DNA from: an uncultured Bacilli bacterium
GTDB taxonomy: Bacteria > Bacillota_I > Bacilli_A > RF39 > UBA660
DNA: 49,617 nt
NCBI GenBank assembly: GCA_944363715.1
Contig: CALVUX010000014.1
Coordinates: 1 to 49,617, forward strand
Direction: 5' to 3'
Shown: positions 1 to 49,617 of the stretch, one piece after another
Numbering within the stretch: the stretch's first letter is position 1
How the letters are laid out: each line of letters opens with the position of its first letter
Position numbers and translations under genes: made by a program
The notes under the pieces: model-generated
Told to the model about the DNA's origin: nothing
Database searches by the model: none
What the model saw: only the letters and a program-made list of their open reading frames with translations

Positions 1-19
1 TATTATATTTATATTTAGT

Positions 20-66
20 GGGACATTTTTACTTATTTTTGAAAATTAAAACGAGACATTTTAACT
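20..66. repeat. Spaced repeats at left edge, IS-end-like
   Basis: Two copies of a G(G/A)GACATTTT(T/A)ACT motif start at 20 and 53, about 33 bases apart. The right edge of the window has the same core in the opposite orientation. Multiple short spaced repeats of this kind are typical of the ends of some insertion sequences, for example the IS21 family. No transposase is inside the window, so this is an inference. Confidence 0.35.
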
Positions 67-110
67 AATTAATCACAGTTTTTGCAAAAAAAATAGCCAT
101 ACTTTTATGA

Positions 111-530
111 CTATTTGTTTAACATATTTAATAAGTTGATTTTAAACATATCTTTTTCAGGGTGAGATTTAGATATCATTACTCCTTTATAAGTAGATAA
201 CTCAGCCATATGACCTTCATTTAAAATACCTTCTGGAGTAATATTGGTAAGTAGAATAACACGTTTATCAGGGTATACTGTATAATGAACTCTAATCTCT
301 CCGTGTACTTTAGCGAATAACTCATCTGTTGGTAATTTAAGTTCATAATTCATTGTACCTGCTTTAGTATCTTCACTAACCTTTTCACCTAAAAAATGAC
401 CTTTCCTAAGTTCTGGATAATATTCAAAAGTTAGTTTTTTATAAGCTAACATGTTATATTTTCTTACAGAACGTTCTCTTTTTCTAAAATCATTCTCATC
501 TAAATATTCAAATATAAATGACTTCTCCAT
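111..530 (-). CDS. Uncharacterized protein (139 aa)
   Basis: I do not recognise the family. The likely start is the ATG at 530 (MEKSFIFEY): an AAAGGGGG ribosome binding site lies about 8 bases before it, while the in-frame ATG at 560 has none. The protein is soluble, charged and without a signal peptide or membrane segment. It has an N-terminal acidic/basic stretch, a middle part rich in beta-type residues (HGEIRVHYTVY) and a conserved-looking segment LLTNITPEGILNEGH before the end. It is transcribed alone, downstream of addA on the same strand, and ends close to the edge repeats. Confidence 0.7.
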   Translation of the reverse strand: MEKSFIFEYLDENDFRKRERSVRKYNMLAYKKLTFEYYPELRKGHFLGEKVSEDTKAGTMNYELKLPTDELFAKVHGEIRVHYTVYPDKRVILLTNITPEGILNEGHMAELSTYKGVMISKSHPEKDMFKINLLNMLNK

Positions 531-602
531 ATGTATAACCCCCTTTATTAAAACCCCCATATCTTGAAGTTGCTTGTATTATACTACAAAATTAAGATTT
601 TG

Positions 603-3600
603 TCAAATTTTTTCGAATTTTTCATCTATTATTGAATATAAATAACAACTTGTAGGAAGATTTAACTTATTACTAATTACTTCCTTATAACCATTAAGTT
701 GGTCTATATAAGCTTTATCTTTAGTATTTTTAAGTTTGTAATCGATAATTAATGCTTCACTATCCCCTACTAATAATAAGTCTATTTTACCATGATATAT
801 TTTATTACTATTACCCCAAAGAAATTCATATTCTTGATATTTTTTATAGTCTTTATACTTAGAGATAAAACTACTATTTAAAAAGTTAGTAAGTTTTTCT
901 TTATAATAGTTATCTTCTATATAAGGTAACTTATTATTAATAAAGTCAATTCTCTCAAACAAGGTATGAACATTTCTTCCTATTTCGAGAAGCTTTAGTT
1001 CTTCTTCTGTTTTAACATCGTCTCCTTCTTTATGATAAGTTTCTTTTTCTTTAATAGTATTATCATAAATAGAAGGAATAATCTCTAATTCTTTTACATT
1101 ATTATCTATTTTAGAAGTAATTTTTTTAACTTCTAAATAAGCTTTAGATATATCTTTTATATCAGTTATTTCTTTAGTTTTATCTTTAAATAAAGATGCT
1201 ACACTAATAACCATTTTAGCAAAGTTAGTATAGTTTAATCTATCATAGTCACTAACAATATCACCTAATTCTTTATCGGTTTCAACATTAGGCATAACTA
1301 TTATCATTTTCTCTCTTGCCCTTGTTAATGCTACATATAAAAGTCTAATCTTTTCACTAATATCTTTATGTTTTAATTTTTCTAGTGAAAGAGTCTTAGT
1401 AATTAGTTTATTATTAGTGTCAACTTCATCTATAATAATACCATACGTATCATCAAATAAGACATTACTCTTATATTCATCTTTATTAAAATCTTTATAA
1501 AAGCCTGCAAAATAACAGATAGGATATTCTAGTCCTTTAGATTTATGAATAGTCATAATCTTAACACTATTACTATCTTCTTTACTAATAGCAAGTTTAA
1601 TCTCTAATTTCTCATTATTAATTTTCTCTAAATAATCACTAACATCAAGAATAGTAAAATTACTATTTTCTAAGTTTGTAATTAGATTGTAGAAGTATTC
1701 CATTCTACTAGAGTTAATCTCTACATTACCTATTAAAGTAAGTTTATCTATATAGTTTAACTTATCTAATACTTTTTCTAAATAAATTACTGGAGTTAAT
1801 TCATCTATATTTTCTAAGACTTCCTTAAACAGTTTAAAGACACTAGTATCTTTATAAGTGTTATTAACTAGACTCTGATAAATTTCATCATCTGTATAAG
1901 AGAAAAGGAAACTACGAGAAATTGAGGTAAAGGCAAGTTTAAACTTGGTATCATAATTATTAGTAATAATAGCTTTAGCCATAATAAAGAAGTTTTTTAA
2001 AAGATATAAATCAGTACTACCACTAGTCTTTTCATCTTCATATAAAGTAATAGGTATAGATAAATATTCAAATACTTGTTTATAAGTAGTAAAATCAGTC
2101 GCTCTATCTAAAAGAATTACAAAGTCACGATACTCTATTTCTCTTAAGATATCTAAATCTTTATCATAAACTAAGTATTTACTATTAATTTTATCTTTAA
2201 TATCATTTGCAATAATGAAAGCTTCTTTTTCTAGTTTACTATAACTTTTATCTTTAGCATCATAAGTATAAATATCTAAGTAGTTATTATTAGTTGTTTT
2301 GGCACTAGTCTCATATGTCATATTACCAAATATCATAGCATGACCATTATTATAGTCTGCTTCTCCTAAATAATCATCCATGATATGAGAAAAGAAAAGA
2401 TTTATATCATCTAAGACTTCTCTTCTACTTCTAAAGTTTTTGGCAAGATCTATTACTCGTCCTCCAACTTCTTTCTTATAATTATCATATTTATCTTTAA
2501 AAATAGAAGGATTAGCATTACGGAAACGATAAATTGACTGTTTAATATCTCCTACCATATAAACATTATCATGAGCGATATAACTAATAAAAGTCTCTTG
2601 AATATCATTAGTATCTTGATATTCATCTATTAATATTTCTTTAAAAGAGTTACCTACTTCTTCTCTAATCTCTAAGTTATCACGAACCAGGGTAATAGCA
2701 AGTTTCTCTATATCCATAAAAGTATAGTAGTTATTCTCTTTCTTATATAAAGTAAATCTTTTATCTAGTTCTTTAACTAATTCTAATATTATAGAGATGT
2801 ATTCTTTAGTCTTAACTATACTAGATTTAATATCATCTATACTTTCATAAATAACTAAGTCTTTAAACTCTTTTAGTAATGCTGTTAACTTATCTCTTAA
2901 TTCTTTAGAATCACTATCTACCCCTGTTCTTGCTCTAGGTAATGATGTAAAGATTGTTCTTTTTAGCTCTTCATAACTAGTTGCATCCACAAAAGGTAAA
3001 AACATACTTTCTAATTGTTCTAAATATTTACTTGATGTTAGACTTCTAACTTCTTCATAAAGATTAATAATATTTTCTTTCTTCTTATTTAAAAGGCTTA
3101 AATATTCTTTAATATATTTATCTATTACTTCATCACTATAATATTTAGCGATATAAGTATCAATAAACTCATCCTTATTTAGTTTTAAATCTAGGGTACT
3201 ATCAAGTTCTAGTATTCTTTTTTTAATAGTTTTATCATCTTTAAGACAAAATTTAGTAATTAAATTAAGAAAGTCATTAGGACATTTTTCATAATAATCT
3301 AAAAATATCTCATCTAATATTTCTTTTTTAGCAAGATCTAAAATACTAGATTCAGCGATTGTAATATTACTTGATAAATGAATAGTATCAGCATATTTTT
3401 TAACTAAGGCAAGAGAATAAGCATCAAAGGTTGTAATATAACTACTATCAAGTAAATCTAATTCATCTATCAGTTCATTTTCTTTAAGCTTTTTTCTAAC
3501 TCGCTCTTTCATTTCAAGCGCAGCTTTATTAGTAAATGTTAAGATTAAGAGTTCATTAATATGAGTACCTTCTTTTAATTTTCTTAACACTCTTTCTGTT

Positions 3601-3698
3601 AAAACAGCAGTCTTACCACTTCCTGCTCCTGCACTTACTAAGATATTTGTTCCTTCCATATCGATAGCAAGTTGTTGTTCTTCTGTAAATTTAGGCAT
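603..3698 (-). CDS. addA: ATP-dependent helicase/nuclease subunit A (AddA)
   Basis: This is the UvrD-type helicase-nuclease of the AddAB double-strand break repair complex, which works with AddB in recombination. Visible motifs in order are the Walker A SAGAGSGKT near residue 25, AALEMKERVRKKL (motif Ia), LIDEYQDT (Walker B), GDIKQSIYRFR (motif III), KGLEYP, the arginine-finger motif LLYVALTRAREK, and a C-terminal RecB-type nuclease with IIDYKLK. It is about 1030 residues, shorter than the roughly 1200 typical of Bacillus AddA. A GTG nine bases upstream is in frame, but the ATG at 3698 sits correctly behind GAAGGTGA. The start overlaps the addB stop by 8 bases, indicating translational coupling. 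Confidence 0.95.
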   Translation of the reverse strand: MPKFTEEQQLAIDMEGTNILVSAGAGSGKTAVLTERVLRKLKEGTHINELLILTFTNKAALEMKERVRKKLKENELIDELDLLDSSYITTFDAYSLALVKKYADTIHLSSNITIAESSILDLAKKEILDEIFLDYYEKCPNDFLNLITKFCLKDDKTIKKRILELDSTLDLKLNKDEFIDTYIAKYYSDEVIDKYIKEYLSLLNKKKENIINLYEEVRSLTSSKYLEQLESMFLPFVDATSYEELKRTIFTSLPRARTGVDSDSKELRDKLTALLKEFKDLVIYESIDDIKSSIVKTKEYISIILELVKELDKRFTLYKKENNYYTFMDIEKLAITLVRDNLEIREEVGNSFKEILIDEYQDTNDIQETFISYIAHDNVYMVGDIKQSIYRFRNANPSIFKDKYDNYKKEVGGRVIDLAKNFRSRREVLDDINLFFSHIMDDYLGEADYNNGHAMIFGNMTYETSAKTTNNNYLDIYTYDAKDKSYSKLEKEAFIIANDIKDKINSKYLVYDKDLDILREIEYRDFVILLDRATDFTTYKQVFEYLSIPITLYEDEKTSGSTDLYLLKNFFIMAKAIITNNYDTKFKLAFTSISRSFLFSYTDDEIYQSLVNNTYKDTSVFKLFKEVLENIDELTPVIYLEKVLDKLNYIDKLTLIGNVEINSSRMEYFYNLITNLENSNFTILDVSDYLEKINNEKLEIKLAISKEDSNSVKIMTIHKSKGLEYPICYFAGFYKDFNKDEYKSNVLFDDTYGIIIDEVDTNNKLITKTLSLEKLKHKDISEKIRLLYVALTRAREKMIIVMPNVETDKELGDIVSDYDRLNYTNFAKMVISVASLFKDKTKEITDIKDISKAYLEVKKITSKIDNNVKELEIIPSIYDNTIKEKETYHKEGDDVKTEEELKLLEIGRNVHTLFERIDFINNKLPYIEDNYYKEKLTNFLNSSFISKYKDYKKYQEYEFLWGNSNKIYHGKIDLLLVGDSEALIIDYKLKNTKDKAYIDQLNGYKEVISNKLNLPTSCYLYSIIDEKFEKI

Positions 3699-5976
3699 TA
3701 GATTCACCTTCTTTCTTCTCTAGATAGATATAATCACTTGCACTTACGAAACACACTTCTTTAAACGGACAAAACTCACAAGAAATATTTTTATTATTAA
3801 TTATTTTAGGGGCAATTTGAAAATCATTATTATCTATTATTTTAAGAGATTTTTCTAAGGCTTTATCAATAGAGTTCATTATATCTTCTAACTCACTATC
3901 TGATAAAATTTTACTTCTACTAGATAGCTCTCCATCTTTCTTTACACTTAACCCCTTAACAAAAGAATCTGTTTCATAATCTTCATCTAAATAAGAAAGT
4001 ATTATCTTATCATCGGTTGTATATCCTACTAGTTTTAAGTTTTTAAGTTGTTCTTCTTTATCTTTATAGCTTTGTAACAAGTACTGATAAAAGAAACCTA
4101 CAAAAGAAGGATTATCAAATAGATTACTCTTATTTATTAAGTAAATATATAAAGGTAATTGTAAATATAAACCATCTTCTAAATAATCTAAATTTAAGGT
4201 TGCACTACCTGTCTTATAATCAAAAACAGCATAATAAGTCTTATCATGGAATGTTTTAAATAAAATCTTATCAATAAAACCTTTTAAAGTAGCATGCTCA
4301 CTTAATGGTATCTCTAACCTTTTCTCTCCATAAAACTCAGTTAAAAAACTTCTTTTTTCAACTTGCTTATTATAATTAACTATTTCTTTTAATTCAGTTT
4401 CTAATCTTTTAAACAAAACAGTTTCTCTCTTATCTAAAGGATTATCTTGTAAAGTTTTATTAAGAGATATATCAAAAGAAAAGTTATCATTATAACTATC
4501 TTTTAAAACACTATGAAAGATATTACCTATTTTAGTATTAAAATTCTCATCAAAGCTATCTAGTTTTAAGATATGTTTTAAATAGTACTTAAAAGGACAT
4601 TTAGCAAGATCATCTATACTAGAGTAAGATAAACTGTAAGGAGTAATAGGTCTATTAATACCTTTAAATTTATGATCAAAACTTGTATATTTACTAGTAT
4701 CTATATTAGTAGTTAAGAAGGTAAAATCTTTATCTTCCTCATGGTATTTATAATAAGTATCTAAGAGGCTACTCACTCTATAATTATTAAACTCTTTACT
4801 ATAATTATAACTATAATTAAGACTATCTACTTCTTTTAAATTAAGCTCATTTAATAAACTAGACTTAGCATATTCTCCAGTTAATGATGTTAATTTATAT
4901 GATAGTGTAAGATTTTTAATAGTTCCTAAGACTTTAACTAAGGAATCTTTACTTAATTTATTTTTAATAGTAGAAGTATTTAAATTACACTTACTTTTTA
5001 AGTTATCACTTAAATAGTCTTCATCTTTATAGATTTTAGGCAAATGATTTTGATTAAATCCTAAAACAAATAAATATTCATCATCACTAACTAAATAAGG
5101 GACTTCTATCGCTTCATTTAAAACTTTAACAGACTCTACTAATTCTATACTATCTAGGCTCGTATTTTCTAATCTATCTTTTAATAATATATCATAATAC
5201 TTACTATTTTTAGCATAGCTTAAATCACTTTCTATTTTCATTATTTTAGACTTTATATTAATATCTTTAATATGATTAATATCTTTATCTTTTAAGTATT
5301 CTTTAACATTTATTAAAGAAGTAATCTTATTAGTAGATTTAAGATATATTGGTATATCAAACATCTTAAAGATAGTTTTAAGTAAATAGTTATAACTATT
5401 ATCTACTCCTGCTAGAAATATTTTATTATAACTAATACCTTTACTATTAAGTTCTCTTATTTTTAATGCTGTACTAATTATCTCATCTTTCATAGAGTGA
5501 TATTTATAGACTGTATCTATAGATAGATTACTAGCAATATCTAAATAATTGGTATTAATACTATCTAACATGTCTTTTTGATAAGGTTCTAACATGCTAT
5601 AACCTAGTATATAAATATTTTTAGTTAATAAATATTCTCTATATCCTTTATCAAATATTAAGTAATTATTATCTTTTAAATCATGATATAAACTCTTAAG
5701 ATTATTTAATTTAGACTCTTTATATTCTTTTGTTATATCTATTTTATAAATATTTTTTAACATTAGTTTTAAGGCATCTATATTCTCATTAGTTTTATCT
5801 AATAGATATAACAAAGCATCTTCTTTTATATCAAAGAAATAATGTTTTTCTAGCTCTTCTAGACTTATAAAAGTTATATTATAAATCTTATTTTCTTTAG
5901 ATAAAATATCTAATAGTTTTAATTTTAAACTATTAGGAACAATATATATAGAATCATCATTAAACTTAAAATCCAT
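3691..5976 (-). CDS. addB: Helicase-nuclease subunit B (AddB/RexB type)
   Basis: This is the second subunit of the AddAB/RexAB nuclease. The C-terminal half carries a RecB-type nuclease core (VFDYKTG) bracketed by iron-sulfur cysteines: one in AKCPFKYYL and a CX2CX5C cluster (CEFCPFKEVC) near the end. The N-terminus has no Walker A motif, unlike Bacillus AddB, so it fits the RexB-like form better. At about 760 residues it is much shorter than the usual 1100-1200. The ATG at 5976 follows AGAAGTG; the GTG at 5985 would lie inside that site. It is upstream of and coupled to addA. Confidence 0.9.
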   Translation of the reverse strand: MDFKFNDDSIYIVPNSLKLKLLDILSKENKIYNITFISLEELEKHYFFDIKEDALLYLLDKTNENIDALKLMLKNIYKIDITKEYKESKLNNLKSLYHDLKDNNYLIFDKGYREYLLTKNIYILGYSMLEPYQKDMLDSINTNYLDIASNLSIDTVYKYHSMKDEIISTALKIRELNSKGISYNKIFLAGVDNSYNYLLKTIFKMFDIPIYLKSTNKITSLINVKEYLKDKDINHIKDINIKSKIMKIESDLSYAKNSKYYDILLKDRLENTSLDSIELVESVKVLNEAIEVPYLVSDDEYLFVLGFNQNHLPKIYKDEDYLSDNLKSKCNLNTSTIKNKLSKDSLVKVLGTIKNLTLSYKLTSLTGEYAKSSLLNELNLKEVDSLNYSYNYSKEFNNYRVSSLLDTYYKYHEEDKDFTFLTTNIDTSKYTSFDHKFKGINRPITPYSLSYSSIDDLAKCPFKYYLKHILKLDSFDENFNTKIGNIFHSVLKDSYNDNFSFDISLNKTLQDNPLDKRETVLFKRLETELKEIVNYNKQVEKRSFLTEFYGEKRLEIPLSEHATLKGFIDKILFKTFHDKTYYAVFDYKTGSATLNLDYLEDGLYLQLPLYIYLINKSNLFDNPSFVGFFYQYLLQSYKDKEEQLKNLKLVGYTTDDKIILSYLDEDYETDSFVKGLSVKKDGELSSRSKILSDSELEDIMNSIDKALEKSLKIIDNNDFQIAPKIINNKNISCEFCPFKEVCFVSASDYIYLEKKEGESNA

Positions 5977-6013
5977 CTTTATCACTTCTTTTCTATTTAT
6001 ATTTTAACATAAA

Positions 6014-6037
6014 GAAAGAAGTGTTTAAACTTCTTTC
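6014..6037 (-). terminator. Short hairpin terminator after the Rpn short paralog
   Basis: A perfect 9-base stem GAAAGAAGT/ACTTCTTTC with loop gtttaa overlaps the stop codon of the gene at 6025. The following minus-strand bases are T-rich (CTTTATGTT), so termination before addB is plausible but probably weak. Confidence 0.5.
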
Positions 6038-6282
6038 TCTAATTCTTCTAACTCTTCTACACTTAAACCAGTACTTTCGGATACTATGTCAGGAGATACT
6101 CCATTTTTAAGAAAATTTTTAGCAATTTCTATTTCTTTTGCCTTAGCACCTGCTTCCTTACCATCATCATATCCCCAACTACGAGCGGTATTAATCATTT
6201 TTTTCTGCATCAGCTCATTATCATAAACTACTCCAAATTTATCATCAAGTCCTAGTCTTTCTAATTCATCCACAATCTTCAA
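6025..6282 (-). CDS. Stand-alone copy of the Rpn C-terminal domain (RpnS-like)
   Basis: The 85 residues align end to end with the last ~90 residues of the Rpn nuclease encoded just upstream (KIVDELERL versus KVVEELERL; both contain KNFLKNGVSPDIVSESTGL). The nuclease domain is absent. The start is a TTG at 6282, only 2 bases after an AAGGAGG, or more plausibly the GTG at 6273, 11 bases after it. The same AAGGAGG, at the same spacing from a GTG, lies inside the long gene. Rpn nucleases of E. coli are known to make a short C-terminal product from an internal start that acts as an antitoxin. Here such a unit seems to be encoded separately. It could also be a decaying duplicate. The gap to the long gene is 16 bases. 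Confidence 0.75.
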   Translation of the reverse strand: MKIVDELERLGLDDKFGVVYDNELMQKKMINTARSWGYDDGKEAGAKAKEIEIAKNFLKNGVSPDIVSESTGLSVEELEELEKEV

Positions 6283-6406
6283 CGCCTCCTTATTGGTGTT
6301 AGCTGTTTAATTCATCTAGTAAATTATTTATCTCATCTTCATTTAAACCAGTACTTTCGGATACTATGTCAGGAGATACTCCATTTTTAAGAAAATTTTT
6401 AGCAAT
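6063..6406. repeat. 64-bp perfect direct repeat in the Rpn pair
   Basis: Positions 6063-6126 and 6343-6406 are identical over 64 bases, 280 bases apart. They encode the shared peptide AKNFLKNGVSPDIVSES in both Rpn genes. Flanking sequence has diverged, so the identity points to recent duplication or gene conversion confined to this helix-turn-helix-like segment. Confidence 0.95.
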
Positions 6407-7168
6407 AGCAATTTTCTCATCTTCTTTTCCTTTAGTAATCCCAATTTCGTAGCCATTACCATAACCATCATCATAGCCATCAAGTCTTGCCGAGTTTATT
6501 TCTTTTCTTCTCATTTTTTCAGCATCATAAAGCACTCTAAACTCATCATTTTCACTTAACCTTTCTAATTCTTCCACTACTTTCAAAGCCTCCTTATTAC
6601 CATTAGCAATATTTCTCATCTCTTCAAAAGACTCTGCTCTAAACATTGCTAAATATGTTTCTTTTTCGTTACTACCATTATAACGTACATTTTCAAGACT
6701 TTCAAGATATATGTCATAAACTTTTATATCATCTATAACATCATTATATTTTTCATTTATTAAATCATATCCAACGCTAATCGCCTCTTTATCATTTTTA
6801 TATTTAGAATTATTAAAGTTAATAAGAATAGTATGCATCTTTTTAAAGTCTTCTCCTTCTACTAGTCCTCCGTCCTGTGCTTTAGCATATAAATACTTTC
6901 TGGCTTTTAATAAAGTCCTTTTATCAGCATTTTTATTCATTTCAATTATAATAAAATCATTGTCTTTCTTGAGTAGTATATCTAGTCTATAATCTCTAGC
7001 TTTATTTCCACTATTTATCTCATTATTATAAAGTTCGTATTCACTTATATCGACATTAATTGTTGACTTAATTGCCTTTTTAAAAAAATCTTTATAATCT
7101 TTAAACATATACTTAAATGTACTGTCCGCTAGAAGGCTTACAAATTTATCATCTTCATTATTTTCCAT
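6299..7168 (-). CDS. rpn: Rpn-family PD-(D/E)XK nuclease / putative transposase
   Basis: This is a member of the Rpn (TIGR01784/PDDEXK) family, DNA nucleases with toxic and anti-phage activity that have also been described as recombination-promoting. The N-terminus has the family pattern DSTFKYMF. The nuclease core is Asp63 in YRLDILL and Glu76 in IIEMNK, where Asn78 takes the place of the usual Lys/Gln. The C-terminal ~90 residues form a charged helical region ending in a segment shared with the downstream short gene. The start has AGAGG 7 bases before ATG. An internal AAGGAGG at 6589-6595, followed 11 bases later by GTG (6577), would yield a short C-terminal product in frame. Confidence 0.88.
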   Translation of the reverse strand: MENNEDDKFVSLLADSTFKYMFKDYKDFFKKAIKSTINVDISEYELYNNEINSGNKARDYRLDILLKKDNDFIIIEMNKNADKRTLLKARKYLYAKAQDGGLVEGEDFKKMHTILINFNNSKYKNDKEAISVGYDLINEKYNDVIDDIKVYDIYLESLENVRYNGSNEKETYLAMFRAESFEEMRNIANGNKEALKVVEELERLSENDEFRVLYDAEKMRRKEINSARLDGYDDGYGNGYEIGITKGKEDEKIAIAKNFLKNGVSPDIVSESTGLNEDEINNLLDELNS

Positions 7169-7197
7169 TAATTTACCTCTCTTTCAAATATTGTTTT

Positions 7198-7223
7198 CAT
7201 ACATGTATGTAGTGAGTACACTA
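7198..7223. promoter_or_regulatory. Two adjacent palindromes upstream of rpn
   Basis: CATACATGTATG (7198-7209) is a perfect 12-base palindrome. It is followed directly by TAGTG-AGTA-CACTA (7210-7223). They lie 30-55 bases upstream of the rpn start, where a promoter is expected, and could be operators. No clear -10/-35 pair was seen. Confidence 0.4.
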
Positions 7224-7250
7224 ACATAAGAAGAAAAGTAATGCAAAAAG

Positions 7251-7352
7251 AGAATTTTGTAAATTCACTCTAAAAACAGAGGGCAATTTTATAAATTCGT
7301 CTAGATAAAATTAAAAATTGACTCTAAAAAATAGGGTCAATTTACAAAATTC
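7251..7352. repeat. Pair of palindromic repeat units
   Basis: Four diverged copies of an arm resembling GAATTTTGTAAATTSACYCT are arranged as two hairpins, 7251-7298 and about 7305-7352. The second hairpin (TTGACYCTA arms around a 5-base A-rich loop) is followed on the minus strand by a T-rich run and probably serves as terminator for the gene at 7362. The duplicated structure suggests a small mobile or REP-like repeat. Confidence 0.6.
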
Positions 7353-7361
7353 ATATAAATT

Positions 7362-8123
7362 TTATTTTTTTACATAGGCTGTTCCTTTGGATTCAGTATT
7401 ACCTTTAACTTTATCATCACTTCTAACTAAACCCAGATAATTTTCTCTTTCTATATTAGCTTTTATCTTTCTTAAAGCATCTAATGAAAATCCACCAATA
7501 CCAATACTATTAATATCAAAATAGTTCTTATCATTCTCTTTATCTTTAGCATCTTTTATTTTAGCAATTACTGCTTTATCTTTATCCTTAACATTTTCTA
7601 ATATATTTTGATTTTCTAAATCTGCTTCATTTAGCACTTCTTCATTTTCTATCACAAAGTCTCCCTTTTTAATATCTTCAATTTTATAAGCAATTGATTT
7701 ACCATATGCTGTTAAAGGCGTAAGAAGAGCAAAAGAAGAAAAAGTTACTATAGCAGAAACATTAAATAAACTCATATCATTCAAAATTGATAATGGTATA
7801 CTACCAAAACCAGTAATAAGTAAAGGTATAGCCACAGTCATAGCTATCTTTTCTTTTACTATTAATCTTTTTAATAACTTTCTATTTCTAAAATGTTGGT
7901 CTCTCATTAATTTTAGTACTTTTATTTTATTCTTTTCAATATTAGCATACCTAGGTTTAGAACCATCGGCCATATATACAACTAAATTATTATAGTCTTC
8001 TATAGTTCTTTTAATCATTATATTACTTTCATCGTTTATATACTTATTGCATTTTTCTTTTTCTACTTCAAACCTCATTATATACTTATTACTCTTCTTA
8101 TCTTCATCTCTAATTGCTTTCAT
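7362..8123 (-). CDS. Uncharacterized membrane protein with two TM helices
   Basis: The family is not recognised. The ATG at 8123 (MKAIRDEDK) follows AAAGAGGA by 6 bases; the longer frame from 8177 has no site. The protein has a charged N-terminal ~80 residues, a basic patch RNRKLLKRL, two hydrophobic segments (IAMTVAIPLLITGFG and VSAIVTFSSFALLTPL), then a hydrophilic, Lys/Asp/Glu-rich tail with KDKEND repeats. This suggests an inner-membrane hairpin with cytoplasmic ends. It lies downstream of rpmF on the same strand but is separated from it by a terminator. Confidence 0.75.
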   Translation of the reverse strand: MKAIRDEDKKSNKYIMRFEVEKEKCNKYINDESNIMIKRTIEDYNNLVVYMADGSKPRYANIEKNKIKVLKLMRDQHFRNRKLLKRLIVKEKIAMTVAIPLLITGFGSIPLSILNDMSLFNVSAIVTFSSFALLTPLTAYGKSIAYKIEDIKKGDFVIENEEVLNEADLENQNILENVKDKDKAVIAKIKDAKDKENDKNYFDINSIGIGGFSLDALRKIKANIERENYLGLVRSDDKVKGNTESKGTAYVKK

Positions 8124-8184
8124 AACCATTCCTCTTTTCTGTCTCTTTATACTAACACAAAAGAGAAAAAATAACAATAAAAAA

Positions 8185-8200
8185 AGACTTTATTAAGCCT
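8185..8200 (-). terminator. Terminator after rpmF
   Basis: On the minus strand an AGGCTT/AAGTCT stem (one G-U pair) with a 4-base loop is followed by a run of seven T. It overlaps the rpmF stop codon. Confidence 0.6.
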
Positions 8201-8408
8201 CTTCTTTCTCTGTCATATCTACAACTGTTTTTCCTTTATAACTTCCACATTTAGGACAAACACGATGAGCTTTAATCATTTCACCACAGTTTTGACATTT
8301 AACCATACCAGGTACTTCAAGAGCATTATGACTTCTTCTCATTCTTTTTCTTGTTTTAGATACCTTTCTAAAAGGAACTGCAAACATTTGAATATCTAAC
8401 TTTAACAT
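8193..8408 (-). CDS. rpmF: Ribosomal protein L32 (bL32) with N-terminal leader
   Basis: This is large-subunit ribosomal protein L32. The body [15 protein letters not shown] and the zinc ribbon CQNCGE...[10 protein letters not shown] are standard. Unusually, translation starts ten residues upstream of the canonical N-terminus, giving [10 protein letters not shown] before VPFRK. The ATG at 8408 has a strong AAGGAG 8 bases upstream, whereas the internal Met (MFAVPF) has none. The leader closely resembles the MLKLNLQFFA leader of ribosomal protein L27 in Bacillota, which the protease Prp cleaves after FFA. Cleavage at the same point here would give a mature L32 starting VPFRK. It follows yceD with a 5-base gap, as in many bacteria. 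Confidence 0.93.
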
Positions 8409-8413
8409 TATTA

Positions 8414-8878
8414 TCACTCCTTCTCTATTTCTTTTAATAAATCTTTAAAGGGATTATTAGTATTATCTTTAACATCATCTTCACTAATAACTCTCCATCC
8501 ATCCCCTTTATATTTATCATAATTTGTAACTTCGCTATAGCGAATAGGGATCTCTAGTACTATATTTTCCCATAAAATGCTAATAATATCAAGAGTAAAT
8601 TGATCTTTTTCTAATAATTCACTCACATTTTCACTAATTTTAAAGGAAAAAGGATAAAGAACTGGTTCTAAACTAACAGAATCATTTAACTTCATAGCAC
8701 CAGAACATTCTATATCTAAGAATAAATTATCATCACTTGGATAAGTTAGGTTACCTTTTACTTTAACTTTCTCTAAATCTATTATCTCAGTATTAGCATA
8801 ATTTTCTTTAGGAATGGTAAAGTCTTCATCTATATCAATACTATTAATACTACCATCTAATAATTCTTTTATATTCAT
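8414..8878 (-). CDS. yceD: YceD/DUF177 family protein
   Basis: Members of this family are encoded directly before rpmF in most bacteria and are linked to 23S rRNA accumulation in plants and E. coli. The sequence has the expected start MNIKELLDG, a beta-rich middle with [11 protein letters not shown] (the family C-S/A-R position appears as ECSGAMKL) and an acidic C-terminal tail. The ATG at 8878 follows GGTGAG; the upstream Met is not supported. It overlaps the preceding HD gene by none or a few bases depending on the start used. Confidence 0.85.
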
Positions 8879-8883
8879 AAAAC

Positions 8884-9384
8884 TCACCATCTTTTGAAAA
8901 ATACCATAAATAATAAAATAACCATACTACATGCAACTGACATACTTTCCTTTAAGACATAACTTCTCTCATAGAAACAAGCAAGGTCATCAACGATATT
9001 GACTATCCAGCTCTCTAAATATTTTGGTAGAGTTTTTCCTACTGGAAACATATGTGCTTTAATTATATCTTGCTCTAAATCATTTAAATCAAAATACTTC
9101 TTTGAGTTTTCTAAAGCTATTTTAGGATGATTTACTAACATATGAGCTTTCTTTTCATCATACTCATCTAAAAAGAAATCATGTAAAACCGCTCCTCTTG
9201 TTGTACTTCTATAATCTAAATGACAAAACTTAGTTACTTTATATGAATAGTAAGCAACTCTCATCATATGAGAATATCTATCCATTCCATGATGAACACA
9301 AGATTTTGTCTTTTGGTACTCACTATTACTTACAATTGGCATTATTATATTATTAAACTCCTCATTTGGATAAAAAGTTCTCAT
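8884..9384 (-). CDS. HD-domain phosphohydrolase family protein
   Basis: The first ~130 residues match small HD proteins: H31/H32 in SCVHHGMDRYSHMMRV, the paired LHDFF, and a later AHMFPVGKTLP. These supply the histidines and aspartate that bind metal in HD phosphohydrolases. The C-terminus ends in a short hydrophobic segment (VACSMVILLFMVFF) and may be membrane-associated. It is the first gene of an operon with yceD and rpmF, driven by the promoter at 9428-9456. The substrate is unknown. Confidence 0.8.
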   Translation of the reverse strand: MRTFYPNEEFNNIIMPIVSNSEYQKTKSCVHHGMDRYSHMMRVAYYSYKVTKFCHLDYRSTTRGAVLHDFFLDEYDEKKAHMLVNHPKIALENSKKYFDLNDLEQDIIKAHMFPVGKTLPKYLESWIVNIVDDLACFYERSYVLKESMSVACSMVILLFMVFFKRW

Positions 9385-9427
9385 AAAATACCCACTTTCT
9401 CTTCTCGCTTTTCCATAAGCATATATA

Positions 9428-9456
9428 ATTTTATCACAGAACTATTACTTTATCAA
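9428..9456 (-). promoter_or_regulatory. Sigma-A promoter of HD-yceD-rpmF
   Basis: On the minus strand TTGATA (9451-9456) and TAAAAT (9428-9433) are separated by exactly 17 bases, 44 bases upstream of the HD gene start. Confidence 0.7.
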
Positions 9457-9481
9457 GTTTACACTACTACTTGACACTAAC

Positions 9482-10543
9482 TTAACTTATCTCGGCTTTT
9501 ACTTTTTTTACACCTTTTTTGATATCATTTTTAAAGAAACGATAACTTGCTGATATTAAAATATATATTGGTAAAGCGATAATTATACCTAAAGGTCCAC
9601 CTACTGTACCACCGATTGACACCATCATAATTGTAATTAATGGATTGACATTATTTGTCTTACCATAGACTCTAGGAGATATAACATAACCATCTAACTG
9701 AGGGAAAATTAAACAGATAACTAGAGTTGCAATAAAGAGCGTTGGACTAATAACTGATGCAGTTAATAAGGCTAGCAAGTTAGTAATTAATCCTCCAAAA
9801 TAAGGAATAACGGTAGTAAGAGAGGCTAAGACTCCAAATAAGAACCAGTTAGGATGTCCTACTATTAAAAAGACTATAGAATATTCAAAGAGCTGAATAA
9901 CCATAAAGGTTAAGAGTCCTTTTAAATAATTACTTAGTTCTGTATCTAAAGCTTTAACATAACGGAAATACTTATATTTAACTTGTTTTAAGAAGTCTCC
10001 TATCACTCTTCTAATATTATCCATATATGCAAGAAAATAGATAGATACAACATAACAAATTACTACTTTACCTAAGAATGAAGCAGTTTTACCTACTATA
10101 TCAATAGAACCATCTTTTAGGAAGTTACCTAAACTATTAATTATATCATTTAAATAACCTTCACTACTATCTGCTATAAAGCTTAAATTAATATTAAATT
10201 TATCTCCAACATCTTCTATAACCTTACCAAAGTTAGTTGCAAACATAACAAGTTGATTATATAAAAGTGGTAGTGTTATAACTAAAAGAGTAATGATGAT
10301 AGCAGTTACTCCTACTACAACAATGGTAACAGCAAGGCTCTTTCTAACGCCTTTAGATACTAGTTTCCTAACGATAGGATTAAGAGCATAGGCAATAGCA
10401 AAAGCAATGATAAAAGGCATACAGATACTAATAACAGATGAAAAGATATTAAACCAAGTACCTATATTAGTAACTATAATATATAAAAGCCCCATAAGGA
10501 TTAAAAAGTTTAATAATTTATAATTTATTCTATTTTTATACAT
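9482..10543 (-). CDS. AI-2E family transporter (PerM/YdiK type)
   Basis: This 353-residue polytopic membrane protein has seven to eight hydrophobic segments. It opens with a helix near residues 12-30, then PFIIAFAIAYALNPIV, a long extracytoplasmic region around residues 95-160, and the family's C-terminal signature (TVIPYFGGLITNL, FPQLDGYVISPRVYG, GGTVGGPLGIIIALP). Members move small signals, ions or lipids; the substrate cannot be inferred. The start has GGAGAG before ATG. It follows dtd after 2 bases, at the end of the comN-secDF-rel-dtd operon. Confidence 0.88.
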   Translation of the reverse strand: MYKNRINYKLLNFLILMGLLYIIVTNIGTWFNIFSSVISICMPFIIAFAIAYALNPIVRKLVSKGVRKSLAVTIVVVGVTAIIITLLVITLPLLYNQLVMFATNFGKVIEDVGDKFNINLSFIADSSEGYLNDIINSLGNFLKDGSIDIVGKTASFLGKVVICYVVSIYFLAYMDNIRRVIGDFLKQVKYKYFRYVKALDTELSNYLKGLLTFMVIQLFEYSIVFLIVGHPNWFLFGVLASLTTVIPYFGGLITNLLALLTASVISPTLFIATLVICLIFPQLDGYVISPRVYGKTNNVNPLITIMMVSIGGTVGGPLGIIIALPIYILISASYRFFKNDIKKGVKKVKAEIS

Positions 10544-10545
10544 AA

Positions 10546-10980
10546 TTATCTCTCCAACATAATTGTAGTAGGTCCCATATTAGTTAAAGTAATAGACATA
10601 TCTGCCCCAAATACTCCACCTTTTGTAGGAACATATTCACTTAAAACTTTATTAAAGTATTCATACAAGAGTTTAGCTTTCTCTCCACTCATTGCCTTTA
10701 TATAACTAGGTCTATTACCTTTAGTAGTATCAGCATATAAAGTAAACTGAGAAATTGATAATATAGAGCCTTTAACATCAAGAATAGATAAATTCATAAC
10801 ATCATTTTCATCAGGGAATATTCTAAGATTAAGAATTTTTTTAACCATCCAAAGAATCGTATCTTTATTATCAGTATCTGTAAAACCAACAAGAAGCATT
10901 AAACCATTATCTATTTCACTAATATTTTTATTTTTAACAACACATTTAGCATTACTACATCTTTGAACTAAAACTCTCAT
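10546..10980 (-). CDS. dtd: D-aminoacyl-tRNA deacylase
   Basis: This enzyme hydrolyses D-amino acids wrongly attached to tRNA. The 144 residues cover the full family length and show both cross-subunit active-site motifs: SQFTLYAD near residue 78 and the C-terminal MGPTTIML near residue 136. It starts MRVLVQRCSNAKC. The ATG overlaps the rel stop codon by four bases (ATGA), the usual rel-dtd arrangement in Bacillota. Confidence 0.96.
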   Translation of the reverse strand: MRVLVQRCSNAKCVVKNKNISEIDNGLMLLVGFTDTDNKDTILWMVKKILNLRIFPDENDVMNLSILDVKGSILSISQFTLYADTTKGNRPSYIKAMSGEKAKLLYEYFNKVLSEYVPTKGGVFGADMSITLTNMGPTTIMLER

Positions 10981-13130
10981 GATATCAACCTCTCTACACT
11001 TGTAATATATGGTAAATTATCTAAATCTAGTATTAATTTATCTAAATGAGCTTTATCATTAACTGCTACTTCCATCTCATAAGTAGCATATTCATCTCTA
11101 TTTATTGTCTTAATACTAGTAATAGAAACATTATCTTTACTAACGGTACTAGTAATATCAATTAATTTATTATCTAAGGTATCTGTTCTAATAAGTAAAT
11201 CACTATAATATTTATTAGTAGGTTTATCATCCCAACTTACTTTAATACATCTATCATCCATACTAGCAAGATTACGACAAGTACTTCTATGAATTGTAAT
11301 ACCATTACCTCTTGTAATATATCCTACTATATCATCACCATGAACTGGTTTACAGCATGATGCTATAGATACTTTTATTTTGTCTATTCCATCAACAATT
11401 ATGTCAGAAGCATTATCATTTATTTTGACAATATTTTTAAGTAGTTTAGGTTTTTCTTCTTCTTTTTTCTCATAATTTATATTAATAACATTATTAGGAG
11501 TATGTTTACCACTACCTATATCATAGTATAAGTCATCAAGATTATCTATTTTTAAGTTTTTATAGACTTCTTTAATCTTATCATCACTATAAAACTCTAC
11601 AAGTGGTATTTTTCTTTTTCTTAACTCTTTTTCTAAGAACTCTTTACCTCGTTCTACTAAGACTTCTTTTTCATTCTTACTAAAGTAACTCTTAATCTTA
11701 TTACGAGCTCCTGTAGTTTTAACGATATTTAGCCATTCTTTAGATGGATGAGCACTCTTATTGGTATTTATTTTAACGATATCATTACTTTTAAGTTCAT
11801 AATCCAAAGGAACGATATTACCATTAACAAAAGCTCCAACAGTAGTCTCTCCTACTTTACTATGAACTTTATAGGCAAAATCAAGTGGTGTCGCTCCTTT
11901 AGGTAATTCAAAAACATCTCCTTTAGGGGTAAAGACATAGATATTATTATTTAAAACTTCATCTTTAACAGAACTAACAAACTCTTCACTACTCATCTTA
12001 TCGTTTTCAAGTTCCATTATCTCTTTAAAGAATTGTAGTTTTTGAGTTGTAATAGACTGAAGATTAGCAGTTTTATTACTACCACCATTTTCTTTATAAG
12101 CCCAGTGTGATGCAATACCGTTTTCTGCTATTTCATCCATCTCATAAGTTCTAATTTGAATTTCAAATAAATATCCATCTATACCAAAGACTGTTGTATG
12201 AAGTGACTGATACATATTAGGTTTAGGCATAGCGATATAGTCTTTAAACCGTTTAGGTAGTGGTCTAAACTTAGAATGAATTAGTCCAAGAGCAAGATAA
12301 CAATCTTGTTCTGTATCTACTAAAACACGTAGAGCCAGTAAGTCATAGATGTCACTAAATTTCTTTCCTTTATCTAATTTATTATAGATACTATAAATAC
12401 TCTTAGCACGGCCTTTAATCTGATGAGGGATATGATGTTCATTTAATAGTTCAGTTACTTCTTCTTGCATCTCATAAACAGTAGTATCACGTTCTGCTTT
12501 TGTCTTATTAAGTTTATCTGCTATATCATAGAATACTGTTGGTTTTAAGTAACGAAGTGATAAGTCTTCAAGTTCACTTTTTATTTTATGGATTCCAAGA
12601 TGGTGGGCAAGAGGTGCAAATATTTCAAGAACTTCTTTAGACTTTTTCTTTTGTTTTTCTACTGGTGTTGCCCATAATGTTCTCATATTATGAAGACGGT
12701 CCGCAAGTTTTACAATAATAACTCTAACATCTTCACTCATACCTACAATTATCTTTTTATAATACTCAACCAAGTACTCATTATCAGTAGAAAAGTGAAG
12801 TCTACCTAACTTAGTAACTCCATCTACTAGCTTGTAGACAGTAAGGCCAAACTTCTCTTTAAACTCTTCTACATCAACATCACAGTCTTCTATAACATCA
12901 TGAAGAAGGGCTGCTACTAAACACTCACTATCTGAATAAATTGAAGTAAGTATCATAGCAACATTAAGGGGATGAACAATATATTCCTCCCCACTCTTAC
13001 GATACTGTCCAGCATGTTTTTCTTTAGCATAATAATAAGCATCAAGTATCTTTTCTCGCTCTTTAGGGTCTTTTATATAAGAATCTACTTTTTCCATTAA
13101 GTCATCTATTGTAATAGTATCTTTTTTCAC
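10977..13130 (-). CDS. rel: Bifunctional (p)ppGpp synthetase/hydrolase Rel
   Basis: The enzyme makes and degrades the stringent-response alarmones. Domains in order are an HD hydrolase (HPLNVAMIL, LLHDVIED) at about residues 45-150, the synthetase with GRAKSIYSIYNK and PKPNMYQSLHTTV at about 230-340, a TGS domain (IYVFTPKGDVFELPKG) near 390, a zinc-finger-type region with SIASCCKPVHGD, and a C-terminal ACT domain. Length 717 is normal for Rel. The start is GTG at 13130 with AAAGGGG 8 bases upstream. It lies between secDF and dtd in one operon. Both catalytic centres look intact. Confidence 0.97.
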   Translation of the reverse strand: MKKDTITIDDLMEKVDSYIKDPKEREKILDAYYYAKEKHAGQYRKSGEEYIVHPLNVAMILTSIYSDSECLVAALLHDVIEDCDVDVEEFKEKFGLTVYKLVDGVTKLGRLHFSTDNEYLVEYYKKIIVGMSEDVRVIIVKLADRLHNMRTLWATPVEKQKKKSKEVLEIFAPLAHHLGIHKIKSELEDLSLRYLKPTVFYDIADKLNKTKAERDTTVYEMQEEVTELLNEHHIPHQIKGRAKSIYSIYNKLDKGKKFSDIYDLLALRVLVDTEQDCYLALGLIHSKFRPLPKRFKDYIAMPKPNMYQSLHTTVFGIDGYLFEIQIRTYEMDEIAENGIASHWAYKENGGSNKTANLQSITTQKLQFFKEIMELENDKMSSEEFVSSVKDEVLNNNIYVFTPKGDVFELPKGATPLDFAYKVHSKVGETTVGAFVNGNIVPLDYELKSNDIVKINTNKSAHPSKEWLNIVKTTGARNKIKSYFSKNEKEVLVERGKEFLEKELRKRKIPLVEFYSDDKIKEVYKNLKIDNLDDLYYDIGSGKHTPNNVININYEKKEEEKPKLLKNIVKINDNASDIIVDGIDKIKVSIASCCKPVHGDDIVGYITRGNGITIHRSTCRNLASMDDRCIKVSWDDKPTNKYYSDLLIRTDTLDNKLIDITSTVSKDNVSITSIKTINRDEYATYEMEVAVNDKAHLDKLILDLDNLPYITSVERLIS

Positions 13131-13153
13131 GGCTTACACCCCTTTACTTAACT

Positions 13154-15442
13154 TTAATCGTTTATACCTTTAATAGTCTTTTCACTCACTTCTTTAACTA
13201 TCTTTTTCTTTTTATTATTGTTTTTCTTTTTACTTGCAAAGAATACATAAAGCCATCCTGCAAGTAATAATGATGAATAAGTACCAGCGATTAATCCTAC
13301 TATCATGGCAACATTAAAAGTTAATATTTCTCTACTACCCATAACAAGTAAGGCAATAACAGGTAATAATGTTGTTAATGATGTATAAATACTTCTAGCC
13401 ATTGTATCTTTAATACTTATATTAACAACTTCTTTAAGTTCATCTTTACTAAAGTTTTCTTTATCTTTTTTCTTTAGATTTTCTCTTACTCTATCAAATA
13501 CTACTATTGTATTATTAATTGAATAACCAATAATTGCAAGTACTGCTGCAATAAACATAGAATTTACTTCTACTCTTAAAAGAATAACACTTGCTACCAT
13601 CATTAAGGCATCATGTACTAGACAAATAACTGATGAGATACCATAACTAAATTTAAATCTAAAGGTAATATAAAGGATAATTCCTATTAAAGAGATAACT
13701 ATTGAGAAAATAGCATTCTTAATTAAATCTTGTTTAACAACATTAGATACAACACCAATATCGACGCTAGCATTATATTTATCAAGGAAGTAACTCTCTA
13801 CTTCTGCTATTTCATCTTCTTTTAATTCGTCACTTACTCTAATATCAGTCTCACTACTAGTAACATCAATACTTACTTCATCAAGTTTTAACTCTTTTAA
13901 ATCACTTCTTAAGTCTTTTTCACTAACTTCAGTAGTTGATAAAGTTATATCACTACCTGCTTGGAAGTCTATTCCAAGATTCATTCCTTTAAAAGCAAAC
14001 ATAACTACTGATGCAAGTATTACTACCAAACTAAAGGCAGCGAAGAATTTACTAAGACCTAGATAATTATATGTAGGTTTCTTCTTTTCTTCTTTAATAT
14101 TATCTTCATGAACTCCTATAAAGAAATTTAATTTATTGTCAAAGTATTTAGTCTTAACAAACATCTTCATTAAGATTCTTGTAATACCAACCATAGTAAC
14201 CATTGTTACAATGATATTAATGATTAACATAGTTGCAAAACCTTTAACACTAGATTCTCCTAAATAGAACATAATGATGGCAACTAAAAGTGTTGTAAGG
14301 TTAGCATCAAGAATTGTTCCAAAACTTGCTTTACTACCATTTTTAAAGGCTGTCTCTAGACTTCTTCCTTTAAGTAATTCTTCTTTAATACGAGAATAAG
14401 TTAAAACATTAGCATCTACTGCCATACCTATACCAAGGATTAATGCGGCAATACCAGGAAGAGTTAATACACCTCCTATTAGCCAGAAAGCTGCAAATAC
14501 AAATAATGTATATAAAAGTATAGATACTGCAGAAATAATACCTGCAAAGTTATAAATACCAATTAATAAAATTATAATTGCAAGTATACCAGCAATACCA
14601 GCATACATAGTCATAGTAAGTGTTGCATCTCCAAAGCTAGCACCAACAGTTTTACTAGATATTTCAGTTAACTTAGCAGGAAGACTACCTGAATTAATTA
14701 AATCAACTAAATTACTAGCTTCTTCTTCTGTAAAGTTACCTTGAATTATAACATCACTAGCAAAGCCTTCACTAACAGTCGCTGAGGATATACAATTACT
14801 TTCACTAGTTCCACACATACTTCCTTCATTAGCATAAGAATCAGTCATTTCATTATAATCTAACCAAATAACTATAACATTATTTTCATAATCTTTAACT
14901 GCATTAGTTACTTTATAGAAAGTATCTTTATCTTTAACTGCTAAACTAACAGCAGGTCTACCATTTTGATCTGTAGTAAGTCTAGCTCCTCCTGCATCTA
15001 AAACATCACTAGTCATAAGTAAATTATCTTCACTATCTCTAAATGTTAATGTTGCAACAGTAGATAGAGTCTCTCTAGCTTCTTCTTTATTAGTAACCCC
15101 TGCAAGCTTAACACGTATCTTATCATCACCTTCTAAAGTAATTTCAGGTTCACTAACACCTAAAGTATCAATACGTTTAAGCATACTTTTATAAGTTGCA
15201 TTTAACTTATCTTTAGTCATTTTACTACCATCAATAGGACTTACTTCATAAAGTATTTCAAATCCACCTTGTAAATCAAGTCCAAAGTTTAATGATTTAA
15301 ATAATGGCACTATTAAAAAGCATACGATAACAGCGATTACAACAAGTAATCCTGTTTTAAGTAACATACTTTTTTTCTCTTTAGCCATATATTTTCTTTC
15401 TTTTTTTATCTTTTTTTCTTTAATTTTCTTTTCTTTCTTCAT
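13154..15442 (-). CDS. secDF: Protein translocase fusion SecDF
   Basis: SecDF uses the proton motive force to help pull exported proteins through SecYEG. SecD (residues ~1-420) has GLDLQGGFEILYEV after the first TM helix, a large extracytoplasmic domain and five more TM helices including GIGMAVDANVLTYSRIKEE. SecF (~430-762) has GIDFQAGSDITL and GYSINNTIVVFDRVRENL. Two separate proteins are found in many bacteria; the fusion is typical of Bacilli. The N-terminus is unusually Lys-rich. The start has AAGAGGTG before ATG. It follows comN after 10 bases. Confidence 0.96.
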   Translation of the reverse strand: MKKEKKIKEKKIKKERKYMAKEKKSMLLKTGLLVVIAVIVCFLIVPLFKSLNFGLDLQGGFEILYEVSPIDGSKMTKDKLNATYKSMLKRIDTLGVSEPEITLEGDDKIRVKLAGVTNKEEARETLSTVATLTFRDSEDNLLMTSDVLDAGGARLTTDQNGRPAVSLAVKDKDTFYKVTNAVKDYENNVIVIWLDYNEMTDSYANEGSMCGTSESNCISSATVSEGFASDVIIQGNFTEEEASNLVDLINSGSLPAKLTEISSKTVGASFGDATLTMTMYAGIAGILAIIILLIGIYNFAGIISAVSILLYTLFVFAAFWLIGGVLTLPGIAALILGIGMAVDANVLTYSRIKEELLKGRSLETAFKNGSKASFGTILDANLTTLLVAIIMFYLGESSVKGFATMLIINIIVTMVTMVGITRILMKMFVKTKYFDNKLNFFIGVHEDNIKEEKKKPTYNYLGLSKFFAAFSLVVILASVVMFAFKGMNLGIDFQAGSDITLSTTEVSEKDLRSDLKELKLDEVSIDVTSSETDIRVSDELKEDEIAEVESYFLDKYNASVDIGVVSNVVKQDLIKNAIFSIVISLIGIILYITFRFKFSYGISSVICLVHDALMMVASVILLRVEVNSMFIAAVLAIIGYSINNTIVVFDRVRENLKKKDKENFSKDELKEVVNISIKDTMARSIYTSLTTLLPVIALLVMGSREILTFNVAMIVGLIAGTYSSLLLAGWLYVFFASKKKNNNKKKKIVKEVSEKTIKGIND

Positions 15443-15452
15443 GACACACCTC

Positions 15453-15722
15453 TTAAATGATTTCTATATTTTGTTTTCTAGTTGATAGTTTTTCTTTAAG
15501 ATATTTATCTAATAGTTTATTATCACAATTTAAGATATCACTAACTATATCACTAAGTTCTAAGTTATGAGCTTTAGTCCATTTAGTAAGAATTAAATAG
15601 TTCCAAACATCATTTTTATGAATATAACGGTAGCCTAGTCTATCCAATTCACTTTTTTTAGCATCTAAAGCAGGTTCTATCATTTGATATAATTCTTCTT
15701 TACTATTAAAGGTAAAATCCAT
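15453..15722 (-). CDS. comN: Post-transcriptional regulator ComN
   Basis: This small protein of 89 residues matches the Post_transc_reg family; B. subtilis ComN controls mRNA of the comE competence operon and is also encoded next to secDF. Visible features are the N-terminal helix KEELYQMIEPAL, the conserved YRYIHKNDVWNYL and WTKAHNLELSDIVSDIL. The gene order comN-secDF supports the call. The start has GGTGA and a 10-base gap. Confidence 0.85.
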   Translation of the reverse strand: MDFTFNSKEELYQMIEPALDAKKSELDRLGYRYIHKNDVWNYLILTKWTKAHNLELSDIVSDILNCDNKLLDKYLKEKLSTRKQNIEII

Positions 15723-15757
15723 AAGAAAATCACCAACTTTCCTACCAAACTAATAAC

Positions 15758-15786
15758 ATTGTACCAAATTTCTAACAAAATGTCTT
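15758..15786 (-). promoter_or_regulatory. Promoter of comN-secDF-rel operon
   Basis: Minus-strand AAGACA (15781-15786), 17 bases, then TACAAT (15758-15763) preceded by an extended-10 TGG. It lies about 35 bases upstream of comN. Confidence 0.6.
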
Positions 15787-15826
15787 TAATATAAGAAAAA
15801 AATGTCAAAATAATTATATTCACAAA

Positions 15827-15866
15827 TTAAAATCTAGTGTATTTGTCATCTCACACTAGATTTTAA
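15827..15866 (-). terminator. Terminator of the 15.9-kb surface protein gene
   Basis: A perfect 14-base stem TTAAAATCTAGTGT/ACACTAGATTTTAA with a 12-base loop lies 25 bases after the stop codon. The T-rich 3' arm serves as the U-tract on the minus strand. Confidence 0.8.
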
Positions 15867-15891
15867 ACTCACATATCTAATTATATAATCA

Positions 15892-17676
15892 CTATTTTTT
15901 TACACTTAATATGATACGTAAAGAAGTCGTTTCATAAGGATTTCCATTTAAATGTCCATGATGAAAACCATAGACTCCTGCACCAGTATTATCATAATAG
16001 CGACCGCCACGTAACAGCCAGGGATAAGTTCCACTTACCATGGTGTAATAATCACTATACCAGTTACTTGTTTCAGATAAACCATGTGATAAACATCCAC
16101 TTCCATTACACGCAGTAAATATATTATCACTTGTATATTTATCGTAATATTTAGGATTTGGCATAGAAACGAAGCTACTTTCTCCAAACACATCATTATA
16201 ATTGGCCATAGTATATTCCCACGAACCTCCACTCATATCATAAATTCCATAGATTGTTCCTGTTGTTGATGCACCTGTTCCACTTCCTTCTATTTCATAA
16301 GTATATTGACATCCATAATCTGTATTACCATTACTAGGAGTTCCATAACTACAACCTGTTATATATTTATCTGATTTATTTTGATATATTTCTTTATTTG
16401 AACCACTAAAATCAGTATTACCAAATTTTCCATATTTACTTTGTGATAGATAGGAAACTAATCCCCATTCACTATTCTTCATCATATGGGTATCTACATC
16501 ACTTGTAAAGCCATATCTATTTCCGCTATCATTCATCTTTATACTTACATTAAAGGCATTACTTATAGATATAAGTCTCCAACTGGTTACATTTGGTTTT
16601 ATCATAGCATCTAAACTAGTTGTATTATCTCCTCCATAACTTGCATTTGGATTACTACTACTTGTCTCAAACTTTCCTACCCATATTCCAGAAAGTTCTT
16701 CATCTCCAAAGGTAAAGGCATCTGGAGTATACCAACTATTAGATTGTATACCATCGCTAACTATATACTTTGCACTACCTCTATCTTTTATTTCGTCACT
16801 TACAAATCTTACATCTATCTCTCCTGGTAAACTCTGAGTTGGTTGTGTATCTAAATAACATCCTTTCTTTCCATAGTAATTTGTTCCATCTTCACTTCCT
16901 ATACTATAACTATATCTTGGTACCCATACCCACATTGTCTCTATATCATTCATAGACACTACTGTTCCTACTGAAGCATTCTTATAACTACTTCTTGTTA
17001 ATGAAGTTACTGTTACAGCATTAGCCCATTTCTGTTCATCATAATTATACCAATCATCATTTGTATTATTAGTATCTGCTTTTACCCAATTACTCCCATT
17101 ATATGTAACTGCTATCATTCCATCATCTAACTCTGGAGCATTAGGAATATCTTTATACTCATTAAATAAATGGCCATTACTTGGTAACTCTAAATCATTA
17201 TAATCTAGTCCTACACTTACTCCTAAATTTATAGTTATTTCACTATTAGAATTATTTTCTACCATTATCTTATAGATAATATTAGATCCAGCACTTCCAC
17301 TTTTTTCTAAATTAACACCTTTCTCTTCTGGAATAGCATTTATTTCACAATCTAATATATAACCTGATTCTACATTATTAGGTAGGTCTCCTATATAATA
17401 AAAATTAAATCTTGCTATTCTATTATTAGGATTACTTAGTGTTACTATAAACTCTTTACTACTATTAGGTTCTACTGTTAAAGTATTAGTTTCTTCTCCA
17501 TCTACTTCTAACTTATAAGTTAAGTTTCCTGTTACTATACTTATGGCATTACTCTTCTCTTTTGTTACTGTAAACATAGCATAAGAAAAGTAACTTCCTA
17601 ATATTAATAGAGTTATTATAATCATTACTATCATATATATCTTACTAAAACTTACTTCAAAAAATATTTTTTTCAT
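15892..17676 (-). CDS. Surface protein: SipW/TasA-type N-terminus, formylglycine/lectin-fold C-terminus
   Basis: A 594-residue exported protein. The N-terminus has one TM helix (IYMIVMIIITLLILGSYFSYA) followed by AMFTVTKEKSNAISIVTGNL, the pattern of TasA/camelysin proteins handled by SipW-type signal peptidases. A beta-sandwich-like region follows (residues ~40-170). The C-terminal ~350 residues have the WVWVPRYSYSIG...IWVGKFE...GGSWEYTMANYND...LLRGGRYYDNTGAGVYG...LRIILSVKK arrangement of formylglycine-generating-enzyme/C-type lectin folds, likely a binding domain rather than an enzyme. The start has AGAGAGG. It has its own promoter and terminator. The last ~35 residues resemble the variable region of diversified lectins. 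Confidence 0.8.
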   Translation of the reverse strand: MKKIFFEVSFSKIYMIVMIIITLLILGSYFSYAMFTVTKEKSNAISIVTGNLTYKLEVDGEETNTLTVEPNSSKEFIVTLSNPNNRIARFNFYYIGDLPNNVESGYILDCEINAIPEEKGVNLEKSGSAGSNIIYKIMVENNSNSEITINLGVSVGLDYNDLELPSNGHLFNEYKDIPNAPELDDGMIAVTYNGSNWVKADTNNTNDDWYNYDEQKWANAVTVTSLTRSSYKNASVGTVVSMNDIETMWVWVPRYSYSIGSEDGTNYYGKKGCYLDTQPTQSLPGEIDVRFVSDEIKDRGSAKYIVSDGIQSNSWYTPDAFTFGDEELSGIWVGKFETSSSNPNASYGGDNTTSLDAMIKPNVTSWRLISISNAFNVSIKMNDSGNRYGFTSDVDTHMMKNSEWGLVSYLSQSKYGKFGNTDFSGSNKEIYQNKSDKYITGCSYGTPSNGNTDYGCQYTYEIEGSGTGASTTGTIYGIYDMSGGSWEYTMANYNDVFGESSFVSMPNPKYYDKYTSDNIFTACNGSGCLSHGLSETSNWYSDYYTMVSGTYPWLLRGGRYYDNTGAGVYGFHHGHLNGNPYETTSLRIILSVKK

Positions 17677-17738
17677 AAACTAGTACCTCTCTTATTTTAT
17701 AAGTCTGCCCATTTACTTATCTTTTATACTATAATTAA

Positions 17739-17767
17739 ATATTAGCATAAACGTTTCTTTTTATCAA
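17739..17767 (-). promoter_or_regulatory. Promoter of the 15.9-kb surface protein gene
   Basis: Minus-strand TTGATA (17762-17767), 17-base spacer, TAATAT (17739-17744), about 63 bases before the ATG. Confidence 0.6.
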
Positions 17768-17780
17768 TATTCTTGACATC

Positions 17781-17815
17781 AAAAAAAGAATAGACTATCC
17801 TTACTCTATTCTTTT
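17781..17815 (-). terminator. Terminator of the poly-G small gene
   Basis: A perfect 11-base stem AAAAGAATAGA/TCTATTCTTTT with a 10-base loop is followed on the minus strand by seven T. The longer reading frame of the small gene upstream stops inside the stem. Confidence 0.85.
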
Positions 17816-17858
17816 AAGCCATAATGAAAGAAAGTAATTTTATTACTTAGTTTACTAT

Positions 17859-17978
17859 CTAATACCCCCCCCCCACAGATAACATATTGTAAACATGAGT
17901 TTCTCGGGGTCTTAGTATATTTAGTGGACAGTTTTTTCCAAGGTTATCAAACATTATTAAAGTATCTCTACTACCCAT
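17859..17978 (-). CDS. Small gene with poly-G(10) tract, possibly phase-variable
   Basis: A short gene with complete signals: promoter at 18016-18044, AAGGAAGGG 7 bases before the ATG at 17978, and a terminator at 17781-17815. As read it encodes 39 residues starting MGSRDTLIMFDNLGKN and ending VGGGY. The last codons come from ten consecutive G (plus-strand C, 17865-17874). With 8 or 11 G the frame continues for about 19 more residues (VLDSKLSNKITFFHYGLKE) and stops at 17806 inside the terminator stem, which looks like the ancestral end. With 9 G it stops within a few codons. The tract could switch the C-terminus on and off, or be a sequencing error. The family is not recognised. Confidence 0.6.
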   Translation of the reverse strand: MGSRDTLIMFDNLGKNCPLNILRPRETHVYNMLSVGGGY

Positions 17979-18015
17979 AATATATCCCTTCCTTCCATTT
18001 TTATCTTATATATTT

Positions 18016-18044
18016 ATCTTAACATATTGAATTTGTTTTATCAA
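18016..18044 (-). promoter_or_regulatory. Promoter of the poly-G small gene
   Basis: Minus-strand TTGATA (18039-18044), exactly 17 bases, TAAGAT (18016-18021), about 38 bases before the ATG. Confidence 0.65.
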
Positions 18045-18119
18045 CGAAAAATTTATTGTTCCCTTTAATATATTTAATAAATAAGTTATAATAATTTTTA
18101 GAAAGATGAGTGTTTAGAT

Positions 18120-18701
18120 ATGAAAGGTATTTTAAATAAAAAAATATATGAGCTAACTATTAAAAACTCTAAGTTTATAGGGATTATTGTACCTATAAAG
18201 TCTAAAGAAGATATAAGAGAAAGGCTAAATGAATTAAAAACTGAATATAAAAATGCCACTCACTATTGTTATGCGTTTACCTTAATTAATGATAAAGGAT
18301 TTAGTGATGATGGGGAACCTAATAAAACAGCAGGTATACCTATTCTAAATGTAATAGAAGGTAATGATTTAGTTAATGTTTTAATAGTAGTAATAAGATA
18401 CTTTGGAGGCATTAAATTAGGACCTGGAGGTCTTATTAGAGCATATTCTCAAACTACTAAAGCAATTATTAATAAATCTACTTTAATAGACTTAATTAAC
18501 GGTTTAGAAGCTTCTATTACATTTGATTATTCTAAAGAAAAAGAGATTAACTATTTACTAAAAAATAGTATTATCAAAAATAAAGACTATGAACAAAACT
18601 GTACTTATATAATAGAAACTACTAAAGAAATATTAGATAGTATCTCTAACTTAGTAACTATTAATTATGTAAATGAAAAAATAATTCCTAAACTTAACTA
18701 G
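18120..18701 (+). CDS. yigZ: YigZ/IMPACT family protein
   Basis: A member of the UPF0029/IMPACT family; eukaryotic IMPACT regulates translation through GCN1, and the bacterial role is not settled. The N-terminal domain carries the family motifs KFIGIIVPIKS, ATHYCYAF, FSDDGEPNKTAGIPIL and the signature VIRYFGGIKLGPGGLIRAYS (residues ~85-110). The C-terminal ~60 residues form the DUF1949-like domain. Length 193 is slightly below the usual ~205-215. It is transcribed alone; its TAG overlaps the stop of the convergent XRE gene within a CTAG. Confidence 0.93.
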   Translation: MKGILNKKIYELTIKNSKFIGIIVPIKSKEDIRERLNELKTEYKNATHYCYAFTLINDKGFSDDGEPNKTAGIPILNVIEGNDLVNVLIVVIRYFGGIKLGPGGLIRAYSQTTKAIINKSTLIDLINGLEASITFDYSKEKEINYLLKNSIIKNKDYEQNCTYIIETTKEILDSISNLVTINYVNEKIIPKLN

Positions 18702-20077
18702 GAATTATTTTCATTAAAGAATTCTTTATTATTATTTTTTATTATATTAATATTATTACTACTAGTTTTTATAGTAACTTTATATTCATTTAATTTATCA
18801 TAATTATATATCTTTCCATCTTTAATATCATCACTTATTTTGTCTAAGGCATCTTTAAAACTAAATTCTTTAGGACTATTCATAAAGACTAATAAACTAT
18901 CATTATGTAATTCAACTTCTATATTATAATCTACTAAATAGTCATAATAAGTAACTGTCACCTCTATTTTATCTGTTAGACTATCATCTATAACATATTT
19001 TATATCATCATGATAATATCCTACTGTATTTAAATCATTAGACATAGGTAATGTTTCTGTTATCTCTTTAGTCTTAACATTTTTAGGCAGACTATCTACA
19101 TAAGTTAAAGAGAAAAACTCGAAAGCAAAGATAATAGAACCTATAATAATTATTATTAGTGATATAAGTAGTGTAATCATTACTCTTTTATAATTATTCT
19201 TATGATTAATAACAAAGTTTAAAGGCACTTCAAAACATAGTGCACTAATTATAAGCCCTGCTATTGTCCATAAAAGTATTCCTATTAAAGGAAGTCCTTT
19301 AAAGACAAATAACACTTCAAATCCTAACATTACTGCAAGTATTACTATACAAATTAGAGGAGCTATTAAAAAGCATACTACAAAGAACTTAATTATATAA
19401 ATAATTATCTTAGCAAGTGTTCTTGTTAAAGAATTACTACCAGTATTATCTTTAATAATAACTTCCCCCACTTCTTCTACTCTTTTCTCTTTTTCTTTTA
19501 CTACAATCTCTTTGTTAGTTTCTTCTTTAATTTTAATTCTATCTAAGTATTTAATTTTTAATACATAGATAAATACTACTATAGCAAATACACTATATAA
19601 GATATCTACTATTAAACAAAATATAGTATCTAAAGTAGGACCAACATATGCAATATCATATAAAAGACCATCTCCTATTAGATTCTCTATAATATCTTTA
19701 GGTATAGTCCCTATTAAAATAATAATTATTAAAAGAAATACTGTTACTAAAAACTCTATTATCTCTTTAAAACTCATACTCTCAAATAGACAAACTATCT
19801 TTTTCATTAAAGTATTAAACTTATCTAATAAATCTTTAGTATTAATAGTAGTCTCTTTATCTTGTTTTTTCTCATCTAAAACATCTCCATTTACTAAGGT
19901 ATCCATATCTACATTAAATATCTTACAAATGGAAATCAATTTATCCATCTCTGGATAACTTGCCCCACTTTCCCATTTAGATACAGATTGTCTTGTAACA
20001 TCAAGCTTTTCAGCTAATGCTTCTTGAGACATATTTTCTTTTTTTCTTAACTTTTGCAAATTACTAGCAAAAAACAT
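18698..20077 (-). CDS. Membrane-bound XRE-family regulator
   Basis: The N-terminus is a Cro/CI-type helix-turn-helix (LRKKENMSQEALAEKLDVTRQSVSKWESG, residues ~9-40 in shorter pieces) followed by SYPEMDKLISICKIFNVDMDTL, the classic layout of this family. After a linker come about six hydrophobic helices in two blocks (residues ~100-190 and ~230-330) and a C-terminal extracytoplasmic beta-type domain of ~120 residues resembling DUF4097-like domains. It may link an envelope signal to transcription. ATG at 20077 follows AGAGGTGAG; the upstream GTG lies in that site. Paired 11-base repeats upstream may be its operator. Confidence 0.85.
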   Translation of the reverse strand: MFFASNLQKLRKKENMSQEALAEKLDVTRQSVSKWESGASYPEMDKLISICKIFNVDMDTLVNGDVLDEKKQDKETTINTKDLLDKFNTLMKKIVCLFESMSFKEIIEFLVTVFLLIIIILIGTIPKDIIENLIGDGLLYDIAYVGPTLDTIFCLIVDILYSVFAIVVFIYVLKIKYLDRIKIKEETNKEIVVKEKEKRVEEVGEVIIKDNTGSNSLTRTLAKIIIYIIKFFVVCFLIAPLICIVILAVMLGFEVLFVFKGLPLIGILLWTIAGLIISALCFEVPLNFVINHKNNYKRVMITLLISLIIIIIGSIIFAFEFFSLTYVDSLPKNVKTKEITETLPMSNDLNTVGYYHDDIKYVIDDSLTDKIEVTVTYYDYLVDYNIEVELHNDSLLVFMNSPKEFSFKDALDKISDDIKDGKIYNYDKLNEYKVTIKTSSNNINIIKNNNKEFFNENNS

Positions 20078-20127
20078 ATTTCTCACCTCTGTTTAGAATT
20101 TATCAAAAAACTTGGTTGCGTCCCACC

Positions 20128-20159
20128 AATTTTTAGTTAATTTATGTAAATTTTTAGTT
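20128..20159. promoter_or_regulatory. Direct repeats upstream of the XRE regulator
   Basis: AATTTTTAGTT occurs at 20128-20138 and 20149-20159, offset 21 bases, which is two helical turns. The pair lies 50-80 bases upstream of the XRE start and could be an autoregulatory operator. Confidence 0.4.
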
Positions 20160-20174
20160 GCATCAAAGAAAAAA

Positions 20175-20192
20175 GACTAGTTTTTACTAGTC
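20175..20192 (-). terminator. Terminator of cvpA-trxA
   Basis: Stem GACTAGT/ACTAGTC with a 4-base loop followed on the minus strand by six T. The trxA stop codon lies in the first arm. Confidence 0.85.
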
Positions 20193-20492
20193 CCTTGGTA
20201 GCCAAGATACTATTTCATCTAAATTATGATAACCTACTTCTTTTTTAACTAAAGTTCCATTTCTATAAACTTCTATAGTAGGTACACTCATAATACCATG
20301 CGCTCTTGTTAAGTCATCAAACTGGTCTATATCTACTTTAACTACTTTAATTCTTGGAAATTTCTCTGCTATCTCTTCTAATACTGGACTTAACATCTTA
20401 CAAGGCCCACACCAAGTAGCAAAGAAATCTACTAAAACATCTCCTTCTTTAATTAAGTTTTCAAAATCACTAACATTTTCTAAATAATTCAT
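20187..20492 (-). CDS. trxA: Thioredoxin
   Basis: A 101-residue cytosolic thioredoxin that reduces protein disulfides. The active site WCGPCKM is at about residues 28-34, followed by the cis-proline motif MSVPTIEVY and the conserved glycine in KKEVGYH. Its length is normal. It follows cvpA after 9 bases with its own ribosome binding site (GGGAGG), so the two form an operon. Confidence 0.97.
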   Translation of the reverse strand: MNYLENVSDFENLIKEGDVLVDFFATWCGPCKMLSPVLEEIAEKFPRIKVVKVDIDQFDDLTRAHGIMSVPTIEVYRNGTLVKKEVGYHNLDEIVSWLPRD

Positions 20493-20501
20493 ATTTCCTC
20501 C

Positions 20502-21209
20502 CTATCTATATTTATCTATTACACTATCAAGTCCTGAAATATCATCAAGTTTACCAGTTTCTTTAACATCATCCATAAAATCAGTAGAAACCACATCATA
20601 TTTTAACATAATATCAATAACTTTTAAATCATTAGTATTTCTATCATCTTCACTACTTAAACTAAGTACATCTTCAATTGCATAATTCAAACCTCCTAAA
20701 CAATCTTTAAGTACTGGAGTATCATTGACAATAAATTGCCTTACGCCTGAAGACATAAATAATTCACTTCCACTCATAGGTATTGCAATGACATTAAGAA
20801 TGATAAACATTAAGATATATCCTTCTAATAGTCCTACTACAAATCCTAATAGTTTATTAGGTAGAGCAAGTATTATAGTAGCATTAATAATCTTACTAAA
20901 TATACCTGTAACATCTATTAGTATTTGTAATATTAATCTAAATATTATAACTAATATTAGAAATGCTATTAATTGATAGAATATAATATTTAAACTAATC
21001 AAATTACCTAAAGGAATTCTAAAATTAAAGAATGGCAAATAGGTACAAAAGAAACCAGCAATAAAGTCTTTCAAGAAGAAAGCTAATATAAAGACAACAA
21101 TTGTTCCAACAATTATAACTAGTTCTTTAAGTATTCCTCTCTTACTTCCTAAAACCCCACAGAGTAAAATTAATAAAACTATAACAACACTAAAAATATT
21201 TGGGTTCAT
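20502..21209 (-). CDS. cvpA: CvpA family membrane protein
   Basis: A 235-residue membrane protein whose N-terminal ~160 residues have four hydrophobic helices with the CvpA pattern (GSKRGILKELVIIVGTIV; NLISLNIIFYQLIAFLIL; LLGFVVGLLEGYILMFI). The C-terminal part is soluble, ending with DDISGLDSVIDKYR. CvpA proteins are linked to colicin V production and envelope stress in E. coli; the molecular role is unclear. The start has AGAAGGAG. It is divergent from rnhC, with about 80 bases between them. Confidence 0.85.
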   Translation of the reverse strand: MNPNIFSVVIVLLILLCGVLGSKRGILKELVIIVGTIVVFILAFFLKDFIAGFFCTYLPFFNFRIPLGNLISLNIIFYQLIAFLILVIIFRLILQILIDVTGIFSKIINATIILALPNKLLGFVVGLLEGYILMFIILNVIAIPMSGSELFMSSGVRQFIVNDTPVLKDCLGGLNYAIEDVLSLSSEDDRNTNDLKVIDIMLKYDVVSTDFMDDVKETGKLDDISGLDSVIDKYR

Positions 21210-21259
21210 AAAACCACACTCCTTCTATAATTATTATAAACTATATTTTAAAACTATGC

Positions 21260-21280
21260 TATAATATTTTGTAAGGAGAG
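21260..21280 (+). promoter_or_regulatory. Extended -10 promoter and RBS of rnhC
   Basis: TGcTATAAT (TATAAT at 21260-21265) forms an extended -10 without a good -35. AAGGAGAG follows at 21273-21280, 8 bases before the ATG, giving a very short leader. Confidence 0.55.
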
Positions 21281-21288
21281 ATAAATTT

Positions 21289-22200
21289 ATGAATGTTGTT
21301 ATTAAAGTAAATGATGAAGTAAAACAAAAAATGATTGAATATTATAAGGATAAAATGAGAGATAAAAAGATTCCTTATGTTATTTTTCAAGCGAAAGATG
21401 AAGATACTGTTATTACGATGTATGAATCTGGTAAAGTTATGTTTCAAGGAACCAGTGCTGATGTAGATGCAGCGATGTGGGGAACCTTTTTATCTAATAC
21501 AAAAGAAGAAAAAGAAAAACAGAAACAAAAGGATTCTATATATCATAACGCATCATCAGTTGGTAGTGATGAAGTAGGAACAGGAGATTACTTTGGTCCT
21601 ATTGTTGTAACTGCTACCTATGTTAGTAAAGAAAATGTAAAGTATTTGGAAGATTTAGGAATAAGAGACTCTAAAAAACTAACTGATGACTTTATTTTAA
21701 AAGTAACTCCAGAACTTATAAAAAAGATTCCTTATCGCAGTTTAATTCTAACTAATAAAGAATATAATGAAAAGTATAGTAAAGATATTAATATGAATAA
21801 AATAAAGGCAATTATGCATAATAAGGTATTATATCAAATAATGACAGAATTAAAGCCTAATGTAGATTATATTATTGTTGATGAATTTGCAAGAGAAGCT
21901 AGATATTACGATTATATTAAAGATGTTCCTAATATTCAAAGAGGTATTACTTTTGTTCAAAAGGCAGAAGATAAGAATCTAGCAGTTGGAGCAGCTTCTA
22001 TTATTAGTAGATATATTTTCTTAAAAGAGTTTGATAAATTATGTGATGAAGTTTCTCTACCTCTTCCTAAAGGAGCTGGAGTTAATGTTGATAAAGTTGG
22101 AGAAGAATTAGTTAATAAATATGGAGAAGAAAAGTTAAAAGATGTGGCAAAGTATAATTTTAGAAACACTCAAAGAATATTAAAGACTCTTATATTTTAG
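21289..22200 (+). CDS. rnhC: Ribonuclease HIII
   Basis: The enzyme cuts the RNA strand of RNA-DNA hybrids. The N-terminal ~90 residues form the substrate-binding TBP-like domain (YVIFQAKDEDTVITMYESGKVMFQG). The catalytic domain shows GSDEVGTGDYFGPIVV, RDSKKLTD, DYIIVDEFA and AEDKNLAVGAASIISRY with the acidic metal ligands. Length 303 is standard. It is first in a two-gene unit with the HD protein at 22210, 9 bases downstream. Confidence 0.96.
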   Translation: MNVVIKVNDEVKQKMIEYYKDKMRDKKIPYVIFQAKDEDTVITMYESGKVMFQGTSADVDAAMWGTFLSNTKEEKEKQKQKDSIYHNASSVGSDEVGTGDYFGPIVVTATYVSKENVKYLEDLGIRDSKKLTDDFILKVTPELIKKIPYRSLILTNKEYNEKYSKDINMNKIKAIMHNKVLYQIMTELKPNVDYIIVDEFAREARYYDYIKDVPNIQRGITFVQKAEDKNLAVGAASIISRYIFLKEFDKLCDEVSLPLPKGAGVNVDKVGEELVNKYGEEKLKDVAKYNFRNTQRILKTLIF

Positions 22201-22209
22201 GGGGAAGTT

Positions 22210-22971
22210 ATGATAGATTTAGAAAAAATAGATAAAACTTTTAAAGATTATGTTAATAAGTTTGATTTAAATAATGTTACTATTAAAAGAAAATATAATC
22301 ATACTTTAAGAGTAAAAGATAATTGCAAATATATTGCTAATGCCCTTAATTTTTCTTTAGAAGATACTAATCTTTTAATATTAATTGGTTATCTGCATGA
22401 TATTGGTAGATTCAAACAAATAGAAATATATAATTCTACTAAAGATGGAATAGTCAATCATGCTGATTTAGGAGTAGAGATTCTTTTTAAAGATAATCTT
22501 ATCAGAAATTTTATAGAGGATAATAAATATGACGATGTTATCTATAAAGCTATTAAATATCATAACAAATTAAATTTGAATTATGAATTAACTCCAAAAG
22601 AAGAACTATTTTGTAAAGCGATAAAAGATGCTGATAAATTAGATTTATTATATATTGCAGCATATTATGATAATATTAAAGATTTCTATAGATTACCATA
22701 TGTAGAAGGAACTAAACTAAATCCTAAAGTAAAAGAAGATTTTGATAGTCATAGGTTAGTTGATTTAAGAAATAGAAAAACTGCTATAGATAAGCTCGCT
22801 AGTATCTTAGCTTTTATTTATGATTTAAATATAAATGAAAGTAAATTACTTATAAGTGAAAAACTAATAAACGATATTATTAATACTTTTATAATAACAT
22901 ATAATGTTAAAGATACAAGCGAATGTTTATACTTAAAAGATAATATAGTTAAATATTTAAATAACACATAG
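22210..22971 (+). CDS. HD-domain protein (putative phosphohydrolase)
   Basis: A 253-residue soluble HD protein. Metal-binding residues are visible as the early H in KYNHTLRVKDN, HD in GYLHDIGRFKQIE near residue 62, H in NHADLGVEIL and KAIKYHNKL, and D in KAIKDADKLDLLY. Such proteins hydrolyse nucleotides or related phosphates; the substrate is unknown. GGGGGAAGTT precedes the ATG. The stop codon lies in a bidirectional terminator stem. Confidence 0.85.
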   Translation: MIDLEKIDKTFKDYVNKFDLNNVTIKRKYNHTLRVKDNCKYIANALNFSLEDTNLLILIGYLHDIGRFKQIEIYNSTKDGIVNHADLGVEILFKDNLIRNFIEDNKYDDVIYKAIKYHNKLNLNYELTPKEELFCKAIKDADKLDLLYIAAYYDNIKDFYRLPYVEGTKLNPKVKEDFDSHRLVDLRNRKTAIDKLASILAFIYDLNINESKLLISEKLINDIINTFIITYNVKDTSECLYLKDNIVKYLNNT

Positions 22972-22992
22972 AAGCAAATCTATGTGTTATTT
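22959..22992. terminator. Bidirectional terminator containing both stop codons
   Basis: A perfect 14-base stem AAATAACACATAGA/TCTATGTGTTATTT with a 6-base loop separates the convergent HD and Fic genes. The TAG of each gene lies inside its own arm, and both arms end in T-runs on their strands. Confidence 0.9.
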
Positions 22993-23642
22993 AATTCTAA
23001 TCCAAATATACACTTATCATATAGAAAAGTAATAATTTTGTCTTTATTACCAGTATTATAATATTCTGTTAATAGTTTATTAAACTCATTTATGTGATTT
23101 TCTTTAACAGAAATAATACCACAACCATTACTTATAAGAAGCTTGTTAGCAACTAAGATAGCAGTTCTTTTATTCCCATCCCAAAATATTTGACTTCTCA
23201 TCAAATAGAGCATAAGATTTAAACTTCTACTAGTTATATTCTCTTCTTTTAAAATCTCGTTTATATTTGTAATAACATCTTCTCTATTAGGAATATCAGG
23301 GATATAGTCTACTCCATTTATACCAACTTTACCTGTTCTTAAAACACCCCATTCTAAAGACTCATTTCTTGATACAAACGAATTAACTTTACATATAAAA
23401 TCAAGAGTAACATCAGTATCTATATTAGAAAGAGTAAAATCCCAAGCATCCCTTAGATTTAAAATGCAATTTATTTCATCTAATCTTAAACTAGATACAT
23501 TTACTTCTTCTAAAACTTTCTTAGTACCTTCATAAGTTATATTAATTCCTTCAAGTCTAGTACTATTATAGATGTTAGAAACAAGCATTTTTCTCGCTAA
23601 AGATAAATTAAGTTCTTTTGTTAAATGATATTTATCATACAT
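22980..23642 (-). CDS. Fic-domain protein with altered catalytic motif
   Basis: Fic proteins transfer AMP or related groups to target proteins. The core motif, normally HPFxDGN(G/K)R, reads SQIFWDGNKRTA here, with Gln in place of the catalytic His; the Asp, Gly-Asn and Arg that bind phosphates are kept. Near the N-terminus S27-T-R-L-E31-G32 matches the inhibitory (S/T)xxxE(G/N) motif, so it would be self-inhibited (class II). ATG at 23642 follows AGAAGTGA, which includes the stop of the upstream gene. It is the last gene of the asnB-asnS transcription unit if there is no terminator between. It may be a non-AMPylating member or use another chemistry. Confidence 0.85.
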   Translation of the reverse strand: MYDKYHLTKELNLSLARKMLVSNIYNSTRLEGINITYEGTKKVLEEVNVSSLRLDEINCILNLRDAWDFTLSNIDTDVTLDFICKVNSFVSRNESLEWGVLRTGKVGINGVDYIPDIPNREDVITNINEILKEENITSRSLNLMLYLMRSQIFWDGNKRTAILVANKLLISNGCGIISVKENHINEFNKLLTEYYNTGNKDKIITFLYDKCIFGLELNNT

Positions 23643-23647
23643 ATAAA

Positions 23648-24130
23648 TCACTTCTTTTTTGATTCAATTATCTTTTTTTGCCTTGCAAGTTCTTCTTCTA
23701 AAAGCTCAGTAACTAAAGTTTTATTTTTCTTTCTTCCTTCTAAAATATCTATTTCTTCTTCAATTACCAAATCTCTATAATTTTTATGATTATAATAAAG
23801 AGGTTCTTTAGAATAAATTGCAACTTCTATATATTTATCTTTCTCTTCTTCTTTATAGAAAGGTAAAACATTCTTCAAATAATTAATTTGTTCCTCACTA
23901 CAAATTTCTGGCAAATATAATAAATATCCTACTCTTAAATTTAATATGGATACATAATTGATAGATGCTAAAGATAAAGCCGCTGCCTCATCTGTAGATA
24001 ATGAAATACTAAGATTATTTTTAGTAGCAAATTTTCTAAAACTATCTAAATGAACATACCCTAACTTAAATTTATCATTCCAAACTTCTTCACCATTCTC
24101 ATCGATTATTTTAAGAAGAAAATTATCCAT
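23648..24130 (-). CDS. Uncharacterized protein upstream of Fic
   Basis: A soluble 160-residue protein that I do not recognise. It starts MDNFLLKIIDENGEEVW, has a middle Ala/Ser/Leu helix (STDEAAALSLASINYV), a segment YLPEICSEEQINYLK, and a basic coiled tail (EEELARQKKIIESKKK). AGGAGGTAAGTT precedes its ATG, 10 bases after asnS. Its stop codon is part of the ribosome binding site of fic, so the two are translationally linked. It lacks the Fic inhibitory motif and so is not an evident Fic antitoxin. Confidence 0.7.
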   Translation of the reverse strand: MDNFLLKIIDENGEEVWNDKFKLGYVHLDSFRKFATKNNLSISLSTDEAAALSLASINYVSILNLRVGYLLYLPEICSEEQINYLKNVLPFYKEEEKDKYIEVAIYSKEPLYYNHKNYRDLVIEEEIDILEGRKKNKTLVTELLEEELARQKKIIESKKK

Positions 24131-24140
24131 AACTTACCTC

Positions 24141-25523
24141 CTAAAACTCGCAGTTACCAGGTGTTCTTGGATATGGTATAACATCTCTTATGTTTTCAAC
24201 ACCTGTTAAATAGATTAAAAGTCTTTCAAAGCCCATACCAAATCCCGAATGAACACAACCACCATATTTACGAAGATTAATGTACCAGTCAAGTTCATCT
24301 TTATCCATACCTAACTCATCCATACGAGCGACTAATTTTTCATAGTCTTCTTCTCTTTGACTACCACCCATTATCTCTCCTGCACCAGGTACTTCAAGAT
24401 CTACGGCAGCGACAGTTTCACCATCAGGATTTTGTTTCATATAGAAAGCTTTAATATCTTTAGGCCAATCAGTAATAAATACTGGTCCGTCGAAATATTC
24501 TGTAATATATTTCTCATGTTCTTTAGCAATATCTTCACCTTGTTTAGGTTCAAACTCCCATTTAACACCTGCTTTTTGTAATATGTCTATAACCTCTTTA
24601 TGAGTAACTCTAGTAAATTTAGAATTAACTAACTTAGTAAGTTTATCAAGTAGTCCTTTCTCTACAAATTTATCTAAGAATTCCATTTCATCCTTACAGT
24701 GTTCTAATACATAACTAACTACATACTTTAACATCTCTTCCATTATTTCCATATCCCCATTTAAATCACAAAAAGCAATCTCAGGTTCAATCATCCAAAA
24801 CTCATTAGCATGTACTTTAGTATTAGAGTTCTCTGCTCTAAATGTAGGACCAAAAGTATAAGTTCTCTTGTAAGCAAGAGCGAATGTCTCTGCTTCTAAT
24901 TGTCCTGATACTGTTAATGATGTAGGTTTAGAAAACATATCTTTACTATAATCTACTTTACCATCTACTTTTGGAATATTCTCTAAATCAAGACATGTTA
25001 CATGAAACATCTCTCCTGCTCCTTCACAGTCACTTGCTGTAATTAATGGAGCATGGAAGTAAACATAGCCTCTATCTTGGAAATATTTATGAATAGCATA
25101 AGCTGCTACACTTCTAACTCTAAATACTGCTTGAAACAAGTTAGTTCTAGGTCTAAGATAAGCTTGTTCTCTTAAAAACTCACGAGAGTGTTTCTTAGGT
25201 TGAATTGGATAATCTTCTGGACACTCTCCTAGTAATACAACTTCATTTGCCTGTATTTCAAAAGGTTGTCCTTCTTTAGGTGATTTAACTACTGTTCCTA
25301 CTACTCTAATTGCACTACCAACATGATACTTTTGTATCTCTTCAAAATCTTCTAACTTATTATCATAAACAACTTGAATATGTTTAAAACAAGTACCATC
25401 AGAAAAATCTATAAAACCAAACTCTTTTTGTTTACGATGATTTCTAATCCATCCTTCCAAAGTTACTTCTTTGTCCATATATTCATCAATTTTTTCATAT
25501 AATTTTTTTGCATCAATTACCAT
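24141..25523 (-). CDS. asnS: Asparaginyl-tRNA synthetase
   Basis: A class IIb synthetase that charges tRNA-Asn. The OB-fold anticodon-binding domain (VTLEGWIRNHRKQKEFGFIDF in parts) covers residues ~15-110. Class II motif 2 (FRAENSNTKVHANEFWMIEPE) and motif 3 (GFGMGFERLLIYLTG) are present, and the end IPYPRTPGNCEF is typical of AsnS rather than AspS. ATG at 25523 follows AGAGGG by 7 bases; the longer frame is unsupported. It is co-transcribed with asnB under the T-box. Confidence 0.97.
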   Translation of the reverse strand: MVIDAKKLYEKIDEYMDKEVTLEGWIRNHRKQKEFGFIDFSDGTCFKHIQVVYDNKLEDFEEIQKYHVGSAIRVVGTVVKSPKEGQPFEIQANEVVLLGECPEDYPIQPKKHSREFLREQAYLRPRTNLFQAVFRVRSVAAYAIHKYFQDRGYVYFHAPLITASDCEGAGEMFHVTCLDLENIPKVDGKVDYSKDMFSKPTSLTVSGQLEAETFALAYKRTYTFGPTFRAENSNTKVHANEFWMIEPEIAFCDLNGDMEIMEEMLKYVVSYVLEHCKDEMEFLDKFVEKGLLDKLTKLVNSKFTRVTHKEVIDILQKAGVKWEFEPKQGEDIAKEHEKYITEYFDGPVFITDWPKDIKAFYMKQNPDGETVAAVDLEVPGAGEIMGGSQREEDYEKLVARMDELGMDKDELDWYINLRKYGGCVHSGFGMGFERLLIYLTGVENIRDVIPYPRTPGNCEF

Positions 25524-25555
25524 AATTATTCCCTCTTTCATATTTATTATATCAT

Positions 25556-27139
25556 TTATTTACCACTATCTCCATAGTTAGATAAAACTCTAGCACTTGG
25601 ATCATCTACTTTACATCCATCCCAGTCTTTATTAGGCATCCAGTAGTCTACTATTAAATCACTTCTACCCGGATAAAACTCTTCAAATATCTCACGATAT
25701 AACAATGATTCTTTAGTAAACGGTGTATGTTTTGGATACTTTTTAATTTTCTCCTCATATTCTTCATCTGTATATAAACTCTCTGCATATTCTTTTAAAT
25801 CATAAACTAATGAATGCCCTACTGCATCACTAAATGCAGCCTTTTCTCTATATAAGATATTCTCTGGTAAATAATCTCCTTCAAAAGATTTACGAAGTAA
25901 ATATTTTCCCATTCCATAAGTATTCATCTTAAGTTTAGGATCAATAGAGATCACATAATGTATAAAATCTAAATCTGCAAATGGAACTCTCGCTTCCAAT
26001 GAACAACTAGAAATACATCTATCCGCTCTTAGTACATCATACATATAAAGTTCTCTAACTCTTTTCTCACTTTCTTTTTGGAACTCTTTAGGAGATGGAG
26101 CAAAGTCAGTATATTTATAACCAAATAACTCATCACTAACTTCTCCTGTTAATATTACTCTAATATCAGTATTTTCTCTAATCCATTTAGAAAGTAAATA
26201 CATTCCAATAGATGCTCTAATAGTTGTAATATCCCATGTTTCTAAACGATATATAACATCTTTTAAAGCATTAATTACATCATCTCTTGTAATAATAACT
26301 TCATGATGAATACTACCTATATAGTCTGCTACTTGTTTAGCATATTTCAAATCAATAGCATCTATATCCATACCAATAGCAAAGGTATGAACTTGTTTAT
26401 CTAATATTTTAGATGCTATAGAACAAACTAAACTAGAATCAAGTCCTCCACTTAATAGAAAACCAAGAGGTACATCAGAATCTAATCTTTTCTTAACTCC
26501 CTCTACTAATCTTTTATGAATTTCAGGATATACTTTTTCTAAATCATCACTAATAAAAAACTCTACTTTAGTCATATCTACATATTCTTTAAACTCTCCA
26601 TTAGTATAATAATGTCCTGGTGGAAAAGGATATACCTCACTACATAAGTCTACTAATGCTTTCGCTTCACTTGCAAACATAATAGAGTGACTCACTTTAG
26701 AATATCCATAAAACATTCCTCTAATACCAATAGGATCTCTTGCAGCTACATAATCTTTCTTCTTAGAATCATAAAGAACAAGAGCAAACTCACTATCTAA
26801 CATTTTAAACATATCTAATCCATATTTCTCATACATAGGAAGTAATACTTCACAGTCACTTTCACTAGTAAATTTAACTCCATCATGAATTAATTCATCT
26901 TTTATTTTATGAAAGCCATAAACTTCTCCATTACATACTAAGACATTACCATCTCTTTCAAAAGGTTGCATGCCTTCTTCACTTAACCCCATAATAGATA
27001 GTCTATGAAAACCAAAGATTCCAAAGTCATATTCCTTAATTCTACTCATATCAGGTCCTCTATATTTTATCTTAGAAAACCCTTCTAAAAATTCTTTTTT
27101 ACTAATATCTCTTTTAGTATAAACTTGAAAACCACACAT
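25556..27139 (-). CDS. asnB: Asparagine synthase (glutamine-hydrolysing)
   Basis: It makes asparagine from aspartate, ATP and glutamine. The true start is the ATG at 27139, giving MCGFQVY with Cys2 as the N-terminal nucleophile of the glutaminase domain (residues ~2-190; RGPD, NGEVYGFH, SDCEVLL). The synthetase domain has the P-loop FLLSGGLDSSLVCSIA near 235 and ILTGEVSDELFGYKY. The ribosome binding site is GAGAGG. First gene after the Asn T-box; asnS follows after 32 bases, so both respond to uncharged tRNA-Asn. Confidence 0.96.
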   Translation of the reverse strand: MCGFQVYTKRDISKKEFLEGFSKIKYRGPDMSRIKEYDFGIFGFHRLSIMGLSEEGMQPFERDGNVLVCNGEVYGFHKIKDELIHDGVKFTSESDCEVLLPMYEKYGLDMFKMLDSEFALVLYDSKKKDYVAARDPIGIRGMFYGYSKVSHSIMFASEAKALVDLCSEVYPFPPGHYYTNGEFKEYVDMTKVEFFISDDLEKVYPEIHKRLVEGVKKRLDSDVPLGFLLSGGLDSSLVCSIASKILDKQVHTFAIGMDIDAIDLKYAKQVADYIGSIHHEVIITRDDVINALKDVIYRLETWDITTIRASIGMYLLSKWIRENTDIRVILTGEVSDELFGYKYTDFAPSPKEFQKESEKRVRELYMYDVLRADRCISSCSLEARVPFADLDFIHYVISIDPKLKMNTYGMGKYLLRKSFEGDYLPENILYREKAAFSDAVGHSLVYDLKEYAESLYTDEEYEEKIKKYPKHTPFTKESLLYREIFEEFYPGRSDLIVDYWMPNKDWDGCKVDDPSARVLSNYGDSGK

Positions 27140-27166
27140 AATAATCATCCTCTCTAATAAATAATA

Positions 27167-27220
27167 AAAGACTAGTCTCATACCATAATACTTATAGTAC
27201 TATGGGACGAAACTAGTCTT
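27167..27220 (-). terminator. asnB: T-box attenuator terminator
   Basis: On the minus strand an AAGACTAGT arm pairs with ACTAGTCTT through a long stem (further CCATA.TAC pairing, with G-U pairs) followed by a U-rich stretch. It sits directly after the T-box sequence and before asnB. Confidence 0.8.
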
Positions 27221-27445
27221 CCGCGGTACCACCCAATTTATTATAAAGGAATTATTAACTTTATAATCACTTTTTTCGATTCTATCAAATCTAGCAAATG
27301 TAACGGTTTGCACCCGGCTTAGTCTACTTAATTTCTTTAAGCACTCCGAAATGTTATTCACTACTCACACTTTACTTGTTTCCACCAACCACAAGCTCTC
27401 TATAAAAGATTAGAAGTAGTTACTTCTTTTCATCAATGTTTTGAT
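27167..27445 (-). promoter_or_regulatory. T-box riboswitch, Asn specifier, before asnB
   Basis: The minus strand carries the T-box GGGTGGTACCGCGG at 27221-27234, just before the terminator. About 120 bases upstream is Stem I with AGAGAG, GGTGGAAACAAG and the specifier region GTGAATAACATTTCGG. AAC at 27353-27355 is an Asn codon in the position expected of the specifier. Uncharged tRNA-Asn would pair there and with the T-box, favouring the antiterminator and expression of asnB-asnS. It fills the ~350-base gap between asnB and the helicase gene. Confidence 0.92.
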
Positions 27446-27451
27446 GTTATT

Positions 27452-27480
27452 AATATACTATTATTTTATTCACTTGTCAA
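27452..27480 (-). promoter_or_regulatory. Promoter of the T-box asnB-asnS operon
   Basis: Consensus TTGACA (27475-27480), 17-base spacer, TATATT (27452-27457) on the minus strand, starting only 10 bases after the helicase stop codon. Confidence 0.85.
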
Positions 27481-27490
27481 ATATTTTATT

Positions 27491-29491
27491 CTATTTTTTT
27501 ACTTTAGTTATACCTAATTTATTAGTAGCAAAAGCTTTTACCTCTTCAATATCAGTAGTAACATTATTAAACGGTAAAGATTCTAACATTACATCTTCAT
27601 ACTCTTTATATCTAGGATCAAGTATTGAAACAATACCTTTATCAGTAGAACTTCTAATTAATCTACCTGCTCCTTGTTTTAGTTTAATAATCATCTCAGG
27701 CAAATATACTTCTCTAAATCCATTGGAAAAATGACTGGCTTTTTCCTCTATAATAGGATTAACTAGTGGGAAAGGTAACTTAGTAATAATAACATTTTCT
27801 AAGGCTTCTCCCCTTACGTCAATTCCTTCAAAGAATGAACCAGTTGCAAATAAAACAGATTGTTCATCCTCTTTAAATCTTTCTTTTAATGTATCAGCAC
27901 TAACATCATCAGTCTGTAACATAATATTAAAGTTATGATTATTCATAGTAACTTTTTGATAAACTCTTCTCATGTCTTCTTTAGATGTAAATAATACTAA
28001 ACTTCTTCCTTCAGTAATATTAATTAACTCATCTATTTTACTAGCAAGAGTATCTAAATATAAATCACGATCTAAACTTTTCGGAGATAGACAATCATCA
28101 CTTAAGTATAAAAGAGCATTATTATCATAATCAAAAGGAGATTTTCCAGGAAATTCTTTAATTATAGGAATACCATTTATTCTATCAAGACCTAAATTAT
28201 TAGCAAAATAGCTATAATCACCGTTTCCAGTAGTCATAGTAGCAGAAGTAAATACTTTACCACAAGTATTATTACTTAAAAGTTTAGAAGCTTCTTTGTA
28301 AATATCTTTCCTAACATATTCTAATGTTATATGATCTTTAGTATTAGGAAGAAAAGATACCCAATAAATATTCTTACTATTATCACAAACTAAATCCTTA
28401 AAAACACTAGCATAACTTTTCAATGTGTTAATAGAAGCAATAAGTCTTTTATCTAAATATTTATAATTAGTAGCATTATCAATAAATCTTGCAAGCATTT
28501 TATTTAGTTTATTTATTTCTTCTTTTAAAGGTAAAGATAAATCGAAACCACTTGTTTCTTCATCAAAAACTTCAATATTTTCTTTAGCATTTTTACGATA
28601 CTTATACTTTGCCTTTGTACTTATCATTCTAAATACTTTATTTAAAGATTCAATAATAGAGTTATCTTCATAAGTATCAAGACTTTCATCTTCACTTATC
28701 ATAAAATCAATTTTTAATATTAAAGCTTCTAAATAATTTTTAGAAATACTATTTTTATAAGAATTCCTAACTTTATCTTCTAAATTATGTGCTTCATCTA
28801 CGACTAATATAGATGGATCTTGTAATATCAAATCATTATTATCTCTTTTTAATGATTCTACAAGTAAATCATGATTACAAATAACATACTTAGATCCAGG
28901 CCATTTTTTACGATTCAACATATACTCACAGCTATCTTTATATACACAATTATAACAATTAACATAATTAATATTTATTCTTTTCCAAATGTGACTAGGT
29001 ATATCTTGATATTCTTCTTTATCAATATGTCCACTATTAACTTTCTTTTCTAGTTCTTTTAATTTTTCATCTTCTTCATGATGTCTAATATAATCATCAA
29101 GTCTTTTCTTACAAATAAAATTATTACGTCCCTTAGCAATAGTAACTGGAATATCTATACCAATCATTTTAGAAATATTTTCTATTTCTGTTTTTAACTG
29201 TTCTTGTAATGCAATAGAAGATGTAGAAATTAAAAATCCTTTAAAATTCTCATTATTCTTACTTGCATATAACAAAGGAACTAAATAGCCCCAAGACTTA
29301 CCACTACCTACTTCAGCTTCCATCAATAATATTTCTTTATTTTTAATAGCATCTACTATATCTAAAGCCATAGTATGTTGAACAGGACGATATTCTAATG
29401 TTTCATTATCATGTAAATTTTCAAAAAAACTATCTACTTCTTCATATAATTTAGAATCATAATCAGTCTTTTTCTTCCATATACTACTCAT
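27491..29491 (-). CDS. dinG: DinG/XPD-like ATP-dependent helicase
   Basis: A superfamily 2 helicase with an iron-sulfur cluster, of the DinG/YoaA type that unwinds DNA from 5' to 3'. Visible are a Q-motif region (YRPVQ, ~35), Walker A EVGSGKS (60-66), four cluster cysteines (FICKKRL, then CYNCVYKDSC), motif II VVDEAHNLE, TSATM (III), FATGSFFEGIDVRG (V) and QGAGRLIRS (VI). All motifs are intact. ATG at 29491 follows AAAGGGGGAG. A shorter, inactive-looking paralog is encoded directly upstream. Confidence 0.92.
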   Translation of the reverse strand: MSSIWKKKTDYDSKLYEEVDSFFENLHDNETLEYRPVQHTMALDIVDAIKNKEILLMEAEVGSGKSWGYLVPLLYASKNNENFKGFLISTSSIALQEQLKTEIENISKMIGIDIPVTIAKGRNNFICKKRLDDYIRHHEEDEKLKELEKKVNSGHIDKEEYQDIPSHIWKRININYVNCYNCVYKDSCEYMLNRKKWPGSKYVICNHDLLVESLKRDNNDLILQDPSILVVDEAHNLEDKVRNSYKNSISKNYLEALILKIDFMISEDESLDTYEDNSIIESLNKVFRMISTKAKYKYRKNAKENIEVFDEETSGFDLSLPLKEEINKLNKMLARFIDNATNYKYLDKRLIASINTLKSYASVFKDLVCDNSKNIYWVSFLPNTKDHITLEYVRKDIYKEASKLLSNNTCGKVFTSATMTTGNGDYSYFANNLGLDRINGIPIIKEFPGKSPFDYDNNALLYLSDDCLSPKSLDRDLYLDTLASKIDELINITEGRSLVLFTSKEDMRRVYQKVTMNNHNFNIMLQTDDVSADTLKERFKEDEQSVLFATGSFFEGIDVRGEALENVIITKLPFPLVNPIIEEKASHFSNGFREVYLPEMIIKLKQGAGRLIRSSTDKGIVSILDPRYKEYEDVMLESLPFNNVTTDIEEVKAFATNKLGITKVKK

Positions 29492-29559
29492 AACCACTCC
29501 CCCTTTAAAGTAGCATTATTATACCATAATACAAGCAAAAAGTAAAGAAAAACCATTCT

Positions 29560-30849
29560 CTAATACCTAAATTTCTTCAAAGAATATTCTTTAACTATCT
29601 CTATATCATCTATTTTATCTAATCCTAGACTTCCTATAAAGGTATTATAATCATCATTACCAACTATATCAGAATCAGTAAATACTTTACCATATTTATT
29701 ATTAGCAAATAAAGATGCTGATAAAGAGTAAATATCTTTCCTACCATACTTTATAGATATAGAATTTTTACTATTAGGCTGAAAATGAAAATAATATATA
29801 TGTTTACTTCCCTTACCAATCATATCATATAAAATATTAGTATATTTTTTCAATAGTTTCTTTAAATATATTAATTCTTCATTGTTTTGATAAAATCCTA
29901 ACTCTTTTCTAAAATTACTTAAACTATTAAACAGTAATAAAATATCATCTTTTAAAGTATTAATCACTTCTTTACTATATATTTTATAATTATTATCACC
30001 ACTCATATATTTACTTTTAATAAGAGTACCAAGTTTATCATAAAAGGTTTCAATTATATTAACAATTTCTTCTCCTAGTTCTTTATCTCCAATAATATAA
30101 CTTATCTCATTAATTATAGACTTTAACATATTTTTAGTTATATAACCTTCATATGAGTTACTAACCTTCTCTTTTATACTAGATGCTTCATCTACTATTA
30201 AAAGAGAAGAATCTTTAAACATTGAATTATCTTTTCTTTTTAAAGATGCTACTAATAAGTCATGTGTACATAGTACATATTTAGCATTAGGCCAACTTTT
30301 TCTATTTAAATAGTATTTACATTCATCTTTATATAGACACTTCCTACAGATTTCTCCGTTTACATTAATATTAGTCCAAATCTCATTAGAAATATTAGGA
30401 TAATCTTCTTTATCAATCATTTCCTCTTCTATTTTTCTACTTATCTCATTTAATGTCTTATTTTCTTGATGACTTCTAAGATATTTTTCTAGTCTTTTCA
30501 TACAAACGTAATTGACATGTCCTTTAGCAATGGTAACAGGAATATCTACATCTATTAATTTAGATAGTTTATCTATTTCTTCTTTTAATTTATTTTGTAG
30601 TGAAATGGTAGCAGTTGAAATGAGAAAACCTTTAAAATTCTCTTTACCTTTACTAGCATATAGTAAAGGAATTAGATAACCATAATTATTATCATATTTT
30701 TCTACTACTAAGATATTTTTATCTCTTAGACTATCTATAATATCGAAAGCTAGTGTTTCATCATTTTCGTTATAATCATGTATATTAAAAAAACTCTCCA
30801 CTTCATCATATATTTTATCTTCAAAGCTTTCTTCTTTCCAAATACTCAT
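29560..30849 (-). CDS. Truncated, ATPase-dead paralog of the DinG-like helicase
   Basis: The 429 residues align with the first two thirds of the neighbouring helicase (GYLIPLLYAS, KGFLIST, DIPVTIAKG, SLLIVDEAS). The Walker A is replaced by KYDNNYGYL at residues 51-59, the Q-motif is gone, DEAH reads DEAS and the whole second helicase domain (motifs IV-VI) is missing. Yet all four Fe-S cysteines are kept (YVCMKRL and CRKCLYKDEC), as is the arch-like middle region, and no stop interrupts the frame. The start has GGGGGA before ATG. It may be a pseudo-helicase partner or regulator of the active copy, or an early pseudogene. Confidence 0.85.
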   Translation of the reverse strand: MSIWKEESFEDKIYDEVESFFNIHDYNENDETLAFDIIDSLRDKNILVVEKYDNNYGYLIPLLYASKGKENFKGFLISTATISLQNKLKEEIDKLSKLIDVDIPVTIAKGHVNYVCMKRLEKYLRSHQENKTLNEISRKIEEEMIDKEDYPNISNEIWTNINVNGEICRKCLYKDECKYYLNRKSWPNAKYVLCTHDLLVASLKRKDNSMFKDSSLLIVDEASSIKEKVSNSYEGYITKNMLKSIINEISYIIGDKELGEEIVNIIETFYDKLGTLIKSKYMSGDNNYKIYSKEVINTLKDDILLLFNSLSNFRKELGFYQNNEELIYLKKLLKKYTNILYDMIGKGSKHIYYFHFQPNSKNSISIKYGRKDIYSLSASLFANNKYGKVFTDSDIVGNDDYNTFIGSLGLDKIDDIEIVKEYSLKKFRY

Positions 30850-30871
30850 AAAGATTCCCCCTAAGTACGCT

Positions 30872-30899
30872 TATTTTACCATAATTTTAATTAATGGTA
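30872..30899. promoter_or_regulatory. Inverted repeat before the helicase paralog
   Basis: TTTACCAT and ATGGTAAA form perfect 8-base arms around an 11-base centre, 25-50 bases upstream of the paralog start. The minus-strand TAAAAT within it could be a -10 hexamer, so this may be an operator over its promoter. Confidence 0.4.
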
Positions 30900-30929
30900 A
30901 AGCAACAGAATTAATTACTTTTTTGATAC

Positions 30930-31076
30930 TTGCATATAAGATACTTATATGATAAGATGTATATGTAAGAAAAATTTTCATACAATAAAAAAGAGGGAAA
31001 AACTTAACTTCCCAGAGTTGAGTCTTGCCCCTATTGTTTTTTAGGTTTAAGTACTTAATCTTGCGATTGAGTACTT
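30930..31076 (+). ncRNA. Candidate antisense antitoxin RNA
   Basis: On the plus strand TTGCAT (30930-30935), 17 bases, TAAGAT (30953-30958) predict a transcript from about 30965. A 12-base stem AAGTACTTAATC/GATTGAGTACTT (31049-31076, loop TTGC) followed by TTCTTATAT could end it. The ~115-base RNA would be antisense to the 3' part of the toxin mRNA. Predicted from sequence only. Confidence 0.5.
30995..31015 (-). terminator. 3' end of the toxin mRNA
   Basis: On the minus strand GGGAA and TTCCC arms around a 9-base loop are followed by T-rich sequence (TCTTTTTT). The same GTTAAGTTTTTCCC bases are complementary to the predicted 5' end of the mRNA. Confidence 0.5.
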
Positions 31077-31089
31077 TTCTTATATGGTG

Positions 31090-31167
31090 TTACTTTACGA
31101 AAAGCAAGGCGATTAATAAGAAGATAATTATGATTAAAGCAGTAACTAAAAAGTCTATTTTTCTCAT
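31090..31167 (-). CDS. Small hydrophobic peptide, putative type I toxin
   Basis: A 25-residue peptide: MRKIDF, then a single membrane helix of Val/Ala/Leu/Ile/Phe, ending LLFVK. Length, one TM helix and charged ends fit Fst/TxpA/holin-like type I toxins that damage the membrane. AAGGAGGGG lies 8 bases before the ATG. Promoter TTGTGC-17-TACTAT (31231-31259) gives an mRNA starting near 31224. Its 5' GGGAAAACTTAAC is complementary to GTTAAGTTTTTCCC at its 3' end, the long-distance pairing known in several type I toxin mRNAs. A convergent antisense RNA is predicted over the 3' region. Too short for usual gene callers. Confidence 0.72.
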   Translation of the reverse strand: MRKIDFLVTALIIIIFLLIALLFVK

Positions 31168-31230
31168 AATATCAAGCCCCTCCTTATTTAGAGTAGGCAA
31201 GTACCCAATTGTTAAGTTTTCCCTATAACT

Positions 31231-31259
31231 ATAGTATCATATTATTTTTTCTAGCACAA
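31231..31259 (-). promoter_or_regulatory. Promoter of the putative type I toxin
   Basis: Minus-strand TTGTGC (31254-31259), 17-base spacer, TACTAT (31231-31236). The leader is about 57 bases. Confidence 0.65.
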
Positions 31260-31270
31260 GGAAAAATGTA

Positions 31271-31302
31271 ATAAAAAAGTTACGAATTTTCGTAACTTTT
31301 CT
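31271..31302 (-). terminator. Terminator of the hrcA-dnaJ operon
   Basis: AAAGTTACGAA and TTCGTAACTTT form an 11-base stem with a 2-4 base loop, followed on the minus strand by TTTTTTATT, 16 bases after the dnaJ stop. Confidence 0.85.
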
Positions 31303-31317
31303 TTATACCTAAAATAA

Positions 31318-32457
31318 TTAATCATTGTTCTTAGTAAATTTATTAAATCTATCTATTTCACTATCATCTAAATCTGTTTTAGCAAGAGATTCAAATAGTT
31401 TTTTCTGGTCTCTTGCTAGCTTCTTAGGAGTAACTACTTTAAAGATTACATACATATCTCCTATTCTTCTACTAGTAGAGTCTTTTATACCTTTACCTTT
31501 AAGTCTTTGTTTATCTCCACTATCAGTACCTCCTGGTATAGTTAATTTAACATTACCATAGATTGTAGGTATTTCTTTTTTACAACCAAGTACTGCTTCA
31601 GCCATATTAATAGGTACTTCTAGATAAATATCAAGACCATCACGTTCATAGTATTTATGTTCTTTAATATGAAATTCTAGATATAAGTCACCTGATGCCC
31701 CACCATTTTCTCCAGCATGTCCTCTACCTGGTACTCTTAGTCTTTCACCATTATCTATTCCACTAGGAACATTTACAGTAATAGTCTTATGAGATTTAAC
31801 TTGTCCTTTACCACGACATTTACTACATGTCTCTTTATAGGTTTTACCTTTACCATTACACTCTGGACAGGTTGTTTTAGTCATGAATGAGCCAAGTATT
31901 GTTCTTTGTTCACTAGTAATAGTACCACTACCATGACATCTAGAACAAGTCTCTTCTCCAAAACCACCCAAACCACTACATTTATCACATTCTGTTACAA
32001 CATCTAAGTCAAAATCTTTCTCACAACCATAGATAGCTTCTTCAAAAGAAAGTTCTACGTGCATTAACACGTCACTACCACGTCTTGCTCTACTACCTCC
32101 ACGACTTCTACTAGAACCTCCAAAACCAAAGCCACCACTGAACAAGTCATCAAAGATATCACCTAAATCACTTGCATCAAAACCAAAGCCTGCTCCATTG
32201 AATCCTCCAAAGCCAGAACCAGCGCCTGCTCCTCCTACACCAGCATGACCGAATTGATCATATTGACGACGTTTATTATCATCAGAAAGAACAGAATATG
32301 CTTCTTGAACTTCTTTAAACTTCTCTTCAGCATTTTCTTCTTTACTTATATCAGGATGATACTTTTTAGCAAGCTTTCTAAAGGCACTTTTTATCTCATC
32401 TTTAGTAGCACTCTTAGATACACCTAACACTTCATAATAATCTCTTTTAGTTGCCAT
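31318..32457 (-). CDS. dnaJ: Chaperone DnaJ
   Basis: Co-chaperone that stimulates the DnaK ATPase. The J domain (residues 1-70) has the HPD motif in KKYHPDIS, then a Gly/Phe-rich linker (75-125, in part [14 protein letters not shown]), the zinc domain with four CxxCxGxG repeats ([32 protein letters not shown]) and the C-terminal substrate domains. Length 379 is normal. AAGGTG precedes the ATG. It is last in the CIRCE operon, separated from dnaK by pepF. Confidence 0.97.
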
Positions 32458-32488
32458 ATACTACACCTTCCTTCTAATATAGACTTTA

Positions 32489-34285
32489 TTATTTATTTAA
32501 AGATGCAAACTTCTCTAATGTTTCTTTAAACATTTCCATCGCTTCATCAAATACTTTAGTATCAGTTAAATCTATATCAATGATTTTCAATACTTCTAAA
32601 GGATAATCTCTTCCTCCACTCTTTAAGAACTCTAAATATTTTTCTTTAAAGTTAGGAGTATTATTTAATATATTTTTAACAATATAACTTGCTATAGATA
32701 AACCAGTTGCATATTTATACACATAAAATGGTGTATAGAAATGTGGTATTCTTAAACACTCATATCTAACTTCATCATCAACTACTACATTAGGTCCAAA
32801 ATATAATTTATTTAATTCATAATAATAGTTACAAATACCATCACTAGTTAATACTTCTTTCTTATCAGTTAAATCATGAATATATTTTTCAAACTCTGCA
32901 AACATAGTTTGTCTAAAAACAGTTGCTTTAAACATATCAAGTCTTTCATTTAAAATGAATAGTTTTTCATCTTTAGTTTTAGCATTATCTTCCATATAAT
33001 AAGAAAGCAATAATTCGTTTACTGTAGAAGCTATTTCTGCTAAAAATATAGGATACCCTGAATTTTCATAATCATTATAATGATTAGAAAAATAAGTATG
33101 CATAGAATGTCCTAATTCGTGAGCAAGAGTAGATACATCATTATATTCGTTAGTATAATTTAATAAAACAAATGGTTTAGTATCATAACTTCCTGAGGAA
33201 TAAGCCCCACTTCTTTTATTAAGATTAGGATACTTATCAATATAACCTTCCTTAAATGCTTTATCAAGTTCTCTACTATATTCATCTCCTAAAACACTTA
33301 ACGCTTCTTTAACTAGTTTTTCTCCTTCTAAAAAACTATATTTCTTATCTATATTTTTAACTGTACTAACATAACCATCATATAGATGGAATTCATCTAA
33401 GCCAAGTATTTTCTTCTTCACATCAAAATACTTATAAAGACTAGGTAAATTATCGTGAACTACTTTAATTAAATTATCATAAAGTTTAGTAGGAATAAAG
33501 TCATCAAAAAGACTTGCCTCCATACTTGAGTTATATTTCTTAAGTTTACTAGATACTGATAATGCTTCACAAGTAGATGCTAGAGTTGATGTTAGAGTGT
33601 TTTTAAAGTTACCATATACTTTATGATAATTAATAAACGCTTCTTTTCTAACCTCTCTATTTTTAGAACCAATAAAAGCACTATAATTACTAGAAGTAAG
33701 TTCTACTTGTTTTTCATTTTCATCTTTAATAGTGCCAAACTTCATATCTGTATCCATTAGGAAATCTGCTGTATCACTACTACTATCTAAAACTTTAGAA
33801 AAAGCTGTTATAATATGTTCCTCTTCTTTAGATAAAGTATGTTCTTTATATCTTAATATATCTAACATTTGATGTCTAAAAGAAGAGAGTTCTTTTTTTT
33901 TATCTAAATATCCCATAATAATATCTTTATCTTGTTCTAAAATCATAGGAACAACAAAAGATGTAGCTTCATTATAAGATTGATATAAATTATTAATTTT
34001 CCCATAAAGTTCTTGATAAGTAGAGTTTCCTGTATCTTCATCATATTTACGAGTTGCATAAGTATATAGTTTTGCTATTAATCTAGATGTCTTACTGTCT
34101 ATTAGTAAAAATTCTTTAAAAGAAGTACTATTATTTAAAAATGTATCTTGCATTTTACCTAAAGTACTAATATTATCTTTAACTACATTATAATCTTTAT
34201 TATAGTCATCTAAACTCTTATAGACACTTTCTATATCCCATTTATCAACATCTTTAACTTCTTCTCTTTTTATTAGTTTATCCAT
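32489..34285 (-). CDS. pepF: Oligoendopeptidase F (M3 family)
   Basis: A cytosolic zinc peptidase that trims oligopeptides. The M3 signature HExxH appears as TLAHELGHSMH near residue 375, with the third ligand in FLAEIASTVNE. The sequence spans the full ~600 residues. The start at 34285 (MDKLIKREE) lacks a clear ribosome binding site; an in-frame GTG at 34321 lies in a hairpin. It is placed between dnaK and dnaJ inside the heat-shock operon, which is not the usual order, so it is probably heat-induced. Confidence 0.93.
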   Translation of the reverse strand: MDKLIKREEVKDVDKWDIESVYKSLDDYNKDYNVVKDNISTLGKMQDTFLNNSTSFKEFLLIDSKTSRLIAKLYTYATRKYDEDTGNSTYQELYGKINNLYQSYNEATSFVVPMILEQDKDIIMGYLDKKKELSSFRHQMLDILRYKEHTLSKEEEHIITAFSKVLDSSSDTADFLMDTDMKFGTIKDENEKQVELTSSNYSAFIGSKNREVRKEAFINYHKVYGNFKNTLTSTLASTCEALSVSSKLKKYNSSMEASLFDDFIPTKLYDNLIKVVHDNLPSLYKYFDVKKKILGLDEFHLYDGYVSTVKNIDKKYSFLEGEKLVKEALSVLGDEYSRELDKAFKEGYIDKYPNLNKRSGAYSSGSYDTKPFVLLNYTNEYNDVSTLAHELGHSMHTYFSNHYNDYENSGYPIFLAEIASTVNELLLSYYMEDNAKTKDEKLFILNERLDMFKATVFRQTMFAEFEKYIHDLTDKKEVLTSDGICNYYYELNKLYFGPNVVVDDEVRYECLRIPHFYTPFYVYKYATGLSIASYIVKNILNNTPNFKEKYLEFLKSGGRDYPLEVLKIIDIDLTDTKVFDEAMEMFKETLEKFASLNK

Positions 34286-34298
34286 ATTATTATTAACA

Positions 34299-34328
34299 AG
34301 AAGTAGTCCTAAACATAGCACTACTTCT
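34299..34328 (-). promoter_or_regulatory. Hairpin between dnaK and pepF
   Basis: A perfect 9-base stem AGAAGTAGT/ACTACTTCT with a 12-base loop lies 13 bases before the pepF ATG. Without a good U-tract on the minus strand it is more likely a processing or attenuation element than a full terminator. Confidence 0.5.
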
Positions 34329-34348
34329 CATTTTTCCTTTCTATTCTT

Positions 34349-36169
34349 TTATTTTTCTTCAAAATCTGCATCTTTTACATCATCTTTTTTATCTGATGTA
34401 TCTTCATTGTTATTAGCATTTGCTTGATTTTCTTTTTGAACGTTCTCATAAACTTTAGTTGCAAGTGCCATAGCTTTCTCTTGTAGTTTGTCTTTCTTAG
34501 CTTTAATATCATCTAAATCATTCTTAGATAAAGCTTCTCTTAAGTCTTTAATTAAGTCTTCAGCTTCTTCCTTTTCTTTTTTATCAACTTTATCTCCTAA
34601 ATCTTTAAGTGATTTCTCAGTTTGGAATACAAGTTGTTCAGCTTCATTCTTAAGATCAGCTTCTTCTTTACGTTTTTTATCAGCTTCTTTATTTTCTTCA
34701 GCTTCTTTTCTCATCTTTTCAACCTCTTCATCAGATAGATTTGTAGATGATGTAATAGTAATAGATTGTTCTTTGTTAGTACCAAGATCTTTAGCAGTAA
34801 CATTAACAATACCATTAGCATCTATATCAAATTTAACTTCAATTTGTGGAACTCCTCGTGGTGCAGGTGGAATATTAGTAAGTTGGAATCTACCAAGTGT
34901 CTTGTTATCAGCAGCCATACTTCTTTCACCTTGTAATACATGTACATCAACAGCAGGTTGATTATCTGCAGCAGTTGAGAATACTTCTGATTTACTTGTT
35001 GGAATAGTAGTATTTCTAGGAATTAATACTGTCATAACTCCACCTAATGTTTCAATACCAAGTGATAATGGTGTAACATCAAGTAGAACGATATCATTAA
35101 CATCTCCTGTTAAGACACCACCTTGAATAGCAGCACCCATAGCAACTACTTCATCAGGATTAACTTCACGAGATGGTTCCATACCAAGTTCTTTCTTAAC
35201 TGTTTCATATACAAGTGGTACTCTAGTTGAACCTCCAACAAAGATAACTTTATCCAAGTCTTTAGCTTTCATATCTGCATCTCTTAAAGCATTTCTAACT
35301 GGCTCTAATGTAGAATCTACTAAATCACTAATTAAACTTTCAAATTTAGCACGAGTTAAGGTCATATCTAAGTGAAGTGGACCATCTGCTCCTTGAGAAA
35401 TAAATGGTGCAGATACTTGGGTACTTGTCATACCAGATAAATCTTTCTTAGCTTTTTCAGCAATCTCTTTTAGACGTTGCATAGCCATGGAATCTTTAGT
35501 AAGATCAACTCCATTTTCTTTCTTAAATTCACTAACAAGATAGTCAATAATTCTTTCATCAAAGTCATCTCCACCTAAATGGTTATTACCACTAGTAGAT
35601 CTAACTTCTACAACACCATCACCTAAGTCAAGAATAGATACATCGAATGTACCACCACCAAGGTCATATACTAAGATTGTTTGATTTTTATCTTGTTTAT
35701 CAAGCCCATATGCTAAAGCTGCAGCAGTTGGTTCATTGATAATACGTTCAACATCAAGTCCTGCAATCTTACCAGCATTCTTAGTAGCTTGTCTTTGGGC
35801 ATCATTAAAGTATGCTGGAACAGTAATAACTGCTTTAGTAACAGGTTCTCCTAAGTAGTTTTCAGCTGATTCTTTAAGATTACCTAAAATCATAGCAGAA
35901 ACTTCTTCAGGACTATATTTCTTACCATTAGCTTCAACCTTTTTATCAGTACCCATTAATCTTTTAATAGATGAAATAGTATTTGGATTAGTAATTGCTT
36001 GTCTTTTAGCAGCAGCACCTACTATTCTATCTCCATCTTTATTAAAGGCAACTACTGATGGAGTAGTTCTATCTCCTTCCGCATTAGGGATAACTTTAAC
36101 ATCCCCAGCTTCTAATACACAGACACAACTATTAGTTGTACCTAAATCAATACCAATTATTTTACTCAT
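34349..36169 (-). CDS. dnaK: Chaperone DnaK (Hsp70)
   Basis: The ATP-driven Hsp70 chaperone. The nucleotide-binding domain starts [16 protein letters not shown] and has [14 protein letters not shown] and [12 protein letters not shown]; the substrate domain follows from about 380 ([15 protein letters not shown]), then the helical lid and an acidic tail. Length 606 is normal. Its ATG overlaps the grpE stop by 8 bases, showing coupling. CIRCE-controlled operon. Confidence 0.98.
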
Positions 36170-36806
36170 TTATATCCTCTCCTTCTTCATTATTATCATT
36201 ATTTTCTTCTTCTAGTTTATTTACTCTAACAGAAGCAGGTCTAATAACTCTATCCTTAAGACGATAACCTTTAAGCAATACTTCAAGCACTTCTCCATCC
36301 TTAAAGTCTTTATCATTATCAGTCATTAAAGCATCCATTGTATTAGGATCAAACTCTTTATGTTCTGCTTCTATTTCTTCTAAACCATATTTCTTCAAAA
36401 CATCATCAAAGCTAGCATACATCATCTTAAATCCTTTTAAGAATTTAGATAACTCATCACTTAAATCATTATCATCAAGTCTAATAGCGCGCTCAAAGTT
36501 ATCTAATATTAGAATAAGTTCACTAATTAAATCCTGATTAGCATATTTTAATCTATTAGTAACTTCTTCTTCTTTTCTTTTACGATAATTAATAAGCTCT
36601 GCTTGATGATATCTAATTTTCTCTTTATATTCATCAATCTCTTTATCTTTATTAACAAGTTCTTCTTTTAATTTCTTAATCTCTTCATGATGTTTCTCTT
36701 TTTTCTTAGACTTATCTTTACATTCACAAGTTTTATTTTCATCTTTTTTACAATTACACTCATGATTTTCAAGAGTCTCTTTTACTTCTTCTTCCTTAGT
36801 TTCCAT
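36162..36806 (-). CDS. grpE: Nucleotide exchange factor GrpE with Cys/His-rich N-terminus
   Basis: GrpE releases ADP from DnaK. The core is intact: a long coiled coil (residues ~40-100), the segment [13 protein letters not shown] and the beta domain ending [18 protein letters not shown]. The disordered N-terminus is unusual: His15, Cys17, Cys19, Cys27, Cys29, His39 and His40 fall in two CxC pairs within Lys/Glu-rich sequence, which could bind a metal or act as a redox sensor. It sits between hrcA (8 bases) and dnaK (overlap). Confidence 0.95.
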
Positions 36807-36813
36807 CTATTCA

Positions 36814-37800
36814 CTACCTTTCTATATTTTCTTTTAAGTACTCTAAGATACTAACAACTCTATCATATTCCATTCTCTTAGGTCCTATGATAGCAAGTGT
36901 TCCTTCTTCACTATCAGTCTTAAAGTTAGTCTTAATAATAGTTACATCATCATCAAGTTTATTTTCACTACCTATATAGACTTCAATATTATTAGAGTCA
37001 TCTTTCTTAATTTCCTGAAGTATCTCTTTATCATCAAGTTTCTTAAACAAATCTCTAATCTTATCAACATTATCAAACTCAGGTTGTTCTAAGAACTTAG
37101 TTCTACCTACAACATTAATATCAGTATTAGTAATATCATTAAAGACATTATAAATAGCATTATATAATTGTTGATGCCCTTCTACATACTTAGAGATAAT
37201 AGGCTTAATCTCAAACTCTAACTTAGTACTTACTTCATCAATAGGTGTACCTACTATTAAATTATTGATAAGTTCTACTGTCTTTTTAATATCTTCTGGA
37301 CTAACATTATCTAAGGTAATATTTTTATGTTCCACTTTACCCTTATCAGTAACTACTATTACTATTAAATGGTTAGCATCAAGTGGCACAACTCTAACTT
37401 CTTTAAGTAAGTTCTCATGACTTGCCTTACCTAAGACTACAGCCGTATAAGAAGTCATATCGGAAATAACTTGTAAGCTTTTATTAATACAATCACTTAA
37501 TTCTAATGATTGATTATGGAAAATAATCTGTAATTTTAACATTTCTTCTCCATTCATCTTCTTAGCTTCCATTAAGTTATCGACATAGTAACGATATCCT
37601 TCTTCACTAGGTACTCTACCACTAGAAGTATGAGTCTTTTCTAAATAGCCTAAATCTTCAAGACTAGCCATCTCACTTCTAACAGTAGCACTGGAACACT
37701 TAAGCTTTTTACAAAGTTGATTACTACTAACAGGCTTAGCTTGTCTAATATAAGACTCAACAATTAATTTTAATATTTTCTTTTGTCTTTCACTAAGCAT
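36814..37800 (-). CDS. hrcA: Heat-inducible transcription repressor HrcA
   Basis: Represses its own operon by binding CIRCE with help from GroE. The winged helix at the N-terminus is clear (MLSERQKKILKLIVESYI; SSATVRSEMASLEDLGYLEK; TSSGRVPSEEGYRYYVD), followed by a GAF-like domain and the conserved end EGTLAIIGPKRMEYDRV. Length 328 is normal. It is the first gene of hrcA-grpE-dnaK-pepF-dnaJ, with CIRCE and promoter about 70-115 bases upstream. Confidence 0.96.
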   Translation of the reverse strand: MLSERQKKILKLIVESYIRQAKPVSSNQLCKKLKCSSATVRSEMASLEDLGYLEKTHTSSGRVPSEEGYRYYVDNLMEAKKMNGEEMLKLQIIFHNQSLELSDCINKSLQVISDMTSYTAVVLGKASHENLLKEVRVVPLDANHLIVIVVTDKGKVEHKNITLDNVSPEDIKKTVELINNLIVGTPIDEVSTKLEFEIKPIISKYVEGHQQLYNAIYNVFNDITNTDINVVGRTKFLEQPEFDNVDKIRDLFKKLDDKEILQEIKKDDSNNIEVYIGSENKLDDDVTIIKTNFKTDSEEGTLAIIGPKRMEYDRVVSILEYLKENIER

Positions 37801-37872
37801 AACTACCTCCTAGGCACTGATTAACTGATTAAATATTAATTTTAGCAATCATATTTTTCCACTGCCAATATC

Positions 37873-37901
37873 ATTATATGTAAAAAGTTAGCACTTGTCA
37901 A
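37873..37901 (-). promoter_or_regulatory. Promoter of the hrcA operon
   Basis: Consensus TTGACA (37896-37901), 17 bases, TATAAT (37873-37878) on the minus strand. The -35 lies inside CIRCE. Confidence 0.9.
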
Positions 37902-37914
37902 CTCTTTTTGCTAA
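37888..37914. promoter_or_regulatory. CIRCE operator (HrcA binding site)
   Basis: TTAGCACTT, 9-base spacer, TTTTGCTAA fits the consensus TTAGCACTC-N9-GAGTGCTAA with two changes in the right arm. It covers the -35 region, so HrcA binding would block RNA polymerase. Confidence 0.92.
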
Positions 37915-37922
37915 CTTTTATA

Positions 37923-38036
37923 TTATTTTGTATCTAATAAAATGTATGGCATAATTTTAACTAATTGTTCTTTACTACCATCACTGTATTTTAAACAAAC
38001 TATTAATTGTCTTTAATCATTAACAACTGATATTTT
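37923..38036 (-). pseudogene. Possible remnant of a small coding sequence
   Basis: Minus-strand frame with one internal TAA (38013-38015): KISVVND, stop, then RQLIVCLKYSDGSKEQLVKI and MPYILLDTK before a final stop. Composition is protein-like, but there is no start codon or ribosome binding site. It lies between the surface protein operon and CIRCE. Confidence 0.3.
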
Positions 38037-38040
38037 TATA

Positions 38041-39564
38041 TCATATTTTTAAAATAAATGGATTATTTTTAGTCCCGTCTCCTTCTGTTATTACAACGTT
38101 AGATTTTAGATTTAGGGATGGACGGACGGCAGAAGAATCTCTCCCAGAATTGGAGTTGCTAAAATTACCATAGCTACTAACAGTATTTACGTTAAAGTTA
38201 TACATATCATTTGGTGTTAAAGTCCAATAACTAACTGTTAAATATGTACTATTGCTCCCACCCTTTATCGCACATCTTTCAAATTGACCTGCCATCAATT
38301 CACCTAACCTGAGTAATCCTACTTTAGATTCTGTATTCGTGGCATATCCTGACATATTTGTATCTGTATATTTGGCTAATTTATATGATGCTCCAATTTC
38401 TACTGTTCCCAGATACCATGTAGTATTATCTTCTATCATTGCACTATAACTACTATCTACATAACTATTTAGATATTCTCCATTTAGGAATGTACCTATT
38501 GTATTTGTACTTGAAAATGATCCATTATTTCCAAAATTTGATAATGCAAACCTATTATTATTTTTTAAAGGTTCAGCACTAATTATCTTTGTTCCTGTTC
38601 CATTTTCATGGCTCACTATCCGATATAGATTATTTTCATCATTTCCGAATTTTATATATTCTCCACTATATCTACTTGACAACAATGTTCCTGAAAGGTC
38701 TGTATCGTTATCTCCACCCAATCTATATGGATTATCTACTGTTCCATCACCATCTACTATTTTGACGCTTGATTGTAGATTTATGGATGGACGAACGCCG
38801 TTCGTATACGACGGACTACTGCTGTTCGCATTGCCATCGTAGCTAACGTCACGCACGTCGGACGAACTATATGGTGTTAAGGTCCACCAATAAAGTCCAT
38901 TATTTAAATAACTATTACCATAGGTTGTTCCATGGTAACTAGATTGATATTCATACATATTTAAAAGTCCTACTGCATCTGTAACAGTTGTTGTTCCATT
39001 TGGTCTTTGTATACTTCCTAAACCAGTTGCATCTAATGTCGCATCCCATACTGCATCTGTTACAATGAACTTCTCATAATCTCTTAAATTACCTAAGAAA
39101 CCATCTACTGTGGTATCATTTAGCCAGTCTTCCATAAAGCTACCTTCAAAATTAGTTTGATTGCTAGGATTATAGCTAGTTGCACTTATATTCCACTGGG
39201 TTACTAACTTAGTAGTCTTTGCATCATTATTTACAGACACCGCTCTCCATAACTTACCACTATACCAGATATAATTATTAGGATCTTCTCCTGTTATAAA
39301 AGTATCTACACCATCATTATAATAGTTACCAGTTTCTAAAACATTAGTAAGTAAAACTTTATAAAGCAGATTTTCTTCTACAGCAGAATTATTATGATTT
39401 TCAATAAATGCATTTAATTCATCTTCTATATTATCAACAAAATTATTAGTAGTTCTTCTTTCAAAACTAAGATTTCCAATTAATAAAAATAAAATTAATG
39501 TAGCCATAATTAATAGACTATATAAGACTGTAGAAATAGCAAACCCCTTATTATTCAAATGCAT
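38041..39564 (-). CDS. Surface protein with prepilin-like N-terminus and two DUF6273-like repeats
   Basis: Exported protein of 507 residues. The N-terminus NNKGFAISTVLYSLLIMATL resembles type IV prepilin-like or pseudopilin segments: a Lys-Gly-Phe before a hydrophobic helix. It is followed by two tandem ~200-residue domains, each ending in a WTLTP...VRPS(I/L)NL...GDGT.NP(Y/F) motif, like DUF6273 lectin-fold domains of gut bacteria. The loop before VRPSINL in the first copy (38789-38867) is GC-rich, unlike its surroundings. The ribosome binding site is GAGGGGG in the end of the upstream gene; the gap is one base. Confidence 0.78.
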   Translation of the reverse strand: MHLNNKGFAISTVLYSLLIMATLILFLLIGNLSFERRTTNNFVDNIEDELNAFIENHNNSAVEENLLYKVLLTNVLETGNYYNDGVDTFITGEDPNNYIWYSGKLWRAVSVNNDAKTTKLVTQWNISATSYNPSNQTNFEGSFMEDWLNDTTVDGFLGNLRDYEKFIVTDAVWDATLDATGLGSIQRPNGTTTVTDAVGLLNMYEYQSSYHGTTYGNSYLNNGLYWWTLTPYSSSDVRDVSYDGNANSSSPSYTNGVRPSINLQSSVKIVDGDGTVDNPYRLGGDNDTDLSGTLLSSRYSGEYIKFGNDENNLYRIVSHENGTGTKIISAEPLKNNNRFALSNFGNNGSFSSTNTIGTFLNGEYLNSYVDSSYSAMIEDNTTWYLGTVEIGASYKLAKYTDTNMSGYATNTESKVGLLRLGELMAGQFERCAIKGGSNSTYLTVSYWTLTPNDMYNFNVNTVSSYGNFSNSNSGRDSSAVRPSLNLKSNVVITEGDGTKNNPFILKI

Positions 39565-39565
39565 T

Positions 39566-40126
39566 CTATTCCCCCTCTTCTATAACTTTAATAACGCCGT
39601 GATAATGACTATCTCTATCTATAACAAAATCGCTATTAATAGCCCAAAGTCTAATAGAATAATCTTCTTCACTATTCGCTTCAAGTGTATCTTCATATAA
39701 AACATTATCTTGATATTCACTTAGTATTTTAGCAGTAGGAGCTTGATAATCTACTCGTAAACTAAGTTTTAATAACTCAGAAGGAATAATTTTATTCATA
39801 CAATTATCTTTATTTATTCTATTAGTATTAGACTCTAATACAATTTTATAACTAACACTATTAGCAGTACTATTTTTAACTGTAAAATCATACTCTGTAG
39901 AACTGAGTCCTACAGCATCACTTACAGGAGTAAATTTTGTCAAATTAATTTTATTACCATCTTTATTATGAAAAACTACTTCCATTTCTCCTGTATCTAT
40001 ATCACGTTCTCTTTCATTAGCAAAACTTTGATAAATTAAATAAGTTGAAATAATAGCAAAAGCTAATAAAAAGATTATAATAATTGCACTTTTAATCATA
40101 TGTCTACGATAATATTTTTGATACAT
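39566..40126 (-). CDS. Membrane-anchored TasA/camelysin-like protein
   Basis: 186 residues: a basic start (YRRHMIK), one TM helix (SAIIIIFLLAFAIISTYLIY), QSFANERERDIDTGEMEVVF, then a beta-rich domain. The arrangement of a hydrophobic segment followed by S/A-F-A and a short polar linker into a beta-sandwich is like SipW-dependent TasA family proteins and like the 15.9-kb protein here. ATG at 40126 follows AAAGAGG by 8 bases. It is the first gene of a two-gene operon with the prepilin-like protein, so it may be a pilus or matrix subunit. Confidence 0.72.
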   Translation of the reverse strand: MYQKYYRRHMIKSAIIIIFLLAFAIISTYLIYQSFANERERDIDTGEMEVVFHNKDGNKINLTKFTPVSDAVGLSSTEYDFTVKNSTANSVSYKIVLESNTNRINKDNCMNKIIPSELLKLSLRVDYQAPTAKILSEYQDNVLYEDTLEANSEEDYSIRLWAINSDFVIDRDSHYHGVIKVIEEGE

Positions 40127-40147
40127 AGAAAACACCTCTTTTTAATT

Positions 40148-40177
40148 ATTGTAAAGCTTTTCCATAAATTTAGTCAA
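40148..40177 (-). promoter_or_regulatory. Promoter of the surface protein operon at 40 kb
   Basis: Minus-strand TTGACT (40172-40177), 18 bases, TACAAT (40148-40153), about 22 bases before the ATG at 40126. Confidence 0.7.
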
Positions 40178-40225
40178 TGAAAAGAACATTTTTTACAAAA
40201 TATAGTGTAAATTTTAAAAAAACTC

Positions 40226-40254
40226 TTGAAAAAGATAATAGTTTGTTATATATT
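40226..40254 (+). promoter_or_regulatory. Promoter of tRNA-Arg
   Basis: TTGAAA (40226-40231), 17 bases, TATATT (40249-40254), 16 bases before the tRNA. Confidence 0.8.
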
Positions 40255-40269
40255 AATAATGTCTTATTT

Positions 40270-40346
40270 GTCCGCGTAGCTCAGCTGGATAGAGCAATCG
40301 CCTTCTAAGCGATCGGTCACGTGTTCGAATCACGTCGTGGACACCA
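40270..40346 (+). tRNA. tRNA-Arg (anticodon TCT)
   Basis: Cloverleaf by eye: acceptor GTCCGCG/CGTGGAC (one G-U), D arm GCTCAGCTGGATAGAGC, anticodon stem ATCGC/GCGAT with loop CTTCTAA (TCT at 40304-40306), T arm with GTTCGAATC, and an encoded CCA at 40344-40346. It reads AGA, a common Arg codon in this AT-rich genome. Confidence 0.97.
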
Positions 40347-40356
40347 TTATGAATTT

Positions 40357-40390
40357 AACCCCCTATCATTTTTTATGATAAGGGGGTTTT
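40357..40390 (+). terminator. Terminator after tRNA-Arg
   Basis: CCCCCTATCAT pairs with ATGATAAGGGGG (one bulged base), followed by TTTTAT. The ribosome binding site AAGGAGG of the next gene begins just after. Confidence 0.9.
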
Positions 40391-40411
40391 ATAATTCAAG
40401 GAGGATTTATT

Positions 40412-41407
40412 ATGATAGATTTTGATGACTTAAAAAATGATTTAAAATCAAACTTAAGTATATTTTTAGAAAACTTTAGGTTACATAATTACATATTAGA
40501 ACGCCGATGTATACAAAGAGAAAAAGCTGAATTTGTCAACAATATTTTATTGACTACTGTAAGGGTTGTTGATGTTCTTGGTGCTTATTATGAATATTTA
40601 AATCAAAAATATGCAGATTTAGAAAATAAAATAAAGACATTAGAGCAAGAAATAGAAGATAAAATAGGTAATAACAAAAGCATCCAAATAAAACTATTAT
40701 TTAAAGGAATAAGGGAAGCAAAAAAGGAAACAGAAAAAACAGTTTACATTAAAGATTATATATGTAATCCAAACTTTTTTGATGAGATGTTGAAAAAATC
40801 AAAAAAATCATTAACAATAGAATCTAATATCAAACAACGAGGTGCTTTTAATATTGACGATATTAATGCTCTACTTTCGCTCATTTCAAGTAAAAGTTAT
40901 AAAAAAAGATATAATGAAATTAAAAATTTATATAAAGATACCTTGTTATCATTAAAACCTTTTTCTTTAACTTTAACATCACAAGCTAAAAATAAGGACA
41001 ATTTCCCTTTCTATGTTCATATTACCCCATATAATAAAATTTCTTATAATGGTAATTATAATGCATTATATAGCATAGAAACACCTCTAAATATTATGTT
41101 TTCAAGTTGTGATGAATGGATGAACTTTGTATTTCAATTCAGCTCGTCATTAGAATTAAAAAACATCGACAAAGAAAGTTTAAATGCTTATTATAATTTA
41201 GGCACTAATAAGATATATAAAACGTATTTTAACGAGGATTTTTTAATAAAAATTTTACCTTATCTTAATATGCCATACAACCAAGTTCCTTCCTTTTTAA
41301 CTGATTATTTATTTACACCAAAATCAATTTTATATAGCGAAAAAATACTTGAAGGTTGTTCTTCTTATAATGAAAATATCAAAGCTAAAACTCACATAAA
41401 ATGCTAG
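40412..41407 (+). CDS. Orphan protein next to tRNA-Arg
   Basis: 331 residues, not recognised. It is soluble with a helical N-terminus and a coiled-coil segment (YADLENKIKTLEQEIEDKIG, residues ~67-86), then Lys-rich helices and a mixed region containing FYVHITPYNKISYNGNY. There are no TM helices and no motif I can name. AAGGAGG is 7 bases before the ATG. It is the only plus-strand gene here and is isolated behind a tRNA terminator, a common site for acquired genes. The 3' end overlaps a perfect 10-base inverted repeat (TCACATAAAA/TTTTATGTGA, 41392-41422). A defence or mobile-element function is possible but not shown. Confidence 0.75.
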   Translation: MIDFDDLKNDLKSNLSIFLENFRLHNYILERRCIQREKAEFVNNILLTTVRVVDVLGAYYEYLNQKYADLENKIKTLEQEIEDKIGNNKSIQIKLLFKGIREAKKETEKTVYIKDYICNPNFFDEMLKKSKKSLTIESNIKQRGAFNIDDINALLSLISSKSYKKRYNEIKNLYKDTLLSLKPFSLTLTSQAKNKDNFPFYVHITPYNKISYNGNYNALYSIETPLNIMFSSCDEWMNFVFQFSSSLELKNIDKESLNAYYNLGTNKIYKTYFNEDFLIKILPYLNMPYNQVPSFLTDYLFTPKSILYSEKILEGCSSYNENIKAKTHIKC

Positions 41408-41473
41408 TTATCTTTTATGTGAAAACTTATATTATAATTTTTTTGAAACATAATAAAAAAAGTTACTTATATT

Positions 41474-42361
41474 TTATTCTTCTCTAATAACTTTAATAGC
41501 TTTTCCTATATTATTAATAGTATCACTTGCTATCATTGATATGTCGGTATTATTCTTTTCTGCAAAACATCCTGCTATACCATTTATTAAAACACCTAAG
41601 GCAACTGTTAAAAGATTAAAATCAAGATAAGCAAGAAGTCCTGACAAGATTCCTGATAATACATCACCACTACCAGCAGTTGCCATACCAGGAGTTCCTG
41701 TTTTAACTAAATATGTATCAGTACCATCAGATATAAAAGTAGTATGACCTTTTAAAAGAACAGTTACTCTATAAGTACTAGCAAACTCTTTAACTAAGTT
41801 TAAAGAGTCTTTTTTTATCTCATCAATTGTTTTATTACAAAGTCTTGAAAACTCTTTTAAATGAGGAGTTAATAATATATTACATTTTCTCTTATTTAAA
41901 ACATTTAAATCCATCCTAGATAAAGTATTTAACCCATCTGCATCTATTATTAAATTACCAGTATAATTTTCTATAAGATACTCTAATACTTCTTCTAAAT
42001 GTTCATCATTCCCTAGCCCCATACCAAAGGCAAGTGAATCCAAGTCTTTAACAGAGTCTTTTAATTTATCATAGAACTTATCATCATAATTAGGTAATAT
42101 ACATAAAATCTGTTCTAATATATTAGGTCCTAATAAAAGCAATACTTCTTTTTTTACTAAAACTCTACTGATACCACATCCACTTCTTAGAGCAGATAAT
42201 GATAAATAAGAAAGTTTTAAGGCTCCAGAATATTCTAAACTGCCACCATATATCCCTGCTTTACCAAAATCACCTTTATTAGAATCTATATTTCGTTCTT
42301 TAACTAAATCTTTTACATCATTAATTTCTATTTCATAGGTATTATTATTTATTCTGTTCAT
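41474..42361 (-). CDS. nnrD: ADP/ATP-dependent NAD(P)H-hydrate dehydratase
   Basis: Repairs NAD(P)HX, a damaged form of NAD(P)H. The ribokinase-like fold shows DFGKAGIYGGSLEYSGAL near residue 35, LTPHLKEFSRL, and the nucleotide/catalytic motif GTPGMATAGSGDVLSGILSG near residue 220. Only the dehydratase is present; the epimerase domain found in fused NnrE-NnrD is absent. The start has GGAGGG close to the ATG. Confidence 0.93.
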   Translation of the reverse strand: MNRINNNTYEIEINDVKDLVKERNIDSNKGDFGKAGIYGGSLEYSGALKLSYLSLSALRSGCGISRVLVKKEVLLLLGPNILEQILCILPNYDDKFYDKLKDSVKDLDSLAFGMGLGNDEHLEEVLEYLIENYTGNLIIDADGLNTLSRMDLNVLNKRKCNILLTPHLKEFSRLCNKTIDEIKKDSLNLVKEFASTYRVTVLLKGHTTFISDGTDTYLVKTGTPGMATAGSGDVLSGILSGLLAYLDFNLLTVALGVLINGIAGCFAEKNNTDISMIASDTINNIGKAIKVIREE

Positions 42362-42390
42362 AATCCCTCCAAAAATAAAGTATACTCAAA

Positions 42391-43167
42391 TTAATGAGCA
42401 TACTGTACTGTTTTCTCTACTACTTCTTTTATATCTCTTTCATTAAATGGCTTTCTTAATACTTCAACTATTGGATAGTTAAAAGCTTTAGCAACTAACT
42501 CATCATCACCTACACCTGTAATAATAGAAACAGGAATAAGATCAAATAAATTATTATTTCTAAAATACTCTAGTACTTGAAAACCATTAAAGTTAGGCAT
42601 ATTAAGATCAAGTAGCATTCCCACTATCTTTATTCCTTGATTGTTAGCAATCATTTGTAAAGCTTCATTACCATCATTAGCTACTAATACTTCAAACTGA
42701 TTATTAAATATTTTACTAACAAAATTTTTAATAACAGCAGAATCATCAACTACAATAAGAGCTCGATCTTTTTTAGGGGCCACAAAAGTAGTAGCAGTAC
42801 CAATTTCTTCCATTCCTAAATACTGCTTAACTAAGTGGACAATTCGATCGAGCTCAGTTATTAATTCATCAAAATGTTCAGTTACATAATACATATTATT
42901 TTCTTTACTAGCCATTTCATGGTTATAAGCAAGAGTTGCTAAAGTATCAAAACCAAAGTACTTAGCATCACTTTTAAGACCGTGAACCAAAATAGCGTAA
43001 TTAGCCATATCGCCTGTTTCTTTAGTCTGTTTAATTTTCATCTCTTTTTCATTAATATCTTGAAGGAAGTCGCCCAATGTATCATCATAAGTTGACATAT
43101 CTCCAAATAATTCTAAACTTTTCTTAACATTTACACCATTATTAATAAGTAAATTTACATCTCTCAT
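42391..43167 (-). CDS. Response regulator with N-terminal Hpt domain
   Basis: Residues ~1-120 form a histidine phosphotransfer domain with the phospho-acceptor His in YAILVHGLKSDAKYFG. Residues ~140-258 form a receiver domain: VVDDS acid pocket, phospho-acceptor Asp in LLLDLNMPNFNG, and Lys in VLRKPFNE. No DNA-binding domain is present. ATG at 43167 follows GGAGGG; the longer frame is not supported. It lies 34 bases after the hybrid kinase, which lacks an Hpt domain, so the pair can form a full His-Asp-His-Asp relay. Confidence 0.88.
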   Translation of the reverse strand: MRDVNLLINNGVNVKKSLELFGDMSTYDDTLGDFLQDINEKEMKIKQTKETGDMANYAILVHGLKSDAKYFGFDTLATLAYNHEMASKENNMYYVTEHFDELITELDRIVHLVKQYLGMEEIGTATTFVAPKKDRALIVVDDSAVIKNFVSKIFNNQFEVLVANDGNEALQMIANNQGIKIVGMLLDLNMPNFNGFQVLEYFRNNNLFDLIPVSIITGVGDDELVAKAFNYPIVEVLRKPFNERDIKEVVEKTVQYAH

Positions 43168-43201
43168 AATAATACCCTCCATACTAAGAGTATAGCATAA
43201 A

Positions 43202-45043
43202 TTACTCATTATTCAAATATTTATTTATAATATTATCTAGAGCTTTACGTTCAATAGGTTTAGATAGGTAACTATCAAATCCTTCACTTAAATATTTCTC
43301 TTCCATGCCTGAAATAGCATTAGCAGTAAGCACTACTACAGGTGTATTAAAATTAGGGTCTTCTTTTAGTTTATGGAATGTTTCTGTTCCACTCATTCTA
43401 GGCATCATATCATCCATAAAGATTAAATCATATTTTATAGATTTAACTTTTTCTAAACAAAGAGCACCACTTTCACAACTATCTACTGTTATTCCATACT
43501 CTTCTAAAAGTCTAGTAGCAACTTTAATATTTAATTTATTATCATCAACTACAAGAACACTTTTACCAATTATGTCCTCATCTTTAGTAAGTTCTTCTCT
43601 ACTTACTTCTATTGTATCTTCAAGTTTTACATCAGATGGTGCAATTTTTTGATCAATTGATACTGTAAATTTACTGCCTTTACCATAGACACTTTGAACA
43701 ACTAATTGTCCGTGCATAAGTTGCACTAACTTCTTAGTAATTGCAAGTCCAAGTCCAGTTCCTTCAATTGTAGTATTGTGATCTTCATCAAGACGTTCAA
43801 ACTTATCAAATAGTTTATCTATCTTATCACGTTTTATTCCAATACCGGTATCTTCAACTGATACTATAAGTCTACAAATATCGCCTTTAATTAAAGAATC
43901 AACTTTAAATATAATATGTCCTTCTTTAGTATACTTTGCAGCATTAGTTAAAATATTAAGGATTACTTGTTTTACTCTTGTATGATCTCCATATAATACT
44001 TTAGGAATAGTCTCATCTATTTTAACAATTAATTCAATAGGTTTCTCCCCTATTCTTACTTTAGTTAAAGTAGTTAAATCATTAAACATCTTATATGGAT
44101 TATAATTATTATTAATTATTTCTAACTTATTAGCTTCGATTTTAGATATATCTAAAACACCATTTACTATTTCAAGTAAACTCTCACTTGCCATCAAAAT
44201 ATCATTAACATCATCTCTTGCTCTTTCTGGTAAATCTTTTTCATCTTTTAAAGCTTCTGCAAAACCAGTAATGGCATTAAGAGGTGTTCTAATTTCATGA
44301 GACATATTAGATAAGAAATCAGTCTTTGCATTATTAGCTTTTTCAGCTTGTGTTTTAGCAAGATTTAATTCAGCAATAAGTTTTATATCAGGATTTTCTA
44401 TTGTAAAGTACATTAAGAAAGTTACAAAAGTTTCCATAGAAGTCATCAATAACACACCTGGATTCAATTTTTGAATTATCATAACTACAGTACCTATACT
44501 TATAAAAGAAAAGATTGGTAAATATTTCTTACTTTTAATTTCTTTATAATTTTTAATCATCATAATTAGCCATAAAAAAATAGCAATTCCTGAAACAACA
44601 TACATAACATTTGCACTTGGACCATAAGAGAAAATAACATTGTTTTCGTTATGATAATATAAAGGTAACACTAAAATTAAAAATAAAATTATGACACTAA
44701 TAACACCAAAAATTTTAGCTATGGTAATATCTTTTTTAGAAATATTATCAAAAGAAACTTTATTAGAAATAACATAAATATAAGCAGTAAATGTTACCAT
44801 GTAAACTAAATAATAAACTATTAAAGATTTTGAAACTATAGCATTAGTAATTGGCAAAGTATCATTAACACCTATAAAGAAATAAGATGACAAAGCTAAA
44901 ATAATACCTATCAAATTTGCTATAATCATTACTCCATATATCTTGTTCTCTAAAGTAGCTAATCTTTTTTTAGAAAAGAATACAGTCGTTAATAAAATAC
45001 TATAAAATAAACTACAAGCAGAAAAAGTAAAACCAATGCTCAT
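43202..45043 (-). CDS. Hybrid sensor histidine kinase with 7TM input domain
   Basis: 613 residues. Six to seven hydrophobic segments fill residues 1-215. HisKA has the phospho-His in NMSHEIRTPLNAITGF (~245). The ATPase domain has NILTNAAKYT, VEDTGIGI, FDKFERLD and GTGLGLAITKKLV. A receiver domain at the C-terminus has LVVDDNKLN, phospho-Asp in LIFMDDMMPRMSG and the SKPI lysine. GGAGG precedes the ATG by 10 bases. It is transcribed with the Hpt-receiver protein. The 7TM region suggests a small-molecule or membrane signal. Confidence 0.92.
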   Translation of the reverse strand: MSIGFTFSACSLFYSILLTTVFFSKKRLATLENKIYGVMIIANLIGIILALSSYFFIGVNDTLPITNAIVSKSLIVYYLVYMVTFTAYIYVISNKVSFDNISKKDITIAKIFGVISVIILFLILVLPLYYHNENNVIFSYGPSANVMYVVSGIAIFLWLIMMIKNYKEIKSKKYLPIFSFISIGTVVMIIQKLNPGVLLMTSMETFVTFLMYFTIENPDIKLIAELNLAKTQAEKANNAKTDFLSNMSHEIRTPLNAITGFAEALKDEKDLPERARDDVNDILMASESLLEIVNGVLDISKIEANKLEIINNNYNPYKMFNDLTTLTKVRIGEKPIELIVKIDETIPKVLYGDHTRVKQVILNILTNAAKYTKEGHIIFKVDSLIKGDICRLIVSVEDTGIGIKRDKIDKLFDKFERLDEDHNTTIEGTGLGLAITKKLVQLMHGQLVVQSVYGKGSKFTVSIDQKIAPSDVKLEDTIEVSREELTKDEDIIGKSVLVVDDNKLNIKVATRLLEEYGITVDSCESGALCLEKVKSIKYDLIFMDDMMPRMSGTETFHKLKEDPNFNTPVVVLTANAISGMEEKYLSEGFDSYLSKPIERKALDNIINKYLNNE

Positions 45044-45077
45044 TATTACAATACCTCCGTTACTATCTTCAATATAG

Positions 45078-45106
45078 ATTATACCACTCTAATAAGATAG
45101 TAGCAA
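45078..45106 (-). promoter_or_regulatory. Promoter of the histidine kinase operon
   Basis: TTGCTA (45101-45106), 17 bases, TATAAT (45078-45083) on the minus strand, about 35 bases before the kinase ATG. Confidence 0.8.
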
Positions 45107-45109
45107 ACA

Positions 45110-45134
45110 AAAAAGTAGACATCGCCTACTTTTT
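45110..45134 (-). terminator. Terminator of the ligase gene
   Basis: AAAAAGTAG/CTACTTTTT, 9 base pairs, loop of 7, followed on the minus strand by TTTG. It contains the TAG stop of the ligase and touches the -35 of the kinase promoter. Confidence 0.8.
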
Positions 45135-47012
45135 AACAAATTTTTTTAAATCTAATAACTCATCTCTATCTATTTCTTTTAACTTTTCCTTATCTACTTT
45201 TAAAACAGGTGTTAAAGGTAAAGTATCATCAAATCTATAATCATAAGCAACATCCCTTTCAGGAAGGTTAGCACTACATAATTCTTTTAATTCGATTTCA
45301 ATTCTGTCCTTACTATCTTTATATTCATCTTCTAATACAACATGAGCTCTTGGATACTCTCCTTGTGGTTCTTCATAATTAGGGTAAGGAATACCAGTAA
45401 CAGAGCAATCTTTTACTGCATAGTGTGAAGATATTATTTCTTCTAGTTCAGATGGAAATACATTATGTCCATCAGGTCTAATAATCATTTCTTTTTTTCT
45501 ATCTAATATAAAGTAATAACCATCTTCATCATAATAAGCATAATCACCAGTATTAACATATTTCAATCCATCAAAATATTTAAACATGCCTTTAGTTGCC
45601 TCTTCATTTTTATAATAGCCATCAAACTGAGTTTCACTATTTACAAATAATAATCCTTTTTGATTAGGCCCTAGTATTTCAAATGTCTTATCATCAACTA
45701 CAAGACCTTTAGTATCACCAATTGCAATACCAACGCTTTGTTCTTTTATATGACCAGGCATGTTAGTATATGAAGCTGGGGTCAATTCACTTAATGAATA
45801 CCCTTGAGTTACCTTTAAACCTATTTTCTCTAGATGTGCGTTAATCTTTCTTTCATGACTTAAGAGCATCTTAGTACCACCAACTGAAACACTTTTAATA
45901 TATTTAGGTGGTGTATCTAATCTTTCATCTTCATCAAAACATAACATTTGAGAAGGAACACCAACTAGATGGTTTATCTTTTTCTTTAAAACAACATCAC
46001 CATATTTATAAGCAGTTATATCTGGAATAACAACATTTTGTATACCTCTACAATAAGCCATATGCATAAATGTCTCCCCATACATAATAAATGGTGGCAT
46101 ACTTAGCATTCTATCTCCAGCTTCTATTGGCATAGTAGTATCATAATAATAATCTCTTACTTTAACATTATAACTTCTACTACTAGTAGGAACAGCTTTA
46201 GGCTTACCAGTAGTACCACTTGTTAATGTTATACTAGCTGGTATATCCTTATCATAAATAGACTCAAAGTCATCAACATCTACAATTTGTTTCTTCTCAT
46301 CTTTCCAGTTAACATATCCTGTACGTGATTTCTTTGAATAATATAAGTTTTTAAGTGCTGTATCCTTTAATTTGGCATAAGCTCTTAAGTTTTTAACAAA
46401 CTGTTTATCTTTAAAAGTTAAGCTATCATACTTTTCTTTTTTCTCATACTCTTCAAGTAATTCATTAACGATTATTTCTTCAAGTTCATCTTCTTTTTTT
46501 AAAGATTGTAACTTTTCTTTTAGTTTATAATAAGCATCTGTTTTCTTTAATTGATCATAACGAAATACTTTACCAAGAATAAACTTCATGGAATCAATTG
46601 GACTAATAACACTAACATGTTCTAATTTGGTTTGATCGATTATTTTATCAACCTTTCCAAAAGCTTGATCTAACATAACTGCCTGTTTGACTTCAGCTAA
46701 ATTTAAAAAATCAGCTATTCTTGATGGATTCGTTCTTGGATCAATTGGGAAAAAAGTAGTACCATTTTTACTTGTTCCGTAAAATGATGCAACTACCTCT
46801 GGAAAAAGTGGTGAAATAACTGCAATGACATCCCCTTTTTTTGCACCATTTTTTCTAAATATCTTAGCAGCATTTTCAATTTCTTCTTTTGCAGAAGAAT
46901 ATGTAATATTCTTTCCAAAATATTCATAAGCATAATGCTTATTACTGTAATTTTTTGTTGACTCTTTAGCATAATCATAAATTGATTGATCTACATTCAT
47001 ATATGGTTTCAT
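45126..47012 (-). CDS. AMP-forming acyl-CoA synthetase/ligase
   Basis: Class I adenylate-forming enzyme of 628 residues. Motifs in order are A3 TLTSGTTGKPKAVP (~265), the substrate-pocket GYSLSELTPAS (~420), A7 VNTGDYAYYDEDGYYFILDR, A8 KKEMIIRPDGHNVFPSELEE, and A10 LPLTPVLKVDKEKL with the catalytic Lys (the usual Gly before it is Leu). An insertion of ~100 residues, Lys/Glu-rich, lies between residues ~150 and 250. The acid substrate (fatty or other carboxylic acid) cannot be inferred. It follows the 62-residue gene by 12 bases in one operon. Confidence 0.9.
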   Translation of the reverse strand: MKPYMNVDQSIYDYAKESTKNYSNKHYAYEYFGKNITYSSAKEEIENAAKIFRKNGAKKGDVIAVISPLFPEVVASFYGTSKNGTTFFPIDPRTNPSRIADFLNLAEVKQAVMLDQAFGKVDKIIDQTKLEHVSVISPIDSMKFILGKVFRYDQLKKTDAYYKLKEKLQSLKKEDELEEIIVNELLEEYEKKEKYDSLTFKDKQFVKNLRAYAKLKDTALKNLYYSKKSRTGYVNWKDEKKQIVDVDDFESIYDKDIPASITLTSGTTGKPKAVPTSSRSYNVKVRDYYYDTTMPIEAGDRMLSMPPFIMYGETFMHMAYCRGIQNVVIPDITAYKYGDVVLKKKINHLVGVPSQMLCFDEDERLDTPPKYIKSVSVGGTKMLLSHERKINAHLEKIGLKVTQGYSLSELTPASYTNMPGHIKEQSVGIAIGDTKGLVVDDKTFEILGPNQKGLLFVNSETQFDGYYKNEEATKGMFKYFDGLKYVNTGDYAYYDEDGYYFILDRKKEMIIRPDGHNVFPSELEEIISSHYAVKDCSVTGIPYPNYEEPQGEYPRAHVVLEDEYKDSKDRIEIELKELCSANLPERDVAYDYRFDDTLPLTPVLKVDKEKLKEIDRDELLDLKKFVKK

Positions 47013-47024
47013 ATAAAATCTCCT

Positions 47025-47213
47025 TTACTTTTTTATCTCTATTTCATCATAAGTATAGGAAGATACTGCATTACCTATTTTTACTTGATAAATAGATCCT
47101 ATTTTCATAACAACAACCCCTGTTATTCCCGTATCTTTAATAACTACTTCGCTACCTATCTCAATATCATCATCTGTTTCATCAAAGCTTGTATTCTTCA
47201 CTATCAAACCCAT
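47025..47213 (-). CDS. Small uncharacterized protein before the ligase
   Basis: 62 residues, acidic start (DETDDDIEIGSEVVIKD) followed by a beta-rich KOW/SH3-like pattern (VVIKDTGITGVVVMKIGSIY). The promoter at 47241-47270 is strong and points to it. A minimal start-stop ATG-TAG at 47218-47223 lies 4 bases before the gene's ATG and takes the best spacing from the AAAGGA site, so reinitiation may control translation. It shares an operon with the ligase. Function unknown. Confidence 0.65.
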   Translation of the reverse strand: MGLIVKNTSFDETDDDIEIGSEVVIKDTGITGVVVMKIGSIYQVKIGNAVSSYTYDEIEIKK

Positions 47214-47240
47214 ATTTCTACATTTTTCCTTTCCAAGTTT

Positions 47241-47270
47241 ATTATAGATAAAATATGTTTAATTTGTCAA
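47241..47270 (-). promoter_or_regulatory. Promoter of the small gene-ligase operon
   Basis: Consensus TTGACA (47265-47270), 18 bases, TATAAT (47241-47246) on the minus strand. Confidence 0.85.
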
Positions 47271-47324
47271 TTGTAACTATATAATTTATTTGTTTTATGT
47301 TACTATTTAGTAAAGGTGATATTA

Positions 47325-47801
47325 ATGGAAAATATTTTAAAAGTCTTAAACGATGAAAATATAGATTATAGGATAATTAAACATAAAAGAGTCTACACTA
47401 TAGAGGAAATTAAAGATATTAATCTTGATAAAGAAGGGCTTATTCCTAAAAATATCTTTTTAAGAAATGCTAATGGTAAAGTCCATTATTTAGTTACTTG
47501 CTCTCCGGATAAGAAAGTAGATATCAAGAGCCTTGCTAGCACTCTAAATAGTACACGTCTTTCTTTTGCAAGTCCTGAAAGATTAAAAAAATACCTAAAT
47601 GTAGAGAAAGGCTCTGTTTCTCCACTAGGCTTTATTTATGATGAAAACTCCGAGATAATTTTTGTCTTTGATAAAGAATTGATTAATAAAACTATTGGTG
47701 TACATCCTAATAGAAACGACTACACTATTTTTATAAAGTTTAATGACTTAGTTAAATTAATAGAAGAACATGGTAATAAGATAATATATTTAGATATATA
47801 A
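47325..47801 (+). CDS. YbaK/ProX-type aminoacyl-tRNA deacylase
   Basis: A 158-residue free-standing editing domain of the YbaK/EbsC-ProX superfamily, which removes wrong amino acids from tRNA (Cys or Ala from tRNA-Pro). The recognisable run is KNIFLRNANGKVHYLVT, DIKSLASTLNSTRLSFAS, the GSVSPLGFIYD glycine loop and GVHPNRNDYTIFI near the end, closest to ProX/PrdX. ATG at 47325 follows AAAGGTG; the upstream Met has no site. Single gene, convergent with the Nudix gene. Confidence 0.87.
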   Translation: MENILKVLNDENIDYRIIKHKRVYTIEEIKDINLDKEGLIPKNIFLRNANGKVHYLVTCSPDKKVDIKSLASTLNSTRLSFASPERLKKYLNVEKGSVSPLGFIYDENSEIIFVFDKELINKTIGVHPNRNDYTIFIKFNDLVKLIEEHGNKIIYLDI

Positions 47802-47803
47802 AA

Positions 47804-47829
47804 AGATAGATACAAAATATATTCTATCT
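47804..47829 (-). terminator. Terminator between YbaK-like and Nudix genes
   Basis: AGATAGA/TCTATCT with a 12-base loop. On the minus strand it is followed by TTTTTATA, so it ends the Nudix transcript; plus-strand termination is less clear. Confidence 0.6.
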
Positions 47830-47893
47830 CAGCTTGTTGACAAACTACTTTTTTGAAAATATTAACATTTTCTGTAAATCTTATAAATTACTA

Positions 47894-48289
47894 CTATATG
47901 TTAGATAATTTTTCTTTTATATAACTATCTAATAAGAGAGAGTCCTTTTTTATCCATTTATAATCACTATGTTCTTCGCTCAATTTAATTTTCAAATTTT
48001 CTTTATTAATATTTACAATAAAATCTATTTCTATATTATGAACTAAATTTCCATTTTTCTGTTTTATTTCATCAGTATAGTGTGTAATTACAGGATTAAA
48101 ATCTTCGCTAAATCCTATTTCTTCCTCAAGTTCTCTTGCTAAGCCTTGCTTTATTGTTTCTCCATCTTCCAAATGACTACCAGGAAATTCCCAAGCCCCT
48201 GGAAACAACATATCATTTTCATTTCTCTTAACTGCTAAAAATAAATCATTATCTTTCAAAATCCCAGTTAATACTATATTTCTTTTCAT
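47894..48289 (-). CDS. Nudix hydrolase (MutT-like)
   Basis: About 131 residues. The Nudix box reads GSHLEDGETIKQGLARELEEEIGF after WEFP; the GxxxxxE spacing is kept as in MutT except that the first glycine of the GG pair is followed by Ser. The catalytic REXXEE core is intact, so it should hydrolyse nucleoside diphosphate derivatives such as 8-oxo-dGTP. ATG at 48289 follows GGGTG; the GTG at 48298 overlaps that site. It is followed by a degenerate 160-base region up to the phosphotransferase remnant. Confidence 0.88.
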   Translation of the reverse strand: MKRNIVLTGILKDNDLFLAVKRNENDMLFPGAWEFPGSHLEDGETIKQGLARELEEEIGFSEDFNPVITHYTDEIKQKNGNLVHNIEIDFIVNINKENLKIKLSEEHSDYKWIKKDSLLLDSYIKEKLSNI

Positions 48290-48462
48290 AAAATTCACCC
48301 ATCTTCTTTTTAAATTATATCACATATATTATCTGAATTATTTACTAATTTATTACCTTTACCATAACTTTTCCGTTGCTAAAATATATAGTATACCCTT
48401 TATTTTCTATACCAATTATCTATTTTTTAAGTCATCATCTATTAAATAACAACCATTAGCTT

Positions 48463-49502
48463 TTAGATATCTGCTTTTATTTTTTTTAATAATTCTTCAG
48501 ATAAAATTTCTGCATTATTATATAAATATTCGCATACCCTCGTTCTAAAACATCCAAAGTTAAACATACTCTTATTATTTCTATCAATTAAAAACTGTTT
48601 ATATCCATAGGTACTATTAAGCAATTGAATCATGTATAAATATGGCATATATTTAATATCACATTTATTTAATTTTACATATTTACAAACTTCCTTTACA
48701 TAATCTATAAAATTATTAATATTAAATTCACCACTTTTACCTTTTTCATCTATATAACTATATGATCTAATAATCTCCCATACTATTGGCATTTTACAGG
48801 CACTTACAAAGTCAATAATTGCATTAATCTTACCATCTTTATAAATAAATTGCATAACATTATAATCACCATGTGTATTTTTGCATGTCAGATTTTTCAT
48901 TTCACTAAAATCATATCTATTGATTATATCATCTAGCATTTTAATTTTATTAATTATATCGTTTTTTATTTTTCTATCAATTTGATTGTTATTATTTAAC
49001 TTCTTTAAAATCTCATAATGTTTCTTTTTACTATTAATAAAACTTTCTTTAGAATACCAAGAGGATAAATCGTTAGTTGGCAAAGTAAATGGATAATCTT
49101 CTAAATCATGTATTATTTTTCCTAAATATGTAGCAGATTCCATTGTTTGTTTATAATTACCATTATTAGGTTCAATTATATATCCATCAATAAACTCTTG
49201 CATAACTATAGTTTTCTTTTTATATATAAAACTATAGTTACCATCAAAGCACTTAATATAAGTTGGAACTTTTAATCCCTTTAAATTTAAATGATTAATA
49301 ACATTAATTTCTTTTTTACCTCTACACCAGTATATATAGATTGAAATTCTTTTAGTATATAATAACTATTATTAGATTTCAGTTTGTAAATATTAGCACT
49401 ACCTCTATTTAGTTTTTCAATATATTCTAATTCTATATTATATACCTTTTTTATTATCTCTTTTATTTCACTAGCATTATTAAATACTGTTTTTTCTAAC
49501 AT
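48463..49502 (-). pseudogene. Frameshifted phosphotransferase (APH/choline kinase fold)
   Basis: Two overlapping pieces of one gene. The N-terminal lobe (MLEKTVF..., YYILKEFQS, 49287-49502) loses frame after LKEFQSIY. The rest continues in another frame (KKEINVINHLNLKG, then MQEFIDGY) and carries the catalytic loop HGDYNVMQFI and the metal-binding IDFVSA. The break falls at a TATATATA tract (49331-49338); removing one TA restores a single frame of about 345 residues. It resembles aminoglycoside/homoserine-type kinases of unknown substrate. It may be a real pseudogene, a slippage-controlled gene or an assembly error. Confidence 0.82.
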
Positions 49503-49558
49503 ATTTTTTGCCACTTCCTATTACAACGATCTTTTTTATTATATGATTAACTTATGAT

Positions 49559-49599
49559 AATGTCTTAAGTGTTAACTTTTGAAAATGTCCTAAAGTTAA
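49559..49599. repeat. Spaced repeats at right edge, IS-end-like
   Basis: AATGTC(T/C)TAA(A)GT occurs at 49559 and 49584, 25 bases apart, in the orientation opposite to the related repeats at the left edge. The pattern of short spaced repeats suggests the start of an insertion sequence beyond the window. Confidence 0.35.
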
Positions 49600-49617
49600 T
49601 ATATAATAAGTCACTTG

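Follow-up and report, generated by a model that had tools for sequence, protein, structure and literature searches.

A short transcription unit carrying ten consecutive G residues lies on the minus strand of the 49,617-nucleotide stretch of DNA analysed here (the window), and raises the question of what a change in the length of this tract would switch. An earlier note on this DNA had described a promoter, a strong ribosome-binding site, an open reading frame of about 39 codons, the G10 tract and a terminator, and each of these is present to the base. The leader promoter TTGATA-17-TAAGAT (18016..18044, minus strand, as are all features of the unit) is a consensus match only, and a generic promoter score gave sites upstream of leaders the same values as control stretches of this AT-rich DNA. 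It is followed by the Shine-Dalgarno sequence GGAAGGAAGGG (17986..17996) and by a leader ORF that, as assembled, runs from the ATG at 17978 through 39 codons and a stop (17859..17978). Within this ORF the motif GTTTACAATATGTTATCTGT (17875..17894; genus consensus GTTTACAANNNGTTACCT), which prophage cassettes also have, is followed by the G10 tract, the putative switch element (17865..17874). Downstream are the conserved core TTACTTTCTTTCATTATGG (17819..17837), complementary to the leader Shine-Dalgarno and in typical copies also to that of the surface gene, and an intrinsic terminator hairpin with a T tract (17781..17814).

With ten G's the leader ORF stops 47 nt upstream of the terminator stem. 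At 8 or 11 G's the alternative frame after the tract (..VLDSKLSNKITFFHYGLKE*, 17806..17864) gives a longer ORF, as had been predicted, here of 56 or 57 aa, and its TAG (17808-17806) lies within the terminator stem, 6 nt into the 5′ arm; at 9, 10 or 12 G's the ORF ends 43-47 nt short of the terminator. The tract had also been singled out correctly as the longest G/C run, being so by far in the window, where the next longest is 5; at its composition (27% G+C), the expected number of runs of 10 or more is about 0.0009. An Rfam search of positions 17600-18200 returned no family above its gathering score, the best match being RsaOG (E=3.2). Elsewhere in the window, a T-box leader (RF00230, E=4.7e-32) was found at 27200-27445 on the minus strand, upstream of a 541-aa ORF at 25556-27181.

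The unit had been presented as a solitary hidden gene, and this description did not hold. A DNA search of the source genome (1.4 Mb) returned 14 places resembling the tract half of the unit, making it one of 14 homologous copies. Across the genus the cassette has at least 94 copies, nearly always immediately upstream of a gene for a membrane-anchored surface protein, and an Onthousia genome holds in the order of ten cassette loci (at least 11-13). Its elements run in the order Shine-Dalgarno (AGAAAGAAGGTAA), ATG, short ORF with GTTTACAANNNGTTACCT directly before the G tract, G tract, conserved core TTACTTTCTTTCATTATG and terminator, and some 30 nt past the terminator comes the anchored-protein gene, beginning MKKLLLETSFSKIYMIVMIIITLLILGSYFSYAMFTV. 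The downstream ATG lies no more than 45 nt past the terminator in 83/94 leaders, a distance that leaves no room for a separate promoter in these copies. The leader together with the start of the gene occurs in nearly all genomes of the genus and hardly outside it, and protein matches from named genomes came from Candidatus Onthousia and from gut Bacilli/Tenericutes MAGs.

The proximity of a surface protein gene, also noted before, was confirmed: the unit adjoins a gene (15892..17676) for a 594-aa product with an N-terminal membrane anchor (MKKIFFEVSFSKIYMIVMIIITLLILGSYFSYAMFTV..), and most copies in the genome directly precede such a gene. With this protein the genome encodes 11 close paralogs, all of which (11/11) have a leader, the one at C5:1769 being devoid of a G tract; two further leaders lie upstream of related VGVSYAAFSY-type proteins. 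Tracts of at least 8 G's, far above chance, occur at 13 places in the 1.4-Mb genome, 12 of them in leader cassettes at surface-structure genes, a distribution characteristic of poly-G contingency loci, and one in a prophage. The leader at C9:31514 of the same genome (L018) has only G5, is locked in the ON frame as defined below, and is followed by an unrelated gene for a 327-aa protein with no obvious anchor. One contig of this genome (C18, 9500-20000; L009) carries three units of cassette and surface gene, one of the surface genes being truncated to 119 aa. Some leader ORFs (e.g. L007, L008, L038, L217 and L241) share an exchangeable 5′ module in their N-terminal part, encoding approximately M.NL.YQGKINRQF.GKLIR.

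The label 'surface protein' is a prediction that rests on the N-terminal membrane anchor. The 594-aa product gave a weak match to DUF6568 at its N-terminus, below the cut-off, and another paralog matched DUF6273 above the cut-off. The N-terminal parts of the paralogs align and their C-terminal parts vary. Structure prediction for the 594-aa protein yielded a mean pLDDT of 44 and was poor beyond residue 245; the model is usable only for the anchor helix and, at about 55-157, for a beta-rich domain.

We gathered 94 distinct leaders by the core motif and terminator, ignoring frame, from about 80 fetched regions and the named loci. These leaders are related to each other and do not count as independent observations. 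Among them, the core-defined frame was open from the tract into the terminator in 94/94 and met its stop inside the hairpin in 93/94, usually 6-12 nt into the 5′ arm. The remaining two frames reached the hairpin in 1/188 cases, their stops lying at a median of 28 and 36 nt upstream of it. After clustering at 80% similarity, this one-frame rule held in 10/10 versus 0/20. The position of the ON stop was constant although the terminator arm and the end of the peptide vary (LKE, RRIE, VTKRE, RAG, RTG). Another 40 loci, chosen by a tract of G8 or more alone and including divergent leaders from G146, G160 and G171, contained 31 with exactly one frame reaching a hairpin, a supportive result and not a clean one, some of the 31 being weak or coding-region matches; the remaining loci were mostly contig ends, tracts within ordinary genes, and phage cassettes.

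The rule extended to two further genera of the family, with leaders of unrelated sequence. In genus G081, a leader M[DN]KVYYNKLTTMIL before G9-12 followed the same frame rule; the ON stop lay 19-26 nt inside the hairpin at 5/6 loci and at -3 in the sixth, and 1/6 was actually ON. In genus G093, another unrelated leader lies upstream of prepilin-like genes, and one frame only reaches the stem, with its stop at the edge (-1); all eight leader tracts read there were G9, OFF by the frame rule, and those with downstream sequence precede prepilin-like genes. Along with the anatomy, the link to surface genes at many loci and the length differences between copies, the one-frame rule can be read directly from the genomes.

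An additional layer was seen in the predicted RNA. The core of typical copies pairs over ~8-18 bp with the Shine-Dalgarno of the surface gene (SD2), enclosing the terminator. Duplexes between core and SD2 were on average more stable at their own locus than when swapped between loci (-13.8 vs -12.5 kcal/mol; Wilcoxon 6e-6), and shuffled cores gave -8.0 kcal/mol. RNAalifold on 59 sequences recovered both helices, with the terminator nested within the core:SD2 helix. Covariation in this alignment took the form of T-A to C-G exchanges in the terminator and was mostly of the G-C to G-U type in the outer helix, and paired changes were seen between loci (CATTATG/AATAATG, CATAATG/AATTATG). The stretch CTTTCTTT of the core was invariant in 59/59 aligned copies, synonymous sites included. 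The core also pairs with the leader's own Shine-Dalgarno, with a locus-specific gain over swaps of nearly nil (-0.14 kcal/mol). These results support the SD helix, short of proving it, and make a further, translational level of control through the conserved anti-Shine-Dalgarno segment probable.

We propose, with a probability of about 0.77, that the cassette is a phase-variable, translation-coupled transcription attenuator that uses poly-G. The leader promoter would start an RNA with a short ORF that has a Shine-Dalgarno of its own, and replication slippage would add or remove G's in the tract of this ORF, so that any of the three frames could be the one in which the ribosome leaves the tract. 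In two of these (OFF), a stop roughly 25-57 nt upstream of the intrinsic terminator would let the hairpin form, and transcription would halt before the surface gene. In the third (ON), the ribosome would reach the stop codon in the 5′ arm of the terminator, which would block the hairpin and allow readthrough by the polymerase. In typical copies the ON ribosome would also open the core:surface-SD helix, which would act as a second, translational gate. It is anti-termination and SD gating that we infer here from sequence.

The cassette was taken as a translation-coupled attenuator because its geometry matches that of a tested system, pil1 of Streptococcus gallolyticus (PMC3894217). There, the frame of a leader peptide depends on GCAGA repeats; its short form ends 39-49 nt upstream of a terminator and its long form in or next to it, and genetic tests established that translation through the terminator raises pil1 transcription (Danne et al., 2014; PMC3894217). 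The literature that was searched describes phase-variable leader-peptide attenuation for two pilus loci (pil1 and pil3) of one Streptococcus species group (PMC3894217). The cassette shares with these loci a leader ORF with its own start and Shine-Dalgarno upstream of the target, a simple repeat within that ORF that sets the frame, with ON or OFF given by length modulo 3, a terminator between leader and target, the same geometry of a short form stopping well upstream and a long form inside, and surface structures as targets. It differs in using poly-G instead of GCAGA pentamers, in its presence at 11-13 loci or more per genome and in many species as against two pilus loci, in having individual anchored proteins as targets in place of sortase pili, in the conserved anti-SD helix that encloses the terminator, and in being known here from sequence alone. 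GCAGA repeats and a sortase pilus operon, by which a strict pil1 homolog would be recognised, were absent from the cassette, and by this comparison we regard it as working like pil1 and not as its homolog.

Two other kinds of system invite comparison. Like the poly-G contingency loci of Campylobacter, Helicobacter and Neisseria, the cassette has homopolymeric G tracts, of about 8-13, that alter a reading frame. The contingency tracts of those bacteria usually lie within the target gene or its promoter, whereas the tract of the cassette is in a separate leader ORF and would act via the terminator. As in trp-type amino-acid attenuators, leader translation would decide terminator formation; unlike in these, the signal would be the frame set by tract length and not charged tRNA, and the leader has no sensing codons except the Gly run of the tract. 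The open literature, as far as it was covered, contained the pil1 precedent and many poly-G contingency loci, and no report of the cassette in these bacteria. An arrangement known from one Streptococcus species group would here be a multi-copy cassette of an uncultured gut genus, of other genera in the family and of prophages.

How far the proposed attenuator applies to the copy in the window is a separate matter. As assembled, with G10, this copy is OFF by the frame rule, and ON is predicted at G8 or G11. It is an atypical copy. Its terminator and surface gene are separated by 108 nt, and this gap contains a second promoter-like module, TTGATA-17-TAATAT (17739..17767), that recurs in few other long-gap copies (L007, L097 and L242 only, with a weaker form in L077); the core:surface-SD pairing is weak (-9.1 kcal/mol); and the N-terminus of the leader is chimeric, unlike those of other copies. 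The surface gene thus seems to have its own promoter as well, and may be expressed whatever the state of the leader. Given this module and the weak pairing, the switch may be only partly coupled here, or a relic. That the window cassette is a decayed or decoupled remnant, with the surface gene driven from its own promoter, is a serious possibility at somewhat less than even odds, favoured by all three peculiarities and opposed by the intact G10, one-frame rule and terminator, and by the fact that the leader could still supply a second, switchable transcript. This reading is limited to one copy and not to the cassette class, and is compatible with the attenuator explanation.

We then considered the tract lengths, which over all copies lay between 0 and 13. 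In the collection of 94 leaders they were 4-13, with G9 the commonest (46/94) and G10 in 15/94. For 64/92 leaders with a called start, the length required for ON is 2 modulo 3 (8 or 11), which makes both G9 and G10, the common lengths, OFF. The ON frame was present in 14/92. Among tracts of 8 or more, 7/70 were ON, under the one-third expected of random frames (p=1e-5, ignoring relatedness), and among shorter tracts 7/22 (Fisher p=0.035 vs longer tracts). Surface genes behind OFF leaders are mostly intact, at 500-626 aa, as expected if they are sometimes used. Assembly error as a general explanation of the tract was ruled out by its recurrence in many species.

A fixed tract would be an alternative to a switch: slippage of RNA polymerase, or frameshifting by the ribosome, along the G run would give steady low expression, with no heritable switching. 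The strong preference for G9, seen also at the eight of eight G093 loci, points this way, as does MutS, which is present in nearly all genomes of the genus and counts against switching of the proposed attenuator, as slippage would be lowered. The same observation rules out that slippage stems from a loss of mismatch repair. A peaked length distribution can also result from a slippage equilibrium, however, and lengths of 5-13 come with unlike frame offsets, the G9 class needing +1 and the G10 class -1, so that no single direction of shift serves all copies. Moreover, near-identical copies differ in the tract. The orthologs L229 and L232, with hardly a difference over about 330 nt, have G9 and G6; the prophage cassettes C23 (G10) and L286 (G11) differ by 3 mismatches; and L008/L040 and L282/L078 are further close pairs with unequal tracts. 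Between near-identical copies the tract clearly exceeds its flanks in indels per base, but it is only moderately more variable than they are, and lengths are not randomised. We consider a fixed tract unlikely. The differences are between species and between paralogs, one genome per species having been compared, and it is from these that we infer slippage and switching within populations. A poly-G frame switch, as originally suggested, is strongly supported by this comparative evidence (the frame rule, the conserved tract and the length differences between copies); the outcome that would have spoken against it, one fixed length and no relatives, did not occur.

What is switched appears to differ from what the earlier note proposed, a true phase-variable small protein with the surface gene merely adjacent. 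Many copies do have a start, a Shine-Dalgarno and a conserved C-terminal stretch, TFFH. Against this, leader N-termini differ widely, C-termini change along with the terminator arm, the core is invariant at the nucleotide level, as RNA pairing would require, and unrelated leaders in other genera retain the frame rule and not the peptide. The conserved features are the tract, the frame that enters the terminator, the terminator and the anti-SD segment. A small-protein gene is very improbable as the switched object, and a leader ORF whose translation would control the downstream surface gene is the better reading. Sensing of glycine or tRNA-Gly(CCC) by ribosomes stalled on consecutive GGG codons, two to four of which the tract yields in any frame, can hardly be credited, as stalling would be independent of frame and well upstream of the terminator, and would leave unexplained why one frame always enters the hairpin and why the targets are surface genes.

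If the cassette is an attenuator as proposed, tract length modulo 3 would be a sequence rule predicting which surface genes are on in any genome or metagenome, and the cassette suggests a means of surface variation for these gut commensals and perhaps also for their phages. Prophages with portal, tape measure, tail and lysis genes carry a related leader (around 2586 of contig C23 in the source genome, minus strand, L253; also L285, L286 and L319). It has G10 or G11 and the same GTTTACAATATGTTAC motif, and lies upstream of tandem tail-like genes (..ILNPKIPRYE..); its G9/G12 frame overlaps the next start codon, which suggests translational coupling. Related prophage cassettes were found in other genomes, L319 being from another genus, and IMG/VR scans for the motif gave no match.

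Poly-G of 9 or more was present in 53/98 sampled genomes of the family. It was seen at three kinds of site at least, namely in leader ORFs, in promoter spacers (TTGACA..G-run..TATAAT) and among the opening codons of surface genes. Tracts between -35 and -10-like boxes of surface-protein genes were found in other genera (L294, L295, L299, L307, L316, L317, L342 and L343), and by their position would represent a promoter-spacing type of switch. We tentatively extend the proposal to the whole family of gut Bacilli, which might run its surface repertoire through a G-tract cassette gating transcription (by the terminator) and translation (by the SD helix), tuned so that the common G9 and G10 are OFF and only G8 and G11 ON, leaving few surface genes on per cell, with prophages switching tail (probably receptor-binding) genes by a related cassette. 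A genome of genus G021 (L338-L341) has dozens of loci with exactly G9, those read having TGCAACT-G9-TGCAATACAAT before anchored proteins, and this fixed length is unlike phase variation.
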